Shown one piece after another: positions 1-64,000 of a DNA stretch of 64,000 bases. The notes under the pieces are model-generated. The model worked only from the letters and a program-made list of their open reading frames with translations. It was not told the origin of the DNA and made no database searches. The translations under genes and the position numbers were made by a program. Every line of letters begins with the position of its first letter. The first letter of the stretch is position 1. Source of the stretch: Kordia periserrulae (lineage in GTDB: Bacteria; Bacteroidota; Bacteroidia; Flavobacteriales; Flavobacteriaceae); NCBI RefSeq assembly GCF_003054265.1, contig NZ_QBKT01000004.1, positions 372,001-436,000 on the forward strand, read 5' to 3'.

Positions 1-610
1 TTGAAGCAATTCCATTAGGCAATTTGATTTCTGAAAGCATTTTTCGCCACAATTCTATGATGCTTCCAAAACGTTCATTGTCAACATTAGACGTTCCCAA
101 ATTGAAGGTTGGTACTTCGCGCGTCCAGCGTTTCCAATTGTACGAATGCATGTCGTACACCACACAAACGCCAAATTTTTCTTCCAATTTGGCAATTAAC
201 GCGTGTACTACTTTGTAAAAATTGGCGTGTTTGTCTAAACTTTTCTGTTTCATCGCATCTGGCAACGGTGAATGCCACAGTTGTTTTCCCCAAGCATCTT
301 CGTAAATGGCACTTTCTGGTGCACGATTCAAGTCGTATTCAAAGCGAGAATCCATGCCTGCAATCACAATCGGATGCGTTTGTACCATTTCTTTCGTCGC
401 AGGATCTTCTTCAAACCAACGATCGTATTCCGTGTGCATGCAGTTTTCCCACAATTCGCGTCTAAATTGATGTCCGTCGTGTACCGCGCCACAGGCATAC
501 GGCACGTATTTGTCTATTTTTATCGTAAATGAATAATCGGAAGCAACGGCTTCAAACAGTTCTTCATTTTGAATATTCGTTATAATCTGCTCGATGGTTA
601 GTTTTTTCAT
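1..610 (-). CDS. N-formylglutamate amidohydrolase family protein, partial (3' end outside the window)
   Basis: The gene starts at the ATG at 610 and runs off the left edge, giving 203 codons without a stop. Family members hydrolyse N-formyl-L-glutamate or related N-acyl amino acids with a metal-dependent fold related to zinc carboxypeptidases. Visible signatures are a His in the AVHDGH stretch (residues 42-47), the DSRFEYDLNRAP block (87-98), where the DSR and DLNR elements are typical of the family, and DMHSYN (153-158), the usual Asp-His metal/substrate motif. Homologues in Bacteroidota often sit near ATP-grasp enzymes, and one lies 3 kb upstream here (3510-4541). Family assignment is firm; the true substrate is not known from sequence. 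Confidence 0.85.
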   Translation of the reverse strand, partial: MKKLTIEQIITNIQNEELFEAVASDYSFTIKIDKYVPYACGAVHDGHQFRRELWENCMHTEYDRWFEEDPATKEMVQTHPIVIAGMDSRFEYDLNRAPESAIYEDAWGKQLWHSPLPDAMKQKSLDKHANFYKVVHALIAKLEEKFGVCVVYDMHSYNWKRWTREVPTFNLGTSNVDNERFGSIIELWRKMLSEIKLPNGIAS

Positions 611-627
611 ATACAATTTAAGATTAC

Positions 628-1137
628 TTATGCTGATCGTTTTGATCTAAATAATTTGACAGCAGCTTCTGGGTTTTCTTTTTCAAAATTAATCTCATAA
701 TCATAGTCATACAAGGCTAAAAAGTTATCTAGCTCTTTTTTCTTGTCTTTAGCAACGCTGTTTGCTTCTCGATATTTATAGAAAGGAGCAAATGCATACA
801 CTATTGCAGACATTCCTATCCCAATTCCGATAATGCTTATGGTAGAAACCCAGCCAGTATCATACAAATACTGCGTTAAAAAAATATCTGCTACCATGAT
901 GACTACACCTATGATTGAGAACATCACTAAATGTCCAAACACATCTACTTTTTGATCTTGGATTTTTTTGTATTCTTTGTTGATTCTCGCAATTTCGTTT
1001 TTTGCATTGATGTTCAACTCAATTTTAGGACATTTACGGATGAAATCTGCCTTTTTATTCGTGATTCCACACAAATTTCCTGTTGTAAAGTCAAATTTTT
1101 TATGCTCGCAAAATGAACAATGTTGGTAAATTTCCAT
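628..1137 (-). CDS. Hypothetical membrane protein with N-terminal four-Cys motif
   Basis: This is a 169-residue protein that I do not recognise. The first 36 residues hold four cysteines (C7, C10, C23, C36) in a C-x2-C-x12-C-x12-C pattern, which suggests a small zinc or metal site. Two hydrophobic segments at about 64-86 and 96-116 follow, so the Cys domain and a charged C-terminal tail probably face the cytoplasm. It lies 6 bases downstream of another small two-TM gene (1144-1548) on the same strand and 17 bases upstream of the amidohydrolase gene, so it is probably in one leftward transcription unit. No function can be assigned. Confidence 0.7.
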   Translation of the reverse strand: MEIYQHCSFCEHKKFDFTTGNLCGITNKKADFIRKCPKIELNINAKNEIARINKEYKKIQDQKVDVFGHLVMFSIIGVVIMVADIFLTQYLYDTGWVSTISIIGIGIGMSAIVYAFAPFYKYREANSVAKDKKKELDNFLALYDYDYEINFEKENPEAAVKLFRSKRSA

Positions 1138-1143
1138 GCGTTT

Positions 1144-1548
1144 TTATTTTATTGTAGCAAGCTTGATACTTTTTTGAACCACATAATCTCCTTTTTGATT
1201 ACGAGAAACACGTACGTCTGCTTTATATTCTAAATTATTCTTTTTTAACCAAGTTTCCAATTCCGACAACTTTTTTTCGTAAAGGTCTATTTGCTGTTTG
1301 CATTGTTGTAACGGACGAAACGCTATGGCTAATAAAATTCCGCCTGCGGCAATCGCACCTTGAAAAATTGGAAATTCCGTCCATTCCTGAACACTTCCGT
1401 AGGCGCCAATTCCCATAATACCAAGCGCAATAATCCCTAACAGACTAGCTTCTTTGAGTAAACTTTTTCGTTTGAGTTGTAGTTTTTCAATAGCAACTAG
1501 CGTGTCAAGTATTTCTGTTTGTAGTGCTTGTTTTTCTTCTTCATTCAT
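1144..1548 (-). CDS. Hypothetical two-TM protein
   Basis: This 134-residue protein has a short charged helix at the N terminus (rich in Glu and Lys, possibly coiled coil), two hydrophobic segments at about 32-50 and 60-77, and a Lys/Glu-rich C-terminal region predicted to be helical then beta. It has no signal peptide and no motif that I recognise. It sits 15 bases downstream of the RDD-domain gene and 6 bases upstream of the four-Cys membrane gene, and all three encode membrane proteins read in the same direction. Co-expression is likely; function is unknown. Confidence 0.7.
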   Translation of the reverse strand: MNEEEKQALQTEILDTLVAIEKLQLKRKSLLKEASLLGIIALGIMGIGAYGSVQEWTEFPIFQGAIAAGGILLAIAFRPLQQCKQQIDLYEKKLSELETWLKKNNLEYKADVRVSRNQKGDYVVQKSIKLATIK

Positions 1549-1563
1549 CCTGCAAAAATACGA

Positions 1564-2655
1564 TTAAAAGCGGAACATGTTTTTAAGCATAACAAATAGT
1601 ATAATTATAGCAGCTATTATAAAAACGGTAGTGATGACACTTGTATATTTTTTATTTGTTTCATAACGTGAGACGGTAGTTTCTGGTAATTGATCGTGCC
1701 AGCCCATATCGCCAAAAAAAGAAAAAGCTTCAAACGGAATTTTTCTACAGAATGAACGCCCAATAATTTGACCAAAATTTGTTTTCAAGGATGTATATCC
1801 TGTTACAATCGTGCTGGTTAAGAATTTTGCTGGTGTCATTCGGAAGCAACCTTCAAAAATAGTATAGTATAAAATTCCTGTCACTAAAGAAACAACATAC
1901 AATCCTAAGTTTTCTCCCATTACATCTTCTATATATCTTGAAAAGATTCTTAATTCTCGCATCAGTATGGGAGAAAAGACCAATACAATGATGACGGAAT
2001 CAATAAAAACGTTTAAAAAACGTGTACCGCGTGTTGCGCGTTGGTACGGAATTTCAACTTTTCCTTCTTTTAAGAACAAAACTTCTAGTTGTTCTTCTGG
2101 CAACGTTCTTAGAACGACACGTTTTTTGCTTTCGCGTAAATAGATAAAGCAAACACTCACGGTAACTAAAATTTTGAATAGTGTAAAGAAAAACGTTAAG
2201 AAAATTCCTGAAATGCTTATTTCTTCTGAAAGTGGTCGATTGCCCAACGTAGAAAACAAACCTATAATGGCAAAAATTAATAGAAGAGCCATGATTGCGT
2301 TTGAGATAAACATAATAGACATACAGAATTGCAATAATCGTTGCTCTGTTTTTTTAGAAATGAAATACAACACAATGGCAACAATAATCATGAGATAAAA
2401 TACAGGAATAAATATTTCTCTAAATAATGAAAAACTGCTCAGTAAATCTATGTCCGTTCTAAATAGCTTTGTTCCAAAATACGAGAGTTTCGTATAATCA
2501 AACATAAAATAATCTACAGTTGTGATGGCGCCAAATCCTGTTGAAAAGTCCGAAAAGTTCACGATAATGAAAAGTACCAAGAGTATCAAAACGTTGTACA
2601 TAGCAAAATACACGATGTTCTGATAAACGAAATCTTTAATTTTTTGAAAATTCAT
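1564..2655 (-). CDS. RDD family membrane protein
   Basis: This is a 363-residue polytopic membrane protein. The N-terminal half has four to five hydrophobic helices with no clear family. The C-terminal half, from about residue 205, matches the RDD pattern: an Arg at the start of a TM helix (RATRGTRFLNVFIDS), a second helix pair, the TPAKFLTSTIVT segment and a conserved Gly-Arg-Ser before the last part. RDD proteins are poorly understood; some are reported as ion transporters involved in osmotic or Na+/H+ homeostasis. It heads the run of small membrane-protein genes down to 628. The domain call is reasonably sure; no substrate can be given. Confidence 0.7.
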   Translation of the reverse strand: MNFQKIKDFVYQNIVYFAMYNVLILLVLFIIVNFSDFSTGFGAITTVDYFMFDYTKLSYFGTKLFRTDIDLLSSFSLFREIFIPVFYLMIIVAIVLYFISKKTEQRLLQFCMSIMFISNAIMALLLIFAIIGLFSTLGNRPLSEEISISGIFLTFFFTLFKILVTVSVCFIYLRESKKRVVLRTLPEEQLEVLFLKEGKVEIPYQRATRGTRFLNVFIDSVIIVLVFSPILMRELRIFSRYIEDVMGENLGLYVVSLVTGILYYTIFEGCFRMTPAKFLTSTIVTGYTSLKTNFGQIIGRSFCRKIPFEAFSFFGDMGWHDQLPETTVSRYETNKKYTSVITTVFIIAAIIILFVMLKNMFRF

Positions 2656-2685
2656 GCGATAATTGGTTAGTTACTAATGAAGGTG

Positions 2686-3510
2686 TTAATTGTATAATGT
2701 TCCCCATTCCGTCCACGAACCGTCGTATACTGCGTAATCTGTGTAATCAGCAAGTTCAGCTGCTAACGCGAGAATACACGCTGTAATTCCCGATCCGCAC
2801 GAAAAGACAAATGGTGAATTTTCGTGTTGGAAGGATGAAAAAATATTTTGTAAGTCTGTTGTTGATTTGAAATGATAATCTTGCAATACCTCCGTGTACG
2901 GTAAATTTTTGGAGGTTGGAATGGTTCCGCTTCGCAAGCCTTTTCTCGGTTCTGGAACTTGCCCTGTAAAACGAGCCTCGGAACGCGCATCTAAAATGAC
3001 AGCAGCTTCATCTTGCACGATTTGAAGCATCGCGGTATAATTTTTAAATCTGTGTAATGAACTTTTTGCTTGAAAATTTCCGTGATTACCCTGATATACT
3101 TTTTTGACTTCTATCGGATAGTTTCTTGCTTTCCACGCAGGAAATCCGCCATTTAAAACGGCAATATTGTCAAATCCCATCGTTTTGAACATATACCAAA
3201 CACGTGGCGAAGCGTAGATACCCAATTCATCATACACCACAATTGCACTATCTTGATTAATTCCTAGCTTTTGTGCTTCCTTCGTAAATGTTACTGCATC
3301 AACCATCGTATTGGGAAAAGGCGCAGCGGTATCACTAAAGGTATTTTTGATATCAAAAAAACGAGCGTTAGAAATTTGATGCGTTTCTGCTTGATATGTA
3401 GCATTAACGACTTTTGGAATGGTTCCGTTTAAAATCACAAGATTGGTTGCGGAAAGGTTTTCACACAACCAATCTACTGAAATTATTGGGTTTTCTAAGT
3501 GAACGTACAT
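2686..3510 (-). CDS. sseA: Sulfurtransferase with tandem rhodanese domains (thiosulfate/3-mercaptopyruvate type)
   Basis: The 274 residues form two rhodanese domains. The N-terminal one is inactive (it has the conserved DELGIYASPRVWYMF segment) and the C-terminal one carries the active-site loop CGSGIT with the catalytic Cys at 238. A CGSGxT loop is typical of 3-mercaptopyruvate sulfurtransferases, and CRxGx[R/T] loops of thiosulfate ones, so the mercaptopyruvate activity is the better guess. The enzyme moves sulfane sulfur from the donor to cyanide or thiols in the cytoplasm. The start ATG overlaps the TAA of the upstream ATP-grasp gene (TAATG at 3508-3512), so translation is probably coupled. 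That link joins sulfur transfer with a glutathione-synthetase-like enzyme. Confidence 0.88.
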   Translation of the reverse strand: MYVHLENPIISVDWLCENLSATNLVILNGTIPKVVNATYQAETHQISNARFFDIKNTFSDTAAPFPNTMVDAVTFTKEAQKLGINQDSAIVVYDELGIYASPRVWYMFKTMGFDNIAVLNGGFPAWKARNYPIEVKKVYQGNHGNFQAKSSLHRFKNYTAMLQIVQDEAAVILDARSEARFTGQVPEPRKGLRSGTIPTSKNLPYTEVLQDYHFKSTTDLQNIFSSFQHENSPFVFSCGSGITACILALAAELADYTDYAVYDGSWTEWGTLYN

Positions 3511-4541
3511 TAGGCGTCGTCCACGGTTTTACGAAGTCGTACGCGTCTGTCAAAAGCTTGTAACTTGTCTACAACCTTGCTTTCTATAAAATCGATTACT
3601 TTTTCCTGTAAACGTATTTTGTACACTTTATTGATATAGGTAATTCCACCAGGCGACATCACATTGACCTCTACCAGTTTACCACCAATGACATCTATTC
3701 CTACGAAGTAGAGTCCGTCATTGACCAATTTCGGTCCAATTTGCTTACACAACGCTTTTTCCGCTTTAGTTAAGGTATGTTTTTGCACACTTCCACCAGC
3801 ACTTACGTTTGAGCGGTGATCGTCATTTCCAGGCACACGACGCATCGCTCCTATAGGTTCTCCATTTAGCAGTAAAATACGAACATCTCCTTGGTCAGCG
3901 CCTTCTATATAATCTTGAAGAATCACATAATTAGACGTTCCGTCGCTGTTTGTAATATAAAAATCCAACAACGATTTAATATTGTTCATTGCCGATCTTT
4001 CAATTAAAATCACACCCGAACCACCAAAACCATTTAATGGTTTTAGAATCATTTTATCAGATTTTGATTCTTTAATTTGCTCTACCAAATAATCTTTATT
4101 CTTTGACACATGTGTGTTTGGAATGATATTGCTATGCGCATCGCCAAAAGCTGCGGTGTATAATTTGTTGTTAGCTTCTCGCATTCCTTGTAATGAATTC
4201 ACAATGAACACGTCATCTTTCACAGAATCCAAAAAGTTCAACATAATTGGATCTAATGGCGGATTGGCTCTCATGAATACGACATCAAAACCCGCTAAAG
4301 GCAGCATTTCTTCTCTAAGCTGTGCTTTTGCATAAAATGATTTTAATGTACTTGGCACTTTATCCATTCTACCGATAACCGTACAAAAAGCACTCGTAAC
4401 ACTATCGCGAATTGTTAAATTGGAAGGTGAACACATTGCCACACCATGTCCTCTTTTTACACATTCTTTGATTAAAGCTAAACTTGTATCATTTTCTGGA
4501 TCGATATCTTCCCATGGATACATTAAAAAACAAATATTCAT
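3510..4541 (-). CDS. Glutathione-synthetase-like ATP-grasp ligase
   Basis: The 343 residues match the GshB-type layout: an N-terminal Rossmann-like domain that opens with CFLMYPWEDIDPENDTS, a central ATP-grasp domain with the Gly-rich MILKPLNGFGGSGV loop, and a C-terminal metal-binding part (YFVGIDVIGGKLVEVNVMSPGG, with the acidic/Asn residues that bind Mg). These enzymes join gamma-glutamylcysteine and glycine, or related substrates, with ATP hydrolysis. No gamma-glutamylcysteine ligase is in the window, so the true product is open. It is the first gene of a coupled pair with the sulfurtransferase. Similar ATP-grasp genes in Bacteroidota often occur with N-formylglutamate amidohydrolase, which is also present here at 1-610. 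Confidence 0.8.
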   Translation of the reverse strand: MNICFLMYPWEDIDPENDTSLALIKECVKRGHGVAMCSPSNLTIRDSVTSAFCTVIGRMDKVPSTLKSFYAKAQLREEMLPLAGFDVVFMRANPPLDPIMLNFLDSVKDDVFIVNSLQGMREANNKLYTAAFGDAHSNIIPNTHVSKNKDYLVEQIKESKSDKMILKPLNGFGGSGVILIERSAMNNIKSLLDFYITNSDGTSNYVILQDYIEGADQGDVRILLLNGEPIGAMRRVPGNDDHRSNVSAGGSVQKHTLTKAEKALCKQIGPKLVNDGLYFVGIDVIGGKLVEVNVMSPGGITYINKVYKIRLQEKVIDFIESKVVDKLQAFDRRVRLRKTVDDA

Positions 4542-4637
4542 TGAGATTTTTTTTTGGTTCTTTATTGATTTATTTAAATGTAGGCAAAATGTTGGTTTTT
4601 ACCCAATAATCGAGCAGTAATCTCTCGAAGTGATGTA

Positions 4638-6089
4638 TCAAGCTTTTTTTGCTGGATAATTGTCATCCCAATTTTTAGGATGTGGTTCGTGTAATTTATC
4701 CAGCGATTTGGCAACTACCATCGAAACGGTAGCATCTCCTGTAACGTTGATGACCGTTCTACACATGTCAAGTGGTCTATCAATAGCAAAAATCAACGCC
4801 AATCCAATTGGAAGCAATGTTGGGTCAAATCCTACAGATTCTAATACTATGACCAACATCACCATTCCCGCACTTGGCACTGCCGCACTTCCGATAGAAG
4901 CTAATAAGGCTGTAAATACAATGATTAATTGTACTTGAAAGTTGATATTTTCTGGCGTCAACACTTGCATGATGAATACCGCTGCAATCGCTTGATACAA
5001 ACTCGTTCCGTCCATATTAATCGTGGCGCCAACAGGCAATACAAATCCTGAAACTTCTTTGTCAACACCAATATGCTCTTCTACACGTTCCATGGTTACA
5101 GGCAGGGTTGCCGCGCTAGAACTTGTAGAAAATGCTAATAATTGTGCTGGACTTATTTGTTTTAAAAACCATAATGGTGATTTTTTGGTGTACACACTCA
5201 CGATGATTAAATAGAATACAATCATTAATAACAATCCGCCAACAACGCACAATCCATACGAAACTAATTTCAGCAGAATTTCAGGGTCGTCAAAAGCAAC
5301 AATAACGTTTGCTAAGAGCGCAAAAACGGCATACGGCGCAAAAAGCATAATTAAATCGACCATTTTCATGACGACTTCATTGAGCGAATCGAAAATGTCA
5401 ATCATTGGTTTGGCTTTGCTTTCTGGAATTAACAACAAACAAATTCCAACAAATAGCGCAAAAAAGATAATTTGTAACATTTTCGCATCTCCCAACGATT
5501 TAAAAACATTATCTGGAAAAATATCTACCAATGGTTGTAATGGTCCAGCATCTTTTTGAGCAGCAGCTTTGGTGAGTTTGTCAGTAACACCATCAGAATC
5601 CGCATATTTCAACTTAATTTTTTCTATGGTATCTTGTGGCATTCCTGCGCCTGGACGCACGGTGTTTACTATTCCGAGTCCAATGATAATCGCTACCAAC
5701 GTCGTTACAATGTAAATGGCAATAGTACGCAAGCCCATTTTTTTGATTTTTGCGATGTCTTTTAAATCAGAAACTCCTTTAATTAAGGACGCTAAAATTA
5801 ACGGAACCGCAATCAATTTTAACAAGTTGATAAAAATGGTTCCAAATGGTTTTATCCAGCGACTGATGAAATATTCGGCACGTGTCGTTTTGATGATTTG
5901 TGCTGGAATTTCTTTGACGGTCGTTACGACTTCTCCATTCACAATTTGCTGTACAATTTCTTCAGAAGCCGCAATTTCTTTTAAAACTACTTTTTCGCTT
6001 CCCCAAGAAGTGGACAGTAAAATGAAGGCGAAAATAACGCCCAACACCATTCCTATCAAGATTTTCCAATGTAATGCCATTTTTTTCAT
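4638..6089 (-). CDS. Dicarboxylate/amino acid:cation symporter (DAACS family)
   Basis: This is a 483-residue polytopic inner-membrane transporter of the GltP/DctA (SLC1) family. Diagnostic elements are the serine-rich re-entrant loop AFSTSSSAATLP, the NMDGTSLYQ motif of TM7 and the DRPLDMCRTVINVTGD segment of TM8, which together bind substrate and cation. Compared with GltP it has a longer periplasmic insert after TM1 (residues about 31-75). It probably imports glutamate, aspartate or C4-dicarboxylates with Na+ or H+. It is monocistronic or loosely linked, with a 25-base gap to the next gene upstream. Substrate cannot be fixed from sequence. Confidence 0.92.
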   Translation of the reverse strand: MKKMALHWKILIGMVLGVIFAFILLSTSWGSEKVVLKEIAASEEIVQQIVNGEVVTTVKEIPAQIIKTTRAEYFISRWIKPFGTIFINLLKLIAVPLILASLIKGVSDLKDIAKIKKMGLRTIAIYIVTTLVAIIIGLGIVNTVRPGAGMPQDTIEKIKLKYADSDGVTDKLTKAAAQKDAGPLQPLVDIFPDNVFKSLGDAKMLQIIFFALFVGICLLLIPESKAKPMIDIFDSLNEVVMKMVDLIMLFAPYAVFALLANVIVAFDDPEILLKLVSYGLCVVGGLLLMIVFYLIIVSVYTKKSPLWFLKQISPAQLLAFSTSSSAATLPVTMERVEEHIGVDKEVSGFVLPVGATINMDGTSLYQAIAAVFIMQVLTPENINFQVQLIIVFTALLASIGSAAVPSAGMVMLVIVLESVGFDPTLLPIGLALIFAIDRPLDMCRTVINVTGDATVSMVVAKSLDKLHEPHPKNWDDNYPAKKA

Positions 6090-6114
6090 GTTGTATCTGT
6101 TTCTATTTTATAGA

Positions 6115-6633
6115 TTATGCTTTGTCTGTGTTTGTGGTAAATAGGTTTGCAATTGGTTTTCTTAAAAAGATAATCACCAATCCGACTAAGATATGTAAAA
6201 AGTTAATAATTAAATCTTGTTGTAATGGCCTAAAGTTATAGTCACTTGCAAGAACAAGCGTGCTGTAACTAGATTTTATCAATATATATAAATTCTCTAA
6301 CATGTAAGGAATTTTCATGAAAACTAAAAAAAGTCCCATGATAGTGATGGCAATTTCTACAATGTATTTGCTTTCCGTATTGGAAAAATTAAAATGATTT
6401 GAAGAAAAACCTTTATCCAAGCCTAAAAACGTTACAATAGCAGAAGTCTTTCTGAATAAAAAATAAAGGATAGTCGAAAAAAGTAAAGTTAGACTCACAG
6501 ACCAAAACATGGTTGATGAATTATCAATATCAAACGAATATGTAAGATAATGACTTATCGAAATGATTCCCTGAGAAAACAAATAGATTGCCATAATTCG
6601 GATGACAGCGATAAAAAAATCCTTTACGCTCAT
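6115..6633 (-). CDS. Hypothetical four-TM membrane protein coupled to aroC
   Basis: The 172 residues contain four hydrophobic segments (about 8-30, 41-62, 90-110 and 140-165) with short loops and no recognisable motif. The start ATG overlaps the TGA of chorismate synthase by four bases (ATGA at 6630-6633), so it is translated from the aroC transcript. The pairing does not imply a role in aromatic biosynthesis. It resembles the many small lineage-specific membrane proteins of Flavobacteriaceae, and I do not recognise the family. Confidence 0.7.
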
Positions 6634-7694
6634 AGTTTGATAGTTCTATTGATTAAATAATAATCCGCCAACACCAATGCTGCCATCGCTTCTACAATAG
6701 GAACGGCGCGTGGCACCACGCACGGATCGTGGCGACCTTTTCCTTGCATTTCCACAATATCGCCGTCTTTGTTGATGGTATCTTGCGATTGCATAATGGT
6801 GGCTACAGGTTTGAAAGCCACCGTAAAGTAAATGTCCATTCCGTTGCTAATTCCACCTTGAATTCCTCCAGAAAGATTGGTTTTTGTCGTACCATCTGCA
6901 TTGAAAATATCGTTGTGTTCGCTTCCTTTCATTTTGGAGCCTGCAAATCCGCTTCCATATTCAAATCCTTTGACGGCGTTAATCGACAGCATGGCTTTTC
7001 CGAGTTCTGCGTGTAATTTGTCAAACACAGGTTCGCCCAATCCGACAGGGACATTTTGAAGTACGCACATTACGGTTCCGCCAATGGTATCACCTTCTTT
7101 GCGAATTTGACGAATTTTTTCTTCCATTTCCGCCGCTTTTTCCACATCAGGACAGCGCACGGGATTGCTTTCTGTTAATGAAAAATCGAGTTCGTGATAG
7201 GGTTTATCAATCGAAATATCTCCCACAGATGCCACAAACGCATTGATTTTAATGTCTGAAAGTAATTGTTTGGCAATGGCACCTGCTACGACTCTACTTG
7301 CAGTTTCTCGTGCAGAACTTCTTCCGCCACCGCGATAATCGCGATGTCCGTATTTTTGGTCGTACACATAATCGGCATGCGATGGACGATAGGTTTCTTT
7401 GATGTGTGAATAATCGTGTGATTTCTGATTGGTATTGTGAATGGCAAATCCGATAGGAACGCCAGTTGTTTTTCCTTCAAAAATTCCAGAGTAAAATTCT
7501 ACCGTATCGGGTTCTTTACGTTGCGTCACAATCGCTGATTGCCCGGGTTTTCTACGATCCATTTCGTGTTGAATCATGTCCATATCCAATTCCAATCCTG
7601 CTGGACAACCATCAATAATTCCTCCAATTGCTGCGCCATGCGATTCTCCAAAAGTGGTTAATTTGAATAGCGAACCAAACGTATTTCCTGCCAT
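6630..7694 (-). CDS. aroC: Chorismate synthase
   Basis: This 354-residue enzyme makes chorismate from 5-enolpyruvylshikimate-3-phosphate, the last step of the shikimate pathway, using reduced FMN. Family signatures are visible: [18 protein letters not shown] near the N terminus, the [14 protein letters not shown] block, [18 protein letters not shown] in the centre and [20 protein letters not shown] near the C terminus. Length is normal for the family. No other shikimate genes are adjacent. A candidate promoter lies just upstream (7714-7744) and the next gene overlaps its stop. Confidence 0.97.
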
Positions 7695-7713
7695 AGTAAT
7701 TTTTTAACGTTTG

Positions 7714-7744
7714 TAAATTTAAAGGAACTGATTTAAAAACCCAA
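7714..7744 (-). promoter_or_regulatory. Candidate Bacteroidota promoter for aroC
   Basis: On the minus strand a TTG (7742-7744) is followed after 20 bases by TAAATTTA (7714-7721), seven of eight matches to TAnnTTTG. The predicted transcript would start around 7707, a few bases before the aroC ATG at 7694. Spacing fits the known -33/-7 arrangement of the phylum. Confidence 0.5.
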
Positions 7745-7958
7745 CAAATGCTTGAAATTAACTTTATAAGTACTTCCAGCAATACTTTTGTCATGTACAT
7801 TTTCTTTTGTTTGAATAAAGCTAACACCAATCTCACATTATCTTAACATTCAGCGATTTCTGTTGATAAATTGGTAACATTCCACCAACGAACCTTAACA
7901 CTATTTTTTCATGCATTTTGTGGGTTTCTTTTTTATTTGCAAATAGTAATAATAGCCC

Positions 7959-8792
7959 ATGAAAAAAAGAAAGATAGACCTTGTGGTGATTTCCGATGTT
8001 CATTTAGGAACCTACGGTTGTCACGCAAACGAACTACTCGCCTATTTGAACAGCATTGATCCTAAAAAAATTATTCTGAACGGAGATATTATTGATATTT
8101 GGCAGTTTCGAAAACGCTACTTTCCCAAAGCACATTTACAAGTCATCAAGAAATTAATTGATTTTACGACAAAAGGTGTTGAAGTGATTTATATTACGGG
8201 AAATCACGATGAATCCTTGCGTCGTTTTTCAGATACCACGCTTGGGCATTTTTCATTGGTTGATAAATTGGTGCTTGAATTGAACGGCAAAAAAGCATGG
8301 TTTTTTCACGGCGATGTGTTTGATGCTTCTATTCAAAATGCCAAATGGATTGCGAAATTGGGCGGCATTGGCTACGATTTGCTCATTCGCTTGAACCGAA
8401 TGATTAATTGGGTATTGCTAAAACTTGGTCGCGAAAAATATTCCTTATCGAAAAAAATAAAAAACAGCGTCAAAAAAGCCGTAAAATATATCAGTGATTT
8501 TGAAGATGTCGCTGCTGATTTAGCGATTGACAACGGATACGGATATGTGGTTTGCGGACATATTCACCAACCACAAATGGAGAAGAAATCCAATCGTAAA
8601 GGCTCGTGTATTTACTTAAATTCAGGTGATTGGGTTGAAAACTTAACTGCGTTGGAATATCACAAAAACCGTTGGAAACTCTATCGCCATACCGAAGATC
8701 GCCTTACTGCTTTTTATGCAGACGAGGAATTAAAATCCATGGATTATAAAGATTTATTGGCAGCCATAACAATTATCAAAGAAACAAAATAG
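7959..8792 (+). CDS. UDP-2,3-diacylglucosamine diphosphatase-like metallophosphoesterase
   Basis: The 277 residues carry the complete calcineurin-like metallophosphoesterase set: SDVHLG (11-16), GDIIDIW (43-49), GNHDE (about 86-90), FFHGDVFD (about 119-126) and CGHIHQPQ (about 198-205). The GDIIDIW and GHIHQP forms are typical of the LpxH-like group, which cleaves UDP-2,3-diacylglucosamine to lipid X in lipid A synthesis at the inner membrane. Bacteroidota encode several paralogues of this group, so the exact substrate is less certain than the fold. It is convergent with the FAD/Fe-S gene across a repeat-filled spacer. Confidence 0.85.
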   Translation: MKKRKIDLVVISDVHLGTYGCHANELLAYLNSIDPKKIILNGDIIDIWQFRKRYFPKAHLQVIKKLIDFTTKGVEVIYITGNHDESLRRFSDTTLGHFSLVDKLVLELNGKKAWFFHGDVFDASIQNAKWIAKLGGIGYDLLIRLNRMINWVLLKLGREKYSLSKKIKNSVKKAVKYISDFEDVAADLAIDNGYGYVVCGHIHQPQMEKKSNRKGSCIYLNSGDWVENLTALEYHKNRWKLYRHTEDRLTAFYADEELKSMDYKDLLAAITIIKETK

Positions 8793-9136
8793 GTTTTTAT
8801 TTTTTAGACTTCTTTGAAACGCTCTGCTTTAGAGTTGCTCGCTTTGCTCTCTTTTAGACTTGGCTTCGCCTCTTTGAATGTTGGATGTTGAATGTTGAAT
8901 GTTGGATGTTGGATGTTGGATGTTGGATGTTGGATGTTGGATGTTGGATGTTGGATGTTTAATTTTAAATTATAATTCAAACAACAAACCGTCAGTTCGA
9001 GTAATTTTCATAGAAAAATCTAAAAACATTTTCCAAAATACGAACAGCGAGTAACAACGAGCAATACCAAAGGCGAAGCCGTTTCCAAAAGTGAGCAAAG
9101 CGAGCGATTCTAAAGGCACGAGCCGTGTCTAAAAAT
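8793..9136. repeat. Convergent intergenic region: inverted repeat enclosing a heptamer array
   Basis: The spacer between two convergent genes has no coding potential. Arms at 8837-8875 and 9069-9105 are imperfect reverse complements (left GCTCGCTTTGCTC..., right ...GAGCAAAGCGAGC). Between them is a tandem array of 12 heptamers, TTGGATG or TTGAATG, at 8874-8957. Rightward of the array is a short fragment GTCAGTTCGAG that also occurs near 37890. The arms could work as a bidirectional terminator or be ends of a small mobile element. Confidence 0.75.
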
Positions 9137-12055
9137 CTAAACCAACGCGCGTCTCAACACCGTTATCGGATGCAATGCTTCCCTACTCGTTCCATCTTTA
9201 ATTTGATGTCTGCAACTTGTTCCATTGGCTGCAATAATAGTGGTAGCTGCTGCGTTTCGAACGGCTGGAAATAGCGAGTGTTCTCCAATATTCATGCTGA
9301 TTTCATAATGCTCTTTTTCATAGCCAAACGAACCTGCCATACCGCAACAACCCGAAGCAATAATCGTCGGTTTGTAATTTTTTGGAAGATTCAAAATATC
9401 AAACGTACATTTTTGATTGGACAAGGATTTTTGATAACAATGCACGTGAACTTTAATGTCTTTCGCTTCTTCCGTAAACGCTTCCGAAGTAATTGCTCCC
9501 AACTTGATTTCTTCTGCTAAAAATTCTTCTAATAAATACACGTGTTCTGAAAGTTGTTTTGCCGCCGTTTTATCATCCGCCAAACGAATATATTCATCGC
9601 GGAAGGTTAAAATGGCAGAAGGCTCAATGCCCACCAAAACCGCATCGTTGTTGAGTAGATTTTTAAAGATTTCTACATTGGCATTGGCTACTTTTTTGGC
9701 TTCTTCCAAAAATCCTTTTGAGATAAAGGTTCGACCGCTTTCTTTGTGTTTTACATATTGTACGTCATATCCCAATTGTACTAATAAAACCAAGGCATCT
9801 TGCCCGATGTCAGATTCCAAGTAATTGGTAAATTCATCGTTAAATAGATACACTTTTTTAGTTTTTGTCACTTTTGGAGAAGCCGTTTTGAATGACTTTT
9901 GAATAATTTTCTCTAAAGTCTTTTTGGAATTTGTAGGTAAATCGCGTTCTACCGCAACACCAAGTGTTTTTTTGATGATTTTTGACGTGAAACCATTTGT
10001 TTTGACGAAATTGGAAAGACTCGGAAATGTACTTGCCAAACGATTTGATTTGGTTGAAAACGCAAACGATTTGTCACGAAATGTAGGTTTGTTCGATTTG
10101 TAATATTGATATAAAAATTCTGCCTTTAAGGCTGCTACATCTACATTGCTTGGGCATTCGCTAGCACAAGCTTTACAGCTCAAACACAAATCAAACACCT
10201 CTTTCAATTCCGTGTGATTGAACTTGTTTTCTTTTTCGGAAACCGTTAAAAATTCCCGCAACGCGTTAGCTCGTGCGCGTGTGGTATCTTTTTCATTCGT
10301 CGTAGCGCGATAACTTGGACACATAGCTCCCGAAAACGACGCAGGTTTTCTACAATCGCCCGAACCGTTGCATTTTTCAGCCGCTCGCAGAATTCCTTCA
10401 CTATCTGAAAAGTCAAAAATAGTTTCAATTTCAGGTTCTTCACGGTCAATTTCATAGCGCAGCGACGTGTCCATTTTAGCAGCATCGACAATTTTCCCAG
10501 GATTGAAAATCGTGTTCGGATCAAATACGGCTTTAATTTCTTTTAGTAATTCGTAATTCTTCTCACCAATCATGATGGGAATAAATTCCGCACGCACAAT
10601 TCCGTCACCGTGTTCACCGCTAAACGAACCGTTGTATTTTTTGACCAACTTGGCTACATCATGCGTTATTTTTCGAAATAAAACGACATCTTCCTTTTTC
10701 TTTAAATTCAAAATAGGACGCAAATGCAATTCGCCCGCGCCTGCATGCGCATAATACACGGCTTTTTGCTCGTAATTGTCCATCAACTGTGTGAATTCGG
10801 AAATGTACGCTGCCAAATCTTCCAGCGCGACTGCCGTATCTTCAATACATGCTACGGCTTTTTTATCGCCCACAATATTTCCTAACAGTCCCAAACCAGC
10901 TTTGCGCAATTCCATCGCTTTGGCTATTTCCTCGCCTTTCAACACAGGATAGTGATAGCTTTTACCTTCTTTTTCAAGCGAAGCCAATAGTTTTTCGGAT
11001 TGTATTTCTAAATCGTCTTTGGAGTTTGAGCGTAATTCTAGTAACAAAATGGCTTGTGGATCGCCTTTTACGAAGAAGCGGTTTTTAGCTTGCGCGAGAT
11101 TGGATTTTGTACAATCTAAAATGATTTTGTCCATCATTTCGCAAGTGTATAAATTGTGTTGCATGGTTAGCGAAACCGACTCCAAACAATCTTCTATACT
11201 GTTGTAATGCGCTGCTACAACACAACTTTCTGCAGGTTGCAAATCGTCCAGCTGTAGCTTGATTTTTGTGGTAAATGCTAAGGTTCCTTCACTTCCTGAG
11301 AGCAATTTACACATGTTAAACGTTGCTCCATCCGTAGAAAACGGTTGCAAACGCAACAATTCGTCAATGGCATAACCTGTATTTCTTCGGTGAATAGCGG
11401 CCTTCGGGAATTCGGCTAAGATTTCACGCTGATTCGCTTCATCCGAAAGCATGTTGTATATTTTTTGATAAATGCTACCTTCAAGCGTTTGCAATTGTCG
11501 TTTTTGATGAAATTCATCTACCGTAATTTCACCAAAAGTGACTTCACTTCCGTCAGATAGCAATACGTCCATTTCCAAAACTTTATCGCGCGTAACGCCA
11601 TATTGAATAGACGTTGTTCCAGACGAATTGTTTCCAACCATGCCACCAATCATACAACGATTGGACGTTGACGTATTCGGTCCAAAAAATAAATTGACAC
11701 TTTGTAAATGATTGTTCAATGCATCTCGCACCACGCCAGGTTGCACGGTGACAGTTTTGGCTTGTTCATCAACCGAAATGATTTTTGTGAAATGTTTCGA
11801 CACATCTACTATAATTCCTTCTCCTACACATTGTCCCGCAAGCGAGGTTCCAGCTGTTCTGGGAATGAGCGATGTATGGTACGTATTGGCAAAATTGATG
11901 AGTAATTGTAAATCGGTGGTATTTTTAGGATAGGCAACCGCAAGCGGAAGTTTTCGATATACAGATGCATCGGTTGCGTATAAAATTCGATGTAAATCGT
12001 CGTAAAAAATCGTTCCTGCAAACGTTTTTTTTAGTTGTTCCAATTTCGTCTTCAT
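9137..12055 (-). CDS. FAD-linked oxidase / Fe-S fusion dehydrogenase (YdiJ-like, 2-hydroxyacid type)
   Basis: This 972-residue protein fuses three parts. Residues about 30-230 form a PCMH-type FAD-binding domain, with the PRTAGTSLAGQ loop and the FFGPNTSTSNRCMIGGMVGNN segment. Residues about 240-540 form an FAD-oxidase C-terminal domain (HAGAGELHLRP, GEHGDGI). Then follows a GlpC/HdrD-like Fe-S part with CLSCKACASECPSNVD (about 622-637) and a C-terminal CCG-type element (CYQKSL, then SGCCGMAGSFG). The layout is that of YdiJ and related D-2-hydroxyglutarate or D-lactate dehydrogenases, which oxidise a 2-hydroxyacid and pass electrons to a membrane carrier. The substrate is not resolved. The gene stands alone. 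Confidence 0.9.
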   Translation of the reverse strand: MKTKLEQLKKTFAGTIFYDDLHRILYATDASVYRKLPLAVAYPKNTTDLQLLINFANTYHTSLIPRTAGTSLAGQCVGEGIIVDVSKHFTKIISVDEQAKTVTVQPGVVRDALNNHLQSVNLFFGPNTSTSNRCMIGGMVGNNSSGTTSIQYGVTRDKVLEMDVLLSDGSEVTFGEITVDEFHQKRQLQTLEGSIYQKIYNMLSDEANQREILAEFPKAAIHRRNTGYAIDELLRLQPFSTDGATFNMCKLLSGSEGTLAFTTKIKLQLDDLQPAESCVVAAHYNSIEDCLESVSLTMQHNLYTCEMMDKIILDCTKSNLAQAKNRFFVKGDPQAILLLELRSNSKDDLEIQSEKLLASLEKEGKSYHYPVLKGEEIAKAMELRKAGLGLLGNIVGDKKAVACIEDTAVALEDLAAYISEFTQLMDNYEQKAVYYAHAGAGELHLRPILNLKKKEDVVLFRKITHDVAKLVKKYNGSFSGEHGDGIVRAEFIPIMIGEKNYELLKEIKAVFDPNTIFNPGKIVDAAKMDTSLRYEIDREEPEIETIFDFSDSEGILRAAEKCNGSGDCRKPASFSGAMCPSYRATTNEKDTTRARANALREFLTVSEKENKFNHTELKEVFDLCLSCKACASECPSNVDVAALKAEFLYQYYKSNKPTFRDKSFAFSTKSNRLASTFPSLSNFVKTNGFTSKIIKKTLGVAVERDLPTNSKKTLEKIIQKSFKTASPKVTKTKKVYLFNDEFTNYLESDIGQDALVLLVQLGYDVQYVKHKESGRTFISKGFLEEAKKVANANVEIFKNLLNNDAVLVGIEPSAILTFRDEYIRLADDKTAAKQLSEHVYLLEEFLAEEIKLGAITSEAFTEEAKDIKVHVHCYQKSLSNQKCTFDILNLPKNYKPTIIASGCCGMAGSFGYEKEHYEISMNIGEHSLFPAVRNAAATTIIAANGTSCRHQIKDGTSREALHPITVLRRALV

Positions 12056-12248
12056 GCCACTTTTTTACGTGTCTTTTGCAATTTTTTTGGCAATATACTT
12101 TTATTTTTTTAGTTATAAATAACAACCAATGATGAGTTCATCACAAGATATTAACAAGTATTTCTAACCACCACTTCTAGCAGTACCGTAACGAATATGA
12201 GGTATCGGTTTTGCCGTAACAAAAGTACATAAACTAAAAGAGTATATT

Positions 12249-12722
12249 ATGAAAAAACTGGTGATTTTAGGAGTTTTATTTGTGGGATTTTCAGCTTCAG
12301 CCCAACAAATAGCAGACAATGCTATCGGATTGCGAATTGGCGGAAATAATGGTTTTGGTACTGAAATTTCGTATCAAAGAGCGTTGTGGAGTAACAACCG
12401 TTTGGAATTGGATTTGGGTTGGAAAGACAGCGATGCCTACGATGCTTACAAACTCACAGGATTGTACCAATGGATTTGGAATATTGATGACGGATTTCAT
12501 TGGTACGCGGGCGCAGGTGGCGGAATTGGGAGTTGGAAAAGTAATCGAAATTTGACCAACGACGGTGTGTATGCTTTTCTTGCAGGCGATGTTGGAATTG
12601 CGTATTCTTTTGAATTTCCATTACAGCTTTCGCTAGATGTACGTCCGGAAATTGGCTTTGATAATGGTTTTAACGATGACTTAAATTTTGATCTAGCGCT
12701 GGGCGTGCGTTATCAATTTTAA
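12249..12722 (+). CDS. Small outer-membrane beta-barrel protein
   Basis: The 157-residue protein has a clear signal peptide ending at SASAQQ (about 18-20). The mature part is a run of alternating aromatic and polar beta strands (GLRIGGNNGFGTEISYQ, HWYAGAGGGIGS) and ends in RYQF, with Phe as last residue as usual for outer-membrane barrels. Length fits an eight-stranded barrel of the OmpW/OmpX size class. It has its own upstream region and is followed after 78 bases by a TlpA-like lipoprotein gene. No ligand or function can be given. Confidence 0.8.
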   Translation: MKKLVILGVLFVGFSASAQQIADNAIGLRIGGNNGFGTEISYQRALWSNNRLELDLGWKDSDAYDAYKLTGLYQWIWNIDDGFHWYAGAGGGIGSWKSNRNLTNDGVYAFLAGDVGIAYSFEFPLQLSLDVRPEIGFDNGFNDDLNFDLALGVRYQF

Positions 12723-12751
12723 TTTTTCTAGGGTAATTCTACACATTTGGT

Positions 12752-12759
12752 TAAATTTG
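12752..12759 (+). promoter_or_regulatory. Candidate -7 element upstream of the TlpA-like gene
   Basis: TAAATTTG fits TAnnTTTG exactly. No clear TTG lies at the proper distance upstream. It would start transcription near 12765, which puts the possible ATG at 12747 outside the mRNA and supports translation from 12801. Confidence 0.4.
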
Positions 12760-12800
12760 CGCGTTTAACTTTAAAATTAGCAACAAAAATGTATATAAAC

Positions 12801-13946
12801 ATGAAAAAAGTATCTATAATTACTTGTATGATGGGACTGTTATTGTTTGTTTCCTGTGGCGAACAATCACAAAATAGTGGCGATGGATATGTGATAGAAA
12901 CTACCGTCAATGGAATTCCTGATGGTGTCCGTGCATTTTTGAAAGTGCCAAATGATAAAGGTGCACCACAACCCAAAGACACTGCCATTGTTCAAAATGG
13001 TAAATTTATCTTTACAGGAAAAGTTGAATATCCACAGTTAGGTTTTATTTATGTGAATGGTACCCAAAGTAACATCAACGTTATCTTAGAAAATGCTCCA
13101 ATTTTGATTGATGCTCATAAAGATAGTTTGTCGGCAGCTAAAATTTCGGGCGGAAAGCACAATGAAGAATACCTCAACTTTATTGAGGCTTCGAAAGAAT
13201 TATCAAAAAGAGTGCAAGAAGTACGCGCTGAATATCAAAAAGCAATGATTGCTAAAGATACGGCAGCTGTTGCTATTGCTAAAAAGAAAGTTTCTGCAAT
13301 CGATAAAGAAGCGCTACAATACCAAGAAGATTATGTGTTAGAACATCCTACTTCTTATATTTCTGTAATGTTGGTAAACCGTATGCTTCAAAATAAATTG
13401 ACGACTCCAAAAAATGCAAAACAGTTTTTTGACGGACTTCCAGATGATATGAAAAAGACACGTATTGGTCAGGAATTGTTTATCAAAACTACCGAACTGT
13501 TGCGTACGGCAGTAGGAAGTGTTGCTACCAATTTTACAGCGCCAAATCCTGACGGAGAAATGATTTCTTTGAATGATATCAAAGGAAAAGTCACGGTGAT
13601 TGATTTTTGGGCAGCTTGGTGTGGACCGTGCCGAAAAGAGAACCCGAATTTGGTAAAGATTTACAATAAATACCACGAAGATGGTTTGGAAATTATCGGT
13701 GTTTCGCTTGATGGTCGTCCAAATCAGAACAATCCTAAAGAAGCGTGGATAAACGCTATCAAAACTGATGGATTGCCTTGGCATCAAGTTTCAAACTTAG
13801 ACGGCGGAAGAGATGCCATTGCAAGAACATACAACGTACGAACTATTCCTGCAACGTTTATTTTGAATGAAAAAGGAGAAATTGTTGCAAAGAATTTGCG
13901 TGGCGATGTCTTGGAAGCAAAGATTAAGGAATTGCTTGGGAAATAA
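12801..13946 (+). CDS. TlpA-like thiol:disulfide oxidoreductase lipoprotein with DUF4369 domain
   Basis: From the ATG at 12801 the 381-residue protein opens with a lipoprotein signal (MKKVSII..., LLLFVSCGEQ, lipobox Cys at 19). A DUF4369-like beta domain follows (about 30-130), then a charged helical linker, and from about 250 an AhpC/TSA-TlpA thioredoxin domain with the redox motif WCGPC in WAAWCGPCRKEN. It is probably anchored at the membrane facing the periplasm, reducing disulfides or haem-protein cysteines as known for TlpA/ResA relatives. The longer reading frame from 12747 would put 18 unrelated residues before the signal peptide, so I reject that start. Confidence 0.9.
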   Translation: MKKVSIITCMMGLLLFVSCGEQSQNSGDGYVIETTVNGIPDGVRAFLKVPNDKGAPQPKDTAIVQNGKFIFTGKVEYPQLGFIYVNGTQSNINVILENAPILIDAHKDSLSAAKISGGKHNEEYLNFIEASKELSKRVQEVRAEYQKAMIAKDTAAVAIAKKKVSAIDKEALQYQEDYVLEHPTSYISVMLVNRMLQNKLTTPKNAKQFFDGLPDDMKKTRIGQELFIKTTELLRTAVGSVATNFTAPNPDGEMISLNDIKGKVTVIDFWAAWCGPCRKENPNLVKIYNKYHEDGLEIIGVSLDGRPNQNNPKEAWINAIKTDGLPWHQVSNLDGGRDAIARTYNVRTIPATFILNEKGEIVAKNLRGDVLEAKIKELLGK

Positions 13947-14216
13947 TTTGGTGTTGGATTTTGGGTGTTAGGTTTTGGGTGTTAGGTCGCTTCGCTCTTG
14001 GTATTTTGGTAGGTGAGTTGTTTTGTTTGTGAGTGTTTGAGTTTTAAATTTCGTTTTTCGTTTAGATAATGAAAAAGCGAAAACCCACAACTAGCAACTG
14101 ACAACCGATAACTGATTTCCAACGAGTTATTATTTTTCGTAAAAAAACGTATATTTTTTATTTGCGCGGTTCAAAAACAATGCTATATTTGCATCCGCAA
14201 TAACGCAAAAGCGTTT
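13947..14216. other. Intergenic region with degenerate TTGGGTG-type repeats
   Basis: The 270 bases between the TlpA-like gene and tRNA-Tyr hold two exact copies of a 14-base unit, TTTTGGGTGTTAGG, at 13961-13988. This is twice a heptamer and belongs to the 7-base array family found elsewhere in the window. The tRNA promoter is at the right end. No ORF is convincing. Confidence 0.6.
14162..14191 (+). promoter_or_regulatory. Promoter of tRNA-Tyr
   Basis: TTG at 14162-14164, a 19-base spacer and TATATTTG at 14184-14191 match the Bacteroidota -33/-7 consensus fully. Transcription would begin near 14197, about 20 bases before the mature tRNA 5' end. Confidence 0.75.
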
Positions 14217-14299
14217 GGGGAGATACTCAAGCGGCCAACGAGGACAGACTGTAAATCTGTTGGTTTTTACCTTCGCAGGTTCGAATCCTGCTCTCCCCA
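14217..14299 (+). tRNA. tRNA-Tyr (anticodon GTA)
   Basis: The 83-base sequence folds as a class II tRNA. The acceptor arm pairs GGGGAGA (14217-14223) with TCTCCCC (14292-14298), with discriminator A at 14299. The anticodon stem ACAGA/TCTGT encloses the loop CTGTAAA with anticodon GTA. The T arm is GCAGG-TTCGAAT-CCTGC, and a long variable arm is present, as expected for bacterial tRNA-Tyr. CCA is not encoded in full. Promoter and terminator flank it closely, so it is a single-gene unit. Confidence 0.97.
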
Positions 14300-14300
14300 C

Positions 14301-14337
14301 AAAAAAAATCCGTTCAAGTTTTGAACGGATTTTTTTG
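14301..14337 (+). terminator. Rho-independent terminator after tRNA-Tyr
   Basis: A perfect 10-base-pair stem, ATCCGTTCAA (14308-14317) with TTGAACGGAT (14321-14330), has a 3-base loop and is followed by a run of T. An A run on the other side lets it also serve leftward transcripts, including the convergent gene 14351-15253. Confidence 0.9.
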
Positions 14338-14350
14338 TATGTCATCTTCT

Positions 14351-15253
14351 CTACTCAACACGTGTCATCGATTTGAATGTATCTAGAAGTTTTGATCCAA
14401 AAGCTACAACTCTATCTGTAAATGTATATGATTTTATCAAGCAACTTTCGCCATCGTACAAGATATTCTCTTCGGAAGTCATTTCCATTTTAATATCTTT
14501 ATCTATGGTGAATTCAACTACACTTAAAGAATCAGCGCCTACTTCTTCTCTATACGCCTTTTCCGTTTCTGCTTCAATGAGTTTTCGTAGTCCATCAGTT
14601 AGTACCTCTTTATTATATTTAAAATTATAATCACCGTTGTCTTGCTTATACATTCCATATTTTAATATTTGTGTAGATTGTGGTATAGGTTCATCTACCT
14701 TTAAAGAATCTGAAACCGAACGATTGTAAGGAATCGTTTTTTGATAATACATACTAAGCTGCTCTATGTCATTTACAAAAATATTCTCAATAGGATTTCC
14801 TTGATTGTGTAAGCTATTTACAATTTCTGTTAATGCTTTTATGGATGCTATGTCGTTGTTTTTATAATTTTTATTCAAGATTTTTTTGAGCTTGCGCTGA
14901 AGCTTTTTTTCATTACTCAATGTAAACGTTTGGTTTGTGAGATGATAGTCTATATCAACTATTACATCTTCAAAAAGTTCTGTAAGAGAGTTTCCGTTTT
15001 TTAAATTGGTGTAAAACACTGAAAGATTTGCAGTGTCGTCTTTGATATCTTTAAACAAAATATTTAATTGATACGAAATGGTGTCTGCTTCTTCAACGAA
15101 AATAGACTTTTTCACATCATACTTTAGTTCCATTCCTTTCGTAAAGGATGGAGATAGTTTGATGGTTGCTGCTTTTTCATTGATATCTACTTGTGCGTTC
15201 ATTGAAAAAATGATGAAACACACGATACTTGTAAAAATGGTTTTAATGTTCAT
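14351..15253 (-). CDS. Hypothetical secreted protein
   Basis: The 300-residue protein has a signal peptide (MNIKTIFTSIVCFIIFSMNAQ, cut near residue 20) and a mature part of alternating beta strands and helices with many Lys, Asp and Ser. I see no catalytic motif, no lipobox and no membrane anchor after the signal, so it is probably periplasmic or exported. It is transcribed toward the tRNA-Tyr terminator and stands alone. I do not recognise the family; it resembles general flavobacterial secreted proteins of unknown function. Confidence 0.7.
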   Translation of the reverse strand: MNIKTIFTSIVCFIIFSMNAQVDINEKAATIKLSPSFTKGMELKYDVKKSIFVEEADTISYQLNILFKDIKDDTANLSVFYTNLKNGNSLTELFEDVIVDIDYHLTNQTFTLSNEKKLQRKLKKILNKNYKNNDIASIKALTEIVNSLHNQGNPIENIFVNDIEQLSMYYQKTIPYNRSVSDSLKVDEPIPQSTQILKYGMYKQDNGDYNFKYNKEVLTDGLRKLIEAETEKAYREEVGADSLSVVEFTIDKDIKMEMTSEENILYDGESCLIKSYTFTDRVVAFGSKLLDTFKSMTRVE

Positions 15254-15338
15254 GGTAGTTATGTTTTTTACAAAGAAAAAACATTTATTTTACCCTTTTA
15301 TATAGGAAAATTCCCCTTTTTAAAATCGCTTATTTCGT

Positions 15339-15989
15339 CTAAATCTTCCCTGTTTTTATCATCACAAATAAAATAACAATAGGAATCGCGAGTAAAATTA
15401 CCAAAAGAGTTTCTTCATAAAGTCTGTCGGGACGAAGAATGAGCGTAATGACAAATCCCGCGACAGCGCCACCAAAATGCGCATCATGTCCAATATTACC
15501 CAAACGATTTTTCATTCCATAAATAGAAAAAAGCAAATAACCAATTCCAACTACATAACCTTTGATAGGAATAGGAATGAACATCAGATACAAATTCATG
15601 TTTGGATATAACAAAATAGCCGAAAATAACACGCCTGAAACCGCACCACTCGCGCCTAACGCCGTATAATGTGGCTCATTTTGATGAAAGAAATACGATA
15701 ATAGGTTTCCAAACAATAAACTGGCTAAATAGATGAGTATAAAATACTGTGTTCCAAGTGTAAAGATGACATAGTTTGCAAAGAAATACAGCGTTAACAT
15801 GTTGAATAACAGATGTGTGATATCAGCATGTAAAAATCCGGAAGTAAACATTCGAAAATGTTGTCCGTATTTAATAGCACTGATATTGAACAAATATTTA
15901 TTAAGAAAAGATTGATCGTCAAATCCTTTGATTGATGGCAACACATTTGCTAAAATGAGCACAATGGTTACGGGTTCTAAATTCATCAT
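15339..15989 (-). CDS. Rhomboid family intramembrane serine protease
   Basis: The protein has six TM helices. The serine motif GASGAVSG lies in TM4, the His residue in HDAHFGGAVAGF in TM6, and HADITHLLFNM after TM1 matches the family HxxxN region. Rhomboids cut TM segments of client proteins within the inner membrane. The reading frame is open up to a TTG at 16013, but that codon lies inside a palindrome with promoter-like sequence, so I use the ATG at 15989; another ATG follows directly at 15986. It is divergent from the lipid A acyltransferase gene. Confidence 0.9.
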   Translation of the reverse strand: MMNLEPVTIVLILANVLPSIKGFDDQSFLNKYLFNISAIKYGQHFRMFTSGFLHADITHLLFNMLTLYFFANYVIFTLGTQYFILIYLASLLFGNLLSYFFHQNEPHYTALGASGAVSGVLFSAILLYPNMNLYLMFIPIPIKGYVVGIGYLLFSIYGMKNRLGNIGHDAHFGGAVAGFVITLILRPDRLYEETLLVILLAIPIVILFVMIKTGKI

Positions 15990-16010
15990 GAAATAGCCTT
16001 TATTAGATGC

Positions 16011-16028
16011 CAAATATAGCTATATTTG
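16011..16028. promoter_or_regulatory. 18-base perfect palindrome with TATATTTG on both strands
   Basis: CAAATATAGCTATATTTG is its own reverse complement and presents TATATTTG (TAnnTTTG consensus) in each direction, between the divergent rhomboid and acyltransferase genes. It may be a shared divergent -7 region or an operator. No TTG at the usual distance is evident on either side. Confidence 0.5.
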
Positions 16029-16047
16029 TCAAAAATATACGATTCCT

Positions 16048-16944
16048 ATGCAGCTTGTCGCATTCATTATTATCTATCCTATTCTTTGGTTAATCTCCTT
16101 GTTGCCGTTTCCGCTGTTATATTTATTTTCTGATTTTTGCTATTTTATTACTTATCATATAATTGGCTATCGAAAGAAAGTTGTTCGCGAAAATTTAAAA
16201 TTAGCCTTTCCTGAAAAGAGCGATTCGGAACGCTTGAAAATTGAGAAAAAGTTTTACAGTCACTTGTGTGATATGTTTTTAGAGATGATTAAATCGTTGA
16301 CTATCTCAAAGAAATCGATGCGAAAACGTTTTGTATTTCCGAATATTGAGCTGATTACCGAATATGAAAAGCAAGGACGAAGTATTTTGTTAATTTCTGG
16401 ACATTACGCCAATTGGGAATGGATGAATATTATGAATGAATATGTGTCTTATAAAGGTTTCGGAATTTACAAACGACTCACCAATAAGTATTTTGACAAA
16501 CTTGTCCGCGATATTCGCGAACGTACTGATGCAAAACTAATTACCACAAAAGAAACCTTTAAAACCATTAAAAAGAATGAAGATGATGGTTTGTTGGGAA
16601 TTTATTATATGGTCAGTGACCAATCGCCAAAACCGTTAGATCATTATTACTGGACGGAGTTTATGGACATTGTGGTTCCTTGTTTTGACGGACCTGAAAT
16701 TTTAGCGCGAAAAGCGGATATGCCTTTTATTTATTTTAAGATTGAAAAGGTAAAGCGCGGACACTATCAAGGTTCGTTTATCGATTTAACTCCTGAAGGA
16801 ATTGAAAATTACGCACAACACGAACCTACCGAATTTTTCTACAGAGCTTTAGAAGCACAAATACGCGAAGTTCCGGAGCATTATTATTGGGTACACAAGC
16901 GTTGGAAACACCGAGATAAAGTGCCTGAGAAGTATCAAAAGTAA
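16048..16944 (+). CDS. Lysophospholipid / lipid A acyltransferase (LpxL/HtrB-like)
   Basis: This 298-residue membrane-bound acyltransferase has an N-terminal hydrophobic anchor (about 3-38), the catalytic HYANWE motif (H119 to E124, the HX4E form usual in LpxL), the KRLTN substrate segment at about 147 and SDQSPKP with following aromatic residues at about 191. Family members transfer a secondary acyl chain to lipid A precursors at the inner membrane. Length and motifs match the LpxL/M group. It follows a promoter-like palindrome and is followed by the TIR gene 88 bases downstream in the same direction. Confidence 0.9.
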   Translation: MQLVAFIIIYPILWLISLLPFPLLYLFSDFCYFITYHIIGYRKKVVRENLKLAFPEKSDSERLKIEKKFYSHLCDMFLEMIKSLTISKKSMRKRFVFPNIELITEYEKQGRSILLISGHYANWEWMNIMNEYVSYKGFGIYKRLTNKYFDKLVRDIRERTDAKLITTKETFKTIKKNEDDGLLGIYYMVSDQSPKPLDHYYWTEFMDIVVPCFDGPEILARKADMPFIYFKIEKVKRGHYQGSFIDLTPEGIENYAQHEPTEFFYRALEAQIREVPEHYYWVHKRWKHRDKVPEKYQK

Positions 16945-17008
16945 GCGTGTTTTTCTATTTTTTTCACTGTACGGAAATCCGTAATTATTGTTCCGATTAT
17001 TATGCTAG

Positions 17009-17026
17009 TTTTACTTTAAAGTAAAA
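17009..17026. promoter_or_regulatory. 18-base perfect palindrome directly upstream of the TIR gene
   Basis: TTTTACTTTAAAGTAAAA is exactly self-complementary and ends 6 bases before the ATG at 17033. Such a site could be an operator for a repressor or an mRNA hairpin that limits translation of the TIR gene. No regulator gene is adjacent. Confidence 0.5.
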
Positions 17027-17032
17027 TTTAGT

Positions 17033-17404
17033 ATGAAATCAATTTTTGTGAGCTATGTCTACGAAGACATAAAATATTTGAATAAAATTAAAAGATGGGA
17101 AAGTAAAGGTTTACTTCCCGGTTATACAATTGTTGCTGAAAAAGAAGACAACAGAACTAGCGGAAAAAAAGCAGTAAAAGAATATCTAAAACCATTGATA
17201 AATAAAGCAAATATAGTGTTGGTACTGATTGGAGATAATACACATAATCACAATTGGATTACATGGGAAGTTGAGGTTGCGAATAGTTTACATAAAGATA
17301 TTGCTTGCATGCGAATTCCCAACACTACTGGCAGTAAACCACAGATTTTGAATAAGTATCCAGAATTGCAATTTCACGCTAATCAAATAACAAGTAAATT
17401 TTGA
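17033..17404 (+). CDS. TIR-like (MTH538/ThsB-type) domain protein
   Basis: All 123 residues form one TIR-like domain. Strand 1 is SIFVSYVYED (3-12), the central acidic/basic loop follows, strand 4 is IVLVLIGDNTHNHNW (61-75), and a WEVEVA segment (78-83) holds E79 and E81, one of which is likely to be the catalytic Glu of the NAD-processing TIR fold. This small single-domain form belongs to the MTH538-like group that includes ThsB of Thoeris, where it makes a signal from NAD on phage infection. The next gene, 2 bases downstream, encodes a small membrane protein. I infer a two-gene sensor and effector module; this is not proven. Confidence 0.82.
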   Translation: MKSIFVSYVYEDIKYLNKIKRWESKGLLPGYTIVAEKEDNRTSGKKAVKEYLKPLINKANIVLVLIGDNTHNHNWITWEVEVANSLHKDIACMRIPNTTGSKPQILNKYPELQFHANQITSKF

Positions 17405-17406
17405 AT

Positions 17407-17817
17407 ATGAGTGACGAAAAATTAAAACACCTTGAATTTATTCAAAATATCATTACCCGAATGAACACTAATTCTTTTCATTTGAAAGGATTATGTATCA
17501 CCATTGTTTCTGCTTTATTGGCTATTTACTGTGCAGAAAAGAATATTCTTATCATACTTTCTGCGCTGTTTCCGCTGACGGTATTTTGGTTTTTAGACAC
17601 CTACTATCTCATGCTTGAGCGAAAATTTAGAAGTTTGTACAATGATGCTATCCAAAAGAAAAGTTCCATTAAAGAATTTAATATGAATATACAAAACTAT
17701 ACCAAAGGTAATTGTAATTATTGGAATACCTTTTTCTCTAGAACAATTTATCCTGTATATCTCTTACCTAGTTTGTTAGTTATTAGCACGTATGTATATA
17801 TTACATACATAGCTTAA
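17407..17817 (+). CDS. Two- to three-TM protein paired with the TIR gene (putative membrane effector)
   Basis: From the ATG at 17407 the 136-residue protein begins with a charged helix (DEKLKHLEFIQNIITRMN). Two close TM segments follow (about 27-42 and 46-62), joined by a short loop, then a cytoplasmic part with RKFRSLYNDA, and a last hydrophobic segment (about 110-132). Proteins with the pattern EFIQNxIxRMNxNSFxxKG before paired TMs are widespread and sometimes lie beside TIR genes. The 2-base spacing shows co-translation. By analogy with TIR systems that use membrane effectors, it could disturb the membrane when triggered. That role is inference. Confidence 0.72.
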   Translation: MSDEKLKHLEFIQNIITRMNTNSFHLKGLCITIVSALLAIYCAEKNILIILSALFPLTVFWFLDTYYLMLERKFRSLYNDAIQKKSSIKEFNMNIQNYTKGNCNYWNTFFSRTIYPVYLLPSLLVISTYVYITYIA

Positions 17818-17909
17818 ACATACAATCAAAAAAAAGTTATGTGTATAAAGTACAAGTTCGTCAAAACTATATTGCGTACTGAACTAATATCAATTTACAC
17901 AAAACCATT

Positions 17910-17941
17910 AAAAAAAGCCATCCATAAATGGACAGCTTTTC
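17910..17941 (-). terminator. Rho-independent terminator of the phosphomutase gene
   Basis: Read leftward, AGCTGTCCAT pairs with ATGGATGGCT through a 2-base loop with two G-U pairs, then a run of seven T. It lies 24 bases after the stop of 17965-19353 and also separates it from the convergent TIR unit. Confidence 0.8.
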
Positions 17942-17964
17942 ATTAATTCATATTTTTTTATCGT

Positions 17965-19353
17965 CTACAAATTCGCAATCTCCTTAATTTCGCCCATAAT
18001 GCGCTGTGCCAAGTCATCCGCTGCTTGTTGCGATTTGGCTTCTGTGTAGATACGAATAATTGGTTCGGTGTTCGATTTACGTAAGTGTACCCAATTTTCT
18101 GGGAAATCAATCTTTACACCGTCAATCGTAGTTACATTTTCATCAGCATACTTCTCTTCCATCGCTTTTAAAATTCCGTCTACATCTAATGTTGGCGTCA
18201 ACTGAATTTTATTCTTGCTCATAAAATAACTCGGATAACTATCACGTAATTCGCGAACGGTCATGTTTTTTTCTGCCAAATGCGTTAAGAATAATGCAAC
18301 ACCAACTAACGAATCGCGTCCATAATGCAATTCAGGATAAATGATACCTCCGTTTCCTTCACCACCAATCACAGCATTGGTATCTTTCATCTTAATGACT
18401 ACATTCACTTCTCCAACCGCACTAGCTTCATAGCTTCCTCCGTGTTTTTCCGTGACATCGCGCAAGGCTCTTGACGATGATAAGTTAGAAACTGTATTGC
18501 CTTTTTCCTTTCCTAGTACATAATCTGCGCAAGCGACCAAAGTATATTCTTCGCCAAACATTTCGCCATCATCACAAATAAATGCCAAACGATCAACATC
18601 AGGATCAACGACAATTCCGAAATCAGCTTTTTCTTTCACTACCAATTCTGAAATATCGGTTAAATGCTCTTTCAACGGTTCTGGATTGTGCGGAAAATGT
18701 CCGTTAGGCTCACAATACAATTCCACCACATCAACATTCAACGCGCGCAATAACTGTGGAATGGCGATTCCTCCTGTAGAATTCACGCCATCAACAACCA
18801 CTTTAAAATTTGCTTTTTTAATCGCTTCAACATCTACCAATGGTAAGTTGAGTACTTCTTCTATATGTTTGGTGATGTAGGTATCATTTTCAGTCACGCT
18901 TCCCAAATCGTCTACTTCGGCAAAATCGAAATCGTCACTTTCGGCAATTTCTAAAATGTCAGCACCATCGGCACCATTTAAAAATTCACCTTTATGATTC
19001 AACAATTTTAACGCATTCCATTGTTTTGGGTTGTGACTTGCGGTTAAGATAATTCCACCATCGGCTTTTTCTAACGGAACGGCTACCTCAACTGTTGGTG
19101 TTGTGGACAATCCTAAGTCAATGACATCAATTCCCAAACCTACTAAAGTATTGACCACCAAGCTCTGAATCATCGCGCCAGAAATTCGTGCGTCTCTTCC
19201 AATGACAACCGTTAATTTTTCTTTGTTATATTCTTTCTTCAACCAAGTTCCGTAGGCACTTGCAAATTTTACCGCATCAATAGGTGTCAAATTATCACCT
19301 ACATTTCCTCCAATAGTTCCTCGAATCCCTGAAATTGATTTGATTAAAGTCAT
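17965..19353 (-). CDS. glmM: Phosphoglucosamine mutase / phosphomannomutase family enzyme
   Basis: The 462-residue enzyme has the four-domain alpha-D-phosphohexomutase layout: substrate start SISGIRG, the phosphoserine loop TASHNPKQWN, the metal loop DPDVDRLAF and the C-terminal phosphate-binding loop RKSNTEPIIRIY. It converts hexose-6-phosphate to hexose-1-phosphate. The SNTEPI loop is typical of GlmM-like proteins that serve peptidoglycan and LPS precursor synthesis, but Bacteroidota have related paralogues. The frame is open to a TTG at 19419; I use the ATG at 19353 because a -7 element lies at 19378-19385 between the two. Confidence 0.88.
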   Translation of the reverse strand: MTLIKSISGIRGTIGGNVGDNLTPIDAVKFASAYGTWLKKEYNKEKLTVVIGRDARISGAMIQSLVVNTLVGLGIDVIDLGLSTTPTVEVAVPLEKADGGIILTASHNPKQWNALKLLNHKGEFLNGADGADILEIAESDDFDFAEVDDLGSVTENDTYITKHIEEVLNLPLVDVEAIKKANFKVVVDGVNSTGGIAIPQLLRALNVDVVELYCEPNGHFPHNPEPLKEHLTDISELVVKEKADFGIVVDPDVDRLAFICDDGEMFGEEYTLVACADYVLGKEKGNTVSNLSSSRALRDVTEKHGGSYEASAVGEVNVVIKMKDTNAVIGGEGNGGIIYPELHYGRDSLVGVALFLTHLAEKNMTVRELRDSYPSYFMSKNKIQLTPTLDVDGILKAMEEKYADENVTTIDGVKIDFPENWVHLRKSNTEPIIRIYTEAKSQQAADDLAQRIMGEIKEIANL

Positions 19354-19377
19354 ATTCTGTTCAATTAAAATTTCAAG

Positions 19378-19385
19378 CAAATATA
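19378..19385 (-). promoter_or_regulatory. Candidate -7 element for the phosphomutase gene
   Basis: On the minus strand TATATTTG fits TAnnTTTG exactly and lies 25 bases before the ATG at 19353. I do not see a well placed TTG. It supports the choice of start. Confidence 0.45.
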
Positions 19386-19485
19386 AAAGTTCTTGATGGA
19401 TTTTGTTCGCACAGCACAATTATTAATGATTTCATAATTCCATACGCAAATATTTATGTACTTTAGAAACTCTTTTTAAGCATAC

Positions 19486-20079
19486 ATGAATTTTTTAGCG
19501 CACATTTATCTTTCACAAAACGACGACGAAATTACGATAGGAAACTTTATTGCCGATAGTATTCGTGGCAAAAAGTATAAAAAATATCCACCCAAAGTGC
19601 AACAAGGCATTTTACTGCATCGCCATATTGACACTTTTACCGATGCGCATCCTACGGTGCGACAAAGCACGAAACGTTTGCATAAAAACTACAGTCACTA
19701 TAGCAGTGTTATTGTCGATATTTTATACGATCATTTTTTGGCGAAAAACTGGACAACGTATTCCGATGTTCCACTCGAAACGTTTGTAAACGATTTTTAC
19801 CATTTGCTGGAAGATCATTTTGAGATGCTTCCCGAAAATGTACAACGCTTGCTTCCGCACATGATTCACGACAATTGGTTGGTGAGTTATGCATCGATTG
19901 AAGGCATTACCAAAGTATTGGAAGGTATGAATCGCCGAACGCAAAATCGTTCAAAAATGAACTTAGCAGTTGTGGAACTCAAAGAATTTTATGATGAATT
20001 TGAAGCAGAATTCACCTCTTTTTTTGAAGAACTCATAGCATTTTCCAACCAAAAACTAAACGAATTACAACATGAATAA
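19486..20079 (+). CDS. Acyl carrier protein phosphodiesterase (AcpH/DUF479 family)
   Basis: The 197 residues match AcpH from the start: MNFLAHIYLS, GNFIADSIRG (the Asp of the metal site) and GILLHRHIDTFTDAHP (with the HxxxD residues of the HD-like site). AcpH removes the 4'-phosphopantetheine arm from holo-ACP. A distant relation to HD-domain hydrolases makes the acidic and His residues the likely metal ligands. Its 3' end overlaps the next gene by 8 bases, so the two are probably co-translated, although no shared pathway is obvious. Confidence 0.85.
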   Translation: MNFLAHIYLSQNDDEITIGNFIADSIRGKKYKKYPPKVQQGILLHRHIDTFTDAHPTVRQSTKRLHKNYSHYSSVIVDILYDHFLAKNWTTYSDVPLETFVNDFYHLLEDHFEMLPENVQRLLPHMIHDNWLVSYASIEGITKVLEGMNRRTQNRSKMNLAVVELKEFYDEFEAEFTSFFEELIAFSNQKLNELQHE

Positions 20080-21751
20080 ACTCTTACTTTTTAGTCTTAC
20101 TTTTTTACTATTTTTTTCTTGTAAAGAAACCGTAAAAGGCGTTATTTCTGAAAATGCAATGGTGGTTTCGGCGCGTGAAGAAGTCTCCATGATTGGGAAA
20201 AATATTCTTCAAAAAGGCGGCAATGCATTTGATGCCATGGCAGGAATGGAATTGGCGTTGGCGGTTGCCTATCCGTACGCGGGAAGTTTGGGCGGCGGCG
20301 GATTTATGGTATATCGTTTGGATGATGGAAGCATTGGCGGATTGGACTTTAGGGAAAAAGCACCGTTGGCAGCGTCTAAAAATATGTATTTGGATTCTAT
20401 TACGCAGGAAGTCATTCCCAATAAAAGCACGCTGGGCGCAATGGCAGTTGGAATTCCTGGAAATATAGCGGGTATCTTTGCTTCGCATGAAAAATATGGA
20501 AAACTACCAATGAGCGAAATCATTGAACCTGTGATTGCCTTGGCAAAAAAAGGTGTGGTTGTAACGAAAAAACAACAAGAACGCTTGGAAGAGTATCGAA
20601 GTGAATTTTTAAAAGTAAACGATGCTAATTTTCTATTTGCAAAAGCGTGGAAAGCGAACGATACCATCAAACGTTTGCAATTGGCAAAAACGCTGGAACG
20701 CATTCAGAAAAACGGTCGCGACGAATTTTACAAGGGAGAAACGGCACAAAAACTCGTAGCGTTCATGCAACAATCGGGCGGTATTATGACGCTGGAAGAT
20801 TTGGCAAAATACGAAGTGAAATGGCGTACTCCTATTACGTTTACGTATGATGATTTACGCGTCATTTCCATGTCGCCGCCGTCTAGTGGTGGAATTTGCT
20901 TGGCAGAAATCATGAAAGCGATTGAACCGTATGCTGTGGACGAATTTGGACACAATACTGTTAAATCGATTCAACTAATTACCGAAGCAGAACGCAGAGC
21001 CTATGCAGATAGAAATTATTTTTTAGGTGATCCTGATTTTGTCACCATTCCCACAGAAACATTACTAAGCGAAACCTATATTAGAGAACGAATGGCAAAC
21101 TTTTCTTTTGAAAAAGCCACGCCGTCATCGGAAGTCGCGCATGGAAATATTGAAATTGTAGAAAGTAATGAAACCACGCACTACTCCATCGTAGATCAAT
21201 TTGGAAATGCGGTATCGGTCACAACCACGATTAACGGTGCGTACGGTTCCAAGTTGTATTGTGAGGAATTGGGTTTCTTTTTAAACAACGAAATGGACGA
21301 TTTTAGTGCCAAACCTGGCGAACCCAATATGTTTGGATTGATTGGTGCAGAAGCCAACAGCATTGCGCCTGAAAAGCGGATGTTAAGCTCCATGACACCT
21401 ACAATTGTTGAAAAAAACGGAAAACTATACATGGTTGTGGGAACGCCAGGCGGTTCTACGATTATTACGAGCGTATTACAAACAATTTTAAACGTTCACG
21501 AACATAAAATGGGCATGCAAGAAGCCATCAATCAACCGCGATTTCACCATCAATGGTTGCCAGACACGATTAAAATGGAACCTGACGGATTCAGTCCAGA
21601 AATACAAGCAAAACTCACCAAACTCGGTTATACGATTGATGCTACGAACAGTCCCGTCATAGGAAAAGTAGAAGGCATTTTAGTATTGCCCAACGGAAAG
21701 TTAGAAGGCGGGGCGGATCCGCGTGGGGATGATAAGGCGGTTGGGTTTTAG
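20072..21751 (+). CDS. ggt: Gamma-glutamyltransferase lipoprotein
   Basis: The 559-residue precursor begins with a lipoprotein signal (LLLFSLTFLLFFSCKET, lipobox Cys about 17), so it is probably anchored in the periplasm or on the surface. The Ntn-hydrolase body includes GGNAFDAM, SLGGGGFMVYR and the self-cleavage site TTHYS, with the nucleophile Thr at 368, followed by DQFGNAVSVTTTING and a C-terminal GTPGGSTIITSV block. It splits glutathione or transfers gamma-glutamyl groups. It overlaps acpH by 8 bases. The heptamer array begins just past its TAG stop. Confidence 0.95.
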   Translation: MNKLLLFSLTFLLFFSCKETVKGVISENAMVVSAREEVSMIGKNILQKGGNAFDAMAGMELALAVAYPYAGSLGGGGFMVYRLDDGSIGGLDFREKAPLAASKNMYLDSITQEVIPNKSTLGAMAVGIPGNIAGIFASHEKYGKLPMSEIIEPVIALAKKGVVVTKKQQERLEEYRSEFLKVNDANFLFAKAWKANDTIKRLQLAKTLERIQKNGRDEFYKGETAQKLVAFMQQSGGIMTLEDLAKYEVKWRTPITFTYDDLRVISMSPPSSGGICLAEIMKAIEPYAVDEFGHNTVKSIQLITEAERRAYADRNYFLGDPDFVTIPTETLLSETYIRERMANFSFEKATPSSEVAHGNIEIVESNETTHYSIVDQFGNAVSVTTTINGAYGSKLYCEELGFFLNNEMDDFSAKPGEPNMFGLIGAEANSIAPEKRMLSSMTPTIVEKNGKLYMVVGTPGGSTIITSVLQTILNVHEHKMGMQEAINQPRFHHQWLPDTIKMEPDGFSPEIQAKLTKLGYTIDATNSPVIGKVEGILVLPNGKLEGGADPRGDDKAVGF

Positions 21752-22590
21752 GTTTTAGGTGTTGGGTGTTGGGTGTTGGGTGTTGGGTCGCTGGCGCTTT
21801 TTGGTATGTTCGTATTTTGGTATGTTGGAATGTTGTATCTCGATAGCTCCGCTAGGTATCTTCAATTAAAATTTATTTTAATTTCGATAATGCTCGATAT
21901 GACAAATGTTGGATGTTGGATTTTGAATTCCTTTCAAACTAAACTCCTAAACTTATAAAGCTTTAAACTTCAAACCGTCACTTCGAGTGTTTTTTCGCAA
22001 TGAAATGAAGAAAAAATGTATCGAGAAGTACTTTGAAATCTAAGCTTTTCTCAATAGTGTTGATGAGCTTATCGATGCACATCAAATCGACATGACAAAT
22101 ATTGAATTTTGAATTCCTTTCAAACTAAACTCCTAAACTTATAAAGCTTTAAACTTCAAACCGTCACTTCGAGTGTTTTTTCGCAATGAAATGAAGAAAA
22201 AATGTATCGAGAAGTACTTTGAAATCTAAGCTTTTCTCAATAGTGTTGATGAGCTTATCGATGCACATCAAATCGACATGACAAATATTAAATTTTGAAT
22301 TGCTTTCAAACTAAACTCCTAAACTTTTAAACCTTTAAACTTCAAACCGTCTCTTCGAGTGTTTTTTCGCAATGAAATGAAGAAAAAATGTATCGAGAAG
22401 TACTTTGAAATCTAAGCTTTTCTCAATAGTGTTGATGAGTTTATCGATTCATATCAAATCTATAATTATACTTTCAAGCTGATGGTTCGTGGTATAAAAA
22501 ACATTTTCAAATCAACATATTAAAAAATTACAATACACTGTGTTTTTTGTATATGATTAAACTCTATATTTACGCACTTTTTTTTATGAC
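21752..22590. repeat. Repeat-filled intergenic region with TTGGGTG array and 186-base tandem repeats
   Basis: Three components are seen. First, a heptamer array (TTAGGTG, then TTGGGTG x3, then TTGGGTC) lies at 21755-21789. Second, block B at 21831-21904 is a hairpin-bearing repeat also found at 23285-23358 and 27330-27403. Third, a 186-base unit starts at 21921, 22107 and 22293, nearly identical and ending near 22460. Each unit contains an imperfect stem-loop, from ACTTCGAGTGTTTTTTC to GAAAAAATGTATCGAGAAGT. No coding sequence. Confidence 0.85.
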
Positions 22591-23220
22591 TTGAACAAGT
22601 GCCATACGTTAACGGATTGGCTCTCCTGGGTGGATGAACTTTCCGATAAAGATTTTGTAATTGTTGACAATTTCTTAGATCAACAGAGATTTGATACAAT
22701 TCGATCGTTTTTTCTATCACATTTAGAAGATTTTACGCGCGCTGGAATTGGTGCGTTGAGTGAAAATATAATACGCGAGGACATTCGCGGAGATTATACG
22801 TATTGGCTCGACAGAAATAGAGATGCAAGCTTACACGCGCTTTGGGACTTGATTGATGAAACCATGTATATATACAATCGCTATTGCTTTCTGAGTCTGG
22901 CAGGACATGAATTTCATTTAGCACATTATCCAAAAGGCGGACATTACGATACCCATTTAGACCAATTCAACGCTCGAAACAACCGAACGATTAGTATGGT
23001 CATTTATTTGAATAAAGACTGGCAAAAAGGAGATGGTGGTGAATTGGAAATTTTCCGCAAAGACGGAAGTTCTATACTCGTAGAACCTATTGAAGCAAGA
23101 TGCGTCATGTTTAAAAGTGCTGTAGTGCCACATCGCGTCATGCCATCGCACAAACCTAGATATAGCTTAACAGGATGGTTATTGCAACAACCGTCGGCTT
23201 TGGGGAAGTTTTTAGGGTGA
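22591..23220 (+). CDS. 2OG-Fe(II) oxygenase (prolyl 4-hydroxylase-like)
   Basis: This protein of about 209 residues has a double-stranded beta-helix dioxygenase core. The iron triad is visible as H122-x-D124 (in HYDTHLDQF) and H181 (VVPHRV), and R190 would bind 2-oxoglutarate. DIRGD (65-69) and the WQKGDGGELEIF segment are typical of the P4H-like group. It probably hydroxylates a protein or small molecule. No ATG opens the frame: translation may begin at the TTG at 22591 or at a GTG at 22630. The gene stands alone among repeats, with a TATATTTA element at 22565-22572. Confidence 0.82.
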   Translation: MNKCHTLTDWLSWVDELSDKDFVIVDNFLDQQRFDTIRSFFLSHLEDFTRAGIGALSENIIREDIRGDYTYWLDRNRDASLHALWDLIDETMYIYNRYCFLSLAGHEFHLAHYPKGGHYDTHLDQFNARNNRTISMVIYLNKDWQKGDGGELEIFRKDGSSILVEPIEARCVMFKSAVVPHRVMPSHKPRYSLTGWLLQQPSALGKFLG

Positions 23221-24043
23221 TTGTTGTTGGTAGCGACTTTGCCTTTTGGTATGTTCGTATTTTGGTAGCGCTTCGCTCTTGGTATGTTGTATCTCGATAG
23301 CTCCGCTAGGTATCTTCAATTAAAATTTATTTTAATTTCGATAATGCTCGATATGACAGGTGTTGAATTTTGAATTTTGAATGTTGGATTTTGAATTCCT
23401 TTCAAACTAAACTCCTAAACTTATAAACCTTTAAACTTCAACTACGAAACGTCTTTGCGAGACGAAGTCGTGGCAATCTGTGTGTCATAGTGTAGTTTTG
23501 GTATTTGAAATAACAGATTGCTTCGTCATACTTCCTCGCAAGGACGTAGCAAAAAATATATATAGGAATTTCTTCAAACTAAACTCTTAAACTTATAAAC
23601 CTTTAAACTTCAACTACGAAACGTCTTTGCGAGACGAAGTCGTGGCAATCTGTGTGTCATAGTGCAGTTTTGGTATTTGAAATAACAGATTGCTTCGTCA
23701 TACTTCCTCGCAAGGACGAATCAAAAAATTTTCAAATGAACACATTAAAAAACATCGATACACTGTTACATTGATTCATTGATACATTGAAAAAGGTTCA
23801 GTAATAATTGAGATCCCTTTGGGAAATCATTTCTTGAGGTTATTTATAGCTTATTTTCTATATTTTATAGCTTCGAAAGGGTTCTGAAAGGGGTTCAAAG
23901 CATTAAATAACCGAATATTTTCTTTACACAACCCAAAATATTCATTAAACAACCGCAACGAATGATTGTTGTAACCGAAAAGAGTCTATATACAACGTCA
24001 AGGAAGGTTTGTGGGAATGGTTGCCGATATTGTAGAACCGTTT
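23221..24043. repeat. Repeat-filled intergenic region left of the Roco-TIR gene
   Basis: It holds block B (23285-23358) followed by two copies, 172 bases apart, of a REP-like inverted repeat at 23450-23546 and 23621-23717 (left arm GTCTTTGCGAG, right arm CTCGCAAGGAC, inner GGCAATCTG/CAGATTGC). The rest, to 24043, is AT-rich and has no convincing gene. The arrangement block B plus REP recurs at 27330-27577. Confidence 0.85.
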
Positions 24044-27000
24044 TTAATCACTAATGTCATTGTCATCATCTACTTTTCTCGCCATGATGCGTTCGTAGAT
24101 TTTTTGAACTTCTTTGCTTAGTGTATTATTAAAATCTGGGTCATTGTCTTTTTCAATAGCAACACGAATAGCTTCTTCAATGATGTACCAAGCCATGCTT
24201 CTGTTTTTGAAATCCATAACAGGTTTTGCCGTGTATGGCAGTGCTGTGTATTTTCCTAGATTGTACTTTGCATCTTTTCGATTCCAACGACAGAAATCTA
24301 AAATGATAGGAATGATTTTCACTTGCTTACTTGGCACCAGCTTCTCTTCTATTTCTTTTTGACGCCGCGCAATGGCAGTTTTGATTTCGTGTTCTTTGAT
24401 ATATTTGGTTGCTAGAAAGTTAGGACTTACCATAAAGAAAATGATATCTGCTTGGTTAAATTTTTCTTGAATTTCCTTATTCCATTCCGTACCAGCTTCC
24501 AATTGCGAGCAATACCACGGATTTTCTATCAAACCATCATCGTGCAACGGTACTAAGTTTTTGATAAACTCATTGACTAGTTTTAAATCGTCTTTGGAAT
24601 AACTGATAGTCACTTTTTTCATGGTTCCTTGTAGTTCTTTGTGTAGGTATATTTTGTTTAGCACATTGTCGTGCAACTGTTGTACATTTACATAGTAATT
24701 TCCGTCAATACTCACGCCAATGTTGACTTTATCACTACGCCAACCGCTGTTTTTTGTTGCTCTCTTCTCTCCTTTGAGTTTTAATTCATGGTTTTTGAAT
24801 CCAATACGGTCAACCTCTTCACTCATACTTTCTAGTTCGTAGCTTGGTTTGCCGTCTTTGTGGATGACTTCGATGATAAAGTCTACTACTTCTTTTTGCA
24901 AGGCACGATTTTTTTCCTGTTGGTCTCCATATAATAATAAACACATTTGCTTACGGTCATATTCTATCAGCAATAATTGTCCGTCTTTTTGTATCACCAA
25001 ACCTTTTTGCCAAAACATATACGAATCGTCCTTTTTAATAACATCTGCATATTCCGTAAATAGGTCAAGCAAAATGTTATTCATCAAATAACGGTCAGAC
25101 GATACTTTGATATTTGCCACACCAAAGGTATAATCTTTCAGCAATTGCAACCACGCAGGCGACGCTTCGGGTAAGTATTGCGGCGCGTACCAACAATCGT
25201 CATGCGTTTTAAAGATTAGTTTAAAATCGCTGAGTAGCTTTTGCAATTCTAAGGCTGTCAATCCCAACTCATTATCTTTTCCAGCTTTTTTCAATTCATC
25301 CGTTAGTTTTCCTTGTTGTTTTTGAAGGTTTTCATTTAAAATTTTATTATAAATCAACTCCAATAACAATTCGGGTTGCGTAAAGATTTTATTGGGCAAT
25401 CTTTTATGAAAATAGAGAATACAGCCTAGCTTGTGCAGTGTTTTTAGAATGGTATTATCTTCTTGATTAAATTTCTTTTTATACTCGGCTAATGTCCAAA
25501 ACTTTTTGGTGGATTTTTCCAAACCATCTCGTATTTCAGCATATATCGGCGGATGCAAATTCTTTTGATGCAACATCTCAATGCGCTCGTCCAACAATTC
25601 AAACATGCCTTCCAAACGCTTTTGATGCAACAAGCTAACAGAACACGTATTGAGCATAAAAGGCGGTCTGCTCGTATCTTTTTCTTTGTGTGGTGAATGA
25701 ATATTGAATTTTTCCAAATAGTGGTCATCCGGAAAATGTGAATAAAATTCTAGATTATCATTTTCATCTGTATGGTCAATACGGTTTTCGATGAGCACCA
25801 TTTCGATGGGACTGTCATGTTTGCTCAATTGCTCCGAACAGCGCAGCCAATAGTCCAATTCAAAAATTTGCTCGCCTTTGATACGTGTATTGGTCATGTC
25901 TTTTGTCCAAAGCAATACATGCAAGGCTTGCGGACTAAAAAACAGTTGATGCGTAGCATGAAAATACTCTTGTCCACCAAAATCCCAAATATGTAATAAT
26001 GGCGTTTCTATACCTTTTTTTTGCAGTTCTTTATAGACCAAGCCATGCGTGGTCTCACTATTTATAGGATACAGATTGGTAATTTTCCTGTCTTTGTACC
26101 ATTGCTCCCAATATGATAGCAAATTTGATTTCCCAATATTCGTATTTCCTAATAACAATACTTTGATATCATGTAGAAGTACCTTTTCTTCGTTCGTTGC
26201 TTTGGCATTTTCGTTTAGCTGCAACCAACGGACGATTTCTTGAGCAGAACTATTTAGAATGGTTTCTGGAATGTTTTTAATTGGATTGTTTGAAAGATAC
26301 AAACTCGTCAACGAAGTCAAGCCTGAAAGTGCTTCGAGATCTTGAATTTGATTATTATCAAGATACAATTTTTTCAACGAAGTTAAGCCAGAAAGTGCTT
26401 TGAGGTCTTGAATTTGATTGAAAGAAATATATAAATACTTTAATAAAGTTAATCCAGAGAATGCTTTGATATCTTGAATTTGATTATAAGAAATATCTAA
26501 TTTCTTCAAAGAAATCAATCCAGAAAGTGATTCGATATCTTGAATTTGATTAGAAGAAAGAGATAACTCCTTCAACGATGTTAATTCAGAAAGTGATTTA
26601 ATATCTTGAATTTGATTATTAGAAAGAGATAACTCCGTCAATGATGTCAATTCAGAAAGCGCTTCTATGTCTTGAATTTGATTTCCATAAAGATTCAAAT
26701 AAATCAACGAAGTCAAGCCAGAAAGTACTTCGAGGTCTTGAATTTGATTATTAGAAAGGTATAAAAAGGACAACGAAGTCAAGCCAGAAAGTGCTTCGAT
26801 GTCTTGAATTTGATTAGCAGAAAGACTCAACAAAGTCAACGAAGTCAAGCCTGAAAGTGCCTCGATATATTGAATTTGATTATTATAAAGATCCAATGTT
26901 GTCAACGAAGTTAACTTTTCTATAAATTTAATATTAGAGATTCCTTTATCTATAATTTTTAACCTTACAAGCTTTCCTTCCTTATTTAATTTATAATTAC

Positions 27001-27082
27001 TTTCATCAAGTTTAAACCCTAATACCGCTTCTACATATTCCAATTCGTTGTTAAAATCTGCTGGGTTTAGTTCTTTTGACAT
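24044..27082 (-). CDS. LRR-Roc-COR-TIR protein (bacterial Roco with TIR domain)
   Basis: The 1012-residue protein has ten leucine-rich repeats of 22 residues (about 56-273) with the consensus LSGLTSLxxLxLSxNQIQDIEA. A Roc GTPase follows, with P-loop GNTNIGKS (312-319) and switch motif DFGGQE (367-372), then a COR region (about 480-800). The C-terminal TIR domain begins with KKVTISYSKDD (822) and includes MVSPNFL and a likely catalytic Glu near 899. No signal peptide or TM is present. Roco proteins are dimeric GTPases, and TIR domains cleave NAD or signal. The layout is like an immune receptor: LRR sensor, GTPase switch, TIR effector. A role in phage defence is inference. Repeats bracket the gene on both sides. 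Confidence 0.9.
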   Translation of the reverse strand: MSKELNPADFNNELEYVEAVLGFKLDESNYKLNKEGKLVRLKIIDKGISNIKFIEKLTSLTTLDLYNNQIQYIEALSGLTSLTLLSLSANQIQDIEALSGLTSLSFLYLSNNQIQDLEVLSGLTSLIYLNLYGNQIQDIEALSELTSLTELSLSNNQIQDIKSLSELTSLKELSLSSNQIQDIESLSGLISLKKLDISYNQIQDIKAFSGLTLLKYLYISFNQIQDLKALSGLTSLKKLYLDNNQIQDLEALSGLTSLTSLYLSNNPIKNIPETILNSSAQEIVRWLQLNENAKATNEEKVLLHDIKVLLLGNTNIGKSNLLSYWEQWYKDRKITNLYPINSETTHGLVYKELQKKGIETPLLHIWDFGGQEYFHATHQLFFSPQALHVLLWTKDMTNTRIKGEQIFELDYWLRCSEQLSKHDSPIEMVLIENRIDHTDENDNLEFYSHFPDDHYLEKFNIHSPHKEKDTSRPPFMLNTCSVSLLHQKRLEGMFELLDERIEMLHQKNLHPPIYAEIRDGLEKSTKKFWTLAEYKKKFNQEDNTILKTLHKLGCILYFHKRLPNKIFTQPELLLELIYNKILNENLQKQQGKLTDELKKAGKDNELGLTALELQKLLSDFKLIFKTHDDCWYAPQYLPEASPAWLQLLKDYTFGVANIKVSSDRYLMNNILLDLFTEYADVIKKDDSYMFWQKGLVIQKDGQLLLIEYDRKQMCLLLYGDQQEKNRALQKEVVDFIIEVIHKDGKPSYELESMSEEVDRIGFKNHELKLKGEKRATKNSGWRSDKVNIGVSIDGNYYVNVQQLHDNVLNKIYLHKELQGTMKKVTISYSKDDLKLVNEFIKNLVPLHDDGLIENPWYCSQLEAGTEWNKEIQEKFNQADIIFFMVSPNFLATKYIKEHEIKTAIARRQKEIEEKLVPSKQVKIIPIILDFCRWNRKDAKYNLGKYTALPYTAKPVMDFKNRSMAWYIIEEAIRVAIEKDNDPDFNNTLSKEVQKIYERIMARKVDDDNDISD
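26265..26915 (-). repeat. 66-base DNA repeats encoding the LRR units
   Basis: The LRR-coding part consists of about ten 66-base units with highly similar DNA; the string CTTGAATTTGATTA recurs in the plus-strand sequence at this spacing. The similarity at the base level, not only in protein, points to recent tandem duplication or gene conversion within the gene, so copy number may vary between strains. Confidence 0.8.
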
Positions 27083-27690
27083 GTTTTTTTGTTAGGTGTT
27101 GCATCTCGACTATGCTCGATGTGACAGGTGTTGGTTTTTTATATCTTACTAAAATAGGAAATATATTCTTACACTTCGACAAGCTCAGTGTAAACTTTTC
27201 GACAGGCTCAGTGTAAACTTTTGGTGTTAGAGTTGTTAGATTTTTTAGACTGGCTTAGACTTCTTAGATTGTTGGAGGCGCTTTGCTTTTAGAGTTTTGG
27301 AATTTTGGTGGCGGCTTTGCTTTTTGGTATGTTGTATCTCGATAGCTCCGCTAGGTATCTTCAATTAAAATTTATTTTAATTTCAATAATGCTCGATATG
27401 ACAAATGTTGGATTTTTGAATTTTGAATTTCTTCAAACTAAACTCCTAAACTTATAAACCTTTAAACACCAACTACGAAACGTCTTTGCGAGACGAAGTC
27501 GTGGCAATCTGTGTGTCGTAGCGCAGTTTTGGTATTTGAAGTAACAGATTGCTTCGTCATTCTTCCTCACAAGGACGTAGCAAAAAATTTTCAAATCAGC
27601 ACATTTTCAAATTATCAAATTAAAAAAACATTGCTACATTGCTACATTAGCAAACTGCTACATTAACAAAATTTCCATAAGTCATTTTTA
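27083..27690. repeat. Repeat-filled intergenic region right of the Roco-TIR gene
   Basis: It carries two copies of a CTTCGACAAGCTCAGTGTAAAC-like element near 27175-27222, then block B (27330-27403) and one REP-like inverted repeat (27481-27577) in the same order and orientation as at 23285-23546. The end is an AT-rich stretch with ACATTGCTACATT repeats before the sensor kinase gene. No coding sequence. Confidence 0.85.
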
Positions 27691-29745
27691 TTGTCTATTT
27701 TGGATGTCCCGAATAATAATGTACTATTGAGAATTAACCTAAATCCAACGTTGTTGTTGCCAAAAAACTATGCGCATCTTGCCTGTTTTTTGAGCTTTTT
27801 TTTATGCGCTACAGCGTTTACTGCTTGCGTTGGTCAAAATTCACAAACAGCGATTTCGGAGGAGCATCAAGACGATATACAAGTCATATTGGCAGACGAT
27901 TGGGAGTTTTATTGGAATGCTTTGTTGACTCCTGAAGAGTTGCCTCAAAATCCTGCTTCAGAGAAGGTTTCATTGCAAGACTGGACAAACTTTGCTGCTT
28001 CAAACGCCGAAAGTTTGCCTGCGTTTGGCTATGCTACGTATCGAACGACAGTGACACTTCCAAAAGAACGTCCGCATGTTTCGTTGTACATTCCGTCGAT
28101 TTATGCAGCTTCTAAAACGTGGATTAATGGCAGATTGGTCTCTGAAATCGGAAAAGTCGGAAAAACACGTGCCGAAACGTTGCATAGACGTTTTTCGCAA
28201 ATTATTCCACTGAATACCAGCGATACGCGTTTTGAAATCGTGATTCAGGTCGCGAATTTTTACCATCACAAAGGTGGCATCGACAAGCCTTTGATTATTG
28301 ACAATTCTCAAAAACTGCAAAACCAAAAATCCAAACGCATCATTGCTGACATGACGTATATGGGAAGTTTGAGTTTTATTGGTGTCTTTTTCCTTTTGTT
28401 CTTTTTGTTGTATTGGAATAAAGATAAAGCGGTATTGTATTTTGCAGTGCTGTGTTTATCGCTCGTTTATATGTCGCTCAGTGACCGATACGCGCCTTTT
28501 GCAGAGATTTTTGAGTCGATTAGCTGGATTTTCTTGACGAAAGTGGAATACATTTCATTATTTTTAGCGGGCTTGTCCTCTAGCCTATTTTTCTATACCA
28601 TTTTCGTCAAATTCGTTCCAAAAACATACAAAAAAATCATTATCTACGGATTTTTGATATTATGCACACTGACCACTTTTTTACCTGCGCCACATTTTAC
28701 TCGATTCGTGATGCCATTTTTAATTTTGATGGTTATTAACATTTTATATGTGTTTTACATCATCATCAGAGCGCTTACTAGTCAGCGTCATGAATCTATT
28801 TTGATGATGACGAGTATGGTATTGGCGTCGCTGATTTTCTTTTCGCATATTTTTATCTTTTTAGGTGAAAGTAGCAATATCATTGTGTATGTGAATTTTG
28901 GATATATTATCGTTTTTCTATTGCTTTCCATGTTGTTGATGACAAGATTTGCCGATTCGTTTCACGCACTTGAAAAAGCAAAAGTAACGGCACAAGCACA
29001 GCAACAGGAAATTGCAACGAAATCGGAAGAACTTTCCAACGTCAATATTGAACTCAAAGAAAATGTCCGTCAATTGAAGAATTATAATGCAGAATTGAAT
29101 AGCTTTAATCATATTGTTTCACACGATTTAAAAGCGCCGTTGGTTGCCATGCATTCGCTGGTTTCTTTTATGGAAGAAGAACTCGATTTGGAGACCAATA
29201 CTGAAGCTGCCACACATTTTGAATCGCTCAAAGGACGTATTTCTAAAATGTACGCGCTGATTAATGGCATGCTAGAATATTCTAAAATTGCACGCGGAAA
29301 GAAAACGAAAGAAACCTTTAGCATTCAAAAGTTGCTAGAAGAGATTGTGCTTACACTGAATCCTGAAAATCTACACGAAATTCATATTCCGAAAGAAGAC
29401 ATACAGATTCACACCAGCAAAGTAGAATTGGAACATGTATTGTTGAATTTAATCAGTAATGCCATTAAACATTGCGATAAAGAGAAAGCGATTATTACGA
29501 TTTCACACACGAAAATTGCGGACATGTTTACGTTTTCTATTCGCGATAATGGTCCTGGAATTGACGCAAAATATCATTCCAAAATTTTCGATATGTTTTA
29601 CCAATTGAAAAAAGGAAATATCGAAGAAAGCACTGGAATTGGCTTAACGATAGTAAAAAAGATTGTTTCTGGAAATAAAGGAAAAATCACGATTGATTCT
29701 GAAGCTGGAAATGGTACTACGATTACGTTTACTTGGAAGGTTTAG
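27691..29745 (+). CDS. 7TM (DISM-like) sensor histidine kinase
   Basis: The protein of about 684 residues has an N-terminal hydrophobic or lipoprotein-like segment with ACVG, and an extracytoplasmic beta-rich domain of the 7TMR-DISM type (about 65-215, with ATYRTTVTLP and WINGRLV). A seven-helix membrane part (about 225-430) and a coiled coil (about 435-475) follow. Then comes a HisKA/HATPase kinase with H478 in FNHIVSHDLKAP, the N box NLISNAIKH and G boxes DNGPGID and GIGLTIVKK. It senses an outside signal, perhaps a carbohydrate. No response regulator is adjacent. No ATG opens the frame; TTG at 27691 is the nominal start and the true one is uncertain. Confidence 0.88.
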   Translation: MSILDVPNNNVLLRINLNPTLLLPKNYAHLACFLSFFLCATAFTACVGQNSQTAISEEHQDDIQVILADDWEFYWNALLTPEELPQNPASEKVSLQDWTNFAASNAESLPAFGYATYRTTVTLPKERPHVSLYIPSIYAASKTWINGRLVSEIGKVGKTRAETLHRRFSQIIPLNTSDTRFEIVIQVANFYHHKGGIDKPLIIDNSQKLQNQKSKRIIADMTYMGSLSFIGVFFLLFFLLYWNKDKAVLYFAVLCLSLVYMSLSDRYAPFAEIFESISWIFLTKVEYISLFLAGLSSSLFFYTIFVKFVPKTYKKIIIYGFLILCTLTTFLPAPHFTRFVMPFLILMVINILYVFYIIIRALTSQRHESILMMTSMVLASLIFFSHIFIFLGESSNIIVYVNFGYIIVFLLLSMLLMTRFADSFHALEKAKVTAQAQQQEIATKSEELSNVNIELKENVRQLKNYNAELNSFNHIVSHDLKAPLVAMHSLVSFMEEELDLETNTEAATHFESLKGRISKMYALINGMLEYSKIARGKKTKETFSIQKLLEEIVLTLNPENLHEIHIPKEDIQIHTSKVELEHVLLNLISNAIKHCDKEKAIITISHTKIADMFTFSIRDNGPGIDAKYHSKIFDMFYQLKKGNIEESTGIGLTIVKKIVSGNKGKITIDSEAGNGTTITFTWKV

Positions 29746-30283
29746 TTGGTTGTTTACACTGAGCTTGTCGAAGTGTTGCTTGTCTTTTTCCGATTTGTCA
29801 CTCTTAACTCTTAACTCTTAACTCTTAACTCATAACTTTTTAACTTGGTTGTCGGTTAACTTGTTTACACTATTAGTTATTTTAAAATTTAAACTCCTTA
29901 ACTTAACGTGAGTTCGATATAACTATTTTATTATACAATTGATTACTAATAGATTATACTCAATGTCAAATCGAGCGCAGTCGAGATTCCTTTGGAATTA
30001 TGAATTACATAGTGATTTCTTAAGTCGAACTCACGTTAACTTATAAACACATAAACTTCATTTATTGGTTAAACATACTTTTACATTTTTAAATTTCGTT
30101 ATTCGTTATTTGTCTATTTGATAATGCTTTTTGTTTGAAATGCCATTTTGAAACAAAGCGCTTGTCGATAGAATTTACAATTGTAGATTTTTGACATGTC
30201 AATGTAAGCATAAAAACACCTCAAAAATCTACAATCGCTTATCATTATTCTGAAATCAAAGAGATTCCCGCTTTCGTGAGAAT
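29746..30283. other. Intergenic region with CTCTTAA array and MITE-like element
   Basis: Right after the kinase stop lies an inverted copy of the CTTCGACAAGCTCAGTG element (29755-29775). A heptamer array (CTCTTAA x4, then CTCATAA) is at 29801-29835. A 137-base element with perfect 15-base inverted ends lies at 29903-30039. The remainder to 30283 contains an inverted repeat around TTGTAGATTTTTGA/TCAAAAATCTACAA (about 30180-30230), which may terminate the TonB receptor gene. No gene is seen. Confidence 0.75.
29903..30039. mobile_element. MITE-like element, 137 bases with 15-base terminal inverted repeats
   Basis: TTAACGTGAGTTCGA at 29903-29917 is the exact reverse complement of TCGAACTCACGTTAA at 30025-30039. 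The interior is AT-rich and has no ORF. The size and perfect ends suggest a non-autonomous transposon or palindromic intergenic unit. A target duplication is not clear. Confidence 0.5.
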
Positions 30284-32482
30284 TTAATGATCATCATGAT
30301 GTTCTGAATGATTTCCAAATGGTTTGATGATGAGTCCGATGCTTAAAATAAATCCATCGGTTGGCGCATAGATTTCTGGAAACGTCGGATTGCTATGTGG
30401 CGGCAATACCAATGGCGAAAAACGACTTTGCCTTCTGTCTGTAAAGTTTTCAAAGTTGGCATAAATTCCGCCCCAAGAAAAGTTACGCATCGCTAAGAAT
30501 CCCATCGTAATGAAATCGGTGGTTTCCGTACCATTTGACAAGAATTGCGAACCTGTGTAATAGGTTTCATACCCCAAACGCCATTTTTCAGTTTCATACA
30601 TCACCACGCTTCCTGCATTGTGTTTTGCAGTCAATGGTTTTTGCGGATTTCCTGGCAAGTAGCGAAGTTTTGCATCAATCAAAGCATAATTGACAAACCA
30701 TTTGAAAGCGCCATACGAGAATTTGATATTGGTTTCTGCTCCTTGCGTCAAAATTAATCCGTCTGCATTTTCATATTGAAAAAAGTTGTTGTCATTCACA
30801 TTTAAAAGCAAACCATTATCAATAGCAGTCACATAAAATAATTGATTGATGGAGAAGCCAACCGTATCGTCAAATATTTTGGTTTTGTAGTTAAAATCAA
30901 GGTTCAAACCATACGAACGCTCGGCTTTTAGCACATTTTTGTCAATTCGCACAATGTTTTCAAAGTTGATAAATTCTGCTTCTTCAGTGAATAAATCGGG
31001 TGTTTTATAGCCCAATCCGCCACCAAAACGACTTGAAAATCCACTGTCGTTTTTATATAATAATGATACTCTCGGCAATGCAAAAACGCCCCAACCTTTT
31101 GCAAAATCGGTTCGTAAGCCTGTTTCTAAAATCCAGTTTTCCGATAAGTCAAAGTTGGAATTGACAAAGACACCTAAGGTCACGTCATCTTGATCGCGTT
31201 GCAATGCTGCATTGTCATCTTCGTCAAAATTGGTCGTGTACAAATTCGCGCCAAGCGTCCAATCATTTTTGTCGTAGTTGTGTTGTAACGTCGCTTCAGT
31301 AAAGGAATTGAGTTGTGTTCCGTTAAATTGTAAATTCGGCACATTCAATTCTCTGTCAAAAAAGGAGAAACTATTTTTAAGCGTAAAAACTCGCGTAGAA
31401 TCTATTTTTGTCGTGAATACAGCTTGACTACTTAAACGTTTGGAAATGTTTTCTTCCGTGTATTGTTGTGTACCATTTTGGTTGTTTTCAATAGTGGAAA
31501 CATCGCCACCGATTCGATCGTCGTACGTTCCGTTTAGTCCAATCCAAAACGTGGTTTTTTCAGATGGATAGTAATAAAATTTCGGATTGAACGTAATCGA
31601 AGTCGTTTCTGGGAGATTGCTAAATCCGTCATCTTCTGGGTCAAATATTTGTTGATAGTTTCCAGAAGCATACAAACTCACGCCAAATTTGTCATTTCGC
31701 TTGCTGTAGAAAGCGTTTAACGTACTTCCCCACGCGCTTGTTTGGGTAAACATGAAATCTAATTCGGGTTCATAATCAGGTGTTTTAGACACCAAATTGA
31801 CCAATCCTGCAATAGCACCGCCGCCATACAACGTGGAAGCACTTCCTTTGATAATTTCAAATTGTTTTAAATCTAAAGGTGGAATTTGCATGATGCTCAG
31901 TCCGCTTGAAAATCCACCAAATAACGGAAAACCATCGCGTAAGAGTTGTGTGTAGCGTCCGTCCAATCCTTGAATTCGGATGTTTTGGTTGCCACTACTT
32001 AGCGATGTTTGCTGCATTTGAATTCCTGTACTTTCGCGTAATACCATGGAAATATTGGTCGGATTCATCATGTTTTTTTCAAACAATTCTTCACCGCCAA
32101 TGACTTCGATTCGTGTAGGAATGCGTCGAATGTCACGCGTACTACGTGTGGCTTCAATGGTAACGGCATTTAACGCTCCTTTGGATTCTTCCAAATAAAA
32201 GATGAATTCGGCAGAAGAAGGCACGGTAATCGTTGTTTCGATGGTTTTATATCCCAAAAAAGAAATCATCAGTTTGTGCGAACCGTTGGGAATGGCTGTA
32301 AAACTCGCGATTCCTTCCGTATTCGTTATCGCGCCTTTTTGTAAATCTTCAAAGAGCACATTCGCGCCAAGCAAAGCTTCTTTTTCGTGTTCCGTAAGTA
32401 CTTTAATTTGGATAGTGTTTTGTGCGTTTGTCCAACCGCTAAGCATACTTAGTAGCAGTATGCTCCATATTCGTATTTGCAT
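30284..32482 (-). CDS. TonB-dependent outer-membrane receptor with carboxypeptidase-like N-domain and His-rich tail
   Basis: From the ATG at 32482 the 732-residue protein has a signal peptide (MQIRIWSILLLSMLSGWTNAQ), a CarboxypepD_reg-like domain (about 22-110, KVLTEHEKEALLGANV), a plug domain (RIQGLDGRYTQLLRDGFPLFGG, then the EIIKGSASTLYGGGAIAG segment) and a 22-strand barrel. The C terminus ends in HSEHHDDH, a cluster of five His and Asp residues instead of the usual aromatic end, which suggests metal binding. No SusD-like partner is present, so it is probably a metal or chelate receptor. The frame is open to 32596, but that extension is translated from a heptamer array and I exclude it. 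Confidence 0.92.
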   Translation of the reverse strand: MQIRIWSILLLSMLSGWTNAQNTIQIKVLTEHEKEALLGANVLFEDLQKGAITNTEGIASFTAIPNGSHKLMISFLGYKTIETTITVPSSAEFIFYLEESKGALNAVTIEATRSTRDIRRIPTRIEVIGGEELFEKNMMNPTNISMVLRESTGIQMQQTSLSSGNQNIRIQGLDGRYTQLLRDGFPLFGGFSSGLSIMQIPPLDLKQFEIIKGSASTLYGGGAIAGLVNLVSKTPDYEPELDFMFTQTSAWGSTLNAFYSKRNDKFGVSLYASGNYQQIFDPEDDGFSNLPETTSITFNPKFYYYPSEKTTFWIGLNGTYDDRIGGDVSTIENNQNGTQQYTEENISKRLSSQAVFTTKIDSTRVFTLKNSFSFFDRELNVPNLQFNGTQLNSFTEATLQHNYDKNDWTLGANLYTTNFDEDDNAALQRDQDDVTLGVFVNSNFDLSENWILETGLRTDFAKGWGVFALPRVSLLYKNDSGFSSRFGGGLGYKTPDLFTEEAEFINFENIVRIDKNVLKAERSYGLNLDFNYKTKIFDDTVGFSINQLFYVTAIDNGLLLNVNDNNFFQYENADGLILTQGAETNIKFSYGAFKWFVNYALIDAKLRYLPGNPQKPLTAKHNAGSVVMYETEKWRLGYETYYTGSQFLSNGTETTDFITMGFLAMRNFSWGGIYANFENFTDRRQSRFSPLVLPPHSNPTFPEIYAPTDGFILSIGLIIKPFGNHSEHHDDH

Positions 32483-32784
32483 AAGTGTGTTTTTTGTGAA
32501 GCTAGATTTTTGGAAACTAGAATCTGGAGTCAGGAATCTAGAATCTGGAGTCTTGAATCTTGAATCTTGAATCTTGAATCTAAAATCGTAATTCATTCCA
32601 AAGTAATCTAGACTTTATTTTTACATTATAAGAACTCCGAGTATGAAACTGATACTTTTCATGGTTTTACAAATATAGCATAAGTTTGAGAGTTGATAAG
32701 TCTAGGTGTTTAAAAATCATCAATCAAAAATCATCAATCAAAAATCGTAAATCGTAAATCGTAAATCGTAAATCGTAAATAAAA
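32483..32784. repeat. Two heptamer arrays upstream of the TonB receptor
   Basis: At 32517-32586 ten 7-base units follow each other (CTAGAAT, CTGGAGT, CAGGAAT, then CTTGAAT x4). At 32716-32778 nine more occur (ATCATCA and ATCAAAA alternating, then ATCGTAA x5). Both arrays are non-coding and lie in the 5' region of the receptor gene, where changes in copy number could alter expression. Confidence 0.85.
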
Positions 32785-33117
32785 CTAATCCATTCCTGGA
32801 AAACTGGTGACAAATTTCACTTTGATGTCTGCAAAGCTTTCAGCTACATAGACTTTTAAATCTTCTCCGTATTCTACCACTTGCCATTCGCCGCAATCGT
32901 CCGCAAAGTTTTCTACAAGTTTGACTTTAATATCGGCAAAACTATTCACAATCTTGATTTTTACATCGGCATCTCCTCTATTCTCTACAAAACGAATTTT
33001 TCCGTAGAGTTTTTTGCCTTCAAATGTGCAATCGTCATTTTGTGTTTTTGGCGTAGAAGCGGAAATGCAAAATGTAGCTATGAATACTAAAATGATGATG
33101 TTAGAATAGTTTTTCAT
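32785..33117 (-). CDS. Small secreted protein with repeated KVKxVxSFAD motifs
   Basis: The 110-residue protein has a signal peptide (about 1-20, LVFIATFCISAS) and a short mature part built of repeats: KIKIVNSFAD, KVKLVENFAD, KVYVAESFAD and KVKFVTSFPG, each about 10 residues, with a Cys pair (C30, C74 region). The alternating pattern suggests a small beta-solenoid or sheet. Such proteins are found in Bacteroidota without known function. It is downstream of the helicase gene by 15 bases on the same strand, so it may be transcribed with it. Confidence 0.65.
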   Translation of the reverse strand: MKNYSNIIILVFIATFCISASTPKTQNDDCTFEGKKLYGKIRFVENRGDADVKIKIVNSFADIKVKLVENFADDCGEWQVVEYGEDLKVYVAESFADIKVKFVTSFPGMD

Positions 33118-33132
33118 GATTAAAATCGTCTT

Positions 33133-34446
33133 TTAAATCCTAGAAACTCTTACTTTTTTCTTTTTCAAACGCGTATTGTCAACTTTTTGAATGACCTCTT
33201 TGACTTTGGATGCTTTTACTGCAACAAAGGCACAATCTTGTTTGAGTTCAATCATGCCGAGTTCGTCTTTATTGAGTTTTCCTTGCTTTATGAACAATCC
33301 TGCAATGTCTCCTTTGGAAATTTTATCTTTTCGTCCACCCGAAATAAAGAGCGTTTTCCAGTCAGATGGTGTTGGACGTTTGGTCGATACCATTTCTTCA
33401 ATAACATCTACTTCGGCGATAAAATCAGGCACCGATTCTTCTTTCCATTGCAATACAAACGCCGTTCCTTCCGCATGCATACGTGCTGTACGACCGTTAC
33501 GATGTGTGAATTCCTGCGCTTTTAACGGCAATTGATAGTGAATGATGTATTTTATTTCAGGAACGTCAATACCACGCGCTGCCAAATCGGTTGCAATGAT
33601 GAGTTGATGCGTTCCGTTTCTAAATTTAATCAATGCGCGTTCACGATCTTTTTGTTCCATTCCGCCATAAAAACAACCGTGCGGAATGTTGTTTTCGTGT
33701 AAAAAGTCGCTCACATATTGAATCGTATTTTTAAAATTACAAAAGATAATTCCTGGCTGATTCGCCATGTGAGAAATGGTATTCAGTAAGGTATCTAATT
33801 TATCTTTAGCAGGTGAAAGAATTCGTTTTACAGTAAGTTTCGCTATTTTTTCTCCTAAATAATTTATGGTCAATGGTTTGTGCATGCCCACGAACGCTGG
33901 AATTTCCATGTCTTTCGTTGCCGATGTTAGCACGCGTTTTTCAATATTGGGCAACAATGAAATGATTTCTTTCATTTCTTCTTCAAAACCAACTTCGAGG
34001 GATTTGTCAAATTCGTCCAACACTAAGGTTTTAATCGTATTTGTATCAAACGTTGCTCTGCGCAAATGATCTGCGATTCTACCTGGCGTTCCTACTAAGA
34101 TGGCAGGATTGTGTTTTAAATCGACTTTGTCTTTGGAAAAATTGCGCCCGCCGTACACTTCATTGACTTTGAAGCCTGCTCCCATTTCGCGGGTTACTTG
34201 TGCAATTTGAATTGCCAATTCCCGCGAAGGCGCTAAAATAATAGCTTGCACATTGTCATCATCTGCGTCTAATTCGTTGATAATTGGTAGTAAAAACGCT
34301 AAGGTTTTTCCTGTTCCTGTAGGTGAAAGCAATATGGTATTGGGATGCGAACTAATAGCAAGTTTTGCTTCTTCTTGCATTTCGTTTAGGCGTTCAATCC
34401 CCAATTTTGCTAAGATTTCGCGCTGATTTTTTGTGTTTTGTGACAT
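33133..34446 (-). CDS. DEAD-box RNA helicase with DbpA-like RNA-binding domain (motif II is DEFD)
   Basis: The 437-residue helicase has the Q-motif region, motif I SPTGTGKT (about 41-48), Ia PSRELAIQ, motif II DEFD, motif III SAT and, in the second RecA domain, ATDLAARGIDVPE and HRNGRTAR. The C-terminal 65 residues match the DbpA RNA-binding domain, which targets 23S rRNA in E. coli, so a role in large-subunit assembly is likely. Motif II departs from DEAD, and motif VI has HRNGRTAR rather than HRIGRTGR. Catalytic Asp and Glu are kept, so activity is expected. Confidence 0.9.
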   Translation of the reverse strand: MSQNTKNQREILAKLGIERLNEMQEEAKLAISSHPNTILLSPTGTGKTLAFLLPIINELDADDDNVQAIILAPSRELAIQIAQVTREMGAGFKVNEVYGGRNFSKDKVDLKHNPAILVGTPGRIADHLRRATFDTNTIKTLVLDEFDKSLEVGFEEEMKEIISLLPNIEKRVLTSATKDMEIPAFVGMHKPLTINYLGEKIAKLTVKRILSPAKDKLDTLLNTISHMANQPGIIFCNFKNTIQYVSDFLHENNIPHGCFYGGMEQKDRERALIKFRNGTHQLIIATDLAARGIDVPEIKYIIHYQLPLKAQEFTHRNGRTARMHAEGTAFVLQWKEESVPDFIAEVDVIEEMVSTKRPTPSDWKTLFISGGRKDKISKGDIAGLFIKQGKLNKDELGMIELKQDCAFVAVKASKVKEVIQKVDNTRLKKKKVRVSRI

Positions 34447-34635
34447 GTTGCAAAATTACAGTTATTTTTTGGTTGTTTTGCATTTTATACAGCTTACTGA
34501 AAGATTTATTTGTTCGTGAATGCTGACCTTTGTTTTATAAAATGAACGAAAAACTTCCTTAATTTACAGTTTTCACATACAAGTTTGCTATTGATTTTTA
34601 GTAATTTAGACGAATAATTTTTAAAAAATATAGTT

Positions 34636-34800
34636 ATGAGAAAAAAGAAAATGCAATCGTTAAGGTTTAAAAAATCAGTGATTTCAAATTTAAGTGCTGA
34701 AAAAACAAAAGGTGGAGTTTCAGGTCATTGCACATCTAGTGTAAATCCGCACGAATGCTTCTTTGCATGTCCAGATTCATTATATGCGCCTTGCGATTAA
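34636..34800 (+). CDS. Lanthipeptide-like RiPP precursor (L1a-type leader)
   Basis: A 54-residue ORF. The leader MRKKKMQSLRFKKSVISNLS resembles the class I lanthipeptide leaders of Bacteroidota (pattern L-x-[LF]-K-K-x-x-I-S-x-L), followed by a GG-type site at KTKGG (about 24-27). The core has four Cys (C32, C41, C45, C53) with Ser and Thr between them, suitable for lanthionine rings or disulfides. No LanB, LanC or exporter is in the window, so modification would have to be done by enzymes elsewhere. The helicase gene is divergent and a cyclase gene follows. The frame ends at TAA 34800. Confidence 0.72.
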   Translation: MRKKKMQSLRFKKSVISNLSAEKTKGGVSGHCTSSVNPHECFFACPDSLYAPCD

Positions 34801-34895
34801 TACAATATTTTTACGTAAAAGTAAGTAATCGTTAAATACTAAGAGTTTTTCTTTAGGAATACGCAGTTGTTCCGAACTTTTAGTATTTTGCGTTT

Positions 34896-35993
34896 ATGAA
34901 ACGAACCATTCAACAATACATTTTATTTACGTTTCGATCGATTCTTTTCTGGGTTTTGGCGTTCAGTTTTATGATTGTAATTCGCTATTTCGGAATTTTT
35001 GAAGAAAAAGGCGTGAGTATTCTTCCCAAATACGAATTACCCTTAATAGACTTGCTCAGTTATGTTGCGATTTCTGCAATTCCTTTCGGGATTTTTTATG
35101 CGTTTGTGGAGTTTTTATTTGACCGTTTTTTGGCTAAAAATTTGGCGTTGGGCGTGATTGTATTTACGAAAAACTTCATCTATTTGGTAATTCTCATCTT
35201 TTTAGTGAGTTATGTGGTGGAATATTCGGGGTATATGCTCGATGTTTCTTTGGAAGAAGAACGTGGCTGGTGGCGCACGAATAAAACGTTTTGGTCCATC
35301 ATGATTTACTTTGTTGTGGCATCATTGGTGTTTTCGTTTATCAAGATTGCGAATGAAAAATTTGGTCGCGGTGTGTTTTTTAAGATGCTTACCGGAAGAT
35401 ATCGCAAACCGAAAGAAGAACAACGCATTTTTATGTTTCTCGATTTAAAAGCCTCTACCACAATTGCGGAAAATTTAGGACATTATACGTACAGTCAGCT
35501 GATTCAAGATTGTTTTTACGATTTGAATGTAATTGTTCGGAAATACGATGCTGAAATTTACCAATATGTCGGTGACGAAGCCGTGTTGACTTGGTCGTAC
35601 AAACGTGGCATAAAACGCAATAATGCGGTGGAATTGTATTTTGGTTTTTTGGATAGGATTACTTCTAGAAGTGTGTATTACCAAGAAAAATACGGTTTGA
35701 TTCCTGAGTTTAAAGCAGGAATTCACGGCGGAACGTTGATGGTTACCGAAGTAGGAAGCGTGAAGAAAGAAATTGCCTATCACGGCGACGTGATTAATAC
35801 GACTGCACGAATTCAATCGCAATGCAATACGTATCATGCAAATGTGTTGATTTCAGAAGCATTGTTGCAAAAATTAGAACTTCCTGAAAAGTATCACACA
35901 CAAAAGATTGACGATTTGTTGCTGAAAGGGAAATCGAAAACGGTGACGATTTATAGTATTGATAAGGTAGCCCGAGTCGGAGACTCGAGCTAA
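34896..35993 (+). CDS. Membrane-anchored class III adenylate/guanylate cyclase
   Basis: The 365-residue protein has four TM helices (about 12-30, 48-72, 85-110, 130-152) and a cytoplasmic cyclase domain from about 175. The domain has MFLDLKAST with the first metal Asp, YVGDEAVLTW with the second, and HGDVINTTARIQSQC with the Asn and Arg of the transition-state loop. The residue that selects ATP or GTP cannot be read with certainty. The membrane part could sense a lipid or physical signal. There is no adjacent effector. A peptide precursor gene lies 95 bases upstream. Confidence 0.87.
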   Translation: MKRTIQQYILFTFRSILFWVLAFSFMIVIRYFGIFEEKGVSILPKYELPLIDLLSYVAISAIPFGIFYAFVEFLFDRFLAKNLALGVIVFTKNFIYLVILIFLVSYVVEYSGYMLDVSLEEERGWWRTNKTFWSIMIYFVVASLVFSFIKIANEKFGRGVFFKMLTGRYRKPKEEQRIFMFLDLKASTTIAENLGHYTYSQLIQDCFYDLNVIVRKYDAEIYQYVGDEAVLTWSYKRGIKRNNAVELYFGFLDRITSRSVYYQEKYGLIPEFKAGIHGGTLMVTEVGSVKKEIAYHGDVINTTARIQSQCNTYHANVLISEALLQKLELPEKYHTQKIDDLLLKGKSKTVTIYSIDKVARVGDSS

Positions 35994-36243
35994 TAACGTT
36001 GTACGTTTCAAAGTACTTCTCGATACAAAATTCTTTCAGAATTTCACTCGAAGTGACGTTTGGGATATTGAAGTTGAACTCGGACTTGAACTCGAACTTG
36101 AACTTGAAATATCATACGTCATTTTGATTTCTTTGATAAAATAATTCATATTGATGAAAACTTCAGCTTAACGAAATATATTTTCAATCTTACATAAAAA
36201 ACATTGGTACATTTTCAAATTATCAAATTGATACATTAAAAAG
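35994..36243. repeat. Intergenic hairpin and AT-rich block shared in inverted form with 60243-60420
   Basis: A stem-loop-like element of the ACTTCTCGATAC/CACTCGAAGTGACG type is at about 36012-36058. It is followed by tandem GAACTTGAACTCGAACTTG-like words and a block from TTCAGCTTAACGAAATATATTTTC to TTGATACATT (about 36163-36237). The reverse complement of that last block lies near 60310-60385. No gene. Confidence 0.65.
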
Positions 36244-36444
36244 TCAATCCGTTTCTTCTAAAAAAAAGAATTCATTTACAGGTTTTTGAAACAATTCGCT
36301 AAGTTTTAATGCTAATACCGTAGAAGGCACATAGCGTCCTTTTTCAATGGAGTTTATCGTTTGCCTTGATACGCCTATTTTCTTGGCTAAATCGTCTTGT
36401 GTGATGTCTAAAATAGCACGTTCAATCTTAATTCTGTTTTTCAT
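36244..36444 (-). CDS. XRE-family helix-turn-helix regulator
   Basis: From the ATG at 36444 the 66-residue protein is almost all one HTH_3/XRE domain: IERAILDITQDDLAKKIGVSR with recognition helix RQTINSIEKGRYVPS. It is the small Cro/C1 type found in many bacterial two-gene units with a membrane protein. The start overlaps the TAA of the upstream membrane-protein gene as TAATG (36442-36446), so both are co-translated, and it may repress its own operon. The frame extends to 36501, but the extra residues have no homology to HTH proteins and overlap the neighbour, so I use 36444. Confidence 0.88.
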   Translation of the reverse strand: MKNRIKIERAILDITQDDLAKKIGVSRQTINSIEKGRYVPSTVLALKLSELFQKPVNEFFFLEETD

Positions 36445-36893
36445 TATAGTCGTCTTTTTAACATGTAAAAAAACAGTAAGTATATGGTTAGCAACAACCA
36501 CAATACTTGAAAATCTCCTACATCTGTTAAACCATCGTCCTCTTTTTCAACAATAAATGAAGCGATATAATTGAACAGCGGCTGCGCCAACGAAAAAATG
36601 ACTCCAAAAATAAACGCCATCGTAAAGGCACGTCCGCGCATGCTTTGAATCATTTCGTCTTCTACTTTTTCTTTGGATATCGCAATAATTAACAAACCGA
36701 CAAGTACGACTCTTTTTAAGATGAATCGAATTGTTTCTGAGATTTCGATATCAAATATTTTTCGAGTTATGAGGAACAAGATGCTAAGTGCCACGAGTAT
36801 AATTCCAAGTTTTTTATACGAATTGGGCAATCCGAAGTTGAGTATTTTGTTCATTCTTCGTTCTTCTGCCTCACAAAAGGTTTCTTTTGACAT
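36444..36893 (-). CDS. Small four-TM membrane protein paired with XRE regulator
   Basis: The 149-residue protein has four hydrophobic segments (about 28-45, 55-76, 91-110, 125-145) and a Lys/Glu-rich cytoplasmic loop containing ISKEKVEDEMIQSMRGRA, a feature common to small membrane proteins encoded beside XRE regulators. An ATG at 36854 is an alternative start, giving MNKILNFG. The overlap with the regulator gene shows joint expression. The role of these pairs is unknown; stress or cell-envelope sensing is a guess. Confidence 0.72.
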   Translation of the reverse strand: MSKETFCEAEERRMNKILNFGLPNSYKKLGIILVALSILFLITRKIFDIEISETIRFILKRVVLVGLLIIAISKEKVEDEMIQSMRGRAFTMAFIFGVIFSLAQPLFNYIASFIVEKEDDGLTDVGDFQVLWLLLTIYLLFFYMLKRRL

Positions 36894-36960
36894 GATGAAT
36901 ATGTTTTACAAATTGATAAATAATTTTTACATAATGACAAATATACTTTACATTTTGTGA

Positions 36961-37324
36961 AACACAAAATTAATTTTTAGTTTCTTTTATGTGCGATTTT
37001 TAAACTTGCACGAATAAATTCTTACTTAAATGCTAATTTCCATAGCAAATCTCGATACACATTTGTTTCACAAATCCACTCAATGTGACGGTTTTTTTAA
37101 TGTGACAATTTGATGATTTGAAAATGTGCTAATTTTATTTCAAAGACTAATTTTGCTTTGATTTAGACAGATTGCTGCACTACGCTCGCAATGACGGATT
37201 GTAATTTTTTTGAGATGGTAATATGAGAAAATATAAACTAATAAACTCCTCAACTCATAAACTAGATTGAAAACAAAAAGATTGTTGATTTCCTAATTTT
37301 GTACTTTGAAGTATAAGAATGCAA
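36961..37324. other. Intergenic region with REP-like fragments
   Basis: One copy of a CTCGATAC...CACTCAATGTGACGG hairpin remnant (about 37052-37092) and one of an AGATTGCTGCACTACGCTCGCAATGACGG element (about 37170-37198). The latter resembles the AGATTGC/CAATCT palindromic repeats near the Roco gene. No gene or promoter is evident. Confidence 0.5.
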
Positions 37325-37783
37325 TCAACTTACTAACTCCAAAGAATACTTCGCCTGATTATTCTCGTAATCAAAGAGTTTGGAGTAATCCATAATGTTT
37401 TGAATGCCTTCGAGTTTGCAGAGATATTCGATGACTGCAGAAAGTCCGTTAAAGAGCAATTCTTTATCTCTCGGATTGTCTGGTCGCTTGTTTTTATGAT
37501 GAAACGGAAGTTCGTAACCGCAAGCTTCTAAGAAAACAGCTTCTATTTTTAGGATTTCCAACGGCGTATAACCTCCAAATTTACGCCCAAAAGCTTGATG
37601 TACTTTCCCGACATAGTTTAACTCCAACGAGCCATGATCGTCAGAAAGATGTTTCCAACTGTCGGTATTGTCTAAAATATTTCCAACAGCGCATTGTTTG
37701 CAGCATTCAGGATTGATGGTATTGTTATGAAAAGCTTCATACAATTTTCTAATCGCGTCTTCGAATCGTTTTGAAATGTTCAT
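37325..37783 (-). CDS. Hypothetical cytoplasmic protein
   Basis: From the ATG at 37783 the 152-residue protein has no signal peptide and no TM. It contains CCKQCAVGN (about 25-33) and a further Cys at about 86, plus a helical C terminus. The short Cys group could bind metal. Homologues in Flavobacteriaceae are sometimes labelled as Na+-translocating NADH-quinone reductase subunit F, but none of that protein's ferredoxin or FAD motifs is present, so I do not accept the label. A TTG at 37813 lies further upstream in frame and I judge it less likely. Function is unknown. Confidence 0.72.
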   Translation of the reverse strand: MNISKRFEDAIRKLYEAFHNNTINPECCKQCAVGNILDNTDSWKHLSDDHGSLELNYVGKVHQAFGRKFGGYTPLEILKIEAVFLEACGYELPFHHKNKRPDNPRDKELLFNGLSAVIEYLCKLEGIQNIMDYSKLFDYENNQAKYSLELVS

Positions 37784-38199
37784 AGTACCGTTTTCTTTTC
37801 TCAAAAGATACAAAAAAGTCGAAAAAAGTCCTATTAAGAAAATATGAGGTTGTTGTAAATTAGAATGAGTCTAAGTGTTGTGGTAACGTCAGTTCGAAAT
37901 AAGTTTTATTCAAAATAAAATTGTTTCTTCCTATGAAACAAAATTTAAAAAACTAAAATTCAGCTACTTACTTTCTTTTCTTTGCTCGCCCAAAGAATAC
38001 TGAATCGAGTTCAGCACAGGCTTCAACAAAAGAAAAGGCGCTTTTCCAGAGGTGTTTTTAGTTTTTCTTTTTAGGGAAAAACTAAAACCGCATAATTTTT
38101 TCTAAATTTCTTCCAAGGCTTCAGAAATTTTTAACGAAAAAATCCTGCTACACTGCGGAAAAGAAAACGTTTACTTTAAAATTTTACTTTTGATTTCTT
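37784..38199. other. Intergenic region, 416 bases, hairpin-rich
   Basis: It holds a GTCAGTTCGA word (about 37888) that also occurs at 8991. A strong hairpin, TTTTAGTTTTTC/AAAAACTAAAA, lies at about 38060-38085, followed by a C/T-rich stretch containing CTTTGCTCGCCCAAAG. It looks like a decayed interspersed repeat. No coding frame is convincing. Confidence 0.5.
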
Positions 38200-38916
38200 T
38201 TACTCTTCTTTCACAATAATCATCGTCGCTTTAATACCTGTTGTCAAATTCCATTGATTTGCAGAAATGAGTTCGCCTTTGTCATCGTATACGCGGAATT
38301 CGGCAGTATTTGGTCCGGAAGAACCTTGATTTAATGCTTGAAAGTCTATTTTATTGAAGCCTTTTTGCAACGTGATGTCTATTTTTTTATACGCAGCTCC
38401 TAAGAGAATGTTTTCTACCACAACGACATCATTTACATAGACACGAACACGATCGCCGTCTACAAATTCGTGGTCTCTACATACAATTTCGACGAATTTT
38501 CCATTGCTTTTGAAGTCGCCCAAGTATTGTTCGACTTTGTATTCGGGACGAATTTCTTTGTCTTTGTTGTTCAGTTTGCGTTCAAATTCTTTGTTTCGGG
38601 TTACATATTGCTCGCCGCCAGTAAAATTGATTTCTTTTTCTTCTTTGAGTGATGCACGTTTGGAATCGGGCAACTTAATCAAACTAGTACGCTTGTTTTT
38701 TAGCAAACTTGGCACTTTAAACTCCATAATGTCTGGAGCATTTTCTTGCGGATTTAGCGGTTGCTCTGGTTTTGGAAACGATAATTTGATACGCCCTTTG
38801 GTAATATCCGCGTCATTGGTTTTTGTTTTGGTAGAATCTTTTTGCGCATGCATCGATAACACGCCAAAAAGCATGCATATAATCGTTACAAAAAAGTTTC
38901 GTTTTAAATGATTCAC
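38200..38916 (-). CDS. Hypothetical secreted protein (flavobacterial)
   Basis: This 238-residue protein has a signal peptide (NHLKRNFFVTIICMLFGVLSMHAQ) and starts at GTG (38914-38916), since no ATG upstream of the signal exists. After a low-complexity Lys/Glu linker (about 27-120) a beta-rich C-terminal domain follows, with CRDHEFVDGDRVRVYVND, a GAAYKKIDITLQKGFNKIDF segment and ATMIIVKEE at the end. The domain has the look of a lectin-like or carbohydrate-binding fold, but I cannot name a family. It is probably exported. It stands alone. Confidence 0.7.
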   Translation of the reverse strand: MNHLKRNFFVTIICMLFGVLSMHAQKDSTKTKTNDADITKGRIKLSFPKPEQPLNPQENAPDIMEFKVPSLLKNKRTSLIKLPDSKRASLKEEKEINFTGGEQYVTRNKEFERKLNNKDKEIRPEYKVEQYLGDFKSNGKFVEIVCRDHEFVDGDRVRVYVNDVVVVENILLGAAYKKIDITLQKGFNKIDFQALNQGSSGPNTAEFRVYDDKGELISANQWNLTTGIKATMIIVKEE

Positions 38917-39028
38917 AAATACAGTCCCTGTTTTTCTACACTAACATCAATGTGCAATACAATATTACGCAATTTTTCAGTTAGTTTTTTACATCTTAAC
39001 ACACAATTATCATTCCATTTTTTAAATA

Positions 39029-39763
39029 TCAAGTCCACTGAATTTCAGCAAGTTCCAAATGCACGATTTTTTTGATTCCTAAATTGATATCTTTTCGCTT
39101 CCAAAAGCCGCTATTTGGGTGATGTACTTGGTATTCTACATCGATAACACGCGATAATTCTTGCGAAATGATTCCTTTAAAAGCGCGTGTGCTGCCGTTA
39201 ATATAGTAATCAAATTGGTATTGTTTTAAATAATTCATAAAATCATTTCGATATTTAAGATTGATCCAACCATAAAACCAAAAGTTTAATCGGGTTTGAT
39301 TGCTACCTCGTTTTCCTAATAAGTAATGTAATGAGGTTTGATATGGAACGAGTGTGTAAAACGTGACTTCAAAATGTGTCAATTCTTCGGTCGAAATTTG
39401 CTGCATCAATTCTATAAATCCTGTTTTGAAGCTTTGAAAATATCCAGAAAGTGGATTCATCGCTCTGAATTCATTTTTATAGTCAAATTCGTTTTTATCA
39501 GGCGCTTCAACCGCAAAAAGTACTTTCGTGTAATTGGTATTTTTGGTAGGTTCTACTTGCGGTTTTCCGTTTTCAATCCAAAATGTCCAAGGTTTTACCA
39601 AATGCGGCATTCTAAAAAAACGGTCTTTAATGATGACAAAATCGCTTTGTACGTCAAAAAACTCTTCATTTTCGTTGGCAATCTGTTTAAAGTCGTCTAG
39701 TTTCAGACTCGTCACGCGTTTACTTTTTCGATTATATACAGGAATTGTTTGAACAATTTTCAT
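39029..39763 (-). CDS. Hypothetical protein
   Basis: The 244-residue protein is soluble, without signal peptide or TM. It is rich in aromatic and charged residues and contains no catalytic motif that I know. Its middle part (ELMQQISTEELTHFEVTFYTLVPYQTSLHYLLGKRG) appears folded alpha-beta. Upstream, a non-coding stretch holds two terminators and an inverted repeat. I do not recognise a family and would not guess a role. Confidence 0.65.
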   Translation of the reverse strand: MKIVQTIPVYNRKSKRVTSLKLDDFKQIANENEEFFDVQSDFVIIKDRFFRMPHLVKPWTFWIENGKPQVEPTKNTNYTKVLFAVEAPDKNEFDYKNEFRAMNPLSGYFQSFKTGFIELMQQISTEELTHFEVTFYTLVPYQTSLHYLLGKRGSNQTRLNFWFYGWINLKYRNDFMNYLKQYQFDYYINGSTRAFKGIISQELSRVIDVEYQVHHPNSGFWKRKDINLGIKKIVHLELAEIQWT

Positions 39764-40250
39764 ATCGGGGAATACTTTTGTGGTGCATATTTAAGTATTC
39801 TTTTGTAGATGAGAAATTATTTTTTTTAACAATCGAATTGTTAATTTCTTTTTGAAGCGTATATCTATCCAACAATATGGCGAATTCTATAAAAAAAACG
39901 TCCAAAATTTAAAAAATTAAGGACGCTTTTAAATTTCTAGTCAATATAATTTAAGCCGAATTGACTAGTATGTGAAAAATAGTAACTAAACAGCAAATTA
40001 TGTTCATATCTTTCATCTTAAAGATACAAAAAAAAGAGCCCAATTAAAAATTGAGCTCATAAAAACTCGTTAAAGTTTTTTGATAGTATTGCTGAATTGC
40101 AAACCTACCATTTTTATTTTTTTGTAGGAAATTTTATTTTTATTTAATTAACTTTTCTTAATTTTTTAACGTTTTACCGTAAAAAAACACAATCGTTCCC
40201 TTATTTATTTTTAGAATAATTCAATCAACAAATGTAGTATTTTAGAAGTA
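39764..40250. other. Intergenic region with two terminator-like hairpins and an inverted repeat
   Basis: A hairpin at 39899-39925 (CGTCC/GGACG with inner A/T pairs, A run at 39891-39898) and one at 40036-40058 (GAGC/GCTC plus CAATT/AATTG) both form leftward terminators. Between them CTAGTCAAT (39938-39946) pairs with ATTGACTAG (39959-39967), a perfect 9-base inverted repeat. The right terminator serves the thioesterase gene. The left one has no protein gene to serve, so a small leftward RNA is possible. Confidence 0.5.
40028..40058 (-). terminator. Candidate terminator downstream of the thioesterase gene
   Basis: Read leftward, GAGCTCAATTTTTAATTGGGCTC forms a stem with one mismatch and is followed by eight T. 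It lies about 190 bases after the stop of 40251-40655. Confidence 0.6.
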
Positions 40251-40655
40251 TTATGACGTTTTATCATCGCTAGCCAGACGATCGCTTACATATTCTACTT
40301 GTGTTTTTCCATGTGGAATCGCTTTTCCGTTTGCATCAAGGTTGACCATTACAATATTATCTACCGTAATAATGGTTTCATGCGTCATTTTGTTACGTAC
40401 TTCGCATTTAAGTTTTATGGACGTTTTCCCAAAGTTGAGAACTTCTATTCCAATTTCGACAATGTCTCCTTTTTTAGCGGAGCTTTTAAAGTCAATTTCG
40501 GAAATATATTTGGTCACTACTTTTGGGTTTTCAAGCTGAACGATGGCGTATAAAGCCGCTTCTTCATCAATCCATTCTAATAATCGCCCTCCAAATAATG
40601 TCCCATTCGGATTCAAATCTTCGGGTTTTACCCATTTTCGTGTGTGGAATCTCAT
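40251..40655 (-). CDS. Acyl-CoA thioesterase, hotdog fold (YciA-like)
   Basis: The 134 residues form a single hotdog domain. The opening PEDLNPNGTLFGGRLLEWIDEEAA matches the YciA/BACH pattern, including the Asn-Gly and Asp-Glu region of the active site, and the VNLDANGKAIPHGKT tail is usual as well. It hydrolyses acyl-CoA esters in the cytoplasm, probably as a multimer. The length is normal. It has no operon partners and its upstream region begins with heptamer repeats. Confidence 0.9.
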   Translation of the reverse strand: MRFHTRKWVKPEDLNPNGTLFGGRLLEWIDEEAALYAIVQLENPKVVTKYISEIDFKSSAKKGDIVEIGIEVLNFGKTSIKLKCEVRNKMTHETIITVDNIVMVNLDANGKAIPHGKTQVEYVSDRLASDDKTS

Positions 40656-40714
40656 GTTTTTTTCTTTTGTTATTTGTTTTTTGTTTTTTGTCGATTTGTT
40701 GTTATTCGCTATTC

Positions 40715-40770
40715 GCTCTTGATTCTTGGCTCTTGATTCTTGACTCTTAAATCTTGACTCCTGAATCTTG
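40715..40770. repeat. Heptamer array (ATTCTTG/GCTCTTG type)
   Basis: Eight 7-base units follow without gaps: GCTCTTG, ATTCTTG, GCTCTTG, ATTCTTG, ACTCTTA, AATCTTG, ACTCCTG, AATCTTG, giving a higher-order period of 14. It lies between two leftward genes, upstream of the thioesterase start. Confidence 0.8.
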
Positions 40771-40828
40771 GTTCATTGCTCTCGTTTCAAAGGATTTAAG
40801 AAAAAATCTCAACATTAACATCTCACTA

Positions 40829-41728
40829 CTAAAAAAGCGTTTCCTGTGCTGGAGGTTCGTTGTTGGTTTTCGGAATTTTTAGATTTGTTCCTAAACGCTG
40901 ATTGAGTTTTTTAATGAAATATGCGGATAATAAAGGTGATTCTACTTCCAAGTTTTGATGTACAAAGAAGTGAACGTGTTGCAAACCTTTGTTTATCCAG
41001 TCTTCCAAACGGTTTACCCAATCGTCTAAACGTGCATAATCACTTTCGTGATTGGCGCCAACATATCTGATAAACGCTTCGTTATTCGTTAAACGCATGT
41101 GCATAATATCACGCCTTCCGGCAGAATCGACTATGGTATTAGCGATGTTATTTTCTTGTAATAAATAATACAATTCATTCGCCACTTTTTCATCATTGAA
41201 CCAATCGGTGTGACGAAATTCCATCGTTAGTGCGACATCTTTTGGCCAAAATTCTACAAATTGCACGACTCTATCAAAATCTTTCGGAGAAAAATTACTG
41301 TGCATTTGCAAAAAGATGGTTCCCAGTTTTTCTTGCAAATGCGAAACGTTGTATAAATACGAATCTACTACTGCTTCTGTGGCTTGCAAGCGTTTCCAGT
41401 GACTGATTTCTTGGTTGATTTTTGGAAAAAACTTGAAACCTTCAGGCGTTTTGTCGCGCCATTTTTCAAACTGTTCAGCTGGAAAAATTCGGTAAAAAGT
41501 CGCGTTGAGTTCTATCGAATTAAATTGAGAGGAATAATACGCCAATTCATCTTTCGTTCCGCGCGGATAAAATCCTTTTAACTCTTGTCGATTCCATTTG
41601 GCACAACCTACATAAATAGACGGTTTTTCGTCATTTTTATACGATTGTAAAACCACTTCTGTTTCTGGGTGATCGTTAGGCAATGTAAAATCGATTTGTT
41701 CAGGATTGGTGACTTTTCCAAATTTCAT
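40829..41728 (-). CDS. DUF72 (YecE-like) protein
   Basis: From the ATG at 41728 the 299-residue protein matches the DUF72/YecE family: IYVGCAKWNRQELKGFYP, the FNSIELNATFY segment, the FKFFPKINQEISH strand and VEFRHTDWF (family [FV]EFRHxSW). The fold is a TIM barrel of unknown activity; some members are linked to Fe-S proteins. The frame is open to 41821, but the first 31 residues are not like the family. No useful neighbours. Confidence 0.88.
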   Translation of the reverse strand: MKFGKVTNPEQIDFTLPNDHPETEVVLQSYKNDEKPSIYVGCAKWNRQELKGFYPRGTKDELAYYSSQFNSIELNATFYRIFPAEQFEKWRDKTPEGFKFFPKINQEISHWKRLQATEAVVDSYLYNVSHLQEKLGTIFLQMHSNFSPKDFDRVVQFVEFWPKDVALTMEFRHTDWFNDEKVANELYYLLQENNIANTIVDSAGRRDIMHMRLTNNEAFIRYVGANHESDYARLDDWVNRLEDWINKGLQHVHFFVHQNLEVESPLLSAYFIKKLNQRLGTNLKIPKTNNEPPAQETLF

Positions 41729-41884
41729 AGCGTACTTTTTATAAAGCATAAAAATACGGAATTCTAACTCGAAAATAGCATTTCGTAAGTGTTTTGATTC
41801 TGTTGATAAGATGGTTAACAAGTTGTTTATAACCTGTTGAGAATGACTATCTATAATCGCTACATTTAAGTAAATTTTAGTGTT

Positions 41885-42304
41885 ATGAACGATCGAGAAA
41901 ATGATTTAGTCAAAGCGCGTCCACAAATTTCTCCGAAATCCATTTCTGAAAATATGTCCAACGACGAGCGTTTTCAAAATTCCACACTACGTCCAGTTAT
42001 CAAACTTCAAAGTCCTTTATTGATTGCAGCTTTTCGAAATTACATCGTAAAACGAAAAAATGTATTTTACGATTTGTCTTTGGAAAAACGTTTGCTGTAT
42101 ATCGAAAATGCGATTCAGAAAGATATGAAGTTTCGCAATTCACTCAAAGGAATGATTATGGGACAGTTTACGCTGGAAGAATATCAAACCTATATTCAAA
42201 ATTCGTCACCGCTGAACAAGCGCATGATGAATATTGTTATTGAGCGATTGAAAGACAATGTGTTACTGTTTGAAAGAGATATGGCATTTACGCCAATTGT
42301 GTAA
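41885..42304 (+). CDS. Hypothetical cytoplasmic protein
   Basis: The 139-residue protein is helical and charged, without signal peptide, TM or catalytic motif. KLQSPLLIAAFRNYIVKRKN (56-75) and LYIENAIQKDMKFRNSLKGMI are the most conserved-looking stretches. Similar small proteins are common in Flavobacteriaceae and of unknown function. The stop is 20 bases from the decayed IS256 copy, so the 3' end could have been altered by the insertion, but the ORF reads smoothly to its end. Confidence 0.68.
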   Translation: MNDRENDLVKARPQISPKSISENMSNDERFQNSTLRPVIKLQSPLLIAAFRNYIVKRKNVFYDLSLEKRLLYIENAIQKDMKFRNSLKGMIMGQFTLEEYQTYIQNSSPLNKRMMNIVIERLKDNVLLFERDMAFTPIV

Positions 42305-42324
42305 AATATGTGATTTTCTTGGTT

Positions 42325-43144
42325 CAAAAGCTTTTTTATCTTTCCATACCACATAGCGAGCGGAGTTACGGATTTGATGTACCACACAGATTAGTGTGTC
42401 TGCCGTTGGGAATACATTTTTGATAGATTGGGTAAATACGTTGAGATTATCGGTAACAGTTACCAAGATATCTTCCACACCACGCGCCTTTAAGTCGGTA
42501 AGTACGCCTTGCCAAAAGGCAGCGGATTCATTATGTCAAGCCACATGCCTAAAAGCTCTTTATGACCTTCCCTGTTAAGTCCTACGTCTAAGTAAATAGT
42601 TTTGTTGATGACTTTTCCTGATTGCCTAACTCTAAAGACAATACCATCCATCCACACCACACAATATACGCTATCCAGTGGTCTGTGTTACCAATCTAAT
42701 ACACGTTGATTTCCTGTCTGTAATGATAGAGATGGCGGATGTGGAGAGTTTATATCCATAAATCTCTTGAAGCTCTTCTTCTATATCAGAAACACTCATC
42801 CCTTTAGCATAAAGCGATATAATGATATTTTCAATAGGTGTAGCCGTACTTTGATGTTTAGGAACTACAATCGGATCAAAACTCCCCTGTCGATCTCTAG
42901 GAACCTTAATCTGACTCTTACCAAACTCTGTCTTTACATGTTTACTACTGCTTCCATTACGCGCATTAGCAGTGTCGCTTTTTCCATGTTTTGGATAGCC
43001 CAAGTGTGTATCCATCTCGCCTTCAAGCATAGCTTCTAATGCTGCTGAATGAGGCTCTTTTAGCATACTACTAAGTTCTTCTTGGGTTTTGATGCCATCT
43101 AGCAAACCACTGTTTAAAAATTGTTTTTTCTCTTCTGGTGTCAT
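42325..43144 (-). pseudogene. IS256-family transposase remnant (frameshifted, truncated)
   Basis: Starting at the ATG at 43144, the sequence encodes the N-terminal part of an IS256/Mutator transposase (EALMEGEMDTHLGY-like LEAMLEGEMDTHLGYPKHGK, RDRQGSFDPIVVPKHQ, ISLYAKGMSVSDIEEEL). A frameshift near 42700 leads into another frame with an in-frame stop before HRPLDSVYCVVWMDG. A one-base loss near 42535 shifts the frame again at GMWLD. Homology ends near 42325 at YVVWKDKKAF. The catalytic C-terminal part is missing. It cannot be active. It marks an old insertion between two small genes. Confidence 0.9.
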
Positions 43145-43176
43145 AATAACTGTGTGTATTATAAAATTATACAAAA

Positions 43177-43208
43177 ATTTAAGGCGGGTTTTAAAACCCG
43201 CCTTAAAT
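43177..43208 (-). terminator. Perfect 32-base palindromic terminator
   Basis: ATTTAAGGCGGGTTTT and its exact reverse complement meet at 43192/43193. Leftward it is followed by a T run (AAATTTTTGT), placed 25 bases after the stop of the lipoprotein gene 43233-43736. It could also mark the IS end. Confidence 0.8.
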
Positions 43209-43232
43209 CGTATTTATACAGTTTTTTGGATA

Positions 43233-43736
43233 CTACCGAACATCTCCATCACTCACACTCGTTGAATGATTACAATAGCCAGGTCCATGTAGAATACTTC
43301 CTGTTGTTTCACAATCACATCCGCCCCCTTCTGCGAAAACACATTTAGAGCAATTCACTCCCGAACAACTTTCACCAAATTTTGCATTTATTCGTTTCAG
43401 TGAATATTTGTTACTTCCAATTTGTTCAATTTTGATTTCTGTTCTAAATAATACAGCATAACCATTTTCATTAATCCCTTCCCCTTGAATAAATGTTTTA
43501 TTTAAAATGGTGTCTTCTGTTACTTTAAAATTTTTCATTTCAGTAATACCTTCAAAAAGTTTTATCGTTTTAAATTCTTTTTCAAGTACTGATTTTTTAG
43601 GAGATAAATCATTAATACTTTTTACTATAAATAATGACTGACTTTCTGTTACATCATATTTATCATCTTCACTGCTACAGGAAAGCATGAGAAATGATAG
43701 ACATAATACAAAGGTGGTTTTTAGTAGCTTTTTCAT
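43233..43736 (-). CDS. Small lipoprotein with Cys-rich C terminus
   Basis: The 167-residue protein starts with a lipoprotein signal (LCLSFLMLSCSS, lipobox Cys 20). The C-terminal 45 residues hold seven cysteines (CSGVNCSKC, GGGCDCETTG, GYCNHS), reminiscent of disulfide-rich or metal-binding peptide modules. The central part has no known domain. It is read toward the decayed IS256 copy and a strong palindromic terminator. Function is unknown; the Cys-rich tail may be a surface knot or a metal site. Confidence 0.75.
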   Translation of the reverse strand: MKKLLKTTFVLCLSFLMLSCSSEDDKYDVTESQSLFIVKSINDLSPKKSVLEKEFKTIKLFEGITEMKNFKVTEDTILNKTFIQGEGINENGYAVLFRTEIKIEQIGSNKYSLKRINAKFGESCSGVNCSKCVFAEGGGCDCETTGSILHGPGYCNHSTSVSDGDVR

Positions 43737-44226
43737 GGTTAATAAATTTTAAAAATTAATATTTTACTTTTGATATCTGCAAATACAAGTATTTGCAATT
43801 GTATCTACACTTCGTTTTTAACGTCGCTTAAAAGTGATTCGACTTGGGTGATCAGTCCTTTTTTGACCAGCATATCTATTTTAAATTGTTTTATTTAAGT
43901 ATTTATATTATTTCTCTCACAATATTAAATTGTAGTATTATTCTTTGATAAATGTAAGTATAAATAATATACAAAAGAAAGAATATTATTTTTTTAACAT
44001 AATAATTATTCAATTTTCAGCTAAAGACATTTAATTTTATGAAAATGATTTTTGAAATGCTTCTTGGGCTCGCTCTGAAGAAGTTGATTAAGAAAAGACA
44101 AAATAAAAATGGGCAGGGAATAATTGTTGGCTTCTCTTAGAATACAATAGAAAATATTCTAAAAAAAGAATTTACATCCAACATACATTTTCAATATCTT
44201 TGTGACCTAAATTTAGCAATAAAGAT
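43737..44226. other. Intergenic region with possible gene remnants
   Basis: Very AT-rich. On the minus strand 43805-43873 could encode MLVKKGLITQVESLLSDVKNEV-like residues, which look like the C-terminal tail of a lost gene. On the plus strand 44039-44140 is a 33-codon frame (MKMIFEMLLGLALKKL...) that might be a small peptide. Neither is strong enough to call. A TATCTTTG element is at the right end. Confidence 0.4.
44195..44202 (+). promoter_or_regulatory. Candidate -7 element
   Basis: TATCTTTG fits TAnnTTTG and lies 25 bases before the ATG at 44227. The -33 region lacks an exact TTG (TTTAC occurs at the proper distance). Confidence 0.4.
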
Positions 44227-44823
44227 ATGAAGCGTTTTAGTATTGTATTGGTAGTGATTTTTAGTGTGCTGTTGAGTGCTTGTAATTTTATGAGAAAGCA
44301 AGTAACTGCCGATGGTTCTCGAAATGTTACGATACAAAATACAACGCATGCTATAGAATATTGGCTCGGTTCGCAACCCGAAGCTGACGATAAAGATTCG
44401 TATCATTTGTATATTAAAAGAGATTCGTTGGCTGATTTTAAACGTGTGGTTGCAAACATGTTTCAAACGGAATATGATGCGGCAACAGTTCAAGCAGTAA
44501 CTATTTACACCGATACTATTTTTAACGAACAAGACGTCACGCTTGCGCCAACAAACATTTCAGGTGTGCAAATTCACTTTATTGAAGATTCACACTTAAA
44601 AACCAACGTTTATAAGACTGCTGGCGATTTACAAAAAATTGACGCATTGTATTCATTTGTAGATTATTTTTCGCCTAAAGATGTGTACGATACTTCTAAG
44701 ATTTTCAAGACGGACACAAATAGCGTTTTCATCTTTGTAAATGCAGATATTACTTCCAAATACGAAACGGGAAAGTCAAATTATGACAAGAATTTGGCAG
44801 ATTACAAGTTGCAAAACAACTAA
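44227..44823 (+). CDS. Hypothetical lipoprotein
   Basis: The 198-residue protein has a lipoprotein signal (VVIFSVLLSACNF, lipobox Cys 19). The mature part is alpha-beta and hydrophilic, without known motifs. It is likely to be held in the inner or outer membrane and face the periplasm. A peptide precursor gene follows 129 bases downstream on the same strand, but the gap contains no obvious link. I do not recognise the family. Confidence 0.75.
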   Translation: MKRFSIVLVVIFSVLLSACNFMRKQVTADGSRNVTIQNTTHAIEYWLGSQPEADDKDSYHLYIKRDSLADFKRVVANMFQTEYDAATVQAVTIYTDTIFNEQDVTLAPTNISGVQIHFIEDSHLKTNVYKTAGDLQKIDALYSFVDYFSPKDVYDTSKIFKTDTNSVFIFVNADITSKYETGKSNYDKNLADYKLQNN

Positions 44824-44952
44824 TTTAATCACCATACTCAACTAATAACGTGCATTTTAGCTTTTTTATATAGCCTTTTAACTACTTTTTTAGCTGTCTA
44901 AAATTACATTTTCTACTTTTCTTCATCTTAAAAATCCAAAAACTTTTTAATT

Positions 44953-45201
44953 ATGAAAAAAAGAACCTTATCCAGCCTGAAATTAAAAAAGCAAACCATT
45001 TCTAAATTGGATGCGAGAATTCATGGAGGAGCTGAAGCAGCTTCCATTCCTACATTGGGAATTATTTGTACCATTTACTCCTACTTTGAATGTGAAGACA
45101 TTACACACACATCCAAAGATTATGATGGAAAACATTGTGATATTGCCACGATAAACGACAGTTGTCTTTCACTTTGTGACAATATTTGTAACGATTTTTA
45201 A
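44953..45201 (+). CDS. Lanthipeptide-like RiPP precursor (L1a-type leader with GG)
   Basis: This 82-residue ORF has a leader with LSSLKLKKQTISKLDARIHGG (7-27). The LxLKKxTISKL pattern and the following GG are typical of Bacteroidota class I lanthipeptide precursors. The core (28-82) has six Cys and many Thr/Ser and ends in LCDNICNDF. Its stop overlaps the end of the convergent gene 45198-45881 by 4 bases. No modification or export genes are nearby. A related leader is on the ORF at 34636. Confidence 0.78.
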   Translation: MKKRTLSSLKLKKQTISKLDARIHGGAEAASIPTLGIICTIYSYFECEDITHTSKDYDGKHCDIATINDSCLSLCDNICNDF

Positions 45202-45881
45202 TCGTCCAATAACGAAACACCGTTCAAATCGGTAGTCAGTACTTCGCTCATATAATTAAAATATGGGCGAATTGCTTTAAAAGCAGCATCTACTTGTGTC
45301 ATAAAATCGGCGGAAGTCACTTCCTTATCGGTAAATTTCTTGGTGAAAACAAATTGCTTCTTCTTAATCAAATCAATCGCAGGATGTTCTTTGTCAAACC
45401 CTTTCGGTGCAGTTTTTACTTCATCTCCTTCCAATTCGCCCCAAATAGTTTTGAATGATTTTTCACTAATGATTTCTCTAATTTCTTTAGCATCCATTTC
45501 AAATTCTTTGCGAATTCGCAATAAATCATCCTTATTTGGATCCCAAAATCCTGTTGCAATAAAAGATTCATCATTGGGCGCAATGTGTACATAATAACCG
45601 CCGCGCAATCTAGGTTTTACTCTATGAAAACTTCCTGCAAAATGTGTTTTATACGGCGTTTTGTCTTTGGAAAAACGAACATCTCTATAAATGCGAAACA
45701 CCTTTACCTTATCAATTTGGTCGTGTTTGTTCAACGCTGTTCCTAACTGATTGAAAAACTGTTTTACTTCACGCTCAATCTCTTTAAATTCTTTTTTATT
45801 ATCAGTAAACCATTCGCGGTTGTTGTTTTTTTGCAATCGTTTTAAAAAGGAAAAGGTTTCTCTAGGAATAGTTTCGTTCAT
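45198..45881 (-). CDS. DUF2461 / TIGR02453 family protein
   Basis: The 227 residues fit the DUF2461 family from the start: FSFLKRLQKNNNREWFTDNK, RDVRFSKDKTPYKTHFAG, then GGYYVHIAPNDESFIATGFW and the C-terminal ADFMTQVDAAFKAIRPYFNYM. This family is widespread and cytoplasmic but its activity is unknown. Length is normal. It ends within the stop of the convergent peptide gene. No operon link is apparent. Confidence 0.88.
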   Translation of the reverse strand: MNETIPRETFSFLKRLQKNNNREWFTDNKKEFKEIEREVKQFFNQLGTALNKHDQIDKVKVFRIYRDVRFSKDKTPYKTHFAGSFHRVKPRLRGGYYVHIAPNDESFIATGFWDPNKDDLLRIRKEFEMDAKEIREIISEKSFKTIWGELEGDEVKTAPKGFDKEHPAIDLIKKKQFVFTKKFTDKEVTSADFMTQVDAAFKAIRPYFNYMSEVLTTDLNGVSLLDD

Positions 45882-45933
45882 GAGTTGTTATTTTTCACTA
45901 AAATACAAAATTATGATGGTCTAGAAAATTCTA

Positions 45934-46170
45934 TTAATAAGGCGATGGCGGACGTGTAAAAATTATATAAATCGTTCCTATCAAAAATATCAACAACACA
46001 ATAAAAAAGATTGCTCCAACGACTGAAAGTAATACCGTTGCTCCTGCCACACTGTAACTGTCATCATACAATTCCTTTTTAGCGGAAGCTACTTTTTTAC
46101 GATCTCGATAACGAATCCATAAATACAGAAACCCTATAAACATGTATATCAAATGTAGAGGATGATGCAT
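45934..46170 (-). CDS. Small two-TM protein
   Basis: The 78 residues contain two hydrophobic segments (about 5-20 and 42-68), joined by a Lys/Arg-rich loop (RYRDRKKVASAKKELYDD). It lies 41 bases downstream of the Hsp70-like gene's end on the same strand and may be the last gene of that transcript, although I cannot show it. No known family. Confidence 0.6.
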   Translation of the reverse strand: MHHPLHLIYMFIGFLYLWIRYRDRKKVASAKKELYDDSYSVAGATVLLSVVGAIFFIVLLIFLIGTIYIIFTRPPSPY

Positions 46171-46211
46171 ATTCGGATATTATGACATTAGTTACTTTAA
46201 ATACACTCCAT

Positions 46212-48710
46212 TTACTGAATTCCTAACTTGGATGCAATATCGTTGCTTTTTCCACCAGCACTTCGCTGCCTGAAATATTCTCTCGTATTCTCATACAATT
46301 CTGTAACAATGTATTGCAACTCTGCCATATTATTGACACCGTTTGCCTTTTCTCCTTTTTTGAGTAAGGTATCAAATTTACGCTGATTGCTACTGTACGC
46401 ACGGATATCATCATTGTGCACAAAAAAGTAGTAATAGTAACGGTAATCTTCATCGGTTATGTTACGAGATTTTTCTAGCAATGCTATCAATTCTTTTGCT
46501 TTAATTTGAATGACTTGCTTATTTCCAGAGTGTAAAAATACTTGCTCGTCAGCGACTATTTTTTTGTATGCTGCTATTTGTGACTCAGATAAATCGTCTA
46601 ATTTTTCTTCAACTAAAGCTTTGTTTTCTGTATAATTTTGAATTTCTCGAAGAAGTAATGTATTCGCTGCTAATTGATCAAATTTTTGAATGAGCAATCG
46701 TTTCTGTTCGTGGATTTGATATTTCGTTTCTGTAACGGTATCATTTTCATATTCAAGCGCCTCTCCGTATAGCGTAACTAACTTATTTTGAATAGCTTTC
46801 AATTCTCCTGCGATATTTTTATCTGTGATTTTAAGAACTGCTATTTCGTTTTCAATGACATTGATATACTGTTTAATTTCAGTGATTACCTTAGAAAAGT
46901 TGATAACAAATTGATTCGGATTGAATATTTGTTGCTGCTTTAGATTTATAGAATCAATTAAAATACTCACGGTCAAATCGCGCGATTCTGACATTTTAAA
47001 ATGAAGTTCAATATCCAATCCTTTGATGATATCTAATGCCAAATGATGACCTGAAATTTCAATATAACCAATCGGTAAATTACTTGCGGGCGAGTTTCGC
47101 ACAGAACCTTCTACAATATTGATAATCAGCTTATCATCAGAGTCTTTAAGTATGGTTTTGGAAGCCGTTTTGTAAATAGTTTTTGAAAGTGGTAAAATTT
47201 CATTTTTCTTAAAAATTTCTTCTAAATACGTTCCTTCTTCATGATCCAATTCTAAACAAATATCGTTCGGCAATGGCTGTCCCAAAATATTATACAATCC
47301 TTGCGAAATTACGATGTCATCATTTTCATGAATGAGTTCTTTATAGACATTGTACACTTTGACAGAAAATGTATTTTTTGCCCCAGAAATTAACGGTAAG
47401 AATTCGTTAATTTTATCACGAAAACGCATCATTCCTGAATCATAGCCGCCGTCATTTCGAATGATTCGGTAAAAACCTTCTATTTTTTGCTCCAAAATAC
47501 CCACAATCAATTCTTCCTCATCATTGGATTGATTTTCATAAATCCACTGTACAGAAATTTTGGTGACTTTTGCGGTTTCGTTTTCAGTTGCTTTTTCCGC
47601 TACTAAAGTAGATTCTTTGCTTCCTGCAAAGTATGCAGCGCCTGTTACTACAATCTGTGTTGGATCTAAAGAAATATCTAACGGAATATTTGTTCGCTTG
47701 GTTAGTTCCTCTCTAATGTACGGAATTAACGTGGTGCCACCGACCATGATGATTTTATAAATCATTGAAAACTCCAATGCATTTTCAGCCAATAATTCTT
47801 CAATGAGTGAAAAAGAAGTTTCAAATTTGGGCTGAACCAATTTGTTGAAATCATCTCGTGTGATGTCAATCGTTACAAACAAATCATCTTCATCACTTTC
47901 TATTTCGATAAACGTTTCTTCGCGAACAGAAAGCTCTTTTTTCGCTTCTTCTGCTCTAAATAAACATTCGTAATAGAGTTTTTTGTATGAAGCATCATCT
48001 GAAGAAATCATTTTTTTCCAAAGATTTGCATGCGCAGGAGATTCTTTTTCAATAGCGGGACATATTATTTTCTGAATAATTTGCATGTCAAAATCAACAC
48101 CGCCTAAAAAATTATCGCCTTTATGGTCAATAATTTCGAGAGAACGATTAGAAACTTTTGCCAAACTCGCATCAAATGTTCCTCCGCCAAAATCGTAAAC
48201 CAACCAAGTTTCTACTTCTTCAATAGCAAGTTCTTTCACGTTAGAATAGGCAATACACGCTGCAATAGGTTCTTGTAACAGAACTACTTCTTCAAATCCT
48301 GCTGCCAAACCTGCTTCTTTTGTAGCGTTGGATTGCATGGTATTAAAAGATGCTGGAATGGTAATTACGGCTGATTTCACATCAGTATCCAATACAAAAT
48401 TTGACAATTCGCTCAAAATCATCTTTGACAATTCAATAGGGCTCAACATGTCATCCGTTATAGCGACATGGTACTTTTTGTCCGTTCCCATAGCGCGCTT
48501 AAAAGATGCAAAAGTGTTTTCGGCATCTACCAAAAAACGCTCTCTGGCTTTATCTCCCACTAAGATTCTATTTTTTCGATACGAAACTACCGAAGGTAAT
48601 AATTCTCTAAGTCCAACTGGATTTTTATGTACTTGTACTTTTCCATTGGCATACGACGCAATGGCTGAGTTTGTGGTTCCTAAATCGATTCCGATGTTTA
48701 TATTTTTCAA
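46212..48710 (-). CDS. Hsp70-like ATPase with extended divergent C terminus
   Basis: The 832-residue protein has a full Hsp70 nucleotide-binding domain: DLGTTNS (9-15), IPASFN (118-123), VYDFGGGTFD (171-180), GDNFLGGVDFD (198-208) and MVGGTTLIP (322-330). The part after about 380 does not look like the DnaK peptide-binding domain: it has an extra beta region and a long Lys/Glu-rich helical C terminus (about 600-832). No DnaJ or GrpE is adjacent. Translation appears to begin at TTG (48708-48710), since the frame has no ATG close by. It is likely a specialised chaperone or ATPase that works with the small gene 48724-49011. It differs from housekeeping DnaK, which is about 640 residues. Confidence 0.88.
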   Translation of the reverse strand: MKNINIGIDLGTTNSAIASYANGKVQVHKNPVGLRELLPSVVSYRKNRILVGDKARERFLVDAENTFASFKRAMGTDKKYHVAITDDMLSPIELSKMILSELSNFVLDTDVKSAVITIPASFNTMQSNATKEAGLAAGFEEVVLLQEPIAACIAYSNVKELAIEEVETWLVYDFGGGTFDASLAKVSNRSLEIIDHKGDNFLGGVDFDMQIIQKIICPAIEKESPAHANLWKKMISSDDASYKKLYYECLFRAEEAKKELSVREETFIEIESDEDDLFVTIDITRDDFNKLVQPKFETSFSLIEELLAENALEFSMIYKIIMVGGTTLIPYIREELTKRTNIPLDISLDPTQIVVTGAAYFAGSKESTLVAEKATENETAKVTKISVQWIYENQSNDEEELIVGILEQKIEGFYRIIRNDGGYDSGMMRFRDKINEFLPLISGAKNTFSVKVYNVYKELIHENDDIVISQGLYNILGQPLPNDICLELDHEEGTYLEEIFKKNEILPLSKTIYKTASKTILKDSDDKLIINIVEGSVRNSPASNLPIGYIEISGHHLALDIIKGLDIELHFKMSESRDLTVSILIDSINLKQQQIFNPNQFVINFSKVITEIKQYINVIENEIAVLKITDKNIAGELKAIQNKLVTLYGEALEYENDTVTETKYQIHEQKRLLIQKFDQLAANTLLLREIQNYTENKALVEEKLDDLSESQIAAYKKIVADEQVFLHSGNKQVIQIKAKELIALLEKSRNITDEDYRYYYYFFVHNDDIRAYSSNQRKFDTLLKKGEKANGVNNMAELQYIVTELYENTREYFRQRSAGGKSNDIASKLGIQ

Positions 48711-48723
48711 AAGCAGTATAAAT

Positions 48724-49011
48724 TTATCCTACAATAACAATTCCTTTTTGCTGCAAACTATACGAATCGCCCTCTTTTTTATAAATGATAGGTTTTAACA
48801 CTTTTACAATGGTTTTGGCTTGTTCGTATAACAAACTTGCTTCTATTGCCGTGTTGGTTTCGCTGTATGTTTCGTGCAACGGGACTTCTACACGATAGCC
48901 CATTTCTGTGAGTTCATGAAAGATACGATCCAAATTGCGAGTTACTACATCAAATTTATGCTCTGTAGATTTTCGCTTTATTTCATATATTTGGTTGATA
49001 AGCGCAATCAT
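48724..49011 (-). CDS. Small hypothetical protein upstream of the Hsp70-like gene
   Basis: From the ATG at 49011 this 95-residue protein is helical with a charged N-terminal part (IYEIKRKSTEHKFDVVTRN) and no TM. A GTG at 49029 extends the frame by six codons. It ends 13 bases before the Hsp70-like start on the same strand, so both are on one mRNA. It is divergent from the 463-residue membrane protein, with only 40 bases between the starts. A co-chaperone-like role is possible by position only. Confidence 0.65.
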   Translation of the reverse strand: MIALINQIYEIKRKSTEHKFDVVTRNLDRIFHELTEMGYRVEVPLHETYSETNTAIEASLLYEQAKTIVKVLKPIIYKKEGDSYSLQQKGIVIVG

Positions 49012-49051
49012 ATTCGTTATTTTCGTCACCCAAAATACATAACATTCTTCA

Positions 49052-50443
49052 ATGAGCTATATAAAATCTCTAAAAATTGCTACCGAATTATTTCCCGATC
49101 TCGATCTTCAAAATGCTTCTAGTAAAGACATCATTCGTGTTGAAAAACTTTTAAAAGTTGAACAAAAACTAAATCCTGATTTTAAAGCGACATCCATACA
49201 AGTCTTTTTAGATTCGTTAAAGCAAGAGCCTGATGGTGTTCGTTTTTTATTTAAAAATGAAAACTTGATGCATCTGCTTACGCGAAGTTTTTCCAAAATG
49301 AAAAAGGAAGTTACCGTCAATATGGAAGGCTTTGAACGCGATACGATTTATAAATTTATGTCGGAGTTTTTAAAGGAAGATGTTAACGAAAGTGTATACT
49401 ATTATTTCAACAAAGAGATATACGAGCCTGTAACCAATTTGCTTGAATACCGAGAAATATTACCTGATGAAACGTTGGAATTGATTCGCAAACGAACCGA
49501 AGGAAAGATTGATTTTCTCTTAAATACTGCCGACAAACTTATTCATAAATCATCACCGTATAAAGATTCATTTTTTACACTTACAGAAAAACTTGATGAT
49601 GATGAAGTAACTGAAAAAGTGGATTTATTTAGGTATTTGCTTACAAAGTATTCCTTAGGTGTTATTCAAGATCGTGGTATTGTTGTATTTTTCAAAACTA
49701 TTAGCAAAGGCTTATATTGGCTTGGAAATACACCTAAAAACATTGAGGAAAAAATTGAGCGCAAATTAGTGCTAAAAGATTTTTGGTTGATGATTGGGAT
49801 ATTATCCGTAATCTTTGTGTTGTGTTTGAGTGCCATCATTTACTCTTCATACAATAAAGCCGAAGAACAAAAACAACGCGAAAATAAAGCTAAAGTTGAA
49901 TTCACGAAGTCGTTAAAAGGTTTTCTCACAGAGTTTGATCCTACAAAAGCTACCAATATTCAATATGTAGATACTTTACTAAAAAGTGGTGACAATCCGT
50001 TTCCGAAAGAAGCTTTAAAAGTTACGAATGGCAGAGAACATTTGTTGCAAACTAACCAATTTAGCAATCAAACAGAATATGATATTATTATCTTGTCTTA
50101 TGATGATTTTGTCGATTCTTTTGAGATAACTCCGTATCGTTTTTTAGTAAAAGCGAACGATACTGTAAGTGCAAAAAATTTCCGCGTACACCATTTGTAT
50201 GTTGGAAAAAAGCTGGCTTGTTTTAACAGCGATGAAAAATATATACCGCCGCGCTATTCCAAGAGAAAAATGGCTCCACGATTTTTAGAACCGTACAAAA
50301 ATTCTAAAGAAATTATTAGCTTACGAATAGAAACACGTGGCAATCTAACATTTACACAAGAAGGAGAAGATATTTTGATACACTCTGATCAAAGCTTTTA
50401 TGTTAATGGTAAAAGTTATGATAATGAACCCTACAGATTGTAA
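49052..50443 (+). CDS. Hypothetical single-TM protein divergent from the Hsp70-like genes
   Basis: The 463-residue protein has an N-terminal charged, helical cytoplasmic domain (about 1-245), one TM segment (about 249-270, WLMIGILSVIFVLCLSAIIY), and a beta-rich C-terminal domain that would be outside the cytoplasm (about 285-463). It shares a narrow divergent promoter region with the Hsp70-like pair, so I infer that the three genes are functionally linked. There is no known domain. Its end is 15 bases from that of the convergent LodB-like gene. Confidence 0.72.
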   Translation: MSYIKSLKIATELFPDLDLQNASSKDIIRVEKLLKVEQKLNPDFKATSIQVFLDSLKQEPDGVRFLFKNENLMHLLTRSFSKMKKEVTVNMEGFERDTIYKFMSEFLKEDVNESVYYYFNKEIYEPVTNLLEYREILPDETLELIRKRTEGKIDFLLNTADKLIHKSSPYKDSFFTLTEKLDDDEVTEKVDLFRYLLTKYSLGVIQDRGIVVFFKTISKGLYWLGNTPKNIEEKIERKLVLKDFWLMIGILSVIFVLCLSAIIYSSYNKAEEQKQRENKAKVEFTKSLKGFLTEFDPTKATNIQYVDTLLKSGDNPFPKEALKVTNGREHLLQTNQFSNQTEYDIIILSYDDFVDSFEITPYRFLVKANDTVSAKNFRVHHLYVGKKLACFNSDEKYIPPRYSKRKMAPRFLEPYKNSKEIISLRIETRGNLTFTQEGEDILIHSDQSFYVNGKSYDNEPYRL

Positions 50444-50458
50444 CGTTTCATGTAGGCA

Positions 50459-51562
50459 TTAAACGTCTTGTTTTATAAACTCCAACCGATGTAACCAATA
50501 GTGATTTTGTTGCCAGCGTTTTTCTATAGTGTAATGATTTACAAGCTTTTCCATATACGCGCTAAATGCATTTTCAACCACATAGCGATAGCCTAAAAAT
50601 GCGTCTTGTTTGCCAGACACATAATCGGCAACAGCATGACCAGCATAAAACCCGGAAGCCAGCGCAGACGTAATTCCATATGAAGAAATTGGGTCGTATG
50701 AGTACGCCGCGTCGCCAACAGCTAGCCATTGTGTTCCATACGGAATTGGCAAACAGCTTGTGCCCGCAGGAACAATTTTAAAATTGTTAATGTTTATTTT
50801 TTGAAGGATTTGTGAAAGATGAATAGTTTTGTGAAATTCTTTCTGAAGAAATGCTTCTGTGTGATGTTTCTGCGGAAGCAAGGTTTTCAGTGTAAACAAC
50901 ATCATCGTGACTTCATTTTCCGCATACGGAGCTACATACCACCAACCATTTTCAGTAGCTTCCACTATGATTTGACGCGGCAATTTTTCTGTAGTTTTAC
51001 AATTAAATGTGATAGCAAATTGAGCATCCAAGGGTTCTTTTTCTACTTGAAAATGTCTGCAAACCGACGCTTTTTTTCCTGTAGCATCAATGATAAAATC
51101 GCCCGTAAGTGTGATGGTTTCTGAATTGCTTTCTACAATTGCCCTAACTTTTGCTTCGTCAGAAACTACTTTTTTTAGCTTATATCCTTTGTAAAATGCT
51201 TGCTGCGTCTGCTGATACACTTCTTGCAACTGCTGTTCAAAAAATAAACGATTGAGCAAAAAACCATGTCCCAAACGGTCTGCAAGGAATTCTTTTTCTT
51301 CCAACATTTCCGTTCCCCAACAACTTTTATTTCCGTAATATACAGTGTGTTGTTCATGTTCCAATAAAGACAAAATCCCCAACTGTTTTAACAACGGTTT
51401 TGCATTGGGCGGAATGGCTTCTCCTGCCTTTCTAATAGGTGTTTTCAATGCTTCTACTACACAACAACGAATGCCTCTCGCGTGCAAGGTTAAAGCGGTG
51501 GCGATGCCCGCAGGTCCGCCACCGATAATAAGTACTTGGTATGTGTGATTAACGTTCTCCAC
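50459..51562 (-). CDS. LodB-like FAD-dependent maturation oxidoreductase
   Basis: The 367-residue flavoprotein starts with the dinucleotide-binding motif GGGPAGIATAL (14-24) and has the second FAD motif VGDAAYSYDPISSYGI (about 286-301), like flavin-dependent halogenases and geranylgeranyl reductases. Its position next to a LodA-like gene identifies it as a LodB/GoxB-type protein, needed to form the cysteine tryptophylquinone cofactor of the partner. Translation starts at GTG (51560-51562), and the gene overlaps the LodA-like gene by 14 bases. The assignment is well supported by the pairing. Confidence 0.85.
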   Translation of the reverse strand: MENVNHTYQVLIIGGGPAGIATALTLHARGIRCCVVEALKTPIRKAGEAIPPNAKPLLKQLGILSLLEHEQHTVYYGNKSCWGTEMLEEKEFLADRLGHGFLLNRLFFEQQLQEVYQQTQQAFYKGYKLKKVVSDEAKVRAIVESNSETITLTGDFIIDATGKKASVCRHFQVEKEPLDAQFAITFNCKTTEKLPRQIIVEATENGWWYVAPYAENEVTMMLFTLKTLLPQKHHTEAFLQKEFHKTIHLSQILQKININNFKIVPAGTSCLPIPYGTQWLAVGDAAYSYDPISSYGITSALASGFYAGHAVADYVSGKQDAFLGYRYVVENAFSAYMEKLVNHYTIEKRWQQNHYWLHRLEFIKQDV

Positions 51563-53501
51563 GTGATTCGCTTCTACGTTTACGTGTACTGCTTTCAGAG
51601 TGTGAAGCCGCTTTTGCTTTCACCGTTTGTTCTCCGTGAATTGTAGCCACTTTTCTCAACATTGGTTTCTCTTCATGTGTAATAGTTTCTGCCGTGATGA
51701 CTTGTTCAAAGGTTGGATCGTGTTCGCCGAATTTTCTTCCTGTTTCTTTCCAAACCTCATCTGGCAAGAAGCCTTCTGCATTTTGCGTATTGGTATCTGC
51801 TTTGGCGATAATTCCTAATTCGTGCCACTCTGCAATCATCAAATTGATTTTTTTCTGGTATACCGAACCGAAATCGCGCAACCAATCTTGACGGTAGTCA
51901 AAATGCTTTAAACGCTGAGCAATATTCAAATCAGGCGCTTCAATACTACGTTTGTAGCTATCTTCACTCAACACCTGATTGGGTACGCGCGCTGCCCAAA
52001 ACGATGGCAATGGCAAATATAAGGTCATATCATATCCTGATAGGCAACTTGCTTCATCCGTTTGCCACGGTACGCCTAACCAACGTGTTAACGAGCCTGG
52101 TCCACTTTTCGCTAACGGTCCGTCTTTGCCGTCAATTTTCGTTCTTCCCAATACAATTTCTGGCGATAGTAACGGTCCAAAATTCAAATCGGTATCTTCT
52201 CCTTCTTCCACCACATTTAGTCTGTATGGCGCTTTCCACATTTGTTTTACACGCATTGGCCATGTCAATTCAATACCTGGATGAAAAGGTCCGCCCAAAC
52301 ATTCTTCCATCGGTGCTTGATTTAAGGAATTTATTTGTTCTGCTGGCGATAATTTTTCAAAAGGAACATACACTTTTGGGGTTCCAGTAGTGAAATCACC
52401 ATTTGCCCATTTTTCTAAACGTGCATATTGTGTTTTTGTGATAGGTAAATCGACAATCGCTATTTTTTCATATTCTCCAAAACCATCTCCGTAAAACGGC
52501 GGTACTTTTGCTGGCGTGTATTCGTTGGAATCTGGATTTCGAAACCATTCAAAAACACGTTGACGTAAGGCTTTGTGTTCGTCAGATGGATTTTCAAGTC
52601 GTTTTCGCAATGCTGGATCGGTAAAGTCTGATGGCGAATTTTTCCCGAATAACATGAAAAATCCTGAGTTTACCCATTGTGTATCAGTCATACGCTCCAA
52701 CATAGGATAAATATGTTCGTAAAACACGACACCTTTTTTCGCTGGATCAGGATAGTTCATTTCACGAATGAATACATCTTGCACAACATCGTTCATGGTA
52801 ACAACTCCGTACAAACCTGGTCCAAAGTTTGGCGGCGTTACCGCAACATTGGCTGGTTCTGCTTCAAATGTATTTCCGTTGATTGTTACTGATGCTCTGA
52901 TAACACCATCGCAAGTATCGTCGTGCCAACCTTGATTGTTGGCAAAGGTTATGGCAGGTTTGTTGTCTTTTGACGCTGATTTTCCATCGCCACCGAAGAA
53001 TAGCAAACGTCCATCAGCATCGGTTTCTACATGTCCTAGTTTTACTTTTTTACCAAAAAATTCACCATCATCAAAATTGTATTGCTCGCCTTTGGTATTT
53101 TTCCCTGTAATCTGTACTGGTGTTGGTTTGATGGCAAGCTGCGAGCGGTCTGCCACATCTGAGTTTCTGTATGCAGACGGAATTCCCGCGCCGGGCAAAT
53201 CTAAGGCATTGTTAAACTCGTACCAAGCGGATTTCACATTGGCTACCTGAATGCGCCAATTGATAGTGTTTCCATCTTTCTCGGTAAGTTCTCCTAAAAC
53301 ATTGCCATTTTCGTCAAAAGCGTAGATTCTGAATCGTGCTACTTGCTTTTTTACGCGTCCGTCGCCATCTTTATAACCGCCTTTTGGCGTTAGTTCTACG
53401 CCAGGAATGTCGGGCGCAAAATAGTATTCGTCTGAGTTTCCAATACGTGCAATTCCGATGGGCGGATAGATTGCTACGCTTTTAATGTTGTTTGTGTTCA
53501 T
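51549..53501 (-). CDS. LodA/GoxA-like cysteine tryptophylquinone oxidase
   Basis: The 650-residue protein matches the LodA/GoxA family from its start (YPPIGIARIGNSDEYYFAPD, a typical opening) through PGAGIPSAYRN, AFDENGNVLGELTEKDG and EECLGGPFHPGIELTWPMRV. In LodA the cofactor is formed from Cys516 and Trp581 with Asp512; here D482-x3-C486 (in DEASCLSG) and W540 (in RQDWLRD) are the best candidates. Known members oxidise L-lysine or glycine to make hydrogen peroxide with antibacterial action. The substrate of this one is unknown. The C terminus ends in a basic tail (TRKRRSESRGER). The maturase follows. Confidence 0.88.
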   Translation of the reverse strand: MNTNNIKSVAIYPPIGIARIGNSDEYYFAPDIPGVELTPKGGYKDGDGRVKKQVARFRIYAFDENGNVLGELTEKDGNTINWRIQVANVKSAWYEFNNALDLPGAGIPSAYRNSDVADRSQLAIKPTPVQITGKNTKGEQYNFDDGEFFGKKVKLGHVETDADGRLLFFGGDGKSASKDNKPAITFANNQGWHDDTCDGVIRASVTINGNTFEAEPANVAVTPPNFGPGLYGVVTMNDVVQDVFIREMNYPDPAKKGVVFYEHIYPMLERMTDTQWVNSGFFMLFGKNSPSDFTDPALRKRLENPSDEHKALRQRVFEWFRNPDSNEYTPAKVPPFYGDGFGEYEKIAIVDLPITKTQYARLEKWANGDFTTGTPKVYVPFEKLSPAEQINSLNQAPMEECLGGPFHPGIELTWPMRVKQMWKAPYRLNVVEEGEDTDLNFGPLLSPEIVLGRTKIDGKDGPLAKSGPGSLTRWLGVPWQTDEASCLSGYDMTLYLPLPSFWAARVPNQVLSEDSYKRSIEAPDLNIAQRLKHFDYRQDWLRDFGSVYQKKINLMIAEWHELGIIAKADTNTQNAEGFLPDEVWKETGRKFGEHDPTFEQVITAETITHEEKPMLRKVATIHGEQTVKAKAASHSESSTRKRRSESRGER

Positions 53502-53516
53502 GGTTTTTTGTGTTGA

Positions 53517-56216
53517 TTAAATTATAGTTTTTCGTGTTCTAAAATGATTTAGCGGATCTTTTGAGTACTTTTCTTTGATGTTGATTAAATCTTTATAACT
53601 GTCGCCAAAATAGGTTTTGGTAGGAATGGAAGCATCTTTAAAGCTGATAAACGCACCACTAGTGTTTTCTATTTCATAATCGCGGCATTTTTGCATCCAA
53701 TCTAACGCGCGGTTCGTGGCATCATAGACAGGATTATTTTGCGCTTCTTCTTTTTGAATCAATTCGGTATTCCACCATGTTTGGTATTGAATGGTGTATG
53801 CGCAGTCTTTGTATGGAAATGCACTTTGTTTTTTATCTTCCTCAGACATATTGTCGTAAAACTCACCTACAATCGCGCCAAGCGTAATATAGTTAAAAAG
53901 TCCGTACGAACGATTGTTTGGAAGAATCAATTCAGACGTTAATGAGCTTATAAGTTGACTGATTCCTTTTTCGCACAATCCTTTTTTGTGTGCCAATCGC
54001 GAAGTGATTTTGTGTGGTGCTGGTGCATCTAAATCCGGTGGTAATGGTTTTTTTGTGAATATTTGTTCAAATACCTCTTTTACTGCATCCAAGCTACTGT
54101 TTTTAGCTAAATTTCCACCGATACGATAGATTTTATCATAGGTTGCTTCTCCTCTATTTGCTGTGTTTTCAGCGGTTTTAAGCGTTGTAGTATCTGTATT
54201 TGCCAATCGGATGGTTCTTTTGATGGCACTAAACGATTCTCTGTCCCACGCACTCATCAATCCGTCATCAGCATAGTTTAAGCGTTGTCCACCTTTACCG
54301 ATGAGTCGTAATTCATAAGGTTGCGAATCTCCTGTAAAACAATCGTTTACAAATGCGAGTAAACTTTCTTCGGTTCCTTGCCAATATCCGTACATGATAC
54401 AGTTATGAATGGCTTCTTCTGAATTGAATGTTACTTCGTCTTCTAAGTGTTTTCCTGATACTTTTAAATTCGTACCAATCAATTGATCGTTTTTAAAATC
54501 GCTTCCCGAGTATTCATTGTTTTTATTGATAATGACATCTTGCCAAGCTCCGATGATGTTTTTAGTTAGCTTGTTTTCTGAATTGATGGTAATTTTTGAA
54601 GGATTTGTTTTGTCATACGGATTCCACTCCAATTCGTATTTGATAAGTTTTTTGGGTAATGGAAAGACTTTTAGTTGCAATTCGGTAACGATTCCGTAAC
54701 TCATTCCACCGCCGCCTTTTAGTGCCCATAACAAATCTTTTTTATTACTTCCGTCAGATTTTAATTGTACGACGTCACCATTTCCAAGTACGATTGTTGC
54801 ACCAATTAATCCTTCGCAATTCATTCCGTGTTTTCGCGTCCACGGTCCCCAACCGCCACCAAAGGTAAATCCAGCCACACCCACCGTAGCACAGGTTCCG
54901 TGCGGAATCATGACACCTTCCTCAGCCAGTTGTGGCGTGAGGTCTCTGAATCGAATTCCAGGTCCGATACGCGCATATTCTTTATCATGACTTACGTCTA
55001 CATGATTGATACGTGTCATGTCTAACAAAATCACGTCCGTTCCTGTACATTCTGCTTCATGATCGTGTCCGCCAGAGCGTACTCTGATAGGTAAATTATT
55101 CGCAATCGCATCTTTATACACGCGTTCCACATCTTTGGTACATTCGCAATAGATAATCACAAACGGTTTTAGTTGAAAACGTCGGTTAAATACCTGACTC
55201 GCCTTGTTGAATTCAATTTCATTATATAAATTTCCGCCAGGCGTTTGTATTTGATCGCTTTTAAGATATCCTTGCAATCCATTGAGAAAATTGTAGACAT
55301 TTCTTGCATTTACGACCACCATATTTTCTCCAATATTGATGCTTGCTTCCGAAATAAAGGTTTCGTTTTTCGTGATGGACACATCGTCTACCAAATCTTT
55401 TTCGGAAACCGCACTGATAACTGTATCAAATCTGTTGATATTTTTTAGAATGTTGATTGTGGTACTTCCGCTGCTATTTTCATAGCAAAGTTCTTGATTG
55501 ATGACAGACGTAATGCTGCTTGATAAAAACGAAATACAGACTTCTTCGTGTACTTGAATTTCTTCTGGAACGTAGTCTATATATGAGGTTCTACTTTTGA
55601 GTTTGAGGGTTTCAAAAGACGTATTTCGAATTTTTAGTTGTACTTCAAATTTGAGACTTTCTGGAAAAATATGGTCTATTTCTTCTTTGATGAATTTTAT
55701 AATCGTGATGAGATAGTTGTTCGTATTACTAACTTCTTCCATTGTAATTTTGGAGACTTCGTATGGAAATAGAGCTTTACTCCAAATCGCAATTTGTCCA
55801 AGTTTTCCGTTAAAAAAGTTGTTTTCATGACCGCCAACCGTAAAATTAGAAGTTGTATGTTTCGCAACCGTTTCTGTATGGTTTTCTAGCGTAAGCGAAA
55901 AGTCATTGATGTGTAAGCGGAGAAAATTTTCCGTTTTTACTGCAGTAATGTGATACCAATGTTCGTCGAGTACTGAAATGTTTGTTGCTGTAATGCTTCG
56001 CGATTCATTATTTTCAGTCACAGAAAACGTGATATTTCCTTGATTGTTGATTTGTAAAGCGAAAGACGTTTCGTCGGTGTGTTTTGAAACCAACTCTCCA
56101 GCAGCAGCTGTTTGCAACCAACATTGGATAGTGAAATCGGATTCTTGGAAGTTGTTTTCGGTTAGTTCTTTGTGTTTCAGGTTGTTTTTACCTGAAAATG
56201 TGGCAGTGTAATTCAT
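53517..56216 (-). CDS. LamG-fused berberine-bridge-type FAD oxidase
   Basis: The 899-residue protein begins without signal peptide with a concanavalin/LamG-like domain (about 1-160, FTVGGHENNFFNGKLGQIAIWS), and has a beta-rich middle (to about 340). It then has a PCMH FAD domain with H384 in RSGGHD and C442 in GTCATVG, the two sites of bicovalent flavin in BBE-like enzymes. The C-terminal BBE motif is SYKDLINIKEKY with DPLNHF. It probably oxidises a sugar or alcohol and makes hydrogen peroxide. It is the first gene of an operon with the LodA-like and LodB-like genes, 15 bases apart. Joint action with a quinoprotein is a new-looking pairing. Confidence 0.88.
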   Translation of the reverse strand: MNYTATFSGKNNLKHKELTENNFQESDFTIQCWLQTAAAGELVSKHTDETSFALQINNQGNITFSVTENNESRSITATNISVLDEHWYHITAVKTENFLRLHINDFSLTLENHTETVAKHTTSNFTVGGHENNFFNGKLGQIAIWSKALFPYEVSKITMEEVSNTNNYLITIIKFIKEEIDHIFPESLKFEVQLKIRNTSFETLKLKSRTSYIDYVPEEIQVHEEVCISFLSSSITSVINQELCYENSSGSTTINILKNINRFDTVISAVSEKDLVDDVSITKNETFISEASINIGENMVVVNARNVYNFLNGLQGYLKSDQIQTPGGNLYNEIEFNKASQVFNRRFQLKPFVIIYCECTKDVERVYKDAIANNLPIRVRSGGHDHEAECTGTDVILLDMTRINHVDVSHDKEYARIGPGIRFRDLTPQLAEEGVMIPHGTCATVGVAGFTFGGGWGPWTRKHGMNCEGLIGATIVLGNGDVVQLKSDGSNKKDLLWALKGGGGMSYGIVTELQLKVFPLPKKLIKYELEWNPYDKTNPSKITINSENKLTKNIIGAWQDVIINKNNEYSGSDFKNDQLIGTNLKVSGKHLEDEVTFNSEEAIHNCIMYGYWQGTEESLLAFVNDCFTGDSQPYELRLIGKGGQRLNYADDGLMSAWDRESFSAIKRTIRLANTDTTTLKTAENTANRGEATYDKIYRIGGNLAKNSSLDAVKEVFEQIFTKKPLPPDLDAPAPHKITSRLAHKKGLCEKGISQLISSLTSELILPNNRSYGLFNYITLGAIVGEFYDNMSEEDKKQSAFPYKDCAYTIQYQTWWNTELIQKEEAQNNPVYDATNRALDWMQKCRDYEIENTSGAFISFKDASIPTKTYFGDSYKDLINIKEKYSKDPLNHFRTRKTII

Positions 56217-56254
56217 AACTAAATTTAGGTTAAGATTTGATTTTTATACTTACC

Positions 56255-56285
56255 GAAATTTAGAATGAATTTGTAAGATAATCAA
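56255..56285 (-). promoter_or_regulatory. Candidate promoter of the BBE-LodA-LodB operon
   Basis: On the minus strand TTG (56283-56285), 20 bases and TAAATTTC (56255-56262, seven of eight matches to TAnnTTTG) lie 38 bases upstream of the ATG at 56216. Confidence 0.45.
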
Positions 56286-56410
56286 TACGTAATTGTACGT
56301 GATTATTATATTCATTATACTACCAAGTATCCAAAAAATGGTTGTACATTTGATTTTTAATTCAGAAATGAGGTTTTCCCATAAAGATTGTCATTTCACA
56401 AACAATTTTT

Positions 56411-57721
56411 ATGTCATTCAAATCATTAGGATTATCTGATGCCTTACTACGAGCTATCAGTAAAAAAGGCTACACAACGCCTTCTCCCATTCAAGCAAAA
56501 GCAATTCCTTTAGTTTTAGAGCGCAAAGATGTATTAGCATCTGCACAAACAGGAACTGGAAAAACAGCAGGTTTTACCTTGCCAATACTGCAGTTATTAT
56601 CGCAAGAACCTCCATTACGCAGACGACCAATTAGAGCATTGATTTTAACGCCTACGCGAGAATTAGCTGCGCAAGTATATGCTAATGTCCAAGAATATAG
56701 CACTTTTTTAGACATTCGTTCTACCGTGATTTTTGGTGGTGTGAATGCGAAACCACAGATTAGAACCCTACGAAACGGCGTCGATATTTTAGTGGCAACA
56801 CCCGGAAGATTACTCGATTTACACAGTCAGAACGCATTGTCGTTGGCCAAAGTAGAAATGTTAGTGTTAGATGAAGCCGATAGAATGTTGGACATGGGAT
56901 TTTTGCGCGATATTAAACGTGTAATTGATTTGATGCCAAAGCGAAGACAGAATTTGTTGTTTTCAGCAACGTTTTCAAAAGATATTAAGAAGTTGGCAAA
57001 TAGCATTTTACACAATCCTGTTTCTGTAGAAGCAACTCCAGAGAATACCACTGCCGAAAAGGTAAATCAAATTGTGTATAAGGTTAATAAACCCGAAAAA
57101 ACAAATGTATTGATCAAGTTGATTTCTGATGGAAACTGGAGTCAAGTTTTAGTGTTTACCCGAACAAAACATGGCGCGAATCGTTTGACAAAGAAGTTGA
57201 TTTCCAATCATATTAGTGCCGCTGCCATTCATGGCAATAAAACACAAAATGCTCGTACCAAAGCGTTGAGCGGTTTTAAGAAAGGTGATATTCGAATTTT
57301 AGTAGCCACCGATATTGCAGCACGTGGATTGGATATTCCTTTGTTGCCATTTGTGATTAATTATGAATTACCGAATGTACCTGAAGATTATGTACACAGA
57401 ATTGGGCGTACAGGTCGTGCTGGCGCGAGTGGTGATGCCATTTCCTTAGTTTCTGCGGAAGAATATGAATATGTTCGCGGAATTGAGAAGTTATTAGGTG
57501 AAAAATTAATTACAGAAGAGATTGAAGGCTTTGAAGCTGATCCGAATTATACGCCGCCACCAAAACAAGAACGTTCACAACGTTCTAGAAATCAGACAAA
57601 ATCATCTTCGAAAGGCACTTCTAGTAGAAACCAAAATAGTAGAAAACCTTCTAATTCAGGTTCTACTTCTAGTAATAACAAACGAAAGAATTCGCGTTCG
57701 CGAAATAGAAAACGTGATTAG
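56411..57721 (+). CDS. DEAD-box RNA helicase, RhlE-like
   Basis: The 436-residue helicase contains all motifs: Q motif [46 protein letters not shown], and in the second domain [12 protein letters not shown] and [10 protein letters not shown]. The last 60 residues form a Ser/Arg/Asn/Lys-rich basic tail ([17 protein letters not shown]), as usual for RhlE-type enzymes that act in rRNA maturation or mRNA decay. The family is sure, the precise role not. A TACATTTG sequence 59 bases upstream may be its -7 element. Confidence 0.93.
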
Positions 57722-57784
57722 ATTTGCTTGGATTGTTAGTTTGAAAATATTTTTCAGTTAATTCGCGAAAAAGCCACATTACTT

Positions 57785-58573
57785 TTACAAGTCCTTAAAA
57801 ATCATTTTATTAAGTATCAATCCAGAAGCTGGCGCAATATAGTTGACTTCTATGTTGGAGTTTGGTTGTAACGAACGTTTGATGAAATCTAAGTCCAATT
57901 CACCTTTTCCAAGTAAAATGAGCGTTCCCATCATCATCCGGATTTGATGCCGTTTGAATCCTGCGCCGCGTACACGCAAAAGATAGCTTTGTTCAGGGAA
58001 AAAATTTGCTGTAAAGAGATTGTTTTCCACAATTTCACATAACTCTATTTCACCTTCTAAAATCGTATGTGCTGTCGGTTTATAGCAATAGGTTTTTAAG
58101 TAGTGATTTCCTTCAAACAACTTTGCGCCTTTTTTCATCGTTTCAATGTCTAAATCGCCCAAAATGTTTGTCATGTATGGTGCTGCAAACGGATGGTATT
58201 TTTCACCAAATGCAAATAAGTAAATGTATTCTTTGACTTTCGGATGCTGTATGATGTTGAATTTCTCGTCTGTTTCAATTATTTTCAACACACGAATGTC
58301 TTGTGGCAAATTTTGATTGAAAAGAGGTAGAAATGCTGAAATGTCTAACGGTTCATCGTCTAAAAATAGTTCAATCGCAATTTCGTTAGCCGATACTTTT
58401 GCGTCTGTTCGTCCTGCCGCTAATAGTTTGAAATTTTTATGTCCAAAAACATACGCCAACGTCCGCTCTGTCATACGCTGTACAGTATTCACATCGGGTT
58501 GTTTTTGCCAACCGTGATAGCGAAATCCGAGATATTGCATGGTGATGAGATAGTAGTAGCGTTTTCTTTTCAT
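57785..58573 (-). CDS. truA: tRNA pseudouridine synthase A family enzyme
   Basis: The 262-residue enzyme has the TruA layout: YLGFRYHGWQKQP at the start, the catalytic Asp at 57 in AAGRTDAKVSA, the LPQDIRVLKI strand and GAGFKRHQIRMMMGTLI near the C terminus. It modifies uridines 38-40 in the anticodon stem. Some flavobacterial genomes have two copies of this family, and this one is somewhat divergent (KVSA instead of GVHA after the Asp motif), so it could act on another RNA. Its start is directly followed upstream by a (GGTTGCT) array. Confidence 0.85.
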   Translation of the reverse strand: MKRKRYYYLITMQYLGFRYHGWQKQPDVNTVQRMTERTLAYVFGHKNFKLLAAGRTDAKVSANEIAIELFLDDEPLDISAFLPLFNQNLPQDIRVLKIIETDEKFNIIQHPKVKEYIYLFAFGEKYHPFAAPYMTNILGDLDIETMKKGAKLFEGNHYLKTYCYKPTAHTILEGEIELCEIVENNLFTANFFPEQSYLLRVRGAGFKRHQIRMMMGTLILLGKGELDLDFIKRSLQPNSNIEVNYIAPASGLILNKMIFKDL

Positions 58574-58801
58574 TTTTGGTTGCTGGTTGCTGGTTGCTGG
58601 TTGCTGGTTGCTGGTTGCTGGTTGCTGGTTGCTGGTTGCTGGTTGCTGGTTGCTGGTTAAATGTACTTTTTTATTTTACATTTTGCGGTTTTACATTTTA
58701 TATTTCAACCTTCGTTATTTGCTTTCTGTTGTTTGTTTTTCGTCGTTTCTTATAATTCAACATTCAAAACTCAACATTCAACATTTAGCATTCAGAAAGA
58801 A
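58574..58801. repeat. GGTTGCT heptamer array and ATTCAAC array
   Basis: Eleven perfect GGTTGCT units lie at 58578-58654, only 4 bases upstream of the TruA ATG. A second array of six degenerate heptamers (ATTCAAC, ATTCAAA, ACTCAAC, ATTCAAC, ATTTAGC, ATTCAGA) is at 58755-58796. The position of the first, next to the start codon, would place it in the 5' UTR. Confidence 0.85.
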
Positions 58802-59185
58802 TCAGGCTGCTTTTAGGAGAATGAAACCTAAAAAAATAATAACTGCTGGAATGCTCCATAGTTTCCAAACTTCTGTAGGTTTGGTGTTTTCTTTAATGGC
58901 TCTGTTTTTGATTTGCAACATGCGTTTCCCGTTGAAATACAACACATTGAAGATGTAAATAACAATTCCCGCAAGGACAACATAGAAAACCTTTTCATAT
59001 ATGCTCGCATATAGCAAAAAACTGCTATTCGTAGCTTTGATTAATACAATAAAAACAACACAGATAAAGCTTAGTTGCAACGCCGTAATATAGGTAGTTG
59101 CGAGCGACATTAATTGTCGATGTTTGCGCTTTTTAGGTTGTGCTTTATAGCTTAGAATGGTTTTGTAAAAGAGTTGCTCAAACAT
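58802..59185 (-). CDS. Hypothetical three-TM protein
   Basis: From the ATG at 59185 this 127-residue protein has three hydrophobic segments (about 29-48, 55-75 and 105-125) and a basic loop (LSYKAQPKKRKHRQ) near the start. The frame is also open to an ATG at 59257, but the extra 24 residues do not look like a membrane-protein start, so I prefer 59185. It has no recognised domain. It is separated from truA by repeats and probably has its own promoter. Confidence 0.65.
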   Translation of the reverse strand: MFEQLFYKTILSYKAQPKKRKHRQLMSLATTYITALQLSFICVVFIVLIKATNSSFLLYASIYEKVFYVVLAGIVIYIFNVLYFNGKRMLQIKNRAIKENTKPTEVWKLWSIPAVIIFLGFILLKAA

Positions 59186-59378
59186 AAATTTCGGAGTATA
59201 GACACTGCAATGATAAGAATTTTTTTGCTGCAATACGCCGAGAAATGACGGATTCATTATTGCAATGTAGTGACTTATCCGAAAAAATTGCCGTTGGTCA
59301 CTTTTCGTTAAAAAATAACAAACACTTTACTTTTAGCGTTGTAGATGTAGTATTTTTACCGTATCAAATACCAATATC

Positions 59379-60242
59379 ATGAAGAAGCAGTATATAGTTG
59401 CTCTTTTTTTGCTTGTTAGCTTGACTGCATTTGCGCAGAAAAAAGAGAAAATTAAAGGAAATAGAGAAGTTACGACCGTCATTTATGAGATAGATCCGTT
59501 TACGAGTTTGGAAGTGAAAGAAGGACTCGAAATTGTACTTTTAAATGGCGAAACTCCAAAGGTAGAAGTGATTACGGATGAAAATTTACACGAAGTTTTT
59601 ATGATTGATGTTGAAGAAGGAACGCTTCGCATCGCGACTTCTAAAGAGATTCGTAGCTATAAAAAACTGGAAATTTTTGTGACGATTTCAAAAGATTTAG
59701 AACGCATTCACGCAGAAAACGAAGCTGAACTAAAATCTGTGACAACACTAACAATTGATAAAGCTGAAATTAATGCGCTTGGCAAAGCGGAACTTGATTT
59801 GAAAATTATGAGTGATTCGCTTGCGATTAACGGTTTTGGAAAAACAAAACAACGTTATGAAATTACTACGCGCGAATTGATTGTTACTGGATTTGAAGAT
59901 GCGGAAATCAACGCGAATGTAACGACAACAAAACTTACGACGCAAGTGGAATATGCAGAGGTCAATCTTCAAGGAAAAACCGATGTTTTGTATGCGGAAG
60001 TAAAAGAAAAAGGCGAATTTACCGCGTATGATTTAATGGCAAAAGAAATTCACATCACCACAACAGAACAAGGAAAAGCAGTATTGAATGCTTCCGAAAA
60101 GATTACGATTGACGCACACGACCGTTCTGAGATTGACTTGTTAGGAAATCCGGAATCAATCATCATGTATAAATTTGAAGAAGAAGCTGTTTTGCGTAAA
60201 ATTAGTGAAGCTAATAAAGGATTTTTAAAGCGGATTTTTTAA
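59379..60242 (+). CDS. DUF2807-type (GIN domain) secreted protein
   Basis: The 287-residue protein has a signal peptide (FLLVSLTAFAQ, about 1-19) and a long right-handed parallel beta-helix-like region with repeated short strands (SLEVKEGLEIVLLNGE, AEINALGKAEL, ELIVTGFEDAEIN). This is typical of the DUF2807 or GIN domain found in many Bacteroidota. It is probably exported, perhaps surface-attached. The function of the family is unknown; adhesion or polymer binding is often proposed. Confidence 0.82.
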   Translation: MKKQYIVALFLLVSLTAFAQKKEKIKGNREVTTVIYEIDPFTSLEVKEGLEIVLLNGETPKVEVITDENLHEVFMIDVEEGTLRIATSKEIRSYKKLEIFVTISKDLERIHAENEAELKSVTTLTIDKAEINALGKAELDLKIMSDSLAINGFGKTKQRYEITTRELIVTGFEDAEINANVTTTKLTTQVEYAEVNLQGKTDVLYAEVKEKGEFTAYDLMAKEIHITTTEQGKAVLNASEKITIDAHDRSEIDLLGNPESIIMYKFEEEAVLRKISEANKGFLKRIF

Positions 60243-60391
60243 CAACACATAGCACTTCTCGATACATTTTTCTTCGAAAAAACACTTGAAGCGACGCTTT
60301 TTCAATGTGTTAATTTGATAGTTTAAAAATGTACCAATGTTTTTGTCTTAATTTGAAAATGTATTTCGTCAAGCTGAATTTGAATTCGAGT

Positions 60392-60421
60392 TTGAACTTG
60401 AAATAGCATACCGTATCTTTA
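60392..60421 (+). promoter_or_regulatory. Candidate promoter of the 60444 gene
   Basis: TTG (60392-60394), 19 bases and TATCTTTA (60414-60421, seven of eight matches) precede the ATG at 60444 by 22 bases. Confidence 0.45.
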
Positions 60422-60443
60422 GCACTTTAAAACGGATGCCACT

Positions 60444-61160
60444 ATGGATTTTTTCACCATCATGATTATTGTAATTTCGCTCGTAGTCTTTGTGTTTATT
60501 GTTCTGATTGCGTTTGTGATGAAAAAATCAAAAGATGTTGAAAATGCTGCTTTTTCAGAGACGGAACGTACCGAAATTCGTCAAAAACTGCTTAAAAAAC
60601 GTAAAAAACTCGCACCATATAAAGCAGATTTCTATCTGGAAGTCACTAATGCAATGACATTTCAGCGTACGCAAGCGGTGACAAACTTGAAAATTTCGGG
60701 ATTGCTGTATAACAAACTACAGAAACCAATTGTTGCCTTTACACGCGTTGAACGTGCCATGAATGCGAAAGGACTATTAATTGCTGTGACGAAAAAGTAC
60801 GTTTTTAGGTATGAATTTTTAAAACAGCAAATCACCTTTTTTTGTGATGATGAATTGCTTGGAAATATGAATGCTTCGGGAAGTATTGCAAATACTGATA
60901 ATAAAAACATCGGACAACTAAAGCGTACGAGTGAAACGAATTCCATCACACTAAACAATCGTGTTATTGCTGACATTCAAAAAGCACCTTTATACGATTC
61001 CATTTCCAATAAAACTGATGTGACTGCTATTTTTGAAGAACACAATTTTGGCTCTTCACTCCTATCACTTCACAATTCGCCAACTACAGAAGAAGAAAAA
61101 TGGTTGATTGCTTTGGCTATTTTTGAAATTGGATACTACGGAATTTCACCTGTTGTCTAG
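60444..61160 (+). CDS. Hypothetical membrane-anchored protein
   Basis: The 238-residue protein has one N-terminal TM (about 5-27, IMIIVISLVVFVFIVLIAFVM), followed by a Lys/Glu/Arg-rich linker and a soluble alpha-beta domain, probably cytoplasmic. The segment KISGLLYNKLQKPIVAFTRVERAMNAKG suggests a compact domain, but I do not recognise it. It stands alone between repeats and the convergent small-peptide gene. Confidence 0.7.
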   Translation: MDFFTIMIIVISLVVFVFIVLIAFVMKKSKDVENAAFSETERTEIRQKLLKKRKKLAPYKADFYLEVTNAMTFQRTQAVTNLKISGLLYNKLQKPIVAFTRVERAMNAKGLLIAVTKKYVFRYEFLKQQITFFCDDELLGNMNASGSIANTDNKNIGQLKRTSETNSITLNNRVIADIQKAPLYDSISNKTDVTAIFEEHNFGSSLLSLHNSPTTEEEKWLIALAIFEIGYYGISPVV

Positions 61161-61202
61161 TGGAAAAACATAGTTTGCGTGTATTTTATGGTGTATAAAA
61201 AC

Positions 61203-61238
61203 AAAAAAAGCACCAATTTATATATAAATCAGTGCTTT
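61203..61238 (-). terminator. Terminator after the small Cys-rich peptide gene
   Basis: Read leftward, AGCACTGATTTATA pairs with TATAAATTGGTGCT with one mismatch and is followed by seven T. It lies 29 bases after the stop at 61267. A shorter T run on the other side may help stop the convergent gene. Confidence 0.75.
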
Positions 61239-61266
61239 CGCTTCTTAAAATTGTGAATAAATGTCT

Positions 61267-61431
61267 TTAAACGATGTGACTCGGACAACAAAATCCGCCA
61301 CCTGAGCAAATCCATCCTGGAGGACAATCGCCACTACTATTGCAATAAATTTGAATACCTCCGTTAATTTTCGCCTGAGTTTCTTTTGTTAGCGCTTTTG
61401 CATGCGCTACATTTTTAATTTTGTGTAACAT
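61267..61431 (-). CDS. Small Cys-rich peptide precursor with double-Gly leader
   Basis: This ORF encodes 54 residues from the ATG at 61431. The leader (MLHKIKNVAHAKALTKETQAKINGG, 25 residues) has the form of a double-glycine leader: hydrophilic helix, LTKETQAKI, GG. The core of 29 residues has five Cys (C30, C36, C42, C48, C49) and is rich in Gly, Ser and Pro. It may be a bacteriocin-like or signalling peptide exported by a C39-peptidase transporter. No such transporter is in the window. The leader is different from those at 34636 and 44953. Confidence 0.72.
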   Translation of the reverse strand: MLHKIKNVAHAKALTKETQAKINGGIQIYCNSSGDCPPGWICSGGGFCCPSHIV

Positions 61432-61923
61432 ACTATTTGTTTTTTGATGATTCCTACTCTATCAAGGCTTTTCGGATACCGCCTTTGCATAAGCAAAGTA
61501 AGAATTCACTAAATGAAAACTGTCAACTCCGATAAATAGATACAAACTTTTATAAAGGTTGACTAGGAAGGTTCGAACAAATTAATTTTATAGAATTATT
61601 TGTAAAAAATCATTCTTATTTTGAAATTTTACGTAAAAGCAAAGCAAAGGATTCCTGCCTGCGCAGGAATGACAAGTTGAGAAAAATTAAAAAAACTTGA
61701 ATTGAGCAAAGCGAAAAGCAAAGCGCGTCCAAACATCTAAAAAATCTAACAAAAAGCCTTGAATCATTTAATTTTAAATCTTGAATTGAGCAAAGCGAAA
61801 AGCAAAGCGGTCTAGATTCTAAAAGCGAAGCGCATCTAAAAAAATCTAGCAAAATCCAATAAAAAGCCTTGAATCATTAAATTTTAAATCCTTGAATTGA
61901 GCAAAGCGAAAAGCGAAGCGCAT
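61432..61923. repeat. Intergenic region with GAGCAAAGCG-type repeats
   Basis: Copies of a unit with CTTGAATTGAGCAAAGCGAAAAGC start at 61695, 61780 and 61891, and longer similarity (AAAAAGCCTTGAATCATT...) begins at 61751 and 61861, 110 bases apart. The GAGCAAAGCG word is also in the inverted repeat at 9091-9105. No coding frame is convincing; the 78-codon ORF on the minus strand is repeat-derived. Confidence 0.75.
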
Positions 61924-64000
61924 CTAAAAAAGTCCCATCTGCCCATCTCCTGAAACTTTTGAATCACTTCCTTTGTCGTCATCATCGCCTTCTACAGTTT
62001 CTTCATCGACCACTTCCATATCTTCCGCAGCAATTTCTTCTGGTTCTTCATAAGGCAACGATTCCAACGCGTTGATTTGTCGCACTTTATCAGTTGTCAA
62101 CTGATTTCCAAGTGCTTTGATTCCTTTTACCGCAATAAATTCTTCTAGATTGACTTCGATATTTGGCTTTTGGTCTTTTCCTCGTTGCTTGTAAAACACG
62201 ACTTCTGCCATTGGTCGCCAATCAGTCATCACGAGTTCCAATTGTGATTTTGGATGTTCTGTGATAAATTTTTCTACTTTCGATTCGTTTTCTACCAAGA
62301 AGCGTTTTACAAAATAACGCTCTTTTTCGCCATCGTAATAAATTGCCGAAATCGGTTTTTCAGGATTCCATTTTTCCAACACTATCATATCATTGTCAAA
62401 ATGTGCGGTGAGTTCAGGCAAAATGGTTTTAACTTCTCCTTTTTGGTTAATGATGAGTAAGCGATCTTCACCTTTAAACGCACCTAAAAGTTCACCTCTT
62501 CCGTCAACATTTAAACGTTGCACCGTATCGTCAAACCAGATTTTACGCGGTTTTAAAGTAGAAATCCCTTTTTCTTTGAGTTCAATACGTTTGATAGAAT
62601 ATTTGGTCACGATATTTCCTTTTACGGCGCGACCTTTGATGCTCATATCGGCAAAATCCAAGTCCCATTTCAGCTTTTTAATGCTTCCTGCTTGGCGTAA
62701 TATAATCGTTACCACTTCTGCTTCTCCATTCGGATTTGCCGAAAAATAGGTAATCATAGAACCTTTCTTTCCTTGCGTTAAATCATACTCTTTATCGCGC
62801 GTTACACTCGTTACCGAAAAACGCTTCATATAACTTGCGCCGCCTTTTCCATCGCGGTAAATCATATTGTAAATGGTACGTTTGTCTTTTTTCTTAAAGA
62901 TGGCAACGTGAATGATATTTTTCCCGACAAAAGTCTTAGCATCCACACGCGTGACTTGCATCATCCCATCGCGCGTAAATACAATAATATCATCAATATC
63001 AGAACAATCCGTTACATATTCGTCTTTTCGAAGCGATGTTCCTACAAAACCTTCTTCCCTATTGACGTAGAGTTTTGTGTTTCGAATCACTACTTTTCGT
63101 GCGTCTACATCGTCAAAGATTCGGATTTCAGTTTGGCGTTCTTTACCTTGTCCGTATTGCTTTTTTAAACGTGTAAAATAATCAATTGCATATGCTATTA
63201 AGTTTGCTAAATGATGTTTTACTTCCGCAATATTTTCCTCTAAAGCGTCAATTTTTTGTTGCGCTTTGTCAATGTCAAATTTGGAGATACGCTTGATTCG
63301 AATTTCGGTCAAACGAGTGATATCTTCTACCGTAACTTCACGTTTTAAATGCGTAATGTGTGGCTTCAATCCTTCGTCAATCGCATTAATCACGCCTTCC
63401 CACGTTTCTTCTTCTTCTATTTCACGATAGATTCTATTTTCGATAAAAATTCGCTCCAGCGAGGCAAAATGCCATTGCTCTTGCAATTCGTCCAACTGAA
63501 TTTCCAATTCGGCTTTCAACAAATCTACCGTATGGTCTGTAGAACGACGCAACATTTCAGAAACACCAATAAATAACGGTTTGTTATCGTAAATGATACA
63601 ACCTAGCGGCGAAATAGAACTTTCACAATTTGTAAACGCGTACAAGGCATCAATCGTTTTATCAGGTGAAATATTACTTGGCAAATGCACTAAGATTTCT
63701 ACGTTTGCTGCCGTGTTGTCTTCTATCTTTTTTATCTTAATTTTCCCTTTGTCGTTCGCTTTTAAGATTGATTCTATGAGCGATGTGGTGTTGGTTCCAA
63801 AAGGAATTTCAGTGATGACTAAGGTATTTTTGTCTAGTTGCGAAATTTTAGCACGCACACGCACTTTTCCGCCTCGCATTCCGTCATTATAGTTGCTGAC
63901 ATCCATGATGCCTGCTGTTGGAAAATCAGGATAAATTTGGAAACGTTTTCCCTGCAAATGCTTGATAGAAGCATCAATCAGTTCAATAAAATTGTGTGGT
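61924..64000 (-). CDS. parC: DNA topoisomerase IV/gyrase subunit A, partial (5' end outside the window)
   Basis: The frame enters from the right edge (PHNFIELIDASIKHLQG) and runs to the stop at 61924, giving 692 codons. It contains the FPTAGIMD segment and the GGKVRVRAKI block of the type IIA winged-helix/tower region, a long coiled-coil arm (about 200-290) and a C-terminal beta-propeller-like region. The end is acidic (EEIAAEDMEVVDEETVEGDDDD). The catalytic Tyr region must lie in the missing 5' part. The absence of a clear GyrA box QRRGGKG suggests ParC-like topoisomerase IV, but I cannot be definite. The TTG near 63957 is internal. Confidence 0.85.
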   Translation of the reverse strand, partial: PHNFIELIDASIKHLQGKRFQIYPDFPTAGIMDVSNYNDGMRGGKVRVRAKISQLDKNTLVITEIPFGTNTTSLIESILKANDKGKIKIKKIEDNTAANVEILVHLPSNISPDKTIDALYAFTNCESSISPLGCIIYDNKPLFIGVSEMLRRSTDHTVDLLKAELEIQLDELQEQWHFASLERIFIENRIYREIEEEETWEGVINAIDEGLKPHITHLKREVTVEDITRLTEIRIKRISKFDIDKAQQKIDALEENIAEVKHHLANLIAYAIDYFTRLKKQYGQGKERQTEIRIFDDVDARKVVIRNTKLYVNREEGFVGTSLRKDEYVTDCSDIDDIIVFTRDGMMQVTRVDAKTFVGKNIIHVAIFKKKDKRTIYNMIYRDGKGGASYMKRFSVTSVTRDKEYDLTQGKKGSMITYFSANPNGEAEVVTIILRQAGSIKKLKWDLDFADMSIKGRAVKGNIVTKYSIKRIELKEKGISTLKPRKIWFDDTVQRLNVDGRGELLGAFKGEDRLLIINQKGEVKTILPELTAHFDNDMIVLEKWNPEKPISAIYYDGEKERYFVKRFLVENESKVEKFITEHPKSQLELVMTDWRPMAEVVFYKQRGKDQKPNIEVNLEEFIAVKGIKALGNQLTTDKVRQINALESLPYEEPEEIAAEDMEVVDEETVEGDDDDKGSDSKVSGDGQMGLF

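Follow-up and report, generated by a model that had tools for sequence, protein, structure and literature searches.

The reverse strand of a 64,000-nucleotide stretch of Kordia periserrulae DNA (the window) carries, from position 56216 to 50459, a compact operon of three genes for a BBE-like oxidase, a LodA-like oxidase and a LodB-like maturase, and across genomes the pairing of such a BBE gene with lodAB is recurrent but not obligate. A place in a small-molecule pathway seems to fit the operon better than the role of a secreted peroxide weapon, and our preferred reading, which we hold to be quite possible but short of probable, is a two-oxidase cassette that performs companion oxidation steps on an amino-acid-derived small molecule. 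Since it brings an uncharacterised LodA branch together, time and again, with a rare bicovalent flavin oxidase of altered active site, such an operon offers a handle on the products of these enzymes.

Operon layout and predicted cofactor residues

Open reading frames and Pfam/NCBIfam domain scores, which lie far beyond chance in all three proteins, bear out the tight order of BBE-like enzyme, LodA-like enzyme and maturase that was claimed for this DNA in an earlier note. A gap of 15 bp separates the BBE gene from lodA, lodA and lodB overlap by 14 nt, and dN/dS values of 0.05-0.19 indicate purifying selection on all operon genes; promoter and terminator scans of the operon gave signals at or below the shuffled background. 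The features are as follows.

53517..56216, minus strand: BBE-like flavin oxidase gene with N-terminal LamG, 899 aa (ORF, Pfam, alignment, Foldseek)
55752..56168, minus strand: LamG (Laminin_G_3) domain, residues 17-155 (Pfam, 61.8 bits against 27.6)
55212..55691, minus strand: region of no assigned family, about residues 176-335, observed in the BBE genes of Kordia alone
54762..55160, minus strand: FAD_binding_4 domain, residues 353-485 (Pfam, 96 bits against 26.4)
55065..55067, minus strand: H384 codon, candidate 8-alpha-histidyl flavin link
54891..54893, minus strand: C442 codon, candidate 6-S-cysteinyl flavin link
53523..53654, minus strand: BBE C-terminal domain, residues 855-898 (Pfam, 28.3 bits against 20.6)
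53640..53642, minus strand: F859 codon, at the Tyr position of the BBE 'NY' motif
51549..53501, minus strand: LodA-like CTQ oxidase gene, 650 aa (LodA_N, 238.6 bits, and LodA_C, 117.6 bits, both above the Pfam cut-off)
52044..52046, minus strand: C486 codon, predicted CTQ cysteine
51996..51998, minus strand: W502 codon, predicted CTQ tryptophan
51552..51590, minus strand: C-terminal basic tail of LodA, ...STRKRRSESRGER, with an RxE[RL] ending
50459..51562, minus strand: LodB/GoxB-like flavoprotein gene (maturase), 367 aa, GTG start, overlapping lodA by the 14 nt

The FAD_binding_4 and BBE domains, together with a His/Cys pair that makes bicovalent FAD a candidate, place the first protein among the BBE-like flavin oxidases. 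His384 and Cys442, which the earlier note had singled out for a bicovalent flavin, do not vary among the 15 BBE relatives aligned and thus stand as candidate links on sequence grounds. The Tyr of the 'NY' motif is the catalytic base in sugar oxidases; all 15 aligned BBEs have Phe at this position, which departs from the sugar type, and F859 falls opposite the Y of PpBBE-like 1, in a part where the local match to that protein is weak. The structure model of the BBE core is poor (pLDDT 60.3, pTM 0.67), and the 50 Foldseek matches listed for this low-confidence model are all of BBE/VAO type, at rmsd 10.6-13.0.

In front of the flavin domain, the LamG score agrees with the lectin-like domain proposed before, with glycan binding as a putative function. 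LamG was found in all five Kordia BBE N-termini scanned and is limited to Kordia copies among the aligned BBEs (7 of 15, absent from all 8 non-Kordia proteins). The AlphaFold2 model of the LamG region is of too low quality for a fold search (mean pLDDT 44.6), and a profile of the N-terminal region drew 12 PDB sequences at E up to 1, including 8 designed trefoils and 2 pentraxins. The linking region that follows LamG and precedes the flavin domain (residues 176-335) had no convincing Pfam match. The idea that the N-terminal LamG region is a module found in other proteins too was rejected, as the profile matches along its full length nothing but the Kordia BBE gene; its remaining matches (E 7e-8 or weaker) are confined to about positions 6-195, the LamG part.

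The second protein belongs to the LodA-like family by its LodA_N and LodA_C domains, its aligned Cys and Trp for a predicted CTQ and its adjacent lodB-like gene, and it scores below the cut-offs of both equivalog models, at 162.3 bits against 600 for LodA (lysine epsilon-oxidase, NF038172) and 471.4 against 750 for GoxA (glycine oxidase, NF038173). The CTQ pair of LodA as published is C516 and W581 (PMC4417212). The earlier note had proposed C486 and W540, and only the cysteine stood: C486 aligns with LodA C516 and GoxA C682 and is present in 87 of 87 LodA-like proteins, whereas W581, which sits within the LodA stretch AYYSYWWPPQSP, and GoxA W697 share their column with W502, a W in 87/87, so that W540 (51882-51884) was rejected as the CTQ tryptophan; its own column is W in 86/87, all of these counts omitting L151, a split ORF. 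The third protein has the Pfam FAD_binding_3 domain, and its best NCBIfam models are GoxB (211.5) and LodB (204), both below the equivalog cut-off of 400.

The LodA-like copies of K. algicida are those of published groups II and IVB. The copy outside the operon clusters with the long second copy of another genus in a quick LodA tree that has some long branches and omits 15 distant rows plus L151, and we took it as group II; the Kordia operon LodA is then probably group IVB, by elimination only. The NCBIfam models did not separate the LodA copies along the lines of the published groups.

An unexpected observation was that a conserved basic tail closes the LodA proteins of the clade to which the operon's LodA belongs. 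RxE[RL] is the C-terminal end in 23 of 27 complete clade members (L089, cut off by a contig end, is left out of the count) and in 0 of 52 other LodA proteins. The tail persists at loci where the lodB frame begins past the end of lodA (L084, L100, L086, L094, L087, L090, L095 and L096), and an explanation of it by the overlap of lodA with lodB was therefore rejected. LodA-type oxidases and maturases have been reported to be specific partners, and the tail is a candidate for how a maturase recognises its own partner.

Pairing across genomes and partner genes of relatives

Among 11 Kordia genomes, eight have the lodA orthologue, eight have the BBE gene and six have both side by side. Two carry lodAB only (G681 and G685, with LodA 80% and 83% identical to that of Kordia periserrulae) and two BBE only (G688 and G687, the latter with an in-frame stop); the lone BBE of G688 has a dN/dS of 0.15. 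Kordia algicida OT-1 (L075) carries the complete set of three genes and K. aestuariivivens (L093) lodAB alone. Outside the genus, Chryseobacterium and Pedobacter have a BBE gene of this subfamily, lacking LamG, immediately upstream of a distant lodA (three named loci) that falls in a deep LodA clade of the quick tree other than Kordia's, and two Owenweeksia/Cryomorphaceae MAGs carry a BBE close to lodA or elsewhere on its contig. L100, where the BBE is on the opposite strand about 3 kb past lodA, was counted as nearby and not as adjacent, and 72 of 80 LodA loci have no such BBE within the stretch fetched. The conservation of BBE with lodAB, on which the earlier note had staked its proposal, is thus partial, since the genes pair in some Kordia and in a second deep clade and are split in other Kordia genomes. 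This natural loss of either half inside one genus permits a comparative test.

The subfamily is rare. In the order, it was found in 6 of 296 genomes and LodA in 14 of 296, with both in four; G212 and G150 have the BBE without a LodA match and G232 has LodA without the BBE. At 1e-20 the BBE search matched 15 of the 296 genomes, nine of which (2.3e-30 to 1.9e-23) were set aside as general BBE. Fisher's test gave p 4.5e-5 for co-occurrence, or 6.4e-4 leaving out Kordia periserrulae, values that ignore relatedness, follow a threshold chosen after the matches were seen and assume the same genomes in both searches. Of 395 genomes sampled across the phylum, 11 gave a LodA match and one, Kordia periserrulae itself, a BBE match.

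Related operons carry other partners, and lodA and the BBE keep similar company where they occur separately. In Aquimarina and Lacihabitans, lodA is accompanied by a flavin amine oxidase and a ThDP enzyme of indolepyruvate-decarboxylase-like type, and two Pseudoalteromonas replicons have a BBE with a VioA-like amine oxidase and an enzyme of the same ThDP type, 42% identical to the Lacihabitans one. The partner amine oxidases of Lacihabitans and Pseudoalteromonas are distant (31% over 207 residues), and for that of Aquimarina BLAST gave no match. At L136, the product of 3170-5155 matched no Pfam family and takes its label from BLAST to the Lacihabitans amine-oxidase-like protein (58%). Other operons carry a ferritin-like or catalase-like protein instead: in L087, L088, L090 and L139 a separate catalase-like gene lies 19-27 bp upstream of lodA, and its product, with no Pfam family at E up to 0.1, is labelled from BLAST to the fused L026 protein (42-47% identical to its catalase-like domain), itself a weak Pfam Catalase match (21.6 bits against 25).

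What the two oxidases may do

By analogy with characterised families, the FAD protein LodB would finish the CTQ of LodA from C486 and W502, and LodA would oxidise a primary amine or amino acid to an imine, aldehyde or keto product with release of ammonia and H2O2. To the same route the LamG-BBE protein, whose active site is non-standard and whose FAD is predicted to be attached at H384 and C442, would contribute a companion two-electron step, handing the electrons to O2; family chemistry makes H2O2 a likely product of both oxidases. A shared route for the two enzymes, with an amino acid as its starting point, we infer by association only. The two halves may be mutually helpful and not strictly interdependent. 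In favour of this reading speak the recurrent adjacency, the co-occurrence of a rare subfamily with LodA, the similar partners of the separate genes, the purifying selection and the absence of a secretion signal; against it speak the genomes and loci that have just one half, the phylum sample and the distance between the partner amine oxidases.

Two independent oxidases placed under one promoter for convenience of co-transcription would be another explanation, and we consider it rather unlikely, albeit one to be taken seriously. Each half persists alone in Kordia, the lone BBE there is under purifying selection, and several genomes hold just one of the two genes; against this, pairing with lodA in two deep LodA clades and the enrichment of LodA with a rare subfamily exceed what is expected of chance neighbours. 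The position of the BBE gene directly before lodA and the several oxidation steps of CTQ formation, as described in PMC7876137, might also suggest that the BBE is an additional factor in the maturation of LodA's cofactor, a role that we regard as highly improbable: the known maturase is LodB/GoxB, and lodAB persists without BBE in G681, in G685 and at the majority of LodA loci noted above, so the BBE is not required for LodA maturation.

The earlier note had suggested peroxide antagonism or biofilm dispersal; in such a reading both oxidases would be exported to the surface or the medium by a non-classical route, LamG would anchor the BBE on glycans, and H2O2 would harm competitors or algae or trigger dispersal. 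LamG is common among extracellular proteins. LodA and its relatives are antimicrobial via H2O2 and act in biofilm dispersal, PfaP is described as extracellular (PMC4417212 and PMC4699246), and the reference list of PMC10565126 names an algicidal amino acid oxidase of Aquimarina. Several observations weigh against such a role. As had been claimed, no classical signal peptide appeared in a crude hydrophobicity test (best N-terminal 12-residue Kyte-Doolittle mean 0.89 for BBE and 1.37 for LodA), and the BBE open frame extends just 9 codons upstream (908 against 899). Pfam found no T9SS sorting tail in the three operon proteins, while the same library detects one in another Kordia protein, and T9SS secretion was therefore rejected. 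Moreover, LamG is missing from the non-Kordia BBEs, the 'NY' Tyr is replaced, the neighbouring genes of relatives are metabolic, and the main text of the K. algicida algicide paper names neither LodA, berberine nor FAD. Peroxide antagonism or dispersal with sugar targeting thus gained no direct support here, and we judge it unlikely.

Returning to the two-oxidase cassette, we further speculate that this LodA branch could be the amine-oxidising member of modular small-molecule operons with an exchangeable partner slot, filled by a BBE-like oxidase, by a flavin amine oxidase plus a decarboxylase-like ThDP enzyme, or by a ferritin-like or catalase-like protein. The imine or aldehyde from LodA would then be turned into a natural product by the partner, and the LodA tail would serve LodB or the partner as a docking signal; we put this forward as conceivable but unlikely.

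Comparison with known systems

A likeness to VioA-type flavin amine oxidase operons lies in the neighbours of BBE relatives and of LodA relatives, in each case a flavin amine oxidase together with an enzyme resembling indolepyruvate decarboxylase, whereas the Kordia operon has neither; the partner amine oxidases score 81.7 and 32.2 bits with the VioA model, far below its cut-off of 600, so the likeness is loose. The LodA-like/catalase-like fusions of group III (PMC4417212) likewise tie a second redox protein to a LodA-like oxidase, but in Kordia this protein is a BBE encoded by a separate gene.

With the bicovalent BBE-like oxidases, such as glucooligosaccharide oxidase, PpBBE-like 1, berberine bridge enzyme and EncM-type oxygenases, the Kordia BBE shares the FAD_binding_4 and BBE domains and the flavin His/Cys motifs; it differs in its Phe for the 'NY' Tyr, in an unusual GGHDHE.EC motif and in the LamG and unassigned region in front. 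With the LodA/LodB and GoxA/GoxB operons, the Kordia operon shares LodA_N/LodA_C, the CTQ Cys and Trp, a conserved His and Asp, and a flavoprotein gene directly 3' of the oxidase gene, and it differs from them in LodA scores below both equivalog cut-offs, in the C-terminal basic tail of LodA and in the extra BBE gene before lodA.

Operon layout and cofactor residues

The three-gene operon on the minus strand is real, recurrent and uncommon. It is laid out as follows, with the domains of gene 1 as matched by Pfam.

56216-53517, minus strand: gene 1, LamG-BBE flavin oxidase, 899 aa
53501-51549, minus strand: gene 2, LodA-like oxidase, 650 aa
51562-50459, minus strand: gene 3, LodB/GoxB-like maturase, 367 aa
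Gene 1, residues 17-155: Laminin_G_3
Gene 1, residues 353-485: FAD_binding_4
Gene 1, residues 855-898: BBE

Genes 1 and 2 lie 15 bp apart, and genes 2 and 3 overlap by 14 nt. Because the upstream neighbor is a divergent DEAD-box helicase gene and the downstream neighbor is convergent, the trio looks like a single stand-alone operon; consensus scans for promoters and terminators at the trio gave no more matches than shuffled background. Residues ~176-335 of gene 1 have no convincing match in Pfam. Gene 2 carries LodA_N and LodA_C (Pfam) and falls under both NCBIfam equivalog cut-offs (GoxA, 471 against 750; LodA, 162 against 600); judged by its sequence, it is LodA-like rather than LodA or GoxA proper. 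Its closest named relative among the best 80 of 270 LodA loci is that of Kordia sp. TARA_039_SRF (95%). Gene 3 carries FAD_binding_3, with GoxB (211.5 bits) and LodB (204 bits) as top NCBIfam models (cut-offs, 400).

These identities agree with the earlier note except for one residue. That note had named C486 and W540 as quinone candidates. In LodA, the published cysteine tryptophylquinone pair is C516 and W581 (PMC4417212, accessible part), which the solved sequence places within PWQADFFNC and AYYSYWWPPQSP; in the solved GoxA sequence, C682 and W697 occupy the equivalent places (numbering checked). Both pairs align to C486 and W502 of the window protein, so that C486 is retained and W540 is ruled out in favor of W502. 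Among 87 LodA-like proteins in the alignment, D at column 482, C at 486 and W at 502 never vary, and column 540 is W in 86. D482 is the counterpart of GoxA Asp678, which is discussed in the accessible part of PMC7876137.

In the BBE protein, which has the unusual motifs GGHDHE.EC and FISFKD, the proposed flavin-linking residues H384 and C442 are invariant in all 15 aligned relatives. FISFKD aligns to AYQNYID of PpBBE-like 1, a local match that is weak alone, and places F859 where the usual Tyr stands. In sugar and cannabinoid BBE-like oxidases, this Tyr is the catalytic base.

LodAs of the window clade (L073-L100 and L146 among the loci fetched) end in a short basic tail behind a variable linker (window 51552-51590). 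An RxE[RL] ending closes 23 of the 27 complete LodAs at ≥47% identity, the other four having RGQL, RHEM, RDSR and RDTR; it occurs in 0 of 52 more distant LodAs, of which L101 (44%) closes with RDEK. Since LodAs whose genes are free of overlap with lodB also keep the tail, it is a feature of the protein itself, and our guess is that it could be a docking site for LodB.

Elsewhere in the window, a 1,012-aa LRR-Roc-COR protein with a C-terminal TIR domain is encoded at 24044-27082 (minus strand), and an 832-aa Hsp70-like protein, whose HSP70 match is limited to residues 6-363, at 46212-48710 (minus strand), adjoined by a 101-aa ORF with no Pfam match.

Conservation and recurrence of the pairing

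The expected co-occurrence of BBE with lodAB was found in part. Among 11 Kordia genomes, the K. algicida OT-1 sequence included, orthologues of lodA (LodA at ≥80%) and of the BBE gene (≥64%) are each present in 8 and are adjacent in 6; two genomes (G681 and G685) have lodAB without BBE, two (G688 and G687, the latter with an in-frame stop) have BBE without lodAB, and one (G690) has neither. The lone copies sit in the same region as the trio, and the nine Kordia loci read share truA (9/9), a DUF2461 gene (8/9) and the helicase gene (7/9), a chondroitinase-B-like gene standing in its place in G687. No lodA or lodB remnants were detected by tblastn beside the lone BBEs. Between the window and other Kordia, dN/dS was 0.12 to 0.15 for BBE (5 comparisons), 0.05 to 0.12 for LodA (4 comparisons) and 0.16 to 0.19 for LodB (3 comparisons); the value of 0.15 for the lone G688 BBE indicates that BBE can stay constrained without lodAB.

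In the best 80 of 270 named LodA loci (in 68 of them, the sequence upstream of lodA spans 3 kb or more), a BBE of the window subfamily lies within the fetched stretch in 8. Four are Kordia loci whose BBE has LamG; in three others (Chryseobacterium gregarium, Pedobacter alluvionis and a Chryseobacterium MAG), a BBE lacking LamG immediately precedes lodA; and in a Cryomorphaceae MAG (L100) the BBE lies past lodB on the opposite strand. An Owenweeksia MAG (G188, L084) has the two on one contig, ~29 kb apart. In a quick tree, the BBE-adjacent LodAs of Kordia and of Chryseobacterium/Pedobacter fall into separate deep clades, so that the pairing originated or was retained on more than one occasion. 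Near relatives of the Chryseobacterium set are without the pairing, L108 for example, or carry the BBE gene on a different contig (G247).

LodA_C occurs in 14 of 296 genomes of the order, and the BBE subfamily (best E <1e-50, a threshold chosen after the matches were known) in 6 (G000, G188, G212, G218, G247 and, as a fragment at a contig edge, G150). Four genomes combine the two, where 0.28 would be expected (Fisher p = 4.5e-5; 6.4e-4 minus the window), in a test that treats genomes as unrelated, uses the post hoc threshold and takes the LodA and BBE samples as identical. In the phylum sample, BBE was found in 1 of 395 genomes, the window's own, and a LodA match in 11, so most LodA genomes do without BBE.

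Partner genes in relatives

In the window's LodA clade, the genes upstream of lodA include a flavin amine oxidase, an indolepyruvate-decarboxylase-like ThDP enzyme and a nucleoside-hydrolase-like protein in Aquimarina (L077-L079), a similar ThDP enzyme with an amine-oxidase-like protein in Lacihabitans (L081), and a PF12902 ferritin-like protein, a radical SAM protein and a halogenase-like flavoprotein in Dyadobacter (L086). Over the 80 loci, PF12902 clusters occur in 5 loci of 5 genera (Pfam confirms 2) and amine-oxidase clusters in 4 loci of 4 genera (Pfam confirms 2); generic two-component genes recur more widely than either. Four loci have a stand-alone gene (340-342 aa) 19-27 bp upstream of lodA.

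L087, 8958-9980
L088, 8951-9979
L090, 8960-9982
L139, 8925-9953

Its product shares 42-47% identity with the N-terminal domain of a LodA-fused protein (L026), which itself matches Catalase weakly; such fusions are labeled catalase-like in Table 3 of PMC4417212 (accessible part).

Several loci hold further genes. The Dyadobacter diqingensis stretch before lodA (L086, 3223-9908) also encodes a 755-aa protein that matches LodA_C weakly (21.7 bits; cut-off, 25), and its radical SAM protein is most similar to the maturase of quinohemoprotein amine dehydrogenase (299 bits; cut-off, 453); this cluster perhaps represents a second kind of quinone maturation. Directly before lodA, L100 (6472-9849) encodes a radical SAM/SPASM-like protein as well as a peptide beta-hydroxylase domain of the aKG-HExxH type (79.6 bits; cut-off, 40), together hinting at peptide modification nearby. 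A Mucilaginibacter MAG (L106, 8177-9955) encodes, 37 bp upstream of lodA, a 592-aa protein with no Pfam match; by eye, it begins like a lipoprotein and has a CxxCH motif close to its C terminus. In another Owenweeksia MAG locus (L029, 989-3845), ~2.5 kb beyond lodB, consecutive genes for ThiF (E1-like), JAB and a 236-aa protein without a match have the look of a ubiquitin-like conjugation operon.

Location and likely role of the oxidases

As the earlier note had observed, no classical signal peptide is apparent: neither LamG-BBE nor LodA has a hydrophobic N terminus, and Pfam finds no sorting tail on either, one being detected on another Kordia protein. LodA is not known to have a classical signal. 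PfaP, a protein of the LodA group, is described as extracellular in the accessible part of PMC4699246, and together these points make export of the Kordia oxidases possible. The same note suggested a peroxide-based antagonism or dispersal system, with sugar targeting through LamG. LamG is confined to Kordia among the aligned BBE relatives and is the fastest-evolving part of the protein (dN/dS of 0.21, the core having 0.10, in the single comparison of the window with L073); that it targets sugars is a guess. The K. algicida algicide paper (PMC10565126, accessible part) makes no mention of LodA, berberine or FAD. A peroxide weapon is possible but is not the reading that we favor.

What points elsewhere is mainly the company that the two oxidases keep when apart. 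Two Pseudoalteromonas replicons (1.2-1.3 Mb) carry a member of the BBE subfamily (44%), its neighbors being a VioA-like amine oxidase and a ThDP enzyme that shares 42% identity with that of Lacihabitans; no lodA lies within 9 kb of this BBE in either replicon, and a more divergent lodA (29.5%) is >150 kb away on the same replicons. LodA and BBE thus keep the same kinds of partner separately, which argues, by association, for placing both in the oxidation of amino acid-derived small molecules. We therefore regard the trio, tentatively but as the most likely reading, as a two-oxidase cassette of a small-molecule route.

Literature searches linking LodA with berberine-type enzymes returned nothing relevant, their partial coverage being no proof of absence, and no BBE near lodA is described in the abstract, section 4 (parts 1-2) or section 8 of PMC4417212. 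As neighbors of lodA, the accessible part of that paper names lodB, small proteins, tyrosinases, multicopper oxidases and ferritin-like genes, and it lists catalase-like, pfam14518 and vWA domains as LodA fusion partners.
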